From Lentisphaeria bacterium (GTDB lineage Bacteria; Verrucomicrobiota; Lentisphaeria; Victivallales; Victivallaceae), in NCBI GenBank assembly GCA_017628235.1, contig JAGBZM010000037.1, forward strand, positions 1 through 41,391: a DNA stretch of 41,391 nt. Direction: 5' to 3'. Shown here piece after piece: positions 1 through 41,391 of this stretch. The position numbers and the translations under genes were made by a program. The notes beneath the pieces are model-generated. The model did not search any database. It worked only from the letters and a program-made list of their open reading frames with translations, and was not told the DNA's origin. Every line of letters begins with the position of its first letter. Within the stretch, counting starts at the first letter, position 1.

Positions 1-26
1 AGCCTTGCGGCTTCGTTATTTTTTTT
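1..26 (+). terminator. Possible intrinsic terminator of a gene left of the window
   Basis: The first bases form a short hairpin, AGCC-TTGC-GGCT at 1-12, followed by TCGTTA and eight T at 19-26. This is the order expected for an intrinsic terminator read on the plus strand. The 5' arm may continue beyond the window edge, so its full length is unknown. The visible stem of four base pairs is weak, so this is tentative. Confidence 0.35.
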
Positions 27-49
27 GCCCAAAATTTGGGCAAAAAAAA
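19..49. repeat. 31-nt perfect palindrome beside tRNA-His
   Basis: Positions 19-33 (T8-GCCC-AAA) are the exact reverse complement of 35-49 (TTT-GGGC-A8), with one A between them. On the minus strand it begins directly after the encoded CCA of tRNA-His, so the tRNA transcript runs into eight U residues. The folded tRNA plus this U-tract could itself terminate transcription. The GCCC/GGGC core is followed by A residues, not U, on both strands, so it is not a classical terminator. Confidence 0.6.
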
Positions 50-127
50 TGGGGTGGTCGACCGGACTTGAACCGGCGACCTTCTGGGCCACAACCAGAC
101 GCGCTAACCAACTGCGCCACAACCACC
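50..127 (-). tRNA. tRNA-His (anticodon GTG), CCA encoded
   Basis: Read on the minus strand this gives a full cloverleaf. The acceptor stem GTGGTTG pairs with CGACCAC, with one T-G wobble. The D arm holds AGTTGGTTA, the anticodon stem is TCTGG/CCAGA around loop TTGTGGC (anticodon GTG, His), and the T loop is TTCAAGT. Two histidine-specific marks are visible: an extra G at -1 (position 127) opposite discriminator C73, and an encoded CCA (50-52). It is charged by HisS, whose gene lies about 36 kb away here. A promoter-like element sits at 146-174. Confidence 0.97.
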
Positions 128-145
128 ATTTATTTGCTGTTTTAT

Positions 146-174
146 AAGATAACCCCGAAGTCCGTTTTTTTCAA
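146..174 (-). promoter_or_regulatory. Sigma70-like promoter of tRNA-His
   Basis: On the minus strand TTGAAA (169-174) is separated by 17 nt from TATCTT (146-151), about 20 nt before the tRNA 5' end. The spacing and -35 match other promoter candidates in this window. The rest of 175-323 is AT-rich, and I could not pick a convincing plus-strand promoter for the following gene. Confidence 0.5.
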
Positions 175-323
175 GTGATTTTCTCAAAAAAAGATAAAAT
201 AGATGAAAAATTCAGAAAATTTGAACGAAATGACTTGCATTTTTGCTATATGCATGTTCCATTATACGCAGTGATACTGTAAGCCGGAAAAAACAGCCGG
301 GAATTTAATTCAGGAGCGTATTA

Positions 324-695
324 ATGAAGTATTATACCGAGGACCATGAATGGGTCGAAATCATCGGTGAAACCGCAATGGTCGGCATTTCGCAGTTTGC
401 TATTGAGGAGTATGGCGAAGTAAGTTTTATCGAATTGCCGGAAGAAGGGGATGACTTTATCATTGGTGACCGTCTTTGCAATATGGAGACGGACCGTTAC
501 TCGGTGGAGCTGTGCGCTCCGATCTGCGGTTCTATTTCTGCTGTGAATGAGGCTTTGGCAGATGAACCCGAATTGCTGACCGAATCCCCCGAGGATAAAG
601 GTTGGATCTGCAAGATGGTCGATTTCGATGCTTCCGAACTCGATGATATGATGAATGAAGATGACTATTACAAGTATCTTGATTCATTGGAATAA
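324..695 (+). CDS. GcvH-like protein lacking the lipoyl-accepting lysine
   Basis: This 123-aa protein aligns end to end with glycine cleavage H protein: the N-terminal YTEDHEWV, VGIS-FA-EE-GEV-FIELP, then VNEAL-DEPELL and the GW-CKM strand. H protein carries methylamine on a lipoyl lysine in the motif ESVKAASD. Here that motif reads ETDRYSVEL, so residue 58 is Arg (codon CGT) where the lysine should be. The fold is probably kept, but lipoylation is not possible at this site. The AGGAG at 312-316 fixes the start. No P, T or L protein gene is nearby. An HPr gene follows after 35 nt. It may be a sensor, scaffold or partner protein rather than a glycine-cleavage carrier, which is inference. Confidence 0.85.
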   Translation: MKYYTEDHEWVEIIGETAMVGISQFAIEEYGEVSFIELPEEGDDFIIGDRLCNMETDRYSVELCAPICGSISAVNEALADEPELLTESPEDKGWICKMVDFDASELDDMMNEDDYYKYLDSLE

Positions 696-730
696 TTTTT
701 TCTGTTGACACTCACTCCGGGGAAATCGCT

Positions 731-1012
731 ATGAAAGAACGGGTAATTACTGTCCGTAATAATGCCGGAATCCATTGCCGTCCGTCCGGAGTGATATTGA
801 CTGCAATAAAAAAAGAGTTTCCCGATCACTGTTTTCAACTGCAGACCGCTGATGGAGTCGTGACGGAGCTGGACAGTATTCTGGCTTTGATTTCTCTGGC
901 TTTGAGCAAGGGGACTTCCGCAACGCTGCAGGTCGAGGGTATCGACGAAGAACGGGCGATCAAACGGATCGGCGACCTTTTTGAATACGAATTTGATTTC
1001 CCGCCACGCTGA
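731..1012 (+). CDS. ptsH: HPr family phosphocarrier protein
   Basis: This 93-aa protein has the HPr layout. His15 lies in GIHCRPSG, the phospho-His site of the PTS phosphocarrier, with Arg17 and Pro18 kept. A Ser at about residue 49 in LDSILALISL corresponds to the regulatory Ser46 site. The C-terminal half ends with GTSATLQVEG-DEE-A. In the family HPr accepts phosphate from enzyme I and passes it to EIIA, or acts in regulation through phospho-Ser. No enzyme I, EII or HPr kinase gene is in this window, so which role applies is unknown. Its stop overlaps the next start as TGATG, which suggests translational coupling. Confidence 0.85.
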   Translation: MKERVITVRNNAGIHCRPSGVILTAIKKEFPDHCFQLQTADGVVTELDSILALISLALSKGTSATLQVEGIDEERAIKRIGDLFEYEFDFPPR

Positions 1013-2817
1013 TGTACAGTAAAATCCGGGAACATATTTCTGCTCACCGGTTCGACTGGTGGTTCTGGCTGATCTCTGCAGCGGGTTTGCTGTTGAGGTT
1101 GGAATATTTGCGGGAATTTTCCGGAGAGATCCACTTTCCCTTTGCCTTGGGTGCGGATGTTTGCGAATATGACCGGCGGGCGCGGGAAGTGCTTGCCGGG
1201 GTGTTGTTTCCCGGCGAACCGGAGATTCACGCGCCGCTGTACTCACTTTTTCTGGCATTCTGGTATCAGATCGGTAATTTTTCCATCGCTCTGGCGCGGA
1301 TCACGCAGCTGGTTTTGAATTGGGGGGCATACGTATCCATCGCTCATCTGTTCCGCAAAAGCGGCAGCAAACCGGCGGTGATTTTGTGGTTCCTCGGCTT
1401 GTCGATGTTTACGCCGGTGCTTTTTTTTCATCAGGCGGAATTGATTTCTGAATCATTGCTTGCTCCGGTGCTGGCGGTGTTTTCCTGGTTGATTTACGGT
1501 GCGGAGAAACACCGCAAACTTTATGTCGGGGCCGGAATGATGCTGGGATTGGCATTGCTGACTCATGGATTGATGCTCTTTTTCGCTGCCGGGGAAGCCG
1601 GGTATCTGTTGTGGCGCAGACAGCGGCGCAATTGCCTGCTGCTGGCCGCCGGAATCGCGGCAGCGGTCATTCCGGTGATCGCCGCCAAAAGCATATATTA
1701 CGGTAAATTGACCGGAATACAGGGCAATACCGCCTATAATTTATGGATCGGCAATAATCCCGATGCAGACGGCGGTTGTTATCTGCGGCCGGGAAGGGCG
1801 TGGGAAACACCTTTGCGCAGCTTTCGGGAAAAGGCCCGGGCGTCCGGCGTGTCACCAGCCCGGATGATCGGTGAAACGGTGGTCCGGTTTTATCTGGATG
1901 ATCCGGGACAGTTGATCGTGATGCCGGTAAAGAAGTTGAAACTCCTTTTCGCTTTTACCGAACCGATAGCCGGAGCCGATCCGGAATATCTCATCCGTCT
2001 TACTCCGGTACAGAGATACGGGGCCGGAGCGATGGGAGCTGTTCTTTTGCTGGCATTGACCGGAACTTTTTTCGCCATCCGTCAAAAGCTGCACTCTTAT
2101 ATGCATTTTTACCTGTTAGCCGGATGTACCGCTGCCGGTCTGCTGATTACCGTAGTTTCCGGACGTTACCGGCAGGGAATGATGCCCGGAATCGTGCTGC
2201 TGGCGGCGTTGGGAGCTTATTATCTGGGGAAACGGGTATGGCTGGTGATCGTGCCGGTGCTTATCGGCGGAGCTGTTCTCATCCCCCGGATTGCCGGCGG
2301 GATCGAAGAAAATCATGAAGCAGCTTCCATTACCGGTGAAGCACACTATCTGGCCGGCAACTATGATCAGGCTGAAAAATTACTGCTGATCGCTGAACGC
2401 GGCGAAGAACATCCTGAACGTTATCATAATCTGCTGGGAGCTATTTGGGAAGAACGCGGGAATGTTTTGGCCGCCTACGTGCGGTATACTCAGGCAACGC
2501 GCCATGCCCCGGACGATCCCGACGGGTTTCTGAATTTGGGGCATCTGCTGTTTTATCACTTCCCTGCGGAAAACCGGGAGGAGGCACTGGAACTTATCCG
2601 GCAGGCCCTGAAACGCAAGGCCGCACTGCCGTCAGCGTACGACATGCTGGGACAGGATCTGGCGCAGAAAGGGGATTTCTCCGGAGCATTGGAGATGTTT
2701 GAAACAGCTCTTGAATATGCTCCGGATAATGAGTTATATAAACAAAAAGTCGAAACGTGCCGCCAACTGGCCGCCGGAAAGAGAGTGAAAAATGCATCTG
2801 AATCCAGTAATCGTTAA
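1012..2817 (+). CDS. GT39/ArnT-like membrane glycosyltransferase with C-terminal TPR repeats
   Basis: This 601-aa protein has about eleven hydrophobic segments up to residue ~425, then a soluble C-terminal part. The N-terminal pattern (first TM helix, LRL, then GADVCEYDRRA with Asp49, then HAPLYSLFLA) matches polyprenyl-phosphate-dependent GT-C glycosyltransferases of the PMT/ArnT type, where an Asp in this loop is catalytic. The tail from ~430 holds three to four TPR units (for example GNYDQAEKLLLIAE, GNVLAAYVRYTQAT, GDFSGALEMFETAL). Such enzymes transfer sugar from a lipid-phosphate donor outside the inner membrane. The acceptor is unknown. Its start overlaps the HPr stop by one base, and its 3' end overlaps the next gene by 26 bp. 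Confidence 0.75.
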   Translation: MYSKIREHISAHRFDWWFWLISAAGLLLRLEYLREFSGEIHFPFALGADVCEYDRRAREVLAGVLFPGEPEIHAPLYSLFLAFWYQIGNFSIALARITQLVLNWGAYVSIAHLFRKSGSKPAVILWFLGLSMFTPVLFFHQAELISESLLAPVLAVFSWLIYGAEKHRKLYVGAGMMLGLALLTHGLMLFFAAGEAGYLLWRRQRRNCLLLAAGIAAAVIPVIAAKSIYYGKLTGIQGNTAYNLWIGNNPDADGGCYLRPGRAWETPLRSFREKARASGVSPARMIGETVVRFYLDDPGQLIVMPVKKLKLLFAFTEPIAGADPEYLIRLTPVQRYGAGAMGAVLLLALTGTFFAIRQKLHSYMHFYLLAGCTAAGLLITVVSGRYRQGMMPGIVLLAALGAYYLGKRVWLVIVPVLIGGAVLIPRIAGGIEENHEAASITGEAHYLAGNYDQAEKLLLIAERGEEHPERYHNLLGAIWEERGNVLAAYVRYTQATRHAPDDPDGFLNLGHLLFYHFPAENREEALELIRQALKRKAALPSAYDMLGQDLAQKGDFSGALEMFETALEYAPDNELYKQKVETCRQLAAGKRVKNASESSNR

Positions 2818-3145
2818 AACCGTTGTCCTGCTGATCTTATCCAATTGCTTCATGACTTATGCCTGGTACGGGCATTTGAAAAAGCTCAATTCCAAACCGC
2901 TGCTGATTGCAGTTCTGATCAGTTGGGGGATCGCATTTTTTGAATATCTTATTCAAGTGCCGGCCAACCGGATCGGACACAATGGTCATCTGACACTGGC
3001 GCAGTTGAAAATTTTGCAGGAGATCATCTCGCTGAGCGTTTTTGTACCATTCAGTATTCTGTTTATGGGTGAACCGCTGCGGTGGAATTTTCTCTGGGCC
3101 GGATTGTGCATGGTCGGCGCAGTATATTTTATATTCAAAGGTTGA
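2792..3145 (+). CDS. DUF486 / DMT-family small membrane protein
   Basis: This 117-aa protein has four predicted transmembrane helices. It carries the family's FMTYAWYGHLK, ISWGIAFFEYLIQVPANRIG and LKI-QEII-L-VF-PF motifs and ends with the LRWN--WA--C-VGAVYFIF segment, all typical of DUF486 proteins. The family is assigned to the drug/metabolite transporter superfamily, but its substrate is not established. It begins inside the end of the glycosyltransferase gene, so it is probably the last gene of this plus-strand run. Only five bases separate its stop from the convergent rsmE stop. Confidence 0.85.
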   Translation: MHLNPVIVKTVVLLILSNCFMTYAWYGHLKKLNSKPLLIAVLISWGIAFFEYLIQVPANRIGHNGHLTLAQLKILQEIISLSVFVPFSILFMGEPLRWNFLWAGLCMVGAVYFIFKG

Positions 3146-3150
3146 ACAGG

Positions 3151-3861
3151 TTACGAAAGTTTGGCCAGAAGTGCGGCCACTGCAAATTCGGTACGTAAAA
3201 CCCGGTCACCCAGAGTGATTCCGGTCGCGCCGGTGAGAGTGAGTTTTTCCACTTCGTAATCCGAAAATCCCCCCTCCGGGCCAACCAGCAGAACCACCTT
3301 TCGGCCGCAGAATGTCTCCGGCAGCGTATCACTCCGGGGATGGCCGAATACGGCGGCATCGTTGGCGGCGATTATTCCCGGCAGTTCATCTTCCGCAAAG
3401 GGTTTGAATCGGTTGCGGAAGTGCAGTTCCGGACAGATGGTGTCCCCGCACTGTTCGAGGGCGAGACGGATCTCCCGGTCGATCGCCTCCGGCTGCAGTA
3501 CCGAGGCTTGCCAGTAGCTCTTTTCCACTTTGCGGCAGTGGATGAACCAGATCGATTTTACCCCCATCGTAATGGCGCAATGAAGCACTTTATGGAACGT
3601 TTGCGGCCGGGGCAGGGCGCAGACCAGCGTGATTTTGCCGGGTTCCGGCGGTGGAGTGTCCAGAATCACATCCAGAATCGCGCTCTCCCCGGTGAAAGCA
3701 GCGACTGAAGCCGTACCGACTTTGCCCCCGGTAAGACCGGCCCGCAAATTTTTGCCGTTCGCAAGTTTTATGACATCGCGCAACTGCAAAAAACGCCGGT
3801 CGGATATTTCTACCCGACCCGGCGCAATAAAATCTTTTTCATCTAAAAGCAGCAGATTCAC
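3151..3861 (-). CDS. rsmE: 16S rRNA m3U1498 methyltransferase RsmE
   Basis: This 236-aa SPOUT-family methyltransferase has an N-terminal PUA-like part (RFLQLRDVIKLANG), a central ALPRPQTF-KVLHCA-TMGV segment, and the C-terminal SAM-binding trefoil knot motifs VGPEGGFSDYE and LGDRVLRTEFA. RsmE methylates N3 of U1498 in 16S rRNA, in the cytoplasm. Its ATG overlaps the pgi stop by four bases, so it is the last gene of the yebC-pgi-rsmE run. Confidence 0.95.
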   Translation of the reverse strand: MNLLLLDEKDFIAPGRVEISDRRFLQLRDVIKLANGKNLRAGLTGGKVGTASVAAFTGESAILDVILDTPPPEPGKITLVCALPRPQTFHKVLHCAITMGVKSIWFIHCRKVEKSYWQASVLQPEAIDREIRLALEQCGDTICPELHFRNRFKPFAEDELPGIIAANDAAVFGHPRSDTLPETFCGRKVVLLVGPEGGFSDYEVEKLTLTGATGITLGDRVLRTEFAVAALLAKLS

Positions 3862-5390
3862 TTTACCGTATAGATCCAGTTTTTGCCGTTGAATTTTCTG
3901 GTCACCGGTCCGTCATTGAGGGCGGATTTGTCCAGCAGTGAAGCTACTTCCACAGCTTTTTCCGGAACTCCGGCAGCTTGCGCGAATCCGGCAGCATCAG
4001 CGGCAAATCCGCTTTTCCCGGCCAGTGAATTCAACACCTTTTCCCGCAGCACGAGAGCATCTTTGGCGGCAAGTTTGTAAGCCTGTACTCCGGGCTGATG
4101 GAATGCATTGATATGGATGAATTCCGCGTAGATCGCCACCGCACGCTCATAAAGCGCGATGATCTGACCGAGTTCATATACCGTCAATTGCGGAATACGG
4201 ACGGTGATGACCTGGCGGCCTTTGTTACGCAGAGCAGCACTCAAGCCTTCGAAAAATCCATGCAGGTAATCACCCATCGTGATACCGTCATTGATCTCCA
4301 GCGGCCGGGCATCATGCAGAACTTCAATGAAAGTGGCGAAAAAGTCATCGCGTCCGTCATTGAGCTGCTGAATGAATGCATGGGCATCAGTTCCGCCCTT
4401 GTTGCCGAAAACGTTGAGTCCCTGATTGACCGTTTTACCGTCAAGATCAAGTTCTTTACCCAGACTTTCCATGACCAGCTGCTGCAGGTAACGCGAAAGC
4501 AGCACCAGACGGTCACTGTACGGTACGATCACCATATTGCGGTCGCCTTTGCCATTTCCGGCGAGATACCACATCATGGCCAGCATCATGGCCGGATTAT
4601 TCTGCTGTTCTCTGGTCCAGGAATCCATATCGCAGGCTCCGGCCAGGAATTTCCCGAAGTCGATCCCGGTCAGGGCGGCAGGCAGATGGCCGACGATCGC
4701 GGTTTCGCTGGTACGTCCGCCGATAGATTCGGCCATTTCAAAGATTTTCAGCCAGTTGTTCTTTACCGCATGCTGATAAAGCGAACTGTCCAGCATGGTC
4801 ACTGCGACGGCACAGCCGGCAAAATCCAGACCGCGTGAAGCGTAAAATTTCTCCATCGCGATCATATTATTTTTGGTTTCCTGGGTACCGCCGGATTTGG
4901 AGATGACCAGATGAAGGGTCTTTTCCGGTTCCATGACTTCCAGCAGATCGTCAAAACCGGAACTGTCGGTGTTGTCAAGGAAGTAGATTTTCAATCCGTT
5001 GCGCTTGCTTTTGGGCAGCTCGTTCCAGTACGGACCGTTGATGGCGAACTGCATCAACTGCGGACCGAGAGCCGAACCGCCGATGCCGTTGACCACAACA
5101 GCATCAAATTTACCTTCCGCGATTGTTTCGGCCGCAAATTTTTCCACTGCGGCAAATTCTGCGGAAGCCGGATAAGCGATCCGGTCGGTGAAGTGGGTTA
5201 CTTTACGTTGTTCATCGGGATTTTTGATTTTCCCGGCTTCGATATCCGCGATCCCGGCATAAGCACCGGCACAGGCCGGAGCCAGCGCGGAAATATCTTC
5301 AGCATTGAACTTCATCCCGGCAAAGTTGATGGAAAATCCGCTTTTGCCGTCCGTGAAGGTGTATTCGTTACTGCGTTTCACCCAATCCAT
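3858..5390 (-). CDS. pgi: Glucose-6-phosphate isomerase
   Basis: This 510-aa protein interconverts glucose 6-phosphate and fructose 6-phosphate. Visible signatures are VVNGIGGSALGPQ, the sugar-phosphate loop VISKSGGTQETKN, NQGLNVFGNKGGTDAHAF, and HINAFHQPGVQAYK with the catalytic lysine near the C-terminus. The start follows GGGAG and lies 27 nt after yebC, so the two are probably co-transcribed. It supplies glycolysis and the sugar phosphates feeding GalE-type pathways. Confidence 0.96.
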   Translation of the reverse strand: MDWVKRSNEYTFTDGKSGFSINFAGMKFNAEDISALAPACAGAYAGIADIEAGKIKNPDEQRKVTHFTDRIAYPASAEFAAVEKFAAETIAEGKFDAVVVNGIGGSALGPQLMQFAINGPYWNELPKSKRNGLKIYFLDNTDSSGFDDLLEVMEPEKTLHLVISKSGGTQETKNNMIAMEKFYASRGLDFAGCAVAVTMLDSSLYQHAVKNNWLKIFEMAESIGGRTSETAIVGHLPAALTGIDFGKFLAGACDMDSWTREQQNNPAMMLAMMWYLAGNGKGDRNMVIVPYSDRLVLLSRYLQQLVMESLGKELDLDGKTVNQGLNVFGNKGGTDAHAFIQQLNDGRDDFFATFIEVLHDARPLEINDGITMGDYLHGFFEGLSAALRNKGRQVITVRIPQLTVYELGQIIALYERAVAIYAEFIHINAFHQPGVQAYKLAAKDALVLREKVLNSLAGKSGFAADAAGFAQAAGVPEKAVEVASLLDKSALNDGPVTRKFNGKNWIYTVK

Positions 5391-5417
5391 TTTTACACTG
5401 CTCCCGGTAAATGAAGA

Positions 5418-6170
5418 TTATTCTTCGATCTGATCAGCGATGGAATCGTCGATCACATAGTTGGCTGTGACCTGCTGTACATCATCGATCTCTTCCATAC
5501 GGTCAACCAGGCGGAGAACCTGACTGGCAACTTTGGGATCGGTGATATTGACGGTCATTTCCGGTTTACGGGTGACTTCCGCCACATCGGTGGAGATGCC
5601 TTTTTCTGTCAGTGCATTGGTGATGGGTTCAAAGAATTCGGGATCGGCCCAGATTTCTGCTTCGCCGTCTTCGACGACCAGATCATCGGCACCAGCATCG
5701 AGAACCACATCCATGAGTTTTTCTTCATCGGCCCATTCGCCGGTAATCACGAAGTGTGCCTGCCGTTTGAAAAGACGGGCAACAGCACCGGAACCGGCCA
5801 TATTACCATTGTTGCGTTCAAAGGCCATACGGACTTCGCTGATGGAACGGTTGCGGTTGTCAGTCAGGCAATCCACGATAACGGCGACACCGCCGGCGGC
5901 ATAGCCTTCATAGACGATCTCTTCAAAGACCACATCACCGAGTTCACCGATACCTTTTTTAATGGCGCGCTCGATATTGGCATTGGGCATGTTGACCGCT
6001 TTGGCGGCGGCCAGTGCAGAACGCAGCGCGGGGTTGCTGTTGGGATCGGCACCGCCGTTTTTGGCAGCGACCATAATCTCTTTGCCGACGCGTGAGAACA
6101 TTTTACCTTTCGCCTTGTCAGCGGCTTCTTTTTTATGTTTGATATTCGCCCATTTACTGTGTCCGGACAT
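5418..6170 (-). CDS. yebC: YebC/PmpR-family protein
   Basis: This 250-aa protein starts MSGHSKWANIKHKKEAAD, the universal N-terminus of the family, followed by GKMFSRVGKEI-VAAKNGG, NMPNANIERAIKKG, YEGYAAGGVAVIVDCLTDNRNR and a C-terminal VT-NY. Family members were described as transcriptional regulators, and some act in translation at proline stretches. Which applies here is not visible. The frame stays open 15 codons further upstream, but AGGAG at 6178-6182 and family alignment fix the start at 6170. It leads the yebC-pgi-rsmE run. Confidence 0.94.
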   Translation of the reverse strand: MSGHSKWANIKHKKEAADKAKGKMFSRVGKEIMVAAKNGGADPNSNPALRSALAAAKAVNMPNANIERAIKKGIGELGDVVFEEIVYEGYAAGGVAVIVDCLTDNRNRSISEVRMAFERNNGNMAGSGAVARLFKRQAHFVITGEWADEEKLMDVVLDAGADDLVVEDGEAEIWADPEFFEPITNALTEKGISTDVAEVTRKPEMTVNITDPKVASQVLRLVDRMEEIDDVQQVTANYVIDDSIADQIEE

Positions 6171-6217
6171 GATCAATCTCCTGTTTTGTTTGTTGTTGTA
6201 CAAAGATACGTTCATAT

Positions 6218-6246
6218 AATTTAACTCCGTTAATCCATTAAATCAA
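6218..6246 (-). promoter_or_regulatory. Candidate promoter of yebC-pgi-rsmE
   Basis: On the minus strand TTGATT (6241-6246), a 17-nt spacer, then TAAATT (6218-6223), about 48 nt before the yebC ATG. It lies in the 165-bp divergent region shared with galE. The placement supports the inner yebC start. Confidence 0.45.
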
Positions 6247-6268
6247 CCCCGGAATACTTTTTTTATGT

Positions 6269-6296
6269 TTGAAATTGTATTTTTTAGGATTATATT
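6269..6296 (+). promoter_or_regulatory. Candidate promoter of galE
   Basis: TTGAAA (6269-6274), a 16-nt spacer, then TATATT (6291-6296). The predicted transcript start near 6303 lies after the most upstream in-frame ATG (6297), which supports the downstream galE start at 6336. Confidence 0.5.
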
Positions 6297-6335
6297 ATGT
6301 TAAAATCAGCAAATAATGGAAAGGGAAGCCTGATT

Positions 6336-7310
6336 ATGAAAAAAATTCTGGTCGCCGGCGGTGCCGGATATATTGGCAGTGCTTGCAGTGAATATCTGTT
6401 GGACATGGGCTATGAAGTAACGGTACTGGACGCACTTTTCACCGGTCACCGGGATGCGGTCGATGAAAGAGCTTCATTTATTTATGCGGATCTGGCTGAC
6501 CGGGAAAAAGTTTTTGAGATCTGCCGGGCCGGAGAGTTTGATGCGGTGATGCATTTCGCCGCCTTTTCTCTGGTGGGAGAATCCATGCAGGTGCCATCCA
6601 AATATTTCCGCAACAATCTGTGCAGTGCGATAAATCTGGCGGATGCAGCAGTGGAAACCGGAGTGAAAGCCTTTGTATTTTCCAGTACGGCGGCAACTTT
6701 CGGCATTCCTGATGAAGTGCCGATCAGCGAGAGTGCCTCGCAGAAACCGATCAATCCGTACGGCGAATCCAAATTATGTTTTGAAAAGATCCTGCATTGG
6801 TACAGTCAGATTCACGGGTTGAAATATGCGGCACTGCGGTATTTCAATGCTGCCGGAGCTACTGAAATTCACGGTGAAGATCACCGCCCGGAAAGCCATC
6901 TGATCCCGCTGATACTGCAGACGATCCGGGGCAAACGGGAGAAGTTGATGCTTTACGGTGATGATTACGATACTCCCGACGGCAGCTGTATCCGGGATTA
7001 CATCCACATCCTTGATTTGGCGCAGGCGCATGAAAAAGCCTTGTATGCTCCGGAAAGCGGTCACTACAATCTGGGCACCGGCAACGGACTTTCGGTCAAA
7101 GAGATCATTGCGGCCGCTGAGAGCGTTACCGGCAAAAAGGTCAATTTCGAGGTTGCCCCCCGCCGTGCCGGTGATCCGCCGCGTCTGATCGCCTGCAGTG
7201 ACCGGGCCAGAAAAATGCTCAACTGGCAGCCGGCACATGAATCTGCTGAAAAAATCATTGAATCCGCCTGGAAGTGGCAGCAGAAGTTCCCCGACGGTTA
7301 TGCAAAATGA
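6336..7310 (+). CDS. galE: UDP-glucose 4-epimerase
   Basis: This 324-aa short-chain dehydrogenase family protein has the NAD-binding GGAGYIGS motif at its very N-terminus, catalytic YGESK (Tyr-x3-Lys), FSSTAATFG and the C-terminal NLGTGNGLSVKE and RRAGDPP segments typical of GalE. It interconverts UDP-glucose and UDP-galactose, feeding the Leloir pathway and glycan synthesis. An upstream in-frame ATG at 6297 falls inside the promoter, so the start MKKILVAGGAGYIGS at 6336 is preferred. The stop overlaps the next start as ATGA. Confidence 0.95.
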   Translation: MKKILVAGGAGYIGSACSEYLLDMGYEVTVLDALFTGHRDAVDERASFIYADLADREKVFEICRAGEFDAVMHFAAFSLVGESMQVPSKYFRNNLCSAINLADAAVETGVKAFVFSSTAATFGIPDEVPISESASQKPINPYGESKLCFEKILHWYSQIHGLKYAALRYFNAAGATEIHGEDHRPESHLIPLILQTIRGKREKLMLYGDDYDTPDGSCIRDYIHILDLAQAHEKALYAPESGHYNLGTGNGLSVKEIIAAAESVTGKKVNFEVAPRRAGDPPRLIACSDRARKMLNWQPAHESAEKIIESAWKWQQKFPDGYAK

Positions 7311-7855
7311 AATATTTTGAGTTGGGACCGTTCACTGTTTTTGATGTGGAAACCACCGGAATGAGTCCGGAGCGTGACCGGATTGTGCAGATCGGGGCGG
7401 TGCGGGTGGACAAAGACGGTTATATCAGCCGCTTCAATTCCTTTGTCAATCCGGGGCGCAAGATACCGCCGTCACTGGTCTGCATCCATCATATTTCCGA
7501 TGAAATGGTTGTTGATGCCCCGAAATTTGCCCGGGTGGGGCGGGAGTTTCTGAAATTCGCCGGGAACTCCACGCTGGTGGCTCATAATGCCCGGTTCGAT
7601 CTGGCATTTCTGCAGGAGAGTTTGCGGCGGACCGGACTGCCGTTATGGACGGGGAAAACGCTGGACACTTTACGGCTGCTGAAAACTACATATCCGGGAT
7701 TGCCTTCTTACAAGCTGCAGAGTTTGCGGGCGATATTTCAACTGGAATCTGAGGAGAGTATGCAGGCGCACCGGGCGGATGCCGATGTCATGTGGACCTT
7801 GCAGATACTGGAAATCGCGCTGAATAAAGCAGTCAGTGTTTCCGTAAATCATTGA
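7307..7855 (+). CDS. DnaQ-like DEDDh 3'-5' exonuclease
   Basis: This 182-aa protein has all DEDDh exonuclease motifs: Exo I FDVETTG (Asp and Glu), Exo II LVAHNARFDLAFL (Asp), and Exo III AHRADADV (His and Asp). This is the fold of the DNA polymerase III epsilon proofreading subunit and of oligoribonucleases and RNases T. The start at 7307 overlaps the galE stop by four bases (ATGA). The frame continues 11 codons upstream inside galE, but that lies outside the family alignment. Its 3' end overlaps the convergent polymerase by seven bases. Whether it is replicative epsilon or a repair enzyme is not visible. The lack of a C-terminal extension fits a stand-alone nuclease. Confidence 0.85.
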   Translation: MKYFELGPFTVFDVETTGMSPERDRIVQIGAVRVDKDGYISRFNSFVNPGRKIPPSLVCIHHISDEMVVDAPKFARVGREFLKFAGNSTLVAHNARFDLAFLQESLRRTGLPLWTGKTLDTLRLLKTTYPGLPSYKLQSLRAIFQLESEESMQAHRADADVMWTLQILEIALNKAVSVSVNH

Positions 7856-9825
7856 AAAATTGCCGCCAGACTTTTCAGTTTGGCCAGATAATACGCCGTA
7901 TTTTCATCCCGGTGTTCCGGATCGGCCTCATCCAGCAGCCGGGAGTTCCCGACCACCGGAACTTTGGCTTTTTCTCCGGTAACGTAAAACTTTACTTTAT
8001 CTCCGGCACGGAACTTTCTGCCGGAAGCCAGTGCCAATTCATAAGGGGCGGAACGGCGGGCGGAACCGGAAGCAAGTTTTTTACGGTAATTTTCCGGCGA
8101 ATCGCTTAAAACTTCACTTTTGGCAAGATCTTCCAGCGCAATGGTACGGTTGAGTATCGCATTTTTCCAAAATTCAAAATTCTGTTGTGCCGCCTGCGGA
8201 TCGTTATGCAGTTTGGCAGATACTGCCGCCATAATATATTTGCGCTGAAATGGTTCCAATGCACGTGATTTAAGTGCGGCACCGGTCAGACGGATGCTGT
8301 TGTCTGCCAGAAGCAGGGCGTAATTTTTGGCCTTGTAAGAGAACATCGCCGGATATTCTGCATCAAATTCCAATTCGATTCCCGGCGGCAGAGCCTCCTG
8401 AAGTGCTGCATCGATCTGTCCGGAATCACTCTCCGGTATCTGAAAGTAGATACCGTCAGTATCCATTTCGATAACTGTTGCCCCGTGTTTTTGCAGGATT
8501 CCAGTCAATTTTTCCAGCAAATCCCGTCCATCGGCGGTAACTTTTGCCGCCAGCGCGTAATCATTGAATGCTCCCTGGGCGAACCCCAGATAACCGTAAA
8601 AGGAGTTTATTAATATTTTGAATGAACTTTGCAATGCCTCCAGCTGCCGCCGTTTGGCTTCTTCCGGTTCATTTCTGGCGCGGTCCTTGGCAGACAGCCG
8701 GAAATCCCGCAATTTTTTCAGCAACTGCAGAAAAATCCCCGCCTCATCCCGGGATGGAGATCGTCCGGCGGCCAGCAGCAGCGAGGGGTATAGAGAACGC
8801 ACATCACAGTGGCGCACCTGATGAAATACTCCGGCAACTTCCATCCCGGCCAATGCTCCGGTATAGTTCCGGGATGTTTCCGGCAGAGGAATAGCCCGGG
8901 AATTTTGCAGATATTCCGCGATCAATCTGGCATCCAGCGCACTGCCGGAGCCGCGCAAAACGGCTTCCTGAAAACCCAATGGCAGTTCCCGGGTACGGTA
9001 GAAGTACGCCGGCAGCAGAATACCGGCAAGGCCGTTGACAAGTTCCGGAACCGTTTGGCCATCGAGGTTAAAATACTCTTTAAGCACCGGCAGTTCCAGT
9101 TCTTCGATATCCCGGTGGGATGCATCGTACAACTGTACCGGAAAGAGCAGATCGATGATATGGCGGCCGGGAAGAGTGAATTTCTGATAAGAGTACTGTT
9201 TTTCAGCGACTGAATAGCGCGAAGAACGTACGCTGAAACTTCCATTATCCCGGCCGCAGTCGAGAGTTATCCGGTGTTTTTTTGCCCGTTTGAGCAGCAG
9301 CGGCAGATCATGACGGCAACAGTTGAAGCCCTCCAGCAAATCCGGATCAAAAATCTTTATCTGCTCATTGAAACAGCGGATGATTTCCGCTTCATCCCCG
9401 GAATATTCCGCTGAGAAACCGCTGTTGTCTGTCACTTGTATCCGGTCAATGACTTCGTTATCGCTGCTGAGTACGGCAAACTGCATCCGGCGCAAGGCAT
9501 CAAATTCCAATTCATCAAACAACCGTACTCCGGTCATACTCAATGCCTGCTGCAGCAGATCGCGGATGACCATTACTCCGGGGATTTTTTTCAGTTCCGG
9601 CAACTGTTTTTCGTACTCTTCCGGAGAAGAAAAAAACACCTGCCGGGAGAAGTTTCCATTCCCGGCAAGCGTTTTGACTGTACAATTTTTTATCTCCGCC
9701 GCAGATTCCGGAGCAAGCAGGACAAACGGGGAAAACGGCAGTATTTCAACTGCACAATTCTCCCCCCGGCGGACCCAGAGTTTCAATCCCCCCTGACCGG
9801 CTTCGGCGGCGACGACCTGTTTCAT
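7849..9825 (-). CDS. Family B DNA polymerase with degenerate exonuclease domain
   Basis: This 658-aa protein has family B polymerase motifs. Motif A is DVRSLYPS (341-348), motif B KILINSFYG (403-411), motif C DTDG (455-458), then YKAKNY (497-502) and TGAALKSRALEPFQ. It is smaller than Pol II and resembles a compact bacterial/archaeal PolB subgroup in which DTDG is usual. The N-terminal exonuclease fold is recognisable but damaged. After FDALRRMQ the Exo I site expected as LDIET reads FAVLS (116-120), so both acidic residues are gone. Exo II is EGFNCCRHD (Asp173 kept), and the Exo III Y-D segment appears missing. Proofreading is therefore probably lost. The start overlaps the purO stop (TGATG). 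Confidence 0.8.
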   Translation of the reverse strand: MKQVVAAEAGQGGLKLWVRRGENCAVEILPFSPFVLLAPESAAEIKNCTVKTLAGNGNFSRQVFFSSPEEYEKQLPELKKIPGVMVIRDLLQQALSMTGVRLFDELEFDALRRMQFAVLSSDNEVIDRIQVTDNSGFSAEYSGDEAEIIRCFNEQIKIFDPDLLEGFNCCRHDLPLLLKRAKKHRITLDCGRDNGSFSVRSSRYSVAEKQYSYQKFTLPGRHIIDLLFPVQLYDASHRDIEELELPVLKEYFNLDGQTVPELVNGLAGILLPAYFYRTRELPLGFQEAVLRGSGSALDARLIAEYLQNSRAIPLPETSRNYTGALAGMEVAGVFHQVRHCDVRSLYPSLLLAAGRSPSRDEAGIFLQLLKKLRDFRLSAKDRARNEPEEAKRRQLEALQSSFKILINSFYGYLGFAQGAFNDYALAAKVTADGRDLLEKLTGILQKHGATVIEMDTDGIYFQIPESDSGQIDAALQEALPPGIELEFDAEYPAMFSYKAKNYALLLADNSIRLTGAALKSRALEPFQRKYIMAAVSAKLHNDPQAAQQNFEFWKNAILNRTIALEDLAKSEVLSDSPENYRKKLASGSARRSAPYELALASGRKFRAGDKVKFYVTGEKAKVPVVGNSRLLDEADPEHRDENTAYYLAKLKSLAAIFQ

Positions 9826-10460
9826 CAGCAGATGACCGTAGCCAGATCGAAACCTTCGCCGTTATCCATTGCAGCTGCGCTGGTCACCGGCTGTTCAAAA
9901 TCGGCAAACACTCCGCCATTGACGATATAGTTCGCGGCACAATCCTGACAGGCTGCGTCAAAATTGCAGTCGATATTAGTGTCACACGGAGCATTTTTTT
10001 CATAAGTGGAGATGTAACGGGCCACTCCCGGTTCAAGCGCGAATTCCCGTACCAGCAGGGCATCTTTGCGGATGATGCCGAGATAACCTTTTTTGGAGAT
10101 CCGGCCGGCAACAGCAACCACCCGGGGCGTATCCAGCGAATCTTTTTCATAATCCATCGCCAGCAGACCGAGGCTGATGGCATCACGCACCGGCATGCCC
10201 ATTGCGATCTTTTCGGTGATCGGATCTGTCTGGGAACCATTGGTCGCGATGGCCCATTCTCCGGCGATCCGCAGGCAGTTATAGCTGATATACGGATTTT
10301 TGGCCAGATCGCTTTCAGCTCCCGGACGGGGAACGATGGCGATTTTACCGTTGTTTTCCACTGCCTGACGGTTGGGGAAAGAACGGGAAGATACGCGGTA
10401 CATAGCACAAACTTTTTCATTTTTCGTCATGCCGAATGCAACAATTCTGCCGATATACAT
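9825..10460 (-). CDS. purO: Archaeal-type IMP cyclohydrolase PurO
   Basis: This 211-aa protein matches the PurO fold family over its length: MYIGRIVAFG start, MYRVSSRSFPNRQAV, NPYISYNCLRI, NGSQTDPITEKI and MDYEKDSLDTPR. PurO closes FAICAR to IMP, the last step of de novo purine synthesis, a job done in most bacteria by the C-terminal... N-terminal domain pair of PurH. The C-terminal part contains several cysteines (APCDTNIDC, AACQDC) whose role I cannot assign. AAGGAG lies six bases before the ATG. It sits 36 nt after aroC and overlaps the polymerase start by one base. Confidence 0.85.
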   Translation of the reverse strand: MYIGRIVAFGMTKNEKVCAMYRVSSRSFPNRQAVENNGKIAIVPRPGAESDLAKNPYISYNCLRIAGEWAIATNGSQTDPITEKIAMGMPVRDAISLGLLAMDYEKDSLDTPRVVAVAGRISKKGYLGIIRKDALLVREFALEPGVARYISTYEKNAPCDTNIDCNFDAACQDCAANYIVNGGVFADFEQPVTSAAAMDNGEGFDLATVIC

Positions 10461-10496
10461 TTTTTTCTCCTTGTTTATTGGGTTGTATTTAAAGAA

Positions 10497-11561
10497 TCAT
10501 TTTATTTTTGCACATCTCTGCATCAGAGCGAAATCCGCCAGTACGATCGCGGTCATCGCTTCAATGACCGGAATTATCCGGGGAATTATACACGGATCGT
10601 GGCGTCCGGTGATCGCAATCTGTCTGGAATTACCGTCAGTACCGATGGTACTCTGTTCTCTGGAAATCGACGGAGTCGGTTTGACCGCAACAGAAAAGAG
10701 TATCTCTTCACCGGTGGAAATCCCGCCGAGAATACCGCCGGCATGGTTGGTGGCAAATCTGCCGCCGGGGAGCATGGCATCATTGTTTTCACTGCCGAGC
10801 ATTCCGGCAGCAGCAAAACCATCACCGAAACTGATACCTTTCACTCCGCCCAGAGACAGCATGGCATAGGCCAGTTTGGCATCAAGTTTATCGAAAACCG
10901 GCTCTCCCCAACCCGGCGGGACGTTAGTCACTTTGCAGCATACCACTCCGCCGACACTGTCACCGGCGGCCCGGGCAGTGGCAATGGCCTGGGCCATCTT
11001 TCCGGCAGCCTCTTTGTCCGGTGAACGTGCAGGATTTTTTTCAATTTCTTCCGGATTAAAAGTTTCTGCTTTGATTCCGGCGATTTCTCCTGCCCAGGCA
11101 CGGATATTGGTTCCGGTCAGGGAATGCAGCAGCATTTTGGCCACAGCACCGGCGGCCACTCTGGCGCAGGTTTCCCGCCCGGAAGAACGTCCGCCGCCCC
11201 GGTAATCCCGGATGCCGTATTTTGTGTAATAACCGTAATCAGCGTGTCCGGGACGGAAAACTTCTGCCAGTTCCCGGTAATCACCGCTGCGCTGGCTGGT
11301 ATTGCGTATCAGCATGGCCATAGGGGTGCCGGTGGATATGTCATCAAGTATGCCTGAGAGAATCTCCACCTGATCATCTTCCTGCCGGGAGGTGGTCAAT
11401 AATGACTGTCCCGGACGGCGGCGGGCCATCTCCTGCCGGATCACTTCCCGGTCGATCCGGAGGCCGGCGGGCAGACCGTCGATGACAACCCCGAGTGCTT
11501 CACCGTGAGATTCTCCGAAGGTGGAGATTTTGAAAATATTTCCGAAACAGCTGCCGCCCAT
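10497..11561 (-). CDS. aroC: Chorismate synthase
   Basis: This 354-aa protein converts EPSP to chorismate with reduced FMN, the last shikimate step. The N-terminus is GNIFKISTFGESHG, followed by RRRPGQ, GSSGRETCARVAAG-type signature (GGRSSGRETCARV), and GGISTGE with the C-terminal KPTPSI. The open frame runs 52 codons further upstream into argB, but GGAG seven bases before 11561 and family length select MGGSCFGN as start. An ATG six bases earlier (11567) would leave only one base of spacing. It lies 20 nt after argB. Confidence 0.95.
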   Translation of the reverse strand: MGGSCFGNIFKISTFGESHGEALGVVIDGLPAGLRIDREVIRQEMARRRPGQSLLTTSRQEDDQVEILSGILDDISTGTPMAMLIRNTSQRSGDYRELAEVFRPGHADYGYYTKYGIRDYRGGGRSSGRETCARVAAGAVAKMLLHSLTGTNIRAWAGEIAGIKAETFNPEEIEKNPARSPDKEAAGKMAQAIATARAAGDSVGGVVCCKVTNVPPGWGEPVFDKLDAKLAYAMLSLGGVKGISFGDGFAAAGMLGSENNDAMLPGGRFATNHAGGILGGISTGEEILFSVAVKPTPSISREQSTIGTDGNSRQIAITGRHDPCIIPRIIPVIEAMTAIVLADFALMQRCAKIK

Positions 11562-11581
11562 ACTCATGCTCCGTTGTCCAA

Positions 11582-12478
11582 TTACATTTTTGAATCCGGC
11601 CGGACGATCTGGGTACCGACACCGTCTTCTGTGAAAATCTCCAACAGCAGGGCGTGCGGGATGCGGCCATTGATCATGTGAACTTTGTTGATGCCGGATT
11701 CCAGAGCTTTCACACATCCCTGGACTTTGGGAAGCATACCTCCGGAAAGTACTCCGCTGCGGACCAGTTCCGGAATATCAGTGGTACGGATGGTGGGAAT
11801 GACCGAAGTTTCATCATCCCGCCGGGAGAGAACTCCGGGAACATCACTGACGAAGACCAGTTTGCGGGCATGGAGAGCTTCGGCAATTTTACTGGCAGCG
11901 GTATCCGCATTGATATTATAGATATTGCCGTCGATCCCGGAACCCAGCGGTGTGACCACCGGAATTTTGCCTTCCGCGATCGCTTCCAGGATGGCGGAGG
12001 TATTCACGCCGGTTACTTTGCCGACGAAACCGACATCTTCTTCAACGCCGGAAACCGGATCTTTGCTCAGGGTTTTTTCGGCCCGCAGGATCTCTTTGCC
12101 GGAAATTCCACAGGTATTGCCGCCGGCTTGGATACCGAGTTCGACGAGCTGTTTATTGACTTGATTGTGCAGGACATCATCGACCACTTTGATTGTTTCC
12201 GAACAGGTATAGCGCAGGCCGTTGACAAATTTCACCGGAATACCTTTTTCCTGCAGTGCCGCTGAAATCGCCTTGCCGCCGCCGTGAACGACTACCGGAG
12301 TGATACCGATGGCTTCGAGCATGACGATATCCCGCATGGCTCCGGCGACCAGTTTGGGTTCTTCCATCACACTGCCGCCGAATTTTACCACTACCAGTGA
12401 ATGCCGGAACCGCTGGATATACGGCAGGGCTTCGACCAGAACATTGGCTTTTTCGATCAGATTTTCCATAAAACTCAT
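11582..12478 (-). CDS. argB: Acetylglutamate kinase
   Basis: This 298-aa amino-acid kinase phosphorylates N-acetylglutamate in arginine synthesis. Signatures seen are VVVKFGGSVM, VVVHGGGKAIS, NGLRYT, GNIYNINADTAA, KLVFVSDVPGVL and GGMLPKV. The N-terminal helix (ENLIEKANVLVEALPYIQRF) is of the kind seen in arginine-inhibited enzymes, which suggests feedback control, though this is inference. The ATG at 12478 has AAGGA nine bases upstream, and lies two bases after the queH stop. A GTG at 12484 is the alternative. Confidence 0.95.
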   Translation of the reverse strand: MSFMENLIEKANVLVEALPYIQRFRHSLVVVKFGGSVMEEPKLVAGAMRDIVMLEAIGITPVVVHGGGKAISAALQEKGIPVKFVNGLRYTCSETIKVVDDVLHNQVNKQLVELGIQAGGNTCGISGKEILRAEKTLSKDPVSGVEEDVGFVGKVTGVNTSAILEAIAEGKIPVVTPLGSGIDGNIYNINADTAASKIAEALHARKLVFVSDVPGVLSRRDDETSVIPTIRTTDIPELVRSGVLSGGMLPKVQGCVKALESGINKVHMINGRIPHALLLEIFTEDGVGTQIVRPDSKM

Positions 12479-12480
12479 AA

Positions 12481-13032
12481 TCACTTTTCCTTATGTTTCA
12501 ACTCCGCCTCCCGGCGGGAAAATTCACAACCGCAGTAATTCTGACGGTAAAAACCATGTTTCCGGGCAAATCTGCAGCCGGTCAGATAACCGTCTTTCTT
12601 CTTGAAATCAAGTTTTTCAAAGTTCTCCCACTGTCCGGCGATCTCAAATATCGCCCGGCTGGATTTGCGCGGACTGACGGTCAATGTGGTGGCAAAGGCC
12701 ATATTTCCCGCCGCCGCAGCAGTGCGCGCCAGATTGAATTTGAAACACTTCAAACACCGTCTGCCGCACTCCGGTTCATTTTCCAACCCTTTGACCGCCG
12801 CCAACCATGCCTGATGATCGTAGGGGTCCACGATCAACGGCAGATGGTAATATTCTGCCAGAAACTTCACCGGTGCGAGGCGTTTGTCAAACTCCTCCTG
12901 CGAATCCAGATTGCTGTTGGAGTAAAAAAGTGCGACTTCCCGCCCGGGAGCGATCATCTCCGGACGGTTGACGCAACCACCGCCGCACGGGGCACAGCAA
13001 ATATGCAGCAGCAAAGCAGGTGATTCCGGCAT
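12481..13032 (-). CDS. queH: Epoxyqueuosine reductase QueH
   Basis: This 183-aa protein reduces epoxyqueuosine to queuosine in tRNA anticodons (GUN tRNAs, including tRNA-His). It has the family's cysteine sets: LLHICCAPCGG at the N-terminus, ECGRRCLKCF in the middle and NYCGCEFS near the end. The segments FYSNSNLDSQEEFDKR and TTLTVSPRKSS are also typical. It is the first gene of the queH-argB-aroC-purO-polymerase run. AAGGGAG lies 11 nt upstream. A promoter candidate is at 13076-13104. Confidence 0.92.
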   Translation of the reverse strand: MPESPALLLHICCAPCGGGCVNRPEMIAPGREVALFYSNSNLDSQEEFDKRLAPVKFLAEYYHLPLIVDPYDHQAWLAAVKGLENEPECGRRCLKCFKFNLARTAAAAGNMAFATTLTVSPRKSSRAIFEIAGQWENFEKLDFKKKDGYLTGCRFARKHGFYRQNYCGCEFSRREAELKHKEK

Positions 13033-13075
13033 GCCAAACTTTTCTCCCTTGAAAAACTCTTTCTGTCAACGTTAT

Positions 13076-13104
13076 AACATACTGCAAAATCATCGTTTTT
13101 ACAA
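13076..13104 (-). promoter_or_regulatory. Candidate promoter of the queH run
   Basis: On the minus strand TTGTAA (13099-13104), a 17-nt spacer, then TATGTT (13076-13081), in the short gap between the terminator at 13117-13144 and the queH start. The -10 matches consensus at four of six positions. Confidence 0.35.
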
Positions 13105-13116
13105 GAGTGAAGATAC

Positions 13117-13144
13117 AAAAAAACGGCGCAGAACGCCGTTTTTA
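13117..13144 (-). terminator. Intrinsic terminator downstream of the small membrane protein
   Basis: AAACGGCG-CAGAA-CGCCGTTT is a GC-rich stem with A-tract on one side and T-tract on the other, so it can work on both strands. On the minus strand it follows the stop of the 89-aa gene by about 16 nt and precedes the queH promoter. Confidence 0.75.
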
Positions 13145-13159
13145 TCCCCTGTCCGGGAA

Positions 13160-13429
13160 TTATTCTCCGGTACAGCGGTTGATTTTGCCGGTAAATACCA
13201 TCAGCATACCGAGGATCATGGCGAGGATCGCCGTTCCGCTGAACAGGGCAAAATCTTCCATCTGCAGGATCACAAAATTGACTGCACAGCTGAATGCGAA
13301 CACCGCAGCGAGGATCACTGCCGGCAGCATATGGAAAAGTACCGGCGCGCCGGAAGCAATGATATATTGCACCGGATGGATTTCGGTTTTGCTCAAAAAT
13401 TCACCGCAGACAAGAGTGAAAAAGAACAC
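13160..13429 (-). CDS. Small hydrophobic membrane protein, unknown function
   Basis: I do not recognise this 89-aa protein. It has about three hydrophobic segments (MFFFTLVCGEFL; residues ~23-55, PVQYIIASG to NFVIL; and FSGTAILAMILGMLMVF) and short charged ends, so it is probably an inner-membrane protein. The start is GTG at 13429 with AAGG five bases before it. The frame is open 17 codons further up but without ATG. A strong terminator follows its stop, which supports a real transcript. It lies downstream of the oxidoreductase, with a 12-bp hairpin (13448-13478) between. Confidence 0.5.
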   Translation of the reverse strand: MFFFTLVCGEFLSKTEIHPVQYIIASGAPVLFHMLPAVILAAVFAFSCAVNFVILQMEDFALFSGTAILAMILGMLMVFTGKINRCTGE

Positions 13430-13447
13430 CGCTGCCTTGTAAACAAT

Positions 13448-13478
13448 GTCTGCGGTACGACAATGGCGTGCCGCAGAC
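13448..13478. terminator. 12-bp hairpin between oxidoreductase and small membrane gene
   Basis: GTCTGCGGTACG and CGTGCCGCAGAC pair with one G-T wobble around the seven-base loop ACAATGG. On the minus strand the next bases are ATTGTTTAC, a poor U-tract, so it could be a weak terminator for the oxidoreductase, a processing site, or a leader structure 19 nt before the GTG of the 89-aa gene. Confidence 0.5.
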
Positions 13479-13524
13479 AGTTAACTTTTCTTCTGCTTTC
13501 TTTTCCAGTGCAAAGAAGGGTGAG

Positions 13525-14661
13525 TCAGCGGTTGAGTTTTTTCCAGATCGGTTCAAGGTCGATGATGGTGCCTTTTTCCGCCGCTTCATCCAGGGCGAGA
13601 GCGAGAACGGCACTTTCCAGCCCTTCATCGCCGCTGCATTTCGGGGCGGCACCGGTACACATGGTTTCGTAAAGTTCTTTCATGATGAATGCATCACCGC
13701 CGCCGTGTCCGTCGCCGGAGAAGGAGATGGTGGTTTCCCCCTCATCGCCCAGAGTACGCAAGGTAAGTTTGCCGGAATACAATTCGATGACCATAGTTCC
13801 TTCGGTACAGTGGAAAACCATCCGCCGTTCCGGTATCGGATTGCACATGGTGGCGCAGAACGAGACAAAGATGTTATTGCGGTAACGGACAATGGCGATC
13901 TGATTATCTTTCATATCCTGCCCGCCGTCAAAGGGCATGTGTTCCCGGTGGGGATCTTCCCAGGTGAGGAATTGGTCACGGGAATATTTTTCCTCAATAT
14001 ATTTATTTTCCGGAATGAAGAAATCCTGTTTGCCGAAGGAAGCTGCCTGGCTGGGCAGGGATTGACAGAACCAGTTGATCAGGTCAAGATCGTGACAGCA
14101 TTTTTCCAGAATGTGCGGTCCGGAAACCTGACTGTCGCGCCGCCAGTTGCAAACGATGTATCCGCCGTGTGCCGGCCGGATATTTTCATTGGCCTGGATC
14201 GTCATTATCCGGCCCAGTTTGCCGCTGTCAAGCAGTTCTTTGGCTTTACGGTAAAGCGGAGCATAACGGAGAACGAAACCGGTGGCAAAAAGTTTGCCGC
14301 TTTTCTGATGGGCTTCAAAAATCTCCTGACAGTCATCAATAGTGGTGGCCAGAGGTTTTTCTGTGAATACATGTTTGCCGGCGGCGAATGCCTCCAGAAT
14401 ATGCTGCTTGTGAAAGGCGTTGGGAGAAAAAACCATCACCCACTCCACGCCGGGAGTATTGATCGCTTCGAGACTTGAAGAACAGTATTTGGTCCCGGTA
14501 AGCTGCAGCGTTTCGCAGAAGGTATCCATCTGGGCTTTGTCCGGATCGAAAACCGCGAGGATATTGACGTTGCGTTTGGAATCGTTCAACAGGCAGTTGA
14601 CTACATAGCGGGATCTGCCGCCGGCGGCGATAACGGCGACATTGATTTTTTTATCGCACAT
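13525..14661 (-). CDS. Gfo/Idh/MocA family oxidoreductase
   Basis: This 378-aa protein has an N-terminal NAD(P)-binding Rossmann domain (VAVIAAGGRSRYVV, residues ~8-22), the family's EKPLATT motif at ~97-103, and a C-terminal alpha/beta domain with HDLDLINWF and SGDGHGGGD. Members oxidise or epimerise sugars and polyols, or act as NAD-dependent glycosidases (GH109-like). The substrate is not readable. It is divergent from an AraC-type regulator across 80 bp with overlapping promoters, so it is a likely target of that regulator. The start follows AAAGGAG. Confidence 0.88.
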   Translation of the reverse strand: MCDKKINVAVIAAGGRSRYVVNCLLNDSKRNVNILAVFDPDKAQMDTFCETLQLTGTKYCSSSLEAINTPGVEWVMVFSPNAFHKQHILEAFAAGKHVFTEKPLATTIDDCQEIFEAHQKSGKLFATGFVLRYAPLYRKAKELLDSGKLGRIMTIQANENIRPAHGGYIVCNWRRDSQVSGPHILEKCCHDLDLINWFCQSLPSQAASFGKQDFFIPENKYIEEKYSRDQFLTWEDPHREHMPFDGGQDMKDNQIAIVRYRNNIFVSFCATMCNPIPERRMVFHCTEGTMVIELYSGKLTLRTLGDEGETTISFSGDGHGGGDAFIMKELYETMCTGAAPKCSGDEGLESAVLALALDEAAEKGTIIDLEPIWKKLNR

Positions 14662-14689
14662 GATTTCTCCTTTCGTTTTATTGTTTTTC

Positions 14690-14717
14690 TTGAAAAAAGT
14701 TTTGTCTGTATTATATT
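14690..14717 (+). promoter_or_regulatory. Candidate promoter of the AraC-type regulator
   Basis: TTGAAA (14690-14695), a 16-nt spacer, then TATATT (14712-14717), about 24 nt before the first ATG. The -10 overlaps a minus-strand TATAATATAAT that could serve the divergent oxidoreductase gene, so the two promoters share DNA. Confidence 0.5.
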
Positions 14718-14741
14718 ATACACCGAAAACATTAAAAGCGG

Positions 14742-15623
14742 ATGGAAAAAAGTTGCATTATGGATGACAAAAAAATAGAAATAAGTCAAGTTTCTCATAT
14801 CCACCGGTTGATTGCCCGGATGCCGGAGGCAGCCAGAGAATACGGCCTGTGGGTCATCAACGGTTCGGTTGGAGATATCAGCCGCCGTTCATCCTTTGAT
14901 TGTTCTCCTGACCGGCAATTTGAATTTTACTCTTTAAGCCACATGTTTTCCGGAAAAGGCAAAATGCGCATGGGCAACCGGGTCTGGAATGTCGAAGCCG
15001 GGGATGCGGTGTTGGTCTGTCCGGGGGATTGGCACTTTTACGGCGGTTGTGACGGTAATTTTTATCAGGAGGATGCCATCCGGTTCTGCGGCAGAATACC
15101 CGATTTCATGCGCCGGAACGGATTGCTGCGGACTTCGGTGCTGCACATCGGGGCGGTGAGAAGACTGCTGCCATTGATCGAGTGTTCCCGTTCCCCGGCT
15201 CCGGATGCCTGGCTGAAATCAGCTCTGGGATTGCAGGAACTGCTGCTGGAATTCAGCCGGAGAAACCGTCAGTCTCCGATCGAATCATTGCTTGCTGCCA
15301 TCGATCAGGCTCCGCCGGAGTACTGGTGGAGCGTGGAGGAGCTTGCCGAATTACGCGGTATATCCTGCGATCGTCTGCGCCGGGAATTTCTCCGCCATAC
15401 CGGCATGCTGCCCAAAGCCTATCTGGAAAACTGCAAACTCAAACTTGCCGCAGAATATCTGATTTCATTTACCGCATCGGTCACGGACACGGCCCGGCAC
15501 TTCGGCTATATGGACCGTTATCACTTCAGCCGCCGCTTCAAACATCTTTTCGGCGTTTCGCCTGAACAGTACCGCAAACTGTTTTCTTCCCGCACAGTCA
15601 GTGGTGATACGCCCCGCCATTGA
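14742..15623 (+). CDS. AraC family transcriptional regulator
   Basis: This 293-aa protein has an N-terminal cupin-like sensor domain (SGKGKMRMGNRVWNVEAGD, LVCPGDWHF at ~80-105) and a C-terminal double helix-turn-helix (residues ~195-285): WSVEELAELRGISCDRLRREF then VTDTARHFGYMDRYHFSRRFKHLFGVSPEQYR. This is the sugar-sensing AraC layout. It is divergent from a Gfo/Idh/MocA oxidoreductase and probably controls it. An internal ATG at 14760 is a possible start; neither has a well-spaced Shine-Dalgarno. The 3' end overlaps convergent rlmH by 26 bp. Confidence 0.92.
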   Translation: MEKSCIMDDKKIEISQVSHIHRLIARMPEAAREYGLWVINGSVGDISRRSSFDCSPDRQFEFYSLSHMFSGKGKMRMGNRVWNVEAGDAVLVCPGDWHFYGGCDGNFYQEDAIRFCGRIPDFMRRNGLLRTSVLHIGAVRRLLPLIECSRSPAPDAWLKSALGLQELLLEFSRRNRQSPIESLLAAIDQAPPEYWWSVEELAELRGISCDRLRREFLRHTGMLPKAYLENCKLKLAAEYLISFTASVTDTARHFGYMDRYHFSRRFKHLFGVSPEQYRKLFSSRTVSGDTPRH

Positions 15624-16047
15624 GCAAATTCAAGCCCCGGTAGAGCTGTTCGAGAAAGATCAACCGTGCCATTTCGTGGGTGAAAGTCAACTTGGAAAGA
15701 GCCCAGAGCCGGGCGGCCGCCGCTTTGACCTCCGGCGCGATACCGTAAGGTCCGCCGATGATAAAAACGATTTTACGATCGATTTTTCCCAGAAAATCGG
15801 CAAATTCCCGGGTGGTAAATTCCCGGCCTTCCTCAGTGAGAACCACCACCATTGCCCCGCGATCTTTTTCCAGTTCGCGGAGCATGGCTTTACCTTCGTT
15901 TCTGACATCTGAATCCGGCAGGATGACCACTTCACATTTACCGTAGGCATGCAGACGGGTGAGAAACTCCTGACAGCGGGCATCGAAAGTGCGGTCACGC
16001 ATTTTGCCGACCGCGATCAGTTTGATGATCTTTTCGTACTTTGCCAT
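15598..16047 (-). CDS. rlmH: 23S rRNA pseudouridine-1915 N3-methyltransferase RlmH
   Basis: This 149-aa SPOUT methyltransferase shows the RlmH C-terminal signature: FIIGGPYG for SAM binding, LSKLTFTHEMARLIFLEQLYR, and the terminal GGAYHH. It methylates pseudouridine 1915 in 23S helix 69 of the 70S ribosome. The frame could start at a TTG (16062) directly after the glycosyltransferase stop, but GGCGG before the ATG at 16047 and family alignment favour the ATG. Confidence 0.96.
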   Translation of the reverse strand: MAKYEKIIKLIAVGKMRDRTFDARCQEFLTRLHAYGKCEVVILPDSDVRNEGKAMLRELEKDRGAMVVVLTEEGREFTTREFADFLGKIDRKIVFIIGGPYGIAPEVKAAAARLWALSKLTFTHEMARLIFLEQLYRGLNLLNGGAYHH

Positions 16048-16062
16048 TGTACCGCCGGACAA

Positions 16063-17442
16063 TCAGGATATGCGGGGTGAAGAAGATCTGAGTCCCGCCG
16101 ATTTTTCCTTTTTGACTTCGCGGGTCATCCACTTGGAGTTGCGCATGGTCACCCAGCTGTAAGCACAGATCCAGGAGAGAGCTGCCAGATTGAATAATCC
16201 GACCGCAAAAGCCAGAACCGCCTTTGACGGAGATTCCTTTTCCGCATAGAGCAGTGCGGGGATGGTAGCCCAGAGCCAGCAGATGGCGATGGCGTAAGCT
16301 CCCAGCATCGGCAGAGTGTAGGGTTTGAAAATTATCAGCCAGCACAGCACCGGAATGGAGAAAAGCGGCAGCAGCAGCCCCATAAGCTGAAAGAGCAGAT
16401 TCAACTGCAGGGCCGCGATCCGCCAGCTTGTCGGGAAACTCCGGAAAAAGTGACGGCACATCAGCAATCCCTCGCGGACATCTCCTCTGGTCCAGCGGAT
16501 GAGAGTACGGCACAACTGCGGATAATCAGTCGGGACATTGGTCGTGATCTCTGCACTTTTCTGCAGAACCACATGGTAACCGTTACGCAACAGAATGCTG
16601 GTCAACGCCCGGTCTTCACCGATATGCGAAGGCATGCCGCAGAAAGTCTGATTCAACCAGCCGTCCAGATGCGGCAGCAGAGCTGCTTTGCGGAAGCCGC
16701 TGATCGCCCCCGGAGAACAGAGGACCGAACCGATGGTACTTTGACCGCAACGCAGAAAATCGCAGCTGAATACGAAAAAGATATCCAGCATTTTGGGGAT
16801 GAATCCCTGATTGATATTGGCTACCCGCACCGTTCCGGCGGCTCCACCGACCTTTTCATTTGCAAATGGCAGTACCAGATTGCAGATGGTGGATTCTGTA
16901 ACGATGGAATCGCTGTCCACTGTAATGACGATCTCATGTTTTGCTTCATGGAAGCCCAGGTAAAGAGCAGCTTTTTTGCCGCCGTTTTTTTTCAGATTCA
17001 CCGGGCGGATCACTCCGCCGGACTCTCCGGCAACCAGCTTTATCCAGTTCCAGGTGTCATCTTTGGAACCGTCGTTGATCGCAATGATCTCCAGCTTGTC
17101 TGCCGGATAATCGCTTTTCAGAAGACTCCTGAGCGTATCGGCTACCGCACTTCCCTCGTTGTATGCCGGGACGATGACCGTACACCCCGGCAGAGGGCGG
17201 TCATCCGGCCACCGCGAAGCCGGCTTGTAAAAGCAGACCAAAATCGCCTGAAAAAGCATGAATCCTGCGGTCAGAGCTGCCGCCGTCAACCCGAAGTAAA
17301 AGGGCAGTTCATAACCGTGACGCTCCACCAGATCGGTGATCCGGAGCAGCGAGATCCGGTAGCAGAATATCCAGGATACCACCCCGAAACATCCGGTGAA
17401 TGCAGCAATGCCGGATAATTTTTTCCAATCAATTTTTTCCAT
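16063..17442 (-). CDS. Membrane glycosyltransferase family 2 (processive-synthase type)
   Basis: This 459-aa protein has two N-terminal TM helices, a cytosolic GT2 domain and three to four C-terminal TM helices. GT2 motifs visible are VIVPAYNEGSAV, AINDGSKDD, VDSDSI (DxD), GEDRALT and RTLIRWTRGD, the R-x-x-R-W motif of processive beta-glycan synthases such as hyaluronan, chitin and poly-GlcNAc synthases. It probably makes or extends a surface polysaccharide from a UDP-sugar. It has its own promoter candidate and a palindrome upstream. rlmH follows 15 nt later, probably on the same transcript. Confidence 0.88.
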   Translation of the reverse strand: MEKIDWKKLSGIAAFTGCFGVVSWIFCYRISLLRITDLVERHGYELPFYFGLTAAALTAGFMLFQAILVCFYKPASRWPDDRPLPGCTVIVPAYNEGSAVADTLRSLLKSDYPADKLEIIAINDGSKDDTWNWIKLVAGESGGVIRPVNLKKNGGKKAALYLGFHEAKHEIVITVDSDSIVTESTICNLVLPFANEKVGGAAGTVRVANINQGFIPKMLDIFFVFSCDFLRCGQSTIGSVLCSPGAISGFRKAALLPHLDGWLNQTFCGMPSHIGEDRALTSILLRNGYHVVLQKSAEITTNVPTDYPQLCRTLIRWTRGDVREGLLMCRHFFRSFPTSWRIAALQLNLLFQLMGLLLPLFSIPVLCWLIIFKPYTLPMLGAYAIAICWLWATIPALLYAEKESPSKAVLAFAVGLFNLAALSWICAYSWVTMRNSKWMTREVKKEKSAGLRSSSPRIS

Positions 17443-17463
17443 CGGATATCAACCTGAAATTAC

Positions 17464-17486
17464 ATTTTGATACATGTTGTCAAAAT
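17464..17486. promoter_or_regulatory. Inverted repeat in the 5' leader of the GT2 gene, possible operator
   Basis: ATTTTGA and TCAAAAT form perfect seven-base arms around nine bases (TACATGTTG), just downstream of the -10 and about 22 bp before the GT2 start. The position at the expected transcript start fits a repressor site. No protein can be named. Confidence 0.4.
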
Positions 17487-17490
17487 ACAT

Positions 17491-17519
17491 AATATAGCAC
17501 ATCAACAACGTTTTTTCAA
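17491..17519 (-). promoter_or_regulatory. Candidate promoter of GT2-rlmH
   Basis: On the minus strand TTGAAA (17514-17519), a 17-nt spacer, then TATATT (17491-17496). It uses the same sequence form as the rex promoter. Confidence 0.55.
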
Positions 17520-17526
17520 GTTGAGA

Positions 17527-18561
17527 TCAATTGAATACTCTTTCCCGGATAAAGCGGCAAAGCTGTTCAGCGGCAGTTTCCGGCAGATATTTTTCACCGG
17601 AAAGAATGGCTCCGGCAGATAATTTTTCGCGGCATGAAGGATCGTTCAGGGCCGTGATCGCTTCGGCCCATTCTTCATCGCTCTGCACCAGAAAGCCATT
17701 GACATTTCCGGTTATCACCCGGCAGTTTTCTCCTACCGGGGAGGCGATCCCCGGAATTCCGGCACGCAGATAACAGAGCAGTTTATAAGCGGATTTGCCC
17801 CGGGCAAACGGAGTGTCCGGCAACGGCATTATTCCGGCATGGGCGGCGGACAGAGCTTCGGCTTCGGCGGTTTCGGACCAGCGGATGTAACGGCAATTGA
17901 CACCGGACAGAGGGCGGGTCGGATCGCCGCCGACGATCAGCAGTTCAAAGTCGGTTTTTCTGCCGGCCAGCAATAATGCTTCATGCCGCTGCAGAAGAAA
18001 CTGATAAGTTACCGGAGTTCCGGTCCATACCAGAGTCAGTTTTTCCGGCTTGTTTTTGCCCGGTTTGATCGTTTCCGGCGGAACTGTCGGCAGTTTAAGC
18101 AGTTGCGGATTGTATCCGCCGAATTTGCCGGTGAGCAATTCATTGGCAGTGATTATTCCGGCAGCATTGGTGATCAACCGGGGATATTTGTTTTTAAGCA
18201 GAGGTATTCTGGCATAGTGCAGATCTACTGCATCATCGAAATTGAGAATGTAAGGATGTTTTTTCAGAAAAACACTTTCTGCGAAAAAAGGCAGAAACGG
18301 GAGCAATTCGTATTCGATCAGACAGGCTGTCCCCGGCGGCAGTGTGCGCATATCGCGTATCCGGCGGCCGTAGGCTGCGGCGATTTGCTGCCAGTTGCGT
18401 TTTTTCCCGGCGTACAGATTTTCAAGATATCCATCATCAAAAAAGGGGAAGTATGCCACTTCAAATCCGGCTTTTTCCATAAACGGGATAAACTGCCGGA
18501 ACCGCAGGCGGCTGGAAGCTCCCAGTGAATCATATCTGGTAAAAAGTGCGAGTCTGCTCAT
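17527..18561 (-). CDS. Glycosyltransferase, GT-B fold (family 4-like)
   Basis: This 344-aa protein looks like a GT-B enzyme. The N-terminal domain carries SSRLRFRQFIPFMEKAGFEV. The C-terminal nucleotide-sugar domain carries LTLVWTGTPVTY, LLIVGGDP, and a late segment MPLPDTPFARGKSAYKLLCYLRAGIPGIASPVG with the donor-binding Lys and Glu/Gly region typical of GT4. No signal peptide or TM helix is seen, so it works in the cytoplasm or at the membrane face, probably on surface glycans. Its start overlaps the xseA stop by four bases and it ends the long gatB run. Confidence 0.8.
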   Translation of the reverse strand: MSRLALFTRYDSLGASSRLRFRQFIPFMEKAGFEVAYFPFFDDGYLENLYAGKKRNWQQIAAAYGRRIRDMRTLPPGTACLIEYELLPFLPFFAESVFLKKHPYILNFDDAVDLHYARIPLLKNKYPRLITNAAGIITANELLTGKFGGYNPQLLKLPTVPPETIKPGKNKPEKLTLVWTGTPVTYQFLLQRHEALLLAGRKTDFELLIVGGDPTRPLSGVNCRYIRWSETAEAEALSAAHAGIMPLPDTPFARGKSAYKLLCYLRAGIPGIASPVGENCRVITGNVNGFLVQSDEEWAEAITALNDPSCREKLSAGAILSGEKYLPETAAEQLCRFIRERVFN

Positions 18562-19748
18562 AAAGTTTTTACCCCGAGTGTACCGTCTGAAAACCGCAGC
18601 TGCAGTTCAGTTCCCGGCTTTTGGCTGCTGGTGGAGATCACCTCGCTGCCGTCGGCATTCAAGACCATCGCATATCCCCGTTCCAGCTGGCGCATCGGAT
18701 TGAGAGTATTCAGCGCCGTTTGCAGATTTTCCAGTTCCCGGCGGCGGGAAACACAATTCAAGCGCAGGGCTGCAGCGGCGCGCAGTTCGAGTTCATCGAC
18801 CCGCTGCCGGCAGGAATCAAGGGCGCGTTCCGGGGTGTGCCGGGCCAGTCGTCCGGAGAGTTGTTCCAAATGGATACGGCTGTTATTGACAGACATATTC
18901 AGCAAATAGAGCATATCTTTTACGGCCCGTTCCAGGCGGGCGGATATTTCATCGTGCCTGCCGATGACCAATTCGGCGGCGGCAGACGGTGTCGGTACGC
19001 GAAGATCAGCGGCAAAATCGCAGATGGTAAAGTCGATTTCATGGCCGACGGCACTTATTACCGGGATGGTACTGGCGGCAATGGCACGGGCAAGGATCTC
19101 TTCATTGAAGCACCACAGATCCTCCATACTGCCGCCGCCCCGGGTGACAACAATGACATCGGCCAGTTTGGTGCGGTTGAAAAATTTCACTCCGGCAGCC
19201 AGCTGTTCTGCCGCCCCGGCCCCCTGAACCTGAGCCGGGAATATTCTGACTTCCACATTGGGGAATCTCCGGTTGAGGATTTGCAGAAAATCGCGGATCG
19301 CTGCTCCACTCGGACTGCTGACCACCCCGATCCGCCGGGGCAGCAGCGGGATCGTTTTCTTCCGGGCCGGATCGAAAAGGCCTTCTGCTTCCAGTTTGTT
19401 TTTCAGTTGTTCAAAACGCTGCTGCAGTATGCCGATCCCGGCGGGCCGGAGCTTTTTGACATTGAATTGATATTCTCCTCTGGCATCGTAAACCGACAGA
19501 TTGCCCCAAACTTCGACCATAGAACCATTGCCGATCCCCAGTTCCCGGCATTGGGCGGCTCCTCCGAACCAGCAGACCCGGATCTGGCACCGGTCATCTT
19601 TCATCTGGAAATAAACGTGTCCGGATCGGTGGAGCAGCAGAGAACCGACTTCGCCGCCCATCCAGAAAGGCATGAAAGCTCCCTCCAGGGTATCTTTCAC
19701 CGCTTTATTTACTGCGCTTACGCTCCAGATCGGTTCAGACTGATTCAT
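18558..19748 (-). CDS. xseA: Exodeoxyribonuclease VII large subunit
   Basis: This 396-aa protein has the N-terminal OB-fold (GGEVGSLLLHRSGHVYFQMKD, then VEVWGNLSVYDARGEYQF) and the catalytic domain IGVVSSPSGAAIRDFLQIL, VTRGGGSMEDLWCFNEE, ISAVGHEIDFTICDFAADLRVPTPSAAAEL. A coiled-coil region follows at ~265-350. ExoVII degrades single-stranded DNA with the small subunit XseB, which is not in this window. It overlaps the phosphatase stop and the glycosyltransferase start by four bases each. Confidence 0.96.
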   Translation of the reverse strand: MNQSEPIWSVSAVNKAVKDTLEGAFMPFWMGGEVGSLLLHRSGHVYFQMKDDRCQIRVCWFGGAAQCRELGIGNGSMVEVWGNLSVYDARGEYQFNVKKLRPAGIGILQQRFEQLKNKLEAEGLFDPARKKTIPLLPRRIGVVSSPSGAAIRDFLQILNRRFPNVEVRIFPAQVQGAGAAEQLAAGVKFFNRTKLADVIVVTRGGGSMEDLWCFNEEILARAIAASTIPVISAVGHEIDFTICDFAADLRVPTPSAAAELVIGRHDEISARLERAVKDMLYLLNMSVNNSRIHLEQLSGRLARHTPERALDSCRQRVDELELRAAAALRLNCVSRRRELENLQTALNTLNPMRQLERGYAMVLNADGSEVISTSSQKPGTELQLRFSDGTLGVKTL

Positions 19749-21127
19749 TTCTGAAAAACGATCTCCCGGATAAGTCCGGCAATGGAAGTATTTTCCAGAT
19801 CATTCCGGTCAAATTTTTTCTCCCCGCATCCTTTGGCGAATGTGAGAACTTTTATGCCGGTGTGTCCGGTACCTTCCCAAGCCAGACCGTTACGTTTATC
19901 CCGCAGCCGGGCTGCCGCAAAAGCGAGGGTTGATGAGTGGTTTTTTCCGGGCAGATCCGGCAGGGTATCCGGCAGTACATAGTTGTCTTTATTCTTACTC
20001 TTTTTGCGCTGCTGTTTGACAAAGTAGGCAAAATAATTTTTCAATTCATTGCGTTCAGCCGGAGTGATCCTGCCGAGTGAAAGCGTATCGACGATGGTGC
20101 GTTCAAAGAGATCCCAATCGGCTTTCTGCAGATACAGATTGACCAGTTTTTCCTGCAGATCGCTGAGCTGGATCTGCTGATAAAGCAGAGATGTTTCCCC
20201 CGGTACGTAATTGTCCAGAAAATGGAGACCGCCGGTGTTATGATCGGCCGTGACTACGATCAATGTTTCCGTCGGATGTTGTTTCTGAAACTCCAGAGCC
20301 ACCGCAACGGCCCGGTCAAAATCAATGGCGGCCCGGAGCAGCGCGCCGGAGTCATTGGCGTGGGAATAGACATCGGTGAATCCCTCTTCGACCATCAGGA
20401 AAAATCCGCCGGGATTATCCAGCATCTTTACGGCCAGAGCCGTGAAATCTGCCAGAGCCGGGGTTTTGCGCGGTTTACCGGGGAAGTTGCGTTCCATGCG
20501 GTTGATAACGAAATTTTTATCTTCCGGCTTGAGCTGATCCCATTTGCTCCCCTGACAAACCTGATATTTCTGGGCGATCAGGGCGAGGTATTCAGCTTCC
20601 TGCGGCTGATAACGGCTGTCCAGATAAAAGTGAGAAGCTCCGAAAAAGTCAAAGCCGCTGTGATAGAGGTCATGAACGATCAGAGAACGTTCTGAACGGT
20701 TGAAAGTATTGGCATAATGGGCTGAGGGAGTGGCATCATTGATCGGAGAAGTGGAGATGATACCGACTTTGTAACCGTGTTCTTTGAATTCTTTGGAGAT
20801 ACTCTTTACCGGCATCCGGTTTTTATCCAGTCCGATCGCTCCGTTATAGGTTTTCACTCCGCAGGCAATTGCAGTGCCGCTGGCGGCTGAATCAGTGACT
20901 TTGCCCTCAAAATTGAGTGTTCCGGTGCGGCGGGCAAAGGCGAATTGATCCAGTGCCGGACAACCTGCTTCATTTTTCAGCAGTTTATAGTGATTTTCTC
21001 CGAAACCGTCGGCGACAAAGAGGAATACATATTTGACTCCCGAACCGGTGTGGTTCTCTTTGCCGCAAATGGAATTGCAGCCGCAGAAAATAAGTGCCGC
21101 GAATATGAATAATGATAATTTTTTCAT
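19745..21127 (-). CDS. Secreted alkaline phosphatase (PhoA superfamily)
   Basis: This 460-aa protein has an N-terminal signal sequence (KKLSLFIFAALIFCGC); the cysteines make a poor lipobox, so lipoprotein status is uncertain. The two-metal active site is complete: Asp in VADGFGENH, nucleophile Ser in VTDSAASGTA, Glu/Asp/His in MVEEGFTDVYSHAND, Asp-His in VTADHNTGG and His in GTGHTG. It should release phosphate from monoesters outside the cytoplasm. No Pho box was recognised. It sits 21 nt after tsaB within the gatB run, an odd place for a phosphate-scavenging enzyme. Confidence 0.9.
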   Translation of the reverse strand: MKKLSLFIFAALIFCGCNSICGKENHTGSGVKYVFLFVADGFGENHYKLLKNEAGCPALDQFAFARRTGTLNFEGKVTDSAASGTAIACGVKTYNGAIGLDKNRMPVKSISKEFKEHGYKVGIISTSPINDATPSAHYANTFNRSERSLIVHDLYHSGFDFFGASHFYLDSRYQPQEAEYLALIAQKYQVCQGSKWDQLKPEDKNFVINRMERNFPGKPRKTPALADFTALAVKMLDNPGGFFLMVEEGFTDVYSHANDSGALLRAAIDFDRAVAVALEFQKQHPTETLIVVTADHNTGGLHFLDNYVPGETSLLYQQIQLSDLQEKLVNLYLQKADWDLFERTIVDTLSLGRITPAERNELKNYFAYFVKQQRKKSKNKDNYVLPDTLPDLPGKNHSSTLAFAAARLRDKRNGLAWEGTGHTGIKVLTFAKGCGEKKFDRNDLENTSIAGLIREIVFQK

Positions 21128-21148
21128 TTTTTGATCCTTTATTTTTGC

Positions 21149-21790
21149 TTAAACATTCACTGCCGGACGGATATAGCACATCTTGTCGGCATCATTGTCA
21201 AACTCTCCCGGAAAATTGACCAGTGCGGCCGGATCCGGTTCCGGAGTGATAAAACTGATCCGGTTGTCCAGCAGTTTTTGCAGAATCTCTTTTTCCGACT
21301 CAAAAGCGGCCAGTTTCATCGGCTTTTCCGTAAAATATTTTTGGGCAGCCTCGCCGTTGAGGATCAATTCCTCTCCCGTCGGCACAATATATGAACCGGT
21401 TTTTTTTACTCCGAAACAGAGCAATTCTTTGTTCCGGCCGTCATAAAGAATGCCGCCGGATTCATTATCCGCCAGATCCAAAGCGGCGGCCAGAGCCAAT
21501 GCTCCGGGGACACAGCGGAAACGCAGCGACGGATTATTTACCGACCAACCGGCTCCCAGAGCCGCCACCACCCGCAGAAAGGTGAAACTTCCCGGGCCGG
21601 AACCGAATGTCCAGCAGTTGACATCTTTCAGTGTCACCTGACATTGAGCAAGCTCGTTCAGGGCGAACTCCGGCACTTGTGATGCATCGCGCGGATGCAT
21701 GATCTGATATGACTGGCGCAGCAGTTTATCTCCGTCAAAGAGCGCGAATGCCAGTTTTCCCGGTTGCGGGTCAAGAACTCCATGCAGCAT
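21149..21790 (-). CDS. tsaB: tRNA t6A synthesis protein TsaB
   Basis: This 213-aa ASKHA-fold protein is the TsaB partner of TsaD in N6-threonylcarbamoyladenosine formation at A37 of ANN-decoding tRNAs. The family hallmark GSGPGSFTFLRVVAALGAGWS is present (usual GPGSFTGLR), together with an LDP-G-LAFALFDG N-terminus and a final CYIRPAV. It is slightly diverged: Phe replaces the Gly after SFT, and the usual early acidic DTS-type start is LDPQ. It lies 23 nt after lysA. Confidence 0.85.
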   Translation of the reverse strand: MLHGVLDPQPGKLAFALFDGDKLLRQSYQIMHPRDASQVPEFALNELAQCQVTLKDVNCWTFGSGPGSFTFLRVVAALGAGWSVNNPSLRFRCVPGALALAAALDLADNESGGILYDGRNKELLCFGVKKTGSYIVPTGEELILNGEAAQKYFTEKPMKLAAFESEKEILQKLLDNRISFITPEPDPAALVNFPGEFDNDADKMCYIRPAVNV

Positions 21791-21813
21791 TTTTTTTACC
21801 TTTCCCGGAAAAT

Positions 21814-23022
21814 TTATTTCCGTAATATCCCGGCGACCAGCTCTTCATCACTCTGCGCTTTGCGGAAATCGGCAACTTTATTGTCCGCGATAACCACTTC
21901 GGCAGGCATCGGACGCAGGTTGTAAACTGAACCCATTGAATAACAATACGCTCCGGCGTTTTTTACCGCCAAAAGATCATATTCACGTATCTCCGGCAGC
22001 AGCCGTTGTTCAGCAAAACGGTCGCCGGTTTCACAGATATTGCCGCACACATCGTAAAGAGAGGGAATACCGTCCGGGTTGGTGAGATTTTCGATTTTGT
22101 GATATGCTCCGTAAAGCACGGGGCGGATCAACTGGGGAAAACCGGAGTTGCATCCGGCGATCACCCGGGAACGGTTGTGTTTGATGGTGTTGACTTCAAC
22201 GATCAGTGTGCCGCATTCTGCGCTCAAATATTTTCCCGGTTCAAAACGCATCAGCAGCTCTTTGCCGTATTTTTCACAGAAACGATCAAATTTCTCATTG
22301 ATCTTTCTGCCCATATCGACATAATCTATCCGCGTTTCATCATCTTTGTATGGAACTTTGAAACCGCCGCCGAAGTCGAGGAATTCCAATTCGGCAAAGC
22401 GTTCTTTGGTGGCGATTTCCATCAGATTATCCATGCTTTTCAAGACACTTTCGGCATGCTGCAGACCGCTGCCGGTGTGTTCATGCAGGCCGATGATATG
22501 CAAATTGCCGCTTCCGGCGATCCTGGCCGCTTCATCCGCATCGGCAAGCATTATTCCGAATTTTGTCAGGTCCCCGCCGGTCATGGTCATGGCATTATCA
22601 CCGTCGCAGACATCGGGATTGAAGCGCAGACAGATCCGGCTGCCGGGATATTTATCGGCACACTTTTTCAATCTGGACAGAGAACCGATATTGACGGTGA
22701 CGCCGGTTTTCATGACCCGGTCAAATTCGGCATCGGTCATGTTGTTGGCAGTGTAGATTATCCGGTCGGGGGAGAAGCCGAGGGCGAGGGCAAGGGCCAC
22801 TTCTCCTGGGCTGACGGCATCGATCCCGGAACCGGCATCGCGCAAAAGAGTGAGCAGTGCCGGGTTGTAGTTGGCCTTAAGTGCATAATGTATGTGCAGA
22901 CGCCGGCATGGAATGAAAGAAAACAATTCACGGTAACGTTCCAGCATCAAATCCCCGTCATAGACAAACAATGGCGTGCCGTAAGTCCGGGCAAGTTCAA
23001 CAAATTTATCATTGGTGATCAT
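21814..23022 (-). CDS. lysA: Diaminopimelate decarboxylase
   Basis: This 402-aa PLP enzyme of the alanine-racemase-like fold makes lysine from meso-diaminopimelate. Signatures are YALKANYNPALL with the PLP lysine, HEHTGSGLQ, FLDFGGGFKVPY, RFEPGKYLSAECG, DVCGNICETGD and GAYCYSMGSVYNLRPMPAEV. Lysine made here also draws on the peptidoglycan precursor. No lysine riboswitch is possible in the 18-nt gap upstream. Confidence 0.94.
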   Translation of the reverse strand: MITNDKFVELARTYGTPLFVYDGDLMLERYRELFSFIPCRRLHIHYALKANYNPALLTLLRDAGSGIDAVSPGEVALALALGFSPDRIIYTANNMTDAEFDRVMKTGVTVNIGSLSRLKKCADKYPGSRICLRFNPDVCDGDNAMTMTGGDLTKFGIMLADADEAARIAGSGNLHIIGLHEHTGSGLQHAESVLKSMDNLMEIATKERFAELEFLDFGGGFKVPYKDDETRIDYVDMGRKINEKFDRFCEKYGKELLMRFEPGKYLSAECGTLIVEVNTIKHNRSRVIAGCNSGFPQLIRPVLYGAYHKIENLTNPDGIPSLYDVCGNICETGDRFAEQRLLPEIREYDLLAVKNAGAYCYSMGSVYNLRPMPAEVVIADNKVADFRKAQSDEELVAGILRK

Positions 23023-23040
23023 AATTCCACTCTCCTGTAA

Positions 23041-23460
23041 TTATCGTCCCGGCAGCGATTTGTCCGGACGGATGCCCCGTTCTCTTTCCGGGATGAATGA
23101 TGTTGCAAAAGAACACTTCGGAATGATTTCCCCGGTCAGATCCTCATCGTAACGGAATTCCAGCAATCTCTCTCCAGTTCGCCAGGAAACAGTGGCTGTG
23201 CCGAAACGGTCACCCCGGTATTGGACACGGACACTTGGCTCATTACGCATGGCGTAACGGTACTCCTGACGGGTGATCAGCTCTTTTTTCAGATTCTCCT
23301 GCAGTGCCGCACGGGATATCACGACCAGATGATTGATCTGGCTTTTGCTCAGAGCCTGGTACTCCACTCCATCGACAATGACCGTTGAAGTACACCCGGT
23401 AAGCAGCAGCACAGCTCCAAACATCACTCCCAGCATCACCGGAAATACAGATAATTTCAT
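23041..23460 (-). CDS. Putative lipoprotein, unknown function
   Basis: I do not recognise this 139-aa protein. It begins MKLSVFPVMLGVMFGAVLLLTGC, a signal peptide with a good lipobox LLTGC, so it should be lipid-anchored at Cys23. The rest is a small mixed alpha/beta domain with many charged residues. Family unknown. It sits between recO-like and lysA with gaps of 25 and 18 nt. Confidence 0.65.
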   Translation of the reverse strand: MKLSVFPVMLGVMFGAVLLLTGCTSTVIVDGVEYQALSKSQINHLVVISRAALQENLKKELITRQEYRYAMRNEPSVRVQYRGDRFGTATVSWRTGERLLEFRYDEDLTGEIIPKCSFATSFIPERERGIRPDKSLPGR

Positions 23461-23485
23461 AATATTTTTGTCCTTTGCTGTAAAA

Positions 23486-24103
23486 CTATTTCTTCAGTTG
23501 ATGAAACGCGATGAGTTCATTGAGCCAGTTATTCAATTTGTCCCAGTAATTATCCGGACATTCCGGCAGCGGAGAGTTGTCCACGCCGGAGGCTACGAGA
23601 TTTTCCAGAAATTCATTCTGTTCCGGTGAAACTGCTTCCGGCAGCATTCCGTTTTCGTAGAGGAAGGCACTTTTCAATACTACCGAACACTGGATAAGCG
23701 ACCAGTCCGGATGACCGTTGTCCAATCCGGCCAGATTGCTCAATACTGAACGCAGAGCTTCGTAGGAGTGCAGCTGCACATCACCCGGCGGCATGTTGTT
23801 GAGCAGAAAAGCTCCTATTTTACCCGCCATCCGGTAGTTGCGCGGATTTTCCGCCAGCGCGGAAAAATCCAGCAGCGTCTCCATTTTTCTGGCAGTGAAA
23901 AGTTCTTTGCCGGTGCCGTCATCCTCAAATTCCACTTCAACTTCACGGAAAATGTCCGCTTGCGGGGCGGATTTGCTCAAGGATTGGCCGCCGAAAAGGA
24001 TAAAGCTCACTCTGCCGTAATCGGGGCTGACTCCCCGCAACAGCAATCCGGCTTCCTTGTACGGACGTTTTTCCAGAATGATGAACGGGCCGGAAATTAT
24101 CAC
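23486..24103 (-). CDS. recO: RecO-like DNA repair protein (diverged)
   Basis: This 205-aa protein resembles RecO at its N-terminal OB-fold: FIILEKRPYKEAGLLLRGVSPDYGRVSFILFGGQS fits the RecO pattern of Y-E-lL-lltpe-G-v-fvakG (given here in part only as YKEAGLLLRG and YGRVSFILFGG). The helical remainder (ALAENPRNYRMAGKIGAFL) fits loosely. It is shorter than usual (~240 aa) and lacks the C4 zinc motif. RecO helps load RecA with RecR. It lies three bases after gatB. The assignment is moderate; an unrelated OB-fold protein is possible. Confidence 0.5.
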   Translation of the reverse strand: MIISGPFIILEKRPYKEAGLLLRGVSPDYGRVSFILFGGQSLSKSAPQADIFREVEVEFEDDGTGKELFTARKMETLLDFSALAENPRNYRMAGKIGAFLLNNMPPGDVQLHSYEALRSVLSNLAGLDNGHPDWSLIQCSVVLKSAFLYENGMLPEAVSPEQNEFLENLVASGVDNSPLPECPDNYWDKLNNWLNELIAFHQLKK

Positions 24104-24106
24104 CGC

Positions 24107-25549
24107 TTATTCTCCAAGTTGTTTTTTCAATTCCGCAACGACCATGCCGGGATTGGCTTTGCCTTTGGTCAGTTTCATTACCTGTCCGACGAAAAACTGC
24201 AGAATTTTGCCGTTCCCGTCGCGGTATTCGGCCAATTGTTTGGGGAACTGGCCGAGAACTTCGGTGACCGCCCCGGAAATCGCAGAACTGTCACTGACCT
24301 GGGCCAAACCTTTTTCATTGATGATGGTGTCGGCATCTTTCCCGGAAGCAAACATCTCTGCGAACACATCTTTGGCGATCTTGCCATTGATTTTGCCGGA
24401 ATCTATGGCATTGATCAAAGTGGCCAGTGTTTCCGGAGTCACCGGGGATTGGCTGACCGGGATACCGGCTTCACCGGTGAGGGCAAGCAGTGAAGAGATG
24501 ATCCAGTTGGCTGCCTGTTTCGGTGTTTTTACCAGTTTGGCCGCCCGGTCAAAGTATGCCGCCAGCGATTTGTCAGCGGTGAGAACTTCGGCATCGTAGG
24601 CTGTCAGACCGTATTCAGTGCAGAAACGCTGACGTTTGGCTTCCGGCAATTCCGGCAGGGTGGCACGGATCGCTTCGATCTCTTCATCAGTGAATGTGAC
24701 CGGCATCAGATCCGGTTCCGGGAAGTAACGGTAGTCATGGGCCGACTCTTTGGTACGCATCAGGTAACTTTCGCCCCGGTCATCGTTCCAGCCGCGAGTT
24801 TCCTGACGGAGAGTTTCGCCCCGGTCGAGCAATTCGGCCTGACGGTCGATTTCGTATTCGATGGCACGGTGAACGGCCCGGAAGCTGTTGAGGTTTTTCA
24901 ATTCGATCTTGGTACCGAATTCCTTTTGACCGATCGGGCGCAGCGAGATATTCACATCGCACCGCATCTGTCCTTTTTCCATATCGCAGTCGCTGATCTC
25001 TCCGAAACGCATGATCTCTTTGAGACTGCACAAATAAGCATATGCTTCATCGGCACTGCGCAGATCCGGTTCACCGACGATCTCCATCAGCGGTACTCCG
25101 GCGCGGTTGTAATCCACTCCGGAATCGTGATGGAAGTGGGTGAGTTTGGCAACATCCTCCTCCAGATGGATACGGGTGATCCCCACATCTTTGTCCGGCA
25201 GGGCCTCTCCGGAAAATCCGGTTCCGGAAAGATGGATGGTCCCGTTGGTGCAGAAGGGCAGATCAAACTGGGATATCTGATAATTTTTGGGCATATCCGG
25301 ATAAAAATAGTTTTTCCGGTCGAATTTGCTGAATTTGGCGATTGTGCATCCGGTGAGCAATCCGGCTTTGACGGTGGCATAGATCGCTTCTTTGTTGGGA
25401 ACGGGCAGTACTCCGGGATAACCCATGCACACCGGACAGACATTGGTGTTGGGTTCGGCACCGAATTCATTGGCGCAGGAGCAGAACATTTTACTGGCAC
25501 TGCGTACCTGAGTGTGTACTTCCAGACCGATAACGGCTTCGTATTTCAT
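24107..25549 (-). CDS. gatB: Asp/Glu-tRNA amidotransferase subunit B
   Basis: This 480-aa protein is the kinase/amidotransfer subunit of GatCAB, which turns Glu-tRNA(Gln) and Asp-tRNA(Asn) into Gln- and Asn-tRNA. It starts MKYEAVIGLEVHTQV, with zinc cysteines in FCSCANEF and CPVCMGYPGVLP, then the phosphotransfer core GVPLMEIVGEPDLRS and KNLNSFRAVHRAIEYE. The C-terminal YqeY-like tRNA-binding domain ends in VGQVMKLTKGKANP. GatA and GatC are not in this window. An ATG five codons earlier (25564) is possible; neither has a strong Shine-Dalgarno. It leads an eight-gene run. Confidence 0.95.
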   Translation of the reverse strand: MKYEAVIGLEVHTQVRSASKMFCSCANEFGAEPNTNVCPVCMGYPGVLPVPNKEAIYATVKAGLLTGCTIAKFSKFDRKNYFYPDMPKNYQISQFDLPFCTNGTIHLSGTGFSGEALPDKDVGITRIHLEEDVAKLTHFHHDSGVDYNRAGVPLMEIVGEPDLRSADEAYAYLCSLKEIMRFGEISDCDMEKGQMRCDVNISLRPIGQKEFGTKIELKNLNSFRAVHRAIEYEIDRQAELLDRGETLRQETRGWNDDRGESYLMRTKESAHDYRYFPEPDLMPVTFTDEEIEAIRATLPELPEAKRQRFCTEYGLTAYDAEVLTADKSLAAYFDRAAKLVKTPKQAANWIISSLLALTGEAGIPVSQSPVTPETLATLINAIDSGKINGKIAKDVFAEMFASGKDADTIINEKGLAQVSDSSAISGAVTEVLGQFPKQLAEYRDGNGKILQFFVGQVMKLTKGKANPGMVVAELKKQLGE

Positions 25550-25596
25550 AATTTCTGTTTCCATTGAGTTTTCAGTTTTTATACAGTCATGTTATA

Positions 25597-25625
25597 AATA
25601 TATCACTTAAGAGTGCTTTTATCAA
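25597..25625 (-). promoter_or_regulatory. Candidate promoter of the gatB eight-gene run
   Basis: On the minus strand TTGATA (25620-25625), a 17-nt spacer, then TATATT (25597-25602), about 48 nt upstream of the gatB start. It directly follows the terminator of the upstream ABC gene. Confidence 0.55.
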
Positions 25626-25641
25626 CCTCAAACCCCTTAAA

Positions 25642-25658
25642 AACGGATAAAATCCGTT
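25642..25658 (-). terminator. Intrinsic terminator of the ABC transporter gene
   Basis: AACGGAT-AAA-ATCCGTT forms a seven-bp stem. On the minus strand it is followed by TTTAAGG and sits about 15 nt after the ABC transporter stop. Confidence 0.65.
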
Positions 25659-25673
25659 CTTCCTGACGGCTGC

Positions 25674-27341
25674 TTACAATCCGATGACCCGGTCACAGCA
25701 GTTTATGGCTGCCGGACGGTGGGAAATGATGATGATCGTCACTTTGCCGTTCAACTCGCGCAGCAGCTGGCAAAATGAATTTTCATTGGCGGCATCCAGC
25801 GCACTGGTGGCTTCATCGAATATGAGTAATTTTGCGTCCTGATACAACGCCCGGGCGATCCCGATGCGCTGCCGCTGGCCGCCGGAGAGGTTGCCTTGAG
25901 CAGTAATGAGATGATCCGGGGAAAAGTCCGGCAATCCGGCCAGAAGCAATGATTGAATGACTTTGGCATCATCGATTTCTCCGGGAGATTGTCCGAATGC
26001 GACATTTTCCCTTACTGTCGCTTCGAGCAGAAACACATTTTGCGGGACGATCCCCAGTTGTTTCCTCCAGGCCGACAGATCACTGAAAATATCTACTCCG
26101 CCTGCAGTTATTTTTCCGGACGAGGGCCGGAGCAGTCCGGTCAGCAGATCGGCCAGAGTACTTTTCCCCCGGCCGGAAGGACCGGTGATCGCTACCGAAG
26201 AACCCGGCGCAATGGTCAGTGAGAAGTTTTCCAGAACCGGCGGATGATCCTGATAGCCAAAGGTTATCCGGTCAAGGCACAACTCCTGTCCCGCATCGGC
26301 GGCGGTTCCGGATGGCGGCGGTTCCGGATGGCGGTCATGCAGCACATCACAGATCAACTGCAGCTGAGGCAGAGTCTGACGGATCAAGGTCAGATTGTAA
26401 TGACATCTGCTCAAGGCCGGCAATATCCGGCTGACCGCCGCTGTCAATATGGCAAATGTCAACAGGATCTGCGTTTTGTCCACTCCGGATATCAGCATGA
26501 TGCAAAAGGCTGCTCCGGCCAGCAGGATATAAGCCGATTCCAATACCAGTCTCGGCAGTTGCCCGAATGTGTAAAGTTTGCAGGCATAATTGTTTACACT
26601 GTTATATGCCTTGGCGAACCGATCCAGAAAAAACGCTTCTTTTGCCATGCTTTTGATCGTTTTTTCTCCCATGATCCCCGCCTGCCGTATACGGTTTTCT
26701 GTCAACGATTCCTGCAACATTTTCCTGCCGTATAACGAATTTATTTTACGGCCCAGAAGACCGGTCACGGCGGCGATCAGAAGCATGGAGATTATTCCGG
26801 AGATGGTTATCAGCGGGAAAAGAACGATCGCCATGAGCGAAATGATCCCGATAACCAGAAAATCAGCCAGCACCTGCATCGACGGCAGCAGTATCTGGTT
26901 GCCGACATCGGTCAGGCGGTTGAATATGTTGAAACAGTAATCCGGAGATAACCGGGAAAAATATTCGTAATCTGAATAGAGAAAACCGGAATAAAGCCGC
27001 CGGGCCAATTCGCTGCGTTTGGCGAACATAAACTTTGACTGCACATTGATTATCCATAACGCAAAGACATTTTTGCCCGCCAGCAGAATACCGATGGCAG
27101 AAACTGCCACTGCTACGCGCCACTTCTCCGGCAGACCGGGCAGAACAGCGGCAATAATACTTGAAAAATGCTGCCCCGCTTCACTTGCCGGCGAGAGAAA
27201 GAGAGTGGCCGCCCCCAGCAGAACTCCGATTCCGGCCAGTTCCATAAGGGCCGACACCGCCATCAGCAGCGCGATAAAGATGAATTTGCGCTTATCGTGC
27301 GGCGCAAAGAGCCAACGCAAATGCGAAATGAATGATCTCAT
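25674..27341 (-). CDS. ABC transporter, fused permease and ATPase (exporter/flippase type)
   Basis: This 555-aa half-transporter has six TM helices in residues ~15-310, then an ATPase domain: Walker A GPSGRGKST, Q-loop IVPQNVFLL, signature LSGGQRQR, Walker B LLIFDEATSALD and the H-loop IISHRP. It should work as a homodimer exporting or flipping a lipid-linked or other substrate. The arrangement resembles PglK/MsbA-like flippases, but the substrate cannot be read. It stands alone, with a terminator after it and a possible short ATGA-coupled ORF before it. Confidence 0.85.
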   Translation of the reverse strand: MRSFISHLRWLFAPHDKRKFIFIALLMAVSALMELAGIGVLLGAATLFLSPASEAGQHFSSIIAAVLPGLPEKWRVAVAVSAIGILLAGKNVFALWIINVQSKFMFAKRSELARRLYSGFLYSDYEYFSRLSPDYCFNIFNRLTDVGNQILLPSMQVLADFLVIGIISLMAIVLFPLITISGIISMLLIAAVTGLLGRKINSLYGRKMLQESLTENRIRQAGIMGEKTIKSMAKEAFFLDRFAKAYNSVNNYACKLYTFGQLPRLVLESAYILLAGAAFCIMLISGVDKTQILLTFAILTAAVSRILPALSRCHYNLTLIRQTLPQLQLICDVLHDRHPEPPPSGTAADAGQELCLDRITFGYQDHPPVLENFSLTIAPGSSVAITGPSGRGKSTLADLLTGLLRPSSGKITAGGVDIFSDLSAWRKQLGIVPQNVFLLEATVRENVAFGQSPGEIDDAKVIQSLLLAGLPDFSPDHLITAQGNLSGGQRQRIGIARALYQDAKLLIFDEATSALDAANENSFCQLLRELNGKVTIIIISHRPAAINCCDRVIGL

Positions 27342-27538
27342 AAAAATATTATTGCCTCATAGGTTGTGAATGTTTTTCCCCGGGGGCATATCGCAGGGGA
27401 ATTTCCCGGCAAATCAGCGGACACCGGTCCGGTCGGGTACGATAGTACACTCCCGTGCCGCTGCCTTGATTTACCGGCGATATTTTCCTGCACTGCATCC
27501 TCCGGATGGATCGAACCGTTATCAAGTATGCTTATCAT
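27338..27538 (-). CDS. Possible 66-aa ORF coupled to the ABC transporter
   Basis: An open frame of 66 codons ends in ATGA, where its stop overlaps the ABC transporter's start by four bases. That is a common coupling form in this window. The product resembles no family I know and has no TM helix or signal. No Shine-Dalgarno precedes its ATG. The overlap is the only positive evidence, and chance is a fair alternative. Confidence 0.25.
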   Translation of the reverse strand: MISILDNGSIHPEDAVQENIAGKSRQRHGSVLSYPTGPVSADLPGNSPAICPRGKTFTTYEAIIFL

Positions 27539-27749
27539 AATGCGTATGATATGCTTTGGGACTGCGATAAAAGTAATCTGCGCTCCAGAATGTAAGTTTT
27601 ACAAAATTTCGGATATTATCGTAAAAATATCCCCGAAAATAAGACGATTTAATAATATAAGTGCATTCAATGCTCTTTTCAAGTTGAAAAATCTTCTGCG
27701 GGAGATTACATTATAGATGTTACCATAAAAACAGTGGAGAAAATAGATC
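27342..27749. other. 408-bp intergenic region between divergent ABC and cysS genes
   Basis: This is the longest gap without a well-supported gene apart from the broken-gene region. It holds the doubtful 66-aa minus ORF, an inverted repeat (27611-27617 GGATATT and 27626-27632 AATATCC, with outer TTTC/GAAA), and the cysS promoter candidate. A 116-aa plus-strand ORF (27366-27716) overlaps all of these and looks non-coding. Confidence 0.6.
27684..27712 (+). promoter_or_regulatory. Candidate promoter of cysS
   Basis: TTGAAA (27684-27689), a 17-nt spacer, then TACATT (27707-27712), 37 nt before the cysS ATG. GTGGAG at ~27733 is the ribosome-binding site. Confidence 0.45.
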
Positions 27750-29162
27750 ATGGAATTGCGTTTTTTCAATACGATGGAACGGCGGCAGATGGCTTTTGAA
27801 CCCCTTACCGCCGGTTGTGCCAGAATGTACACCTGCGGGCCGACGGTTTACAATTTTGCCCATATCGGTAATTTCCGGGCTTATGTCTTCGAGGATATTC
27901 TGCGCCGGACTCTGGAGTATTTCGGTTATTCGGTCACTCAGGTGATGAATCTTACGGATGTGGATGACAAGACCATCCGGGATTCACGGAAAGAATCCCT
28001 GCCGTTGCGGGAATTTACCGCCAGATACAAACAGGCCTTCTTTGAAGATATCAAACAGTTGAAAATCGAACCGGCCGAAGTTTATCCGGCTGCTACCGAC
28101 CATATTCCGGAAATGATCGCTCTGATCCAGACCTTGATGGACAAAGGTTTTGCTTATCAGGCGCAGGATAAGTGCATCTATTTCTCCATTGACAAATTCA
28201 AAGATTACGGCAAACTGGCCCGGATCGACCGGGAGAACCAGCGTGACGGGGTGCGTATTGCCACTGATGAATATGCCAAAGATGCAGTGGGTGACTTTGC
28301 CTTGTGGAAGGCGTGGGACGAGGCCGACGGCGATGTTTTCTGGGAGAGTCCCTGGGGCCGGGGCCGTCCGGGCTGGCATATCGAATGCAGTGCCATGTCC
28401 ATGAAATATCTGGGAGAATCTTTTGATATTCATACCGGCGGGGTGGATAATATGTTTCCGCATCACGAGGATGAGATCGCCCAGAGCGAGAGTGCCACCG
28501 GCAAAAAGTGGGTCAATTACTGGCTGCATTGTGAACACCTGATGGTGGATGGTACCAAAATGTCCAAATCGCTGGGCAATTTTTATACGTTGCGTGATCT
28601 GCAGAATAAGGGCTGGAACGGACGGGAGATCCGTTGGGTGCTGGTGGGAGCGCATTACCGCAAGAAACTGAATTTCACCATCGATGCTCTCGGACAGGCA
28701 CGTGAAACGCTCGGCAAGTTTGATGCATTATTTGACCGGTTACGCAAGATCACTGTCCCCGGTGACGGTTCGGAAGCTGCCGGTTTGATCGCAGATACCA
28801 AAGATGCCTTTGCCGGTGCGTTGGCCGATGATTTGAATATCGCTCCGGCTCTGGCGGCGGCGTTTGAACTTATGCGCGGAGCCAACCGGTTGGCTGATAA
28901 CGGCACTCTTTCGCAGAACGGAGCAGCCGCGATACTTGCTGCATTCCGGGATTTTGACCGGGTGATCGGCTGTTTTGAAGTTGATGCAGTTCGCGGCGGC
29001 GGGGAGATCCCGGCTGAAGTGACGGCGTTGGCGGAAGCCCGTGCCGAAGCGCGTAAAGCCAAAAACTTCGCTGAAAGCGACCGGCTCCGGGATGAATTGA
29101 CCAAACTCGGTTATGCGGTCAAAGATGTTCCCGGCGGTCAGTGGGAGTTGAAAAAACTCTGA
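27750..29162 (+). CDS. cysS: Cysteinyl-tRNA synthetase
   Basis: This 470-aa class I synthetase attaches cysteine to tRNA-Cys. The HIGH-type motif is YTCGPTVYNFAHIGNFRAY, which includes the first zinc cysteine. Others are DKTI, WHIECSAMS, GGVDNMFPHHEDEIAQSE, and the KMSKSLGN signature. A C-terminal helical domain contains ARKAKNFAESDRLRDEL. It is a single-gene unit with its own promoter and terminators. Confidence 0.97.
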   Translation: MELRFFNTMERRQMAFEPLTAGCARMYTCGPTVYNFAHIGNFRAYVFEDILRRTLEYFGYSVTQVMNLTDVDDKTIRDSRKESLPLREFTARYKQAFFEDIKQLKIEPAEVYPAATDHIPEMIALIQTLMDKGFAYQAQDKCIYFSIDKFKDYGKLARIDRENQRDGVRIATDEYAKDAVGDFALWKAWDEADGDVFWESPWGRGRPGWHIECSAMSMKYLGESFDIHTGGVDNMFPHHEDEIAQSESATGKKWVNYWLHCEHLMVDGTKMSKSLGNFYTLRDLQNKGWNGREIRWVLVGAHYRKKLNFTIDALGQARETLGKFDALFDRLRKITVPGDGSEAAGLIADTKDAFAGALADDLNIAPALAAAFELMRGANRLADNGTLSQNGAAAILAAFRDFDRVIGCFEVDAVRGGGEIPAEVTALAEARAEARKAKNFAESDRLRDELTKLGYAVKDVPGGQWELKKL

Positions 29163-29208
29163 ATCATTTATGAAGCCGCTTCCGGCGGCAGACCGGATAT
29201 TTTTTACG

Positions 29209-29234
29209 GGTTCGCTATCAACCGGTAGCGAACC
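29209..29234 (+). terminator. Intrinsic terminator of cysS
   Basis: GGTTCGCTA-TCAACCGG-TAGCGAACC forms a nine-bp stem followed by TGTAGTTTTATCC. It is 46 nt past the cysS stop. A smaller GCCGC/GCGGC hairpin (29174-29188) and TTTTATCC-GCA-GGATAAAA (29240-29258) flank it. Confidence 0.6.
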
Positions 29235-29262
29235 TGTAGTTTTATCCGCAGGATAAAATAAA

Positions 29263-29295
29263 AATCCCGGCCACTTGTGGAGAGTGGCCGGGATT
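29263..29295. terminator. Bidirectional terminator between cysS and hydA
   Basis: AATCCCGGCCACT and AGTGGCCGGGATT form a perfect 13-bp stem around TGTGGAG. On the plus strand GATTTTAATT follows. On the minus strand TTTATTTTATCC follows. It lies 17 nt after the hydA stop, so it should end the hydrogenase transcript. Confidence 0.8.
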
Positions 29296-29312
29296 GATTT
29301 TAATTGCAACTA

Positions 29313-31055
29313 TTACTTTTCGTGATAGTTGGTGTGCAGCAGGTGATGAGCCTTTTCGCTGCCCGGAGTGCCGAGATACTCTTCATAGAGTTTCTTGATA
29401 TCGGCATTCTCATGTGAAAGACGCAGAGTTTTGCCTTCATCTTCAGTATAAAGGCCTTTCATGCGCTTTTCAAGCAGCGCGGTATCACCGTGCAGGAAGG
29501 GCTGTCCGCCGCCGTTGATACAACCGCCGGGGCAGGCCATGATTTCGATCGCCTGGAAGCGATCCGGGTTCTTACGAACTTCATCCAGGACTTTTCTGGC
29601 ATTGCCCAGACCGGAGCAGACCGCCACATTGATGCTTTTGCCCGGAGCAATTTCGACTTTGGCCTCTTTGATGCCGTCCAGACCGCGAACTGCGCGGAAG
29701 TTGATGGCGTCGCCTTCGAGGTTTTTGCCGTTGAGCATGAAGTAGACGGAACGGCAGGCTGCTTCAAGCACACCGCCGGTGACACCGAAAATGTCGGCGG
29801 CACCGCTGGATTCACCCAACGGACTGTCAAATTTGTCATCATCCATGTTGGCCAGATTGACGCCGGCTTCACGGAACATTTTGCACAATTCGCGGGTGGT
29901 TACCACATAGTCCACATCGCGGACGCCGTTGGGGGCAAATTCCGGACGGGCGGCTTCATATTTTTTCGCCTGACAGGGCATGATGGAAACGACGATCAAA
30001 TCTTCCGGTTTGACTCCGATCTTTTCGGCATAATAGCTCTTGGCGATCGCACCGAACATCTGCTGCGGAGATTTGCAGCTGGAAGGAATGTGGAGCAGAT
30101 CCGGATAGTTATGTTCGATGAAGTTGATCCATCCCGGGCAGCAGCTGGTAAGAATCGGCAGATTCTTTCCGGCTTTGATCCGTTCAACGATCTCATTGCC
30201 CTCTTCCATAATGGTGAGGTCAGCGGAGAAGTTGGTATCGAAAACCTTATCAAATCCCAATGCCCGCAGACCGGCGACCAGTTTTCCGGTTACCGGGGCG
30301 CCGGCCTCAAAACCGAATTCCTGACCGACTGCCACGCGGACCGCCGGAGCAGTCTGCACGATGACAGTTTTCGCCGGATTGTTGATCGCGGCCCAGACTT
30401 TTTTCACATAGCTGATACCGGTGATGGCACCGACGGGGCAGACATTGACGCACTGTCCGCAGAAGGTACAGTTGGTATCGGCCAGCGGGATCATGCTGGC
30501 AGTGCCGACTTTGGCGGAGAATCCGCGACCGTTGCCGGTCAGGGCTCCGACAGTCTGAACGTTGTTGCAAACTGTTTCGCAGCGGCGGCACATGATGCAT
30601 TTGGACAAATCACGCATGATCGCTTCGCTGGAATCATCCACTGCAAAGCGGTTTTTTGCGCCGGAGAAAGCGATTTCCTGAATACCGAATTCAGCGGCGA
30701 GCATCCGCAATTCGCAATCCTGGCTCTTGGCACAGGTAAGGCACTGCTGCGGGTGGTCGCTGAGCATCAGTTCCAACACCGTACGGCGGGCATTGAGCGC
30801 GCGCTGACTGTTGGTGTGGACAACCATGCCCTCCATTACCGGAGTGGCGCAGGCGGGAGCGAGGTTGCGGCGGCGTTCGACTTCGACCACGCAGATACGG
30901 CAGCTGGCCGGCTTATTGGAAATACCGCAGCCGAGTTTGTCGCAGTAGCAGAGGGTCGGAATATTGATATTGAGCTTGCGGGCTGCGTCCAGAATAGTGG
31001 AGCCGGCGGGAACCGTTACCTGCTTGCCGTTGATGGTAAGATTGACATTGTTCAT
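29313..31055 (-). CDS. hydA: [FeFe] hydrogenase catalytic subunit
   Basis: This 580-aa protein has an N-terminal [2Fe-2S] ferredoxin domain (~1-75), a His-Cys [4Fe-4S] domain (CLTCAKSQDCELRML), two [4Fe-4S] clusters (CIMCRRCETVCN; CTFCGQCVNVCPVGAI), and the H-cluster domain with TSCCPGWINF, IMPCQAKKYE and ACPGGCINGGGQP. The C-terminal small-subunit segment (LYEEYLGTPGSEKAHHLLHT) is fused. It produces or consumes H2. With the NuoF- and NuoE-like subunits upstream it forms an NAD-linked, probably bifurcating group A3-type complex. The start was moved from 31124 to the ATG at 31055, after AAAGGA, because the longer frame lies inside hydB. Maturases HydEFG are not in this window. Confidence 0.95.
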   Translation of the reverse strand: MNNVNLTINGKQVTVPAGSTILDAARKLNINIPTLCYCDKLGCGISNKPASCRICVVEVERRRNLAPACATPVMEGMVVHTNSQRALNARRTVLELMLSDHPQQCLTCAKSQDCELRMLAAEFGIQEIAFSGAKNRFAVDDSSEAIMRDLSKCIMCRRCETVCNNVQTVGALTGNGRGFSAKVGTASMIPLADTNCTFCGQCVNVCPVGAITGISYVKKVWAAINNPAKTVIVQTAPAVRVAVGQEFGFEAGAPVTGKLVAGLRALGFDKVFDTNFSADLTIMEEGNEIVERIKAGKNLPILTSCCPGWINFIEHNYPDLLHIPSSCKSPQQMFGAIAKSYYAEKIGVKPEDLIVVSIMPCQAKKYEAARPEFAPNGVRDVDYVVTTRELCKMFREAGVNLANMDDDKFDSPLGESSGAADIFGVTGGVLEAACRSVYFMLNGKNLEGDAINFRAVRGLDGIKEAKVEIAPGKSINVAVCSGLGNARKVLDEVRKNPDRFQAIEIMACPGGCINGGGQPFLHGDTALLEKRMKGLYTEDEGKTLRLSHENADIKKLYEEYLGTPGSEKAHHLLHTNYHEK

Positions 31056-31063
31056 GGTTGGAT

Positions 31064-32995
31064 TCATCCTTTGACAATCGCTTTTTTGGGACAGCCGTCG
31101 ATACAGGCACCGCATTTGATGCATTTGGCCGGATCGATGACATGTTTCTGTTTGATTTCGCCTTCGATAGCTCCCACCGGGCAGAAACGTTTACACTTGG
31201 TACAACCGATACAGACATCGGTGATCGTCAGGGTATAAAGTTTCGGGCAGGTGCCGGCCGGACATTTTTTATCCACGACGTGAGCCATATACTCATCGCG
31301 GAAGTAACGCAGCGTACTGAGAATCGGGTTCGGCGCAGTCTGGCCGAGTCCGCAGAGCGCAGTGTCAGTGATGGTTTTGGCCAGAGATTCAAGCTCATCG
31401 AGCATTTCGACCGTACCATTGCCGTCGCAGATTTTTTCCAGCATTTCGAGCATACGGCGGGTACCGATACGGCAGGGGGTGCATTTGCCGCAGGACTCAT
31501 CTTTGGTGAAGTCCAGATAGAATTTAGCCATTGCGGGCATGCAGTCTTTGTCGCTCAATACGATCATACCGCCGGAACCCATCATCGAACCGATTTTGGA
31601 CAGATTGCCGTAATCGATGGGGGTATCGAGGTTCTCTTTGGTGATACAACCGCCGGAAGGTCCGCCGGTCTGGACCGCTTTGAATTCTCTGCCGCCGGAA
31701 ATTCCGCCGCCGATCTCATAAATGATTTCGCGCAGAGTGGTTCCCATCGGGACTTCGACCAGACCGACGTTGTTGATCTGTCCGGCCAGAGCGAATACTT
31801 TGGTACCGCTGTTGCCGCTGATGGTGCGTTTGAAGTTGCCGTTTTCATCAAATTCAGGCTGCCAGTTACCGATTTTGGCGTACCAGGCGGCACCATTGTT
31901 AATGATGACCGGGATGGAAGCATAAGTTTCCACGTTGTTGACGTTGGTGCTGCAGCCCCAGTAACCGCCGCCGATGTTGGCCGGGAAGGGCGGTTTGGTA
32001 GTCGGTTCGCCGCGCATACCCTCCATCGAGTGGATCAACGCAGTTTCCTCACCGCAGACGAATGCTCCGGCACCGAGTTTGATATCAATGTCAAAGCAGA
32101 AATCAGTACCCATGATGTTTTTGCCGAGCAGACCAGCTTCGCGGGCCTGTTCGATCGCCAACTGCAGACGGTTGACAGCCAGCGGATATTCCGCGCGGAT
32201 GTAGACCAGACCCTGCTGGGCACCGATCGCGTAAGCACCGATGGCCATTGCTTCGATGATGCTGTGCGGGTCACCTTCCATGATGGAACGGTCCATGAAT
32301 GCTCCGGGGTCACCTTCATCGGCGTTGCAGACGATATATTTTTCATCAGCTTTCACACCGGCGGCGATCTTCCATTTCATACCGGTGGGGAAGCCGGCAC
32401 CGCCGCGTCCGCAGATACCGGAATTGAGCACTTCCTGGACAACTTCATCGGTGGTCATGCTGAAAAGACATTTGCTCAATGCTTTGTAACCGTCATGGGC
32501 GATGTACTCTTCGATATCTTCCGGATTGAGCAGACCGCAGTTGCGCAGGGAGATACGCTGCTGTTTGGCGTAGAAGGACATTTTGGCATAATCCTGAACG
32601 CGCTCTTTGAGTAGCGGTTCGACGAAAAGGAGTCTTTCGACGATCTGCTTGTTGACGATGTGGCTTTCGACGATTTCTTTGGCATCATCGGGAGTGACCT
32701 GTACATAAAAGACATTGTCCGGCATGACCTTGACGATCGGGCCCTGGGCGCAGAAACCGAAACAGCCGGTCTGCACGACCCGGACATCATTTTCCAGACC
32801 GTTTTCTTTGATGTACTTGTTGAGATTATCCATCAGCTCCTGGGCGTTGGAAGCATGGCATCCGGTACCGCCGCAGCAGAGGATATCTTTTTTGGCAGAA
32901 TTGATGTCGTGGACATCGGTGCAGCGGAGGACAAGTTTGCCTTTGGCTGCGTTGAAAGCATTTACCAATGCTTCCCGTGAATCGATCTTATTCAT
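31064..32995 (-). CDS. hydB: Hydrogenase diaphorase subunit HydB (NuoF-like)
   Basis: This 643-aa protein has an N-terminal thioredoxin-like [2Fe-2S] domain (CCGGTGCHASN; QTGCFGFCAQGP), then the NuoF core with the NADH/FMN motif GRGGAGFPTGMKW, VCNADEGDPG, and the [4Fe-4S] site SCGKCTPCRIGTRR. Two C-terminal [4Fe-4S] clusters follow (CIGCTKCKRFCPVGAI; CIKCGACIDGCPKKAI). It is the NAD(H)-binding and bifurcating subunit in HydABC complexes. It lies three bases after hydC, and hydA follows nine bases after it. Confidence 0.95.
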   Translation of the reverse strand: MNKIDSREALVNAFNAAKGKLVLRCTDVHDINSAKKDILCCGGTGCHASNAQELMDNLNKYIKENGLENDVRVVQTGCFGFCAQGPIVKVMPDNVFYVQVTPDDAKEIVESHIVNKQIVERLLFVEPLLKERVQDYAKMSFYAKQQRISLRNCGLLNPEDIEEYIAHDGYKALSKCLFSMTTDEVVQEVLNSGICGRGGAGFPTGMKWKIAAGVKADEKYIVCNADEGDPGAFMDRSIMEGDPHSIIEAMAIGAYAIGAQQGLVYIRAEYPLAVNRLQLAIEQAREAGLLGKNIMGTDFCFDIDIKLGAGAFVCGEETALIHSMEGMRGEPTTKPPFPANIGGGYWGCSTNVNNVETYASIPVIINNGAAWYAKIGNWQPEFDENGNFKRTISGNSGTKVFALAGQINNVGLVEVPMGTTLREIIYEIGGGISGGREFKAVQTGGPSGGCITKENLDTPIDYGNLSKIGSMMGSGGMIVLSDKDCMPAMAKFYLDFTKDESCGKCTPCRIGTRRMLEMLEKICDGNGTVEMLDELESLAKTITDTALCGLGQTAPNPILSTLRYFRDEYMAHVVDKKCPAGTCPKLYTLTITDVCIGCTKCKRFCPVGAIEGEIKQKHVIDPAKCIKCGACIDGCPKKAIVKG

Positions 32996-32998
32996 AAC

Positions 32999-33514
32999 TT
33001 ACCCCAGCTTCTTGTATTCGTTGACGATCTCAACCGCCTTGGCGGGAGTGACTTTGCCGTAGACTTTGCCGTTGACTATCATCACCGGAGCCAGTCCGCA
33101 TGCGCCGACGCAACGGAGCGCGGAGATGGAGAAAAGTCCATCCTCGGTCGGGTTGGTATCCGCTTTTATGCCGAGTACGCGTTCGATTTCAGAGAGAACT
33201 TTTTCCGAACCTTTGACGTAACAGGCAGTACCCATGCACACATCGATGCAGTATTTGCCTTTCGGCTCAGTGGAGAAGTAGTTGTAAAAGCTCACCACAC
33301 CGGAAACCTGAGCTTCGGTGAGGAAGAGTTTTTTGGCGACATGGATCTGGACTTCGCGGGGCAGGTAACCGAAAATATCCTGCGCGCGATGCAAAACCTG
33401 GATCAACCGGCCGCGACGGCGTTCATCCGTCCGGTCAATGCCGAGCCCGTCGATGAATGCATCGAGTTCGGCAAATTTGGCGGCTGCTCCTTCCGACAAT
33501 TTGTTGCAACACAT
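32999..33514 (-). CDS. hydC: Hydrogenase subunit HydC (NuoE-like)
   Basis: This 171-aa thioredoxin-fold [2Fe-2S] protein is like NuoE. The ligands are Cys in VCMGTACYVKG and in LRCVGACGLAPVM. LIQVLHRAQDIFGYLPREVQ and GVVSFYNYFSTEPKGK are family segments. It passes electrons within the HydABC complex. Its promoter and leader lie in the 142-bp gap after rex, which holds a candidate Rex box, a hairpin and a strong orphan Shine-Dalgarno. Confidence 0.95.
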   Translation of the reverse strand: MCCNKLSEGAAAKFAELDAFIDGLGIDRTDERRRGRLIQVLHRAQDIFGYLPREVQIHVAKKLFLTEAQVSGVVSFYNYFSTEPKGKYCIDVCMGTACYVKGSEKVLSEIERVLGIKADTNPTEDGLFSISALRCVGACGLAPVMIVNGKVYGKVTPAKAVEIVNEYKKLG

Positions 33515-33656
33515 TTTTTTATCCCTTTTTGTTTTTATGAAACCGGCACCGCTGTTTTCAAAACCGGTGCAAACTGCCTTTTTCTTCTGCCGCCGACTTC
33601 TGCAAGTTCCTCCTTTCGGGCGGCTGCCGTATTATTATTTCAACCTTGTTATAGAA
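33515..33656 (-). promoter_or_regulatory. Leader region between rex and hydC
   Basis: Read on the minus strand, this region holds AT-rich promoter-like DNA near the rex stop, then AAAGGAGG (around 33611-33618) not followed by a known gene. From the nearby TTG a 15-codon frame runs to TGA. Next comes a hairpin GCACCG...CGGTGC at 33548-33572 with inner GTTTT/AAAAC. The real hydC start has AAAAGGGA upstream. The features suggest a leader or attenuator, but this is inference. Confidence 0.35.
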
Positions 33657-33663
33657 TTAAAGT
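33646..33663. promoter_or_regulatory. Candidate Rex operator before hydC
   Basis: TTGTTATAGAATTAAAGT overlaps the end of rex. Compared with the known Rex box TTGTTAA-N4-TTAACAA, the left half matches 6 of 7 and the right half 4 of 7. This is a degenerate match placed where a Rex-controlled hyd promoter would be. Confidence 0.35.
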
Positions 33664-34316
33664 AACTGTTTTTTTTCTTTCAATATTCTGTCCTGCTTGC
33701 GCTTGACCGCCAGCATGGCCAACCCCCCGGCAATAACTTCCCGCTGAACCACCACATCCGGCGGCACCTGCAGAGAGACATTGGCAAAGTTCCAGATGTA
33801 TTTCACTCCGAGAGCAACCAGTTTATCGGCAATATCCTGTGCCGCGTGGTTGGAAACACATATGACTGCGATTTCCGGACGGTTTTCTGCAAAGCACGAA
33901 GCCATATCAGCAACATCCCGGACTGTCCGTCCGTAAATTTCCCGGCCGATTTTTTCCGGGGAGGTGTCGAAAATCTGTTTGATGCAGAAGCCGTAATGTT
34001 CAAAATCATTGTAACCGAGCAGGGCAGTACCGAGAGAACCGGCTCCGATCAGAGCTGCCGACAACGGTTCTTCCCAGCCGAGATAGTTTTTGATATAACG
34101 GATCAATTCATTGACGTCATAACCGACCCGGCGCTGGCCGGAAATGCCGGTGAGGGAGATATCTTTGCGGACAACAATCAACTCGATATTCATGTATTCG
34201 GCAAGTTCGGTGGAGGATACGCGCACTTTGCCCTCAGCCTGCATTTTCAACAACTTATGCAGGTAAGTCGGCATCCGGCGGATCGCCGGAATATTCAATA
34301 TTTTGTCCTGACGCAT
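33657..34316 (-). CDS. rex: Redox-sensing transcriptional repressor Rex
   Basis: This 219-aa protein has the Rex layout. A winged-helix DNA-binding domain (residues 1-80) contains IPAIRRMPTYLHKLL, VSSTELAEYMNIE and VRKDIS-TGISGQRRVGYDV. A Rossmann NAD(H)-binding domain has LIGAGSLGTALLGY and later NFANVSLQVPPDVVVQ. Rex represses fermentation and hydrogenase genes when NAD+ is high and lets go on NADH. It lies upstream of hydC on the same strand, so it fits as the hydrogenase regulator. The ATG at 34316 follows GGAGGGG. The open frame extends 33 codons further but with no family match. Confidence 0.93.
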   Translation of the reverse strand: MRQDKILNIPAIRRMPTYLHKLLKMQAEGKVRVSSTELAEYMNIELIVVRKDISLTGISGQRRVGYDVNELIRYIKNYLGWEEPLSAALIGAGSLGTALLGYNDFEHYGFCIKQIFDTSPEKIGREIYGRTVRDVADMASCFAENRPEIAVICVSNHAAQDIADKLVALGVKYIWNFANVSLQVPPDVVVQREVIAGGLAMLAVKRKQDRILKEKKQLL

Positions 34317-34336
34317 AAAAAGAAAGCCCCTCCGCT

Positions 34337-34357
34337 GTTTTCCGGTCCCCGGAAAAC
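34337..34357 (-). promoter_or_regulatory. Hairpin beside the rex ribosome-binding site
   Basis: GTTTTCCGG-TCC-CCGGAAAAC forms a perfect nine-bp stem in the rex leader. On the minus strand it ends three bases before GGAGGGG (34327-34333), so it could limit or present the ribosome-binding site. Confidence 0.45.
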
Positions 34358-34419
34358 ACCCGCGTTCACCGCTGCGACGACCACGATGAATCTTTCTTCC
34401 AAACTTACGCCGCACTCAT

Positions 34420-34448
34420 AATATAACACAAAAAATATCTATTTTCAA
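34420..34448 (-). promoter_or_regulatory. rex promoter
   Basis: On the minus strand TTGAAA (34443-34448), a 17-nt spacer (34426-34442), then TATATT (34420-34425), giving a leader of about 95 nt. The spacer is filled by one copy of a 20-bp direct repeat, so a protein bound there should block RNA polymerase. Confidence 0.65.
34426..34445 (-). repeat. 20-bp direct repeat, copy 1 (in rex promoter spacer)
   Basis: Minus-strand sequence AAAATAGATATTTTTTGTGT. It overlaps the last three bases of the -35 and abuts the -10. It contains the near-palindrome AAAATA-GA-TATTTT and a TTGTG that resembles a Rex half-site. Confidence 0.8.
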
Positions 34449-34456
34449 ATGAATTT

Positions 34457-34476
34457 ACACAAAAAATATCTATTTT
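34457..34476 (-). repeat. 20-bp direct repeat, copy 2 (upstream of rex -35)
   Basis: Identical to copy 1 over 20 bp, in the same orientation, with a start-to-start distance of 31 bp. That is about three DNA turns, so both copies face the same side of the helix. Confidence 0.8.
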
Positions 34477-34506
34477 GTAATATGGTCAGCCGGTGGTAAA
34501 GAAAAA

Positions 34507-34542
34507 GGATCGCGGGCAGCTCCGGAAAGAGTGCGGCGATCC
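34507..34542 (-). terminator. Intrinsic terminator of the infA operon
   Basis: On the minus strand GGATCGC pairs with GCGATCC around a 22-nt loop with inner pairing, then TTTTTCTTT follows. A second stem, GTCCGGG/CCCGGAC (34554-34578) followed by CAATTTTC, lies between it and the infA stop. This separates the infA unit from the rex promoter. Confidence 0.65.
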
Positions 34543-34588
34543 GTTGAAAATTGGTCCGGGACAGTCATATCCCCGGACAGCGGCAGAA

Positions 34589-34807
34589 TTATTTTTTGCG
34601 GAAAACAATTCTGGCTTTGGTCAGGTCGTAGGGGGACATTTCCATTGTCACGCTGTCTCCGGGAAGGATACGGATGAAGTTCATCCGCATTTTTCCGGAA
34701 ATATGGGCATTGACCACATGTCCGCCCTGAATTTCCACCCGAAACATGGTGTTGGGCAGCAATTCGCGTACCACACCCTCTACTTTGATCACATCGTCTT
34801 TTGCCAC
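34589..34807 (-). CDS. infA: Translation initiation factor IF-1
   Basis: This 72-aa single OB-fold protein matches IF-1 over its length: [47 protein letters not shown] and [19 protein letters not shown]. It binds the 30S A site during initiation. It overlaps the map stop region by 19 bp, and is the last gene of the HU-hisS-adk-map-infA stretch. Confidence 0.97.
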
Positions 34808-35559
34808 GTTAAGATCTCCGGTTCATTATCTGTTATCAAAATCATATGTTCAAAATGTGCACTCAATTTCCCGTCTGCGGTACGCACCGTCCAGTTGTCT
34901 TTACGATCAAGCCGGACGGAATCGGTTCCCAGATTGAGCATCGGTTCGATGCAGAGAACCATTCCCGGTTCGAGTCTGGGGCCTTTGCCCCAGCCGGTGT
35001 AGTTGGGAACTTCCGGCGGTTCATGGAGTTTGATACCGCAGCCGTGCCCCACATATTCCCGGACGATGCCGAGTTTGTGTTTGCGGGCGCATTTTTCGAC
35101 GGCGGCACTGATATCCCGGATGAATGATCCGGCTCTGGCGGCGGCGATGCCGTCCATCAGGGCCTGTCGGGTGCCGTCAAGCAGCCGTCTGGTATCGCTT
35201 TCCGGTTCTTTGAAGCTGAATGTCAGGGCTGTATCGCCCATCGCATGGTCAATAGTGACTCCCACATCAATGCTGACGATATCATTTTCGGTAATGATCT
35301 GATCGGGGCGTCCGATGCCGTGAATGACCACATCATTTACTGAAATACAGATATTCCCGGGAAAGCCGTGATAGTTTTTGAACGCGCTTTTTCCTCCGGT
35401 GGCATTGATCAGACTGCCGGCCAGCTGGTCGAGGTCAAAAGTGGTCATGCCCGGGTGCGCCAAACGGGCGATTTCGTCGCGCACCTGAGCAGTAACCGCA
35501 GCGGCCCGGCGGATTCTGACGATCTCCTCCGGGGTATGGATGATCCGGTTGCCGGACAT
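34789..35559 (-). CDS. map: Methionine aminopeptidase, type I
   Basis: This 256-aa metallopeptidase removes the initiator Met. The five metal ligands are visible: Asp in VSIDVGV, Asp in MGDTALTF, His in [12 protein letters not shown], Glu in CIEPM and Glu in AHFEHM. VVIHGIG carries the substrate-site His. It lacks an N-terminal zinc domain, so it is the short type Ia. GGAG lies nine bases before its start, six bases after the adk stop. Confidence 0.96.
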
Positions 35560-35565
35560 AGGGTT

Positions 35566-36216
35566 TCACTCCAGGACTTGAGCCAGTTCAGCAACGATTT
35601 CTTCGAGTTCGGTGCTTTTGCAGCTGTAGAGCAAGCCGAGTTTTTCGTAGTAATCGATCAGCGGCTGGGTCTGTTTGTGGAAAACGGCCAGGCGGCTTTT
35701 TGCGGTTTCCAGTGAATCATCGGCGCGCTGATAGAGTTCCGAACCGCACTTGTCGCAGATACCTTCGACGGCCGGTTTCATAAAGATTTTATTGTAGATG
35801 GCATCGCATCCCCGGCAGTTCATCCGGGCGGTGAGCCGCTGCAGGATGATCTCATCGGAAACATTCAGATAGATGACCGCATCGATTTTTTTGCCCATAT
35901 TTTCAAGGATCTCAGCGAGGGTTTCCGCCTGAGCGATAGTGCGGGGGAAGCCGTCGAGGATGAAGCCTTTGTCGCAATCTGGTTCTTTAAGACGTTCACC
36001 GACCATGCCGCAGACCATTGCATCGGGGACGAGTCCGCCGGATTTCATGATGGCACCGGCTTCTTTACCGGCGGGAGTACCTTTGGCGACTTCCGCGCGG
36101 AGGATATCCCCGGTGGAGATGTGGGCTACGCCGTATTTGGCGATCATCGCATTGGAGACGGTTCCTTTGCCGGCACCGGGGCCGCCGAGAAAGATGAGAT
36201 TCTTTTTGGTAAGCAT
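35566..36216 (-). CDS. adk: Adenylate kinase
   Basis: This 216-aa kinase interconverts ATP + AMP and 2 ADP. It has the P-loop FLGGPGAGKGT near the N-terminus, the AMP-binding STGDILR and GFILDGFPRT, and a zinc-type LID with four cysteines (CRGCDAIY...CDKCG). The start is MLTKKNLIFLGG at 36216 with AAGGA seven bases upstream; the frame opens nine codons earlier. hisS ends 23 nt upstream. Confidence 0.96.
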   Translation of the reverse strand: MLTKKNLIFLGGPGAGKGTVSNAMIAKYGVAHISTGDILRAEVAKGTPAGKEAGAIMKSGGLVPDAMVCGMVGERLKEPDCDKGFILDGFPRTIAQAETLAEILENMGKKIDAVIYLNVSDEIILQRLTARMNCRGCDAIYNKIFMKPAVEGICDKCGSELYQRADDSLETAKSRLAVFHKQTQPLIDYYEKLGLLYSCKSTELEEIVAELAQVLE

Positions 36217-36239
36217 TTTTCTTTCCTTTTGATTGTGGT

Positions 36240-37496
36240 TCAAATATTTTTCACAAGATAATCTGTCAAATCATTTTCACTGACTTCGCACTGAGTGCCG
36301 TCATCCATCTTTTTAACGATGGCGATGCCGTTGGCCAATTCGCTTTCACCCCGGATCACCGTGTACGGGGCCATGCTGCGGTTGGCGGCGCGCATTTGAG
36401 CTTTGAATGAACGCTCTTCCAGTTCCAGCGCGATATTTTTACCGGCTTTACGCAGGGTATTGGCAGAAATCAGATTTTTCATCCGGGCTTCAGCTCCCAG
36501 ACCGATGAAAAAGCAGTCGGCTCTGCCGGCTTCTGGGACCGGAGCATTGAGAGCTTCTCTGGCCATGAGCAATCTCTCCACGCCGGTGGCGAATCCCACT
36601 CCCGGCAACGGACGTTTCTCGCCGGGCAGGAACAATTCATAACGTCCGCCGCCGGCGATGGCGATCTGTTCGCCAAGCGCATCATGAGTGACTTCAAACA
36701 CGGTATGGACATAGTAATCCAGACCACGAACCAGACGCGAAGAGACTTTGAAAGGCACTTCCAGGGCGGTCAGAGCCTTTTTGACCTCCTCAAAGTACGC
36801 TTTTGAACTGTCGCTGAATGAATCAATATAACTCGGGGCGGAATTGATTATCTGCTGACAGCACTCCTGCTTGCAGTCCAGAATACGCCAGATATTGCGC
36901 TCCAGCCGTGTGCGGCAATCCGGACACATACGGTCGATGTGTTCGGCAAAGTATTCCCGCAGCACCTTTTCCGCCGGTTCACGGTCAGCGGCCACGCCCC
37001 GGGTATTGATAGTGAATACCGCCCCGGTAATGCCGATGGTCTGGAGGTAGTTGTGAAGCATGGCAATGCATTCGGCGTCGATCAGCGGCGCGCAACGGCC
37101 CACATTTTCCACGCCGATCTGGTGAAACTGCCGCCGTCTGCCGGCGGAAGGACGTTCACCCCGGAACATCGGACCGCAGTAGAAAACGCGCTGTTCATTG
37201 CCGTTGGCCACGTCGGTATTGGTCAATGCCCGCATGACTCCGGCGGTTCCTTCGGGGCGGAGGGTCAGGCTTCTGCCGCCGCGATCTTCAAAGGTGTACA
37301 TCTCCTTTTGTACAACTTCAGTTTCGCCGCCGAGACCACGCTGAAAAATTTCAGTGTACTCAAATATCGGAGTACGCAACTCTCCGTACCCGCAGGCCGT
37401 AAAGACTTTGGCTGCGGTGCTTTCCAGAAAACGCCACGAACCGGATTCAGCCGGGAAAATATCCGCTGTACCCGGAGGCGGAGCAAATGCAGACAT
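36240..37496 (-). CDS. hisS: Histidyl-tRNA synthetase
   Basis: This 418-aa class II synthetase charges the tRNA-His found at the left end of this window. Motif 2 reads LRPEGTAGVMRAL and FRGERPSAGRRRQFHQIG. HisA-type segments include VRGLDYYVHTVFE and motif 3 GVGFATGVERL. The C-terminal anticodon domain starts at ~330. GGGAGG precedes the start. A hairpin (37537-37568) separates it from the upstream HU gene. Confidence 0.96.
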   Translation of the reverse strand: MSAFAPPPGTADIFPAESGSWRFLESTAAKVFTACGYGELRTPIFEYTEIFQRGLGGETEVVQKEMYTFEDRGGRSLTLRPEGTAGVMRALTNTDVANGNEQRVFYCGPMFRGERPSAGRRRQFHQIGVENVGRCAPLIDAECIAMLHNYLQTIGITGAVFTINTRGVAADREPAEKVLREYFAEHIDRMCPDCRTRLERNIWRILDCKQECCQQIINSAPSYIDSFSDSSKAYFEEVKKALTALEVPFKVSSRLVRGLDYYVHTVFEVTHDALGEQIAIAGGGRYELFLPGEKRPLPGVGFATGVERLLMAREALNAPVPEAGRADCFFIGLGAEARMKNLISANTLRKAGKNIALELEERSFKAQMRAANRSMAPYTVIRGESELANGIAIVKKMDDGTQCEVSENDLTDYLVKNI

Positions 37497-37536
37497 CAGA
37501 ACCTCCCTCGTTTTGTAGACAGAAGAAAAAGCAAAA

Positions 37537-37568
37537 CGCCCAACGAATAAGACTTTTCGTCAGGCGTA
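37537..37568 (-). terminator. Possible intrinsic terminator of the HU gene
   Basis: ACGCC-CA-ACGA ... TCGT-CA-GGCGT forms a stem with a symmetric internal loop. On the minus strand GTTTTGCTTTTTC follows. It lies 27 nt after the HU stop. Confidence 0.5.
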
Positions 37569-37594
37569 ATGTACTGTTTTTCAAAGACCCCGGA

Positions 37595-37894
37595 TTAACG
37601 GAAATCAGCCGGATTGAGCTTTTCAACGGCTTCTTTGAGTTCTTTGCCGGCGCGGAATTTGATCACGGTGCGCTCGGGGATGATAACTTCATTTTTGGTG
37701 TCGCGGGGATTGCGGCCTTTGCGGCTTTTGCGGACTTTGATTTCGAAAACACCGAAGTTACGCAATTCAATATCATTTCCGGAAATCAATTCTCCGGCGA
37801 TGCTGTCCAAAGTGCGCTGGACGATATCAGCCACATCGCTCTGAATAATTCCGGTTTCTTTGGCAATTTTGACAACAAGGTCACGTTTAGTCAT
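37595..37894 (-). CDS. HU/IHF family DNA-binding protein
   Basis: This 99-aa nucleoid protein matches HU/IHF: MTKRDLVVKIAKETG start, IELRNFGVFEIKVRKSRKGRNPRDT with the DNA-contacting arm, and VIIPERTVIKFRAGKELKEAV. It bends and packs DNA as a dimer. RNPRD and not RNPQT in the arm leaves open whether it is HU- or IHF-like. AGGAG precedes the start. The AT-rich upstream DNA (37921-38040) has TATAAT and palindromic ATATTATAATAT but no well-spaced -35. Confidence 0.93.
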   Translation of the reverse strand: MTKRDLVVKIAKETGIIQSDVADIVQRTLDSIAGELISGNDIELRNFGVFEIKVRKSRKGRNPRDTKNEVIIPERTVIKFRAGKELKEAVEKLNPADFR

Positions 37895-38071
37895 TTTCTG
37901 TCTCCTGATTTTTATGTTTGCAAAAAAATATGTAAATTGACTATTTTCAACTTGACAATATTATAATATGCCACCAAAAGGCATTTCCGTCAATAGCAAT
38001 ATTGAACAAAAATCCTTTTTTTTTCGAAAAAAGAGCTGTAATTTACTATTTACGGGGTATTTAATATAAAA

Positions 38072-38100
38072 AACCCGGATCCTGTCAGGAATTCCGGGTT
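38072..38100 (-). terminator. Strong intrinsic terminator after the broken gene
   Basis: AACCCGGA pairs with TCCGGGTT, with an inner TCCT-GTC-AGGA stem. On the minus strand TTTTTTATATT follows. It lies 15 nt after the stop at 38115. Confidence 0.8.
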
Positions 38101-38114
38101 GAAGTCAAGTAAAA

Positions 38115-38657
38115 TTATTCTGCGAAATATGTTGAAACTCCGATGAAATTTACCAGCCGTTTGCCGCCGATGGGGGCACCGGGAGTTTTCTCATCTTTCC
38201 AGTCACGGATAGTCACTTTTATTTCCGGAGTTTTGGCGCGGAAGGCGATCTTGCGGGTGACGACCTCGAATCGTTTGGATCTCATATATTTCGGCGGATT
38301 GCGGAATTCATAACTCAAGTGCGGAATGATCTCTGCACCTTCCAGTTCGGCTTCCAGCGCGAAATCCACACTGCCGTGTTCATTTTTTTCTGTTTGTCAG
38401 CATCGCTGGAAACATAGAAAAATGAGTAGAGTTTGCCGGGAGTGAGATTTTTCAAAGTTGGTTTGAGTTTGTTGGGGGCTTTGTCACTGCGGGTAAGCTG
38501 GATAACGGTGTTGCTGCCGCCCCCCGGCGGCGCAGCCGTGTGAAACCGTATCCCGGAATCGTACGCGGCTTGATGGAACCTTCTTCTGCCGGGATCGCTT
38601 CCCGGTTTTTCAGTCCGGACAACGTTTTTTTACTTTAATTTCCGTTGGACAGCGCAT
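38115..38657 (-). pseudogene. Frame-broken gene (three single-base homopolymer breaks), unknown product
   Basis: Only the last 84 codons (38115-38369) are open as given, but reading upstream shows continuous protein-like sequence in other frames. The breaks fall at T7 38383-38389, C6 38520-38525 and T7 38625-38631 (plus-strand runs). Adding one base to each run gives one frame of 181 aa from the ATG at 38657. Segments include LKNREAIPAEEG, RTIPGYGFTRL, LKNLTPGKLYSFFYVSS (fibronectin III-like wording) and RDWKDEKTPGAP. I do not recognise the family. A second reading ending PDALSNGN in the next frame may mean the true start lies further up. A strong terminator follows. Confidence 0.65.
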
Positions 38658-38696
38658 CCGGCATTATCATCCGGCCTGTGTATTTACGATTAAAAT

Positions 38697-38729
38697 TGGC
38701 AAGCGGAGCAAAAATTTCTCCGCTTGCCA
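38697..38729 (-). terminator. Intrinsic terminator of the second oxidoreductase
   Basis: TGGCAAGCGGAG pairs perfectly with CTCCGCTTGCCA (12 bp). On the minus strand ATTTTAATC follows, and on the plus strand TATTTTTC. It lies about 45 nt after the oxidoreductase stop. Confidence 0.75.
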
Positions 38730-38773
38730 TATTTTTCAGTACTTCCGGATGTATCGGTCACGGAAGATTATTT

Positions 38774-40099
38774 TCAGAACTTGATCAATTCCTGCACTTT
38801 GACCGGCTGTCCGGTGGCAAAGGAGATATTTGCTCCAATACCGGTGAGGATCGACTGCGCTCCGTCATGGAAGTCGGCAGCCAGACCGAAAGGATCATCT
38901 TTCACGCCGAGGAAGAGGTGGTCAAGGAGCAGATTATCACCGCCGCCGTGTCCGCCGGAACCGGCTTCGTAGGTGAAAACTTCCGGTTTCTGCCACATTT
39001 TCTGGACGATGATCTCCGGGATCATGTTCTTGCGGTCGGTGCCGCCTTCTTCATATTCGCGCATGCCGAAAACCGACATGTCTTCTCCCGGACGGGTGAA
39101 GCCGGATTCCACCACATTGAATTCCAGACGGCCCTCGGTACCGTTGAAAACGATCCGGTAACCTTCCCAGGGGCAGTGGGCGCAGAGGGTGTAGTTCATG
39201 ACCACATTGTTTTTGTAACGGACCATCACGCTCATGTTATCCTCAATGGAGATGAAGTCACCGAAAACATTAAGATCACGGATGTAACCGTCACCGGCTT
39301 CAGTTTCAAAATAGAGCTGATCCAGACGGTCGCCCGGAGTGATCTGCAGGGCGAATGGATCTTTTTTGGCTTCTTCGCTGCCTTTGGCGCGGAAATAGGT
39401 GCTTTTCAGTCCGCGTTCTTCAGCATTGATTTTGCCGTAGAATTTAAGATCGCCCATACCGAAAACGGTTTCCGGAATGGAGTCAAGCCACCAGTTCACC
39501 AAGTCGAAGTGATGAGTGGCTTTGTGGACCATCAGACCGCCGGAGTTGGCTTTGTTGCGGTGCCAGCGGCGGAAATAGTCGGCACCGTGACTGGTGTCAA
39601 GCAGCCATTCAAAGTTGACGGTGGTGACTTTGCCGATGATGCCCTGAGCAAGCAGTTCTTTGACTTTGGTGTTGCGCGGGCTGTACCGGTAGTTGAATGT
39701 AACGGTATATTTTCTGCCGGTTTTTTTCTGGGTGTCGATGATTGCCTGACATTTAGCCGGATCAGTAGTCATGGGTTTTTCGGAAATGACATCGCACCCC
39801 AGTTCCATGGCGCGGCATCCGTATTTGTGGTGCAGACGGTCGGGCATGGTCAGGATGACGACATCCGGTTTCTGTTCGGCAATCATTTTGTCGAAGTCGG
39901 CGGCATCATAAGTCGGCACCGGGGCGTGATTGCCGTGAGAATCACTCTGCAATTCCCGGTTGTAGTAGTCCATGCGGAGCTGATTGACATCGCAGAAAGC
40001 GACCAATTCCGCACAATCTTTGTAGGTATAGGCCGCTGCTTTGATATACATGTGCGAACGGCCGCCGGTACCGACAACGGCATAACGTTTTTTTTGCAT
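38774..40099 (-). CDS. Gfo/Idh/MocA family oxidoreductase (second copy)
   Basis: This 441-aa protein has the N-terminal Rossmann motif YAVVGTGGRSHMY, the SEKPMTT motif, and a C-terminal domain with KATHHFDLVNWW and SGGHGGGDNLLLDH. It is longer than the copy at 13525 and shares with it the GRS start motif and the GHGGGD segment, so both belong to one broad subgroup. The likely substrate is a sugar or glycoside. An alpha/beta hydrolase gene lies 26 nt upstream on the same strand, so they are probably co-transcribed in carbohydrate use. Confidence 0.88.
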   Translation of the reverse strand: MQKKRYAVVGTGGRSHMYIKAAAYTYKDCAELVAFCDVNQLRMDYYNRELQSDSHGNHAPVPTYDAADFDKMIAEQKPDVVILTMPDRLHHKYGCRAMELGCDVISEKPMTTDPAKCQAIIDTQKKTGRKYTVTFNYRYSPRNTKVKELLAQGIIGKVTTVNFEWLLDTSHGADYFRRWHRNKANSGGLMVHKATHHFDLVNWWLDSIPETVFGMGDLKFYGKINAEERGLKSTYFRAKGSEEAKKDPFALQITPGDRLDQLYFETEAGDGYIRDLNVFGDFISIEDNMSVMVRYKNNVVMNYTLCAHCPWEGYRIVFNGTEGRLEFNVVESGFTRPGEDMSVFGMREYEEGGTDRKNMIPEIIVQKMWQKPEVFTYEAGSGGHGGGDNLLLDHLFLGVKDDPFGLAADFHDGAQSILTGIGANISFATGQPVKVQELIKF

Positions 40100-40125
40100 T
40101 TTGAAACTTCCTTATTTTGATTTGG

Positions 40126-41391
40126 TTATTCCACAGAACCGGTTTCGACAACCTTGCCGCCGGCTTGTTTTTTGAATTCATCCATATCGCCGCAGGTGAG
40201 GATACCCGGTACGATAAAGGTCTGACCGAATTTTTTTGATCTGGCCGGAGAATAGGTGAGTGAAGCAGGCGCACCTTCCAGATAGAGATCGGTGTTTTCT
40301 TCGCGTAAAGCGGCGAAAAGCGCGGCGGCGATGCCGCCCTCTTCAATGCCGCCGGCGGCGATGGTCATATCCGGGAAGCGGGAGAGGAGATACTCTTCGG
40401 CGAGGAAGAAGTCTTCCACCCACTTGCCCTGGGCATTTTTGCCGAGCCACATCAGAGAACGGTTGATGAATCGGTCACGGTAGCTGCCGTCGATACGCAG
40501 ATCGTTTTCGCCGCTGCCCCAGAGGTCGATGATCGCCACGCCCAATCCCTGATCGAGGAGACTTTTGATCATTTCATCCTGCTGGAGATGGAGTTTTTTA
40601 TATGGAGTGCCGATGATGACTACCGGTTTACCTGCTTCGGCGGGGGCGCGTAAGACCATCGGCATCATCCGGGAATCACTGCCCCGGATACCGATCCTTT
40701 CCCAGTTGTAACGGGAGGAAAATTCCCGGGCATCATCAATGGTAACAGCTTCCAGCCGGAGTATCGCGGCAAGTTTGCTTTTGTCGAAAGAAGCATTTTT
40801 CTGCCAGAATTTTTCCTTTTCAGCGACATATTCGGGCAGGGAAACGACTCCGGCGGGGCGTTTGCCTTTTTCAAAGACCATCATTTTTTCCATCGGCAGG
40901 GTGTTGAAGTCGGGAATGTTTTCCACCGGATCGCCGTTGCCGATACCTTTGAGGTGCAGGTCGAACCATCCGATCATTGTACGTCTGCCCTGCGGAGAAA
41001 AAGCGTGAGGTTCTTCCAGAGTAACCTGACGGATGTTTTCGGGAACTCCCATCGCGCGGAAAATGCGCTTTGCTTCGTCAGTGGAACGGCGGGTCTGGGC
41101 GGGATTGAAAGCCGGGTTGGTATCCCAGACACCATTGATGGTCATCAGGGCGCGGGGGGCGATCAGGGCGAGGACGCCGGATTCTTCAGTAAAGTTGAGA
41201 CCGTCGGGGAGAACTTCACAAATGCAGTTGGGGCAGATGATGTATGATTCAAAAGTTCCGACACTGACCACCGGGACGGCCGCTTTGATCCGGTCATCCA
41301 TAGCGGCCAGCCACATGGTCTGGTTGCCGCCGCCGGAAGCGCCGCAGGCACCGATTCTGTCTTTGATAACGAAGTCGAGTGACTGGAGGAG
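40126..41391 (-). CDS. Alpha/beta hydrolase, acetylxylan esterase-like (5' end outside window)
   Basis: The reading frame runs off the right edge, so only the last 421 residues are seen. The visible start is SLDFVIKDRIGACGASGGGNQT, with nucleophile Ser in the elbow GASGGG at about residue 19. The catalytic acid and His would fit ITINGVWD (given as MTINGVWDTN) and EPHAFSPQGR. A second domain follows: PVVIIGTPYKK, IDLWGSGEN and an elbow-like AAGGIEEGG where Ser is replaced by Glu, so that copy looks inactive. This is the layout of large two-domain esterases for sugar acetyl or related esters. No signal peptide can be judged. Confidence 0.75.
   Translation of the reverse strand, partial: LLQSLDFVIKDRIGACGASGGGNQTMWLAAMDDRIKAAVPVVSVGTFESYIICPNCICEVLPDGLNFTEESGVLALIAPRALMTINGVWDTNPAFNPAQTRRSTDEAKRIFRAMGVPENIRQVTLEEPHAFSPQGRRTMIGWFDLHLKGIGNGDPVENIPDFNTLPMEKMMVFEKGKRPAGVVSLPEYVAEKEKFWQKNASFDKSKLAAILRLEAVTIDDAREFSSRYNWERIGIRGSDSRMMPMVLRAPAEAGKPVVIIGTPYKKLHLQQDEMIKSLLDQGLGVAIIDLWGSGENDLRIDGSYRDRFINRSLMWLGKNAQGKWVEDFFLAEEYLLSRFPDMTIAAGGIEEGGIAAALFAALREENTDLYLEGAPASLTYSPARSKKFGQTFIVPGILTCGDMDEFKKQAGGKVVETGSVE

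Follow-up and report, generated by a model that had tools for sequence, protein, structure and literature searches.

The gene for the NADH/NAD-sensing repressor Rex in the stretch of DNA analysed here (the window, 41,391 nucleotides long) is preceded by a 20-bp direct repeat embedded in its promoter, which raises the question of what binds there. An earlier note on this sequence had left two answers side by side: in one, an unusual tandem site lets Rex regulate itself; in the other, rex and thereby hydrogenase expression are under the control of a second regulator. We consider it probable that the repeat consists of two Rex operators of a type found across the order, placed in direct orientation three helical turns apart on the rex-hydCBA promoter.

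The repeat, its promoter and the genes behind it

The 20-mer AAAATAGATATTTTTTGTGT occurs twice without a mismatch on the minus strand, at 34426-34445 and 34457-34476, with the starts 31 bp apart, just as the earlier note had reported; stretched to 25 bp, the copies are identical at 23 of the 25 positions. With three or fewer mismatches allowed, a scan of the window returned just these two copies (0 expected), and at the same tolerance the 20-mer has no other match in the 1.46-Mb draft genome that contains the window. When the 300-bp upstream region was shuffled 1000 times at the dinucleotide level, exact repeats reached a length of 12 at most; for 2000 shuffles of its AT-rich 100-bp core the maximum was 13, compared to 20 observed. 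Thus, the repeat is far beyond chance.

The promoter consists of a -35 hexamer TTGAAA (34443..34448, minus strand), which aligns with the TTGAAA or TTGCAA of relatives, a 17-bp spacer and a -10 hexamer TATATT (34420..34425, minus strand), which is part of a GTGnTATATTA invariant across 11 aligned promoters; a leader of ~97 nt follows, and rex begins at 34316. This promoter had been recognised before, but the claim that one copy occupies exactly its spacer is not accurate, as the copy also takes up the last three bases of the -35 hexamer. The TTGTG that had been read as a Rex half-site was dropped as evidence, since it overlaps an extended -10 element (TGTGT, 34426-34430, minus strand, before the -10 hexamer) of the form TRTGn that is common to many unrelated promoters of the lineage and says little about Rex. 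We place a candidate upstream Rex-like operator, TAGATATTTTTTGTGTAA, at 34455..34472 (minus strand) within the copy at 34457-34476, with its centre at about -50 from the predicted start, and a candidate downstream operator, TAGATATTTTTTGTGTTA, at 34424..34441 (minus strand) within the copy at 34426-34445, over the spacer between -35 and -10.

The genes run in the order rex, hydC, hydB, hydA, all on the minus strand. The 219-aa product of rex (33657..34316; NF003994, 222.6 bits; PF06971, PF02629) has the winged-helix N-terminal and NAD-binding C-terminal domains of Rex and its base-contacting residues, here Arg50 and Lys51. Behind it, hydC (32999..33514; NCBIfam HoxE/NuoE models and synteny with rex) encodes a NuoE-like subunit of an NADH-dependent [FeFe] hydrogenase, hydB (31064..32995; NCBIfam and synteny) a NuoF-like protein, and hydA (29313..31067; NF040763, 870 bits, above the cut-off) an NADH-dependent [FeFe] hydrogenase of group A6. 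Much of the genus keeps rex-hydCBA together as a fixed unit, and the gene upstream of rex usually differs. A gene for a DNA-bending protein, which we take from its sequence by eye to be HU/IHF-like, lies ~3 kb upstream of the repeat (37595-37894, minus strand).

The rex transcript opens with ~100 nt that are conserved among nine species. This 5' leader (34317..34414, minus strand) contains an TGCGGCGT at the predicted transcript 5' end (34407-34414) that is invariant in the nine species, and two hairpins with covarying stems, hairpin 1 at 34365-34390 and hairpin 2 at 34338-34356. The loop of hairpin 1, TGGTCGTCGCAG, is 12 nt long and invariant, and the CGTCGCA within it is complementary to TGCGGCG; the two could form a pseudoknot, in which the pairing never varies. 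Exact or one-mismatch copies of the loop region were found only before rex in a genus search, and the leader model likewise matched only before rex among the loci searched. The leader had no match in Rfam and could be a new cis-regulatory RNA.

Conservation of the two boxes in relatives

The upstream regions that we compared came from a whole-genome search and from named Lentisphaeria MAGs of ruminant and gut origin. Both boxes are present upstream of rex-hydCBA in 11 species, the window included, at a distance of either 30-31 bp or 40-41 bp, that is, with one extra helical turn; the sequence farther upstream is mostly unrelated among these species. The pattern is AAATAG.TATTTTTT, with its centre near -50 or -60, and AATAG.T.TTTTT within the spacer, where AATAG..TTTTT is retained in relatives. 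About nine more distant species have the upstream box alone, as AAGATATTTTTTTATTAT or TTGATATTTTTTTCTCTA. Four species have exactly the upstream operator TAGATATTTTTTGTGTAA and two others a near-identical one; this form is therefore maintained rather than random. The earlier note had proposed to look for the repeat upstream of rex in relatives and had named a lack of conservation there as the finding that would speak against it; the repeat is conserved.

The symmetry of the site is not the one first suggested. The inverted repeat AAAATA-GA-TATTTT does exist in each copy, yet evolution has not kept it, and we therefore ruled it out as the operator axis. In the nearest relative (G020), both copies read AAAAAGATATTTT, and relatives keep an axis in the middle of the T6 tract (TAGATA-TTTTTT-TATCTA). 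Between the window and G020 both copies are altered alike, from AAAATAG to AAAAAG, and this parallel change suggests either homogenisation of the copies or a common binding constraint.

A dyad across the order and its probable link to Rex

The box takes the form of a dyad, TAGATATTTTTTTATCTA, at several loci, and a genus search for this dyad gave 35 matches compared to ~11 for the reversed control. The full form found across the order is an 18-bp dyad, TTGATA-TTTTTT-TATCAA. Its flanks vary symmetrically, as TTGATA..TATCAA (TT..AA), TGGATA..TATCCA (TG..CA) and, order-wide, TCGATA..TATCGA (TC..GA), which is expected of a site bound by a dimer. We read the target genes off the loci downstream of the dyad; names beyond those matched by profiles are our reading of the protein sequences. 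The full dyad TTGATATTTTTTTATCAA precedes adhE in six of the six genomes with an assessable start and promoter, usually as two sites, and precedes hydCBA in four genomes that lack an adjacent rex; it is also found before gap and serC. Type-2 rex genes carry the dyad on the start point, at +6 to +10. In other families of the order it stands before adhE, etfB, a NuoE-type operon and the gene for a hydrogenase-like iron-sulfur protein. This set of targets (adhE, hyd, gap, etf, rex) is the classic Rex set, and Rex autoregulation through an unusual tandem site, the first of the two original answers, is supported both by these targets of the full form and by the persistence of the repeat in relatives.

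The upstream operators also keep to one face of the helix: measured from the -35 hexamer, their centres are 15-17, 25-28 or 36 bp upstream (rex, gap, adhE, hydC), a helical spacing with P = 5e-4 in a non-redundant set and 0.016 in a conservative one. These fixed distances point to a helical-face constraint, set either by RNA polymerase touching Rex or by Rex dimers that cooperate with each other. Among single loci, an upstream Rex-like dyad is seen at the adhE promoters L161/L160 (both of genome G015), L150, L151, L165 and L166, and adhE of G015 has a clear second dyad just after the -10, with the two centres 75 bp apart, near seven turns. At three NAD-glutamate dehydrogenase-like genes (L069, L075, L076) the box lies ~110 bp upstream of the -10, and their spacer is of the AAAATATTTT type, like the spacer copy of rex.

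To score the rex promoters we used a matrix built solely from sites outside the rex-hydCBA promoter class, with a maximum of 29 bits. In ~20 of 23 rex promoters the best-scoring site of this matrix is the upstream box, which reaches up to 23.5 bits. In the window's 300-bp rex upstream region, the upstream copy scores 6.8 bits and the downstream copy 6.5 bits, with the next best site at -2.5, and the shuffle P value of the best copy is 0.086. Both copies keep the left half TAGATA and the T6 core, and the TATC of the right half is replaced by GTGT; the right half is thus GTGTAA or GTGTTA, not TATCWA, and the two half-sites of a Rex operator are not both present. With one half only, the copies are therefore termed a half-degenerate derivative rather than a full operator, which Rex would probably still bind.

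The loss of the right half throughout the subclade (TAGATATTTTTTGTGTAA and close variants) leaves room for the view, which we think unlikely, that the boxes are former Rex operators at which Rex binding has been lost and that they now boost the promoter as UP-like or bent A/T-rich DNA. The stretch from about -60 to -42, upstream of the -35 and shifting in helical steps, is indeed A/T-rich, and no further full dyad (TAGATATTTTTTTATCTA with two or fewer mismatches) was found in the window's own draft genome (G000, 54% complete) or in G020, nor was the dyad found in the gap promoters of these two genomes. UP elements of strong promoters are A/T-rich at about -60 to -40, as here, but dyad symmetry, a copy in the spacer and sites at the start point of other genes are not features of UP elements. 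An UP element needs neither the AGATA nor the second copy in the spacer, both of which are conserved; moreover, the window and G020 differ in the same way at both copies, and the T-tracts of gap and adhE are oppositely oriented at the same helical phase. As an explanation of the motif itself, an UP element, which is A/T-rich, restricted to the region upstream of the -35 and free of dyad constraint, fails on the symmetric flanks and on the type-2 rex genes, whose sites fall at +6 to +10.

If the bound protein is Rex, the motif should track the presence of Rex, and it does. Rex was scored by its DNA-binding domain, and in the Rex-containing genomes (108 of 120 genomes of the order) we found 351 motif matches compared to 90 for the control (P = 4e-15), while 11 of the 12 genomes without Rex gave 14 matches compared to 17 for the control. 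The twelfth, the AT-rich G039, was set aside: it has 21 matches versus 3, and in all seven of the sampled regions the matches fall inside long open reading frames. The one exception to the co-occurrence is G029, which is 91% complete and has the dyad without a detectable Rex; at this completeness the absence may be a gap. Its locus L115 carries a perfect TTGATATTTTTTTATCAA before hydC.

That exception, and a motif unlike the canonical operator TTGTGAANNNNTTCACAA, are what favour a different dimeric regulator on TTGATA-T6-TATCAA, one that would control hydrogenase and fermentation genes in place of Rex; we regard this as improbable. The target set and the enrichment in Rex-containing genomes both belong to Rex, and so does the geometry. 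The earlier statement that the site is not the Rex consensus is literally correct, but the lineage dyad has the Rex geometry TTGNN-N8-NNCAA and the key bases. The 8 bp between its pentamers are the Rex-type spacing, which rules out an FNR/CRP-type site (TTGAT-N4-ATCAA, the FNR spacing being N4, or TGTGA-N6-TCACA), and the order-wide motif has the form of a Rex operator, an 18-20 bp inverted repeat with TTGNNA half-sites and a 6-bp A/T core. The dyad has G at -7 and A at -4, and in the Rex-DNA structure from T. maritima, Arg48 and Lys49 read the bases at exactly these positions (PMC8836258). Both residues are present in the window's Rex, as Arg50 and Lys51, and throughout its group, so the recognition residues fit. 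Furthermore, the only Rex of G015 (98% complete) belongs to the window's type, its recognition region differing hardly at all, and adhE of this genome carries full dyads; therefore this type of Rex can pair with the full motif. A second regulator of rex need not be assumed. A genus search for TTGTGA-W6-TCACAA gave mostly weak palindromes with two mismatches, for which the control was unsuitable, and canonical sites elsewhere in the genus are possible.

A recent tandem duplication or an assembly artefact without function, which the identity of the two copies over 20 bp might suggest, is scarcely credible, as the two-box layout recurs with diverged sequence in 11 independently assembled species.

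A working model and comparison with known Rex systems

Rex elsewhere acts by NADH-relieved repression, and by analogy this is the simplest reading of the window. When NADH is low, Rex dimers would occupy both operators, aligned on a single side of the helix, and RNA polymerase would be blocked, directly so by the copy in the spacer; the other copy, three turns farther upstream and just ahead of the -35, would face the same way. As NADH rises, Rex would be released, and rex and the NADH-linked hydrogenase would be made. Most likely, then, rex and the hydrogenase genes regulate themselves in the usual Rex manner; we infer that the bound protein is Rex, that it binds cooperatively and that the effect is repression. 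A point against this model is that a single site at -50 is an unusual position for a repressor. There is a small chance that the Rex of the Victivallales is not solely a blocker but activates, or switches sign with NADH, from the upstream site, because the upstream operators share a helical face, like those of activators that touch RNA polymerase, and are sometimes joined by a site at the start point. Their helical phasing also raises the question of how Rex acts here.

If correct, this model provides a predicted Rex operator, TTGATA-T6-TATCAA, and a target set for a poorly studied gut order of the Lentisphaeria, and ties the hydrogenase and ethanol genes of these bacteria to NADH through a precise sequence. 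We found no description of TTGATA-T6-TATCAA in the searchable literature; the Rex-motif survey of Ravcheev 2012 is beyond that scope and might mention the motif.

The nearest known motif is the Rex operator of Thermoanaerobacter ethanolicus, ATTGTTANNNNNNTAACAAT or TTGTTA-N6-TAACAA (quoted in PMC5886521). Like the motif described here, it is an 18-20 bp dyad with a TTGNNA half-site and a 6-bp A/T core that precedes adhE and hydrogenase genes; in T. saccharolyticum, too, two sites are predicted upstream of adhE. The present motif differs in its half-site (TTGATA against TTGTTA) and in a core that is T6 almost without exception, and the window copies retain one half only. The canonical Rex operator TTGTGAANNNNTTCACAA (S. 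aureus, PMC2883068; PMC6391272) is equal in length and agrees at -7 (G) and -4 (A), but is T-G at -6/-5, where the lineage dyad is A-T. At the operator of T. maritima Rex (TM0201), Arg48 and Lys49 contact G5 and A8 (PMC8836258), and the corresponding residues and bases match here, whereas Gln46, Lys43 and Gly61 of that protein are Val, Glu and Arg in the window's Rex. In Caldicellulosiruptor bescii, Rex is autoregulatory and a repressor of hydrogenase genes (PMC6391272); the window differs in its tandem direct sites 31 bp apart and its single rex-hydCBA unit, and is best explained as a lineage-specific variant of this known system, with Rex autoregulation through tandem half-degenerate operators.
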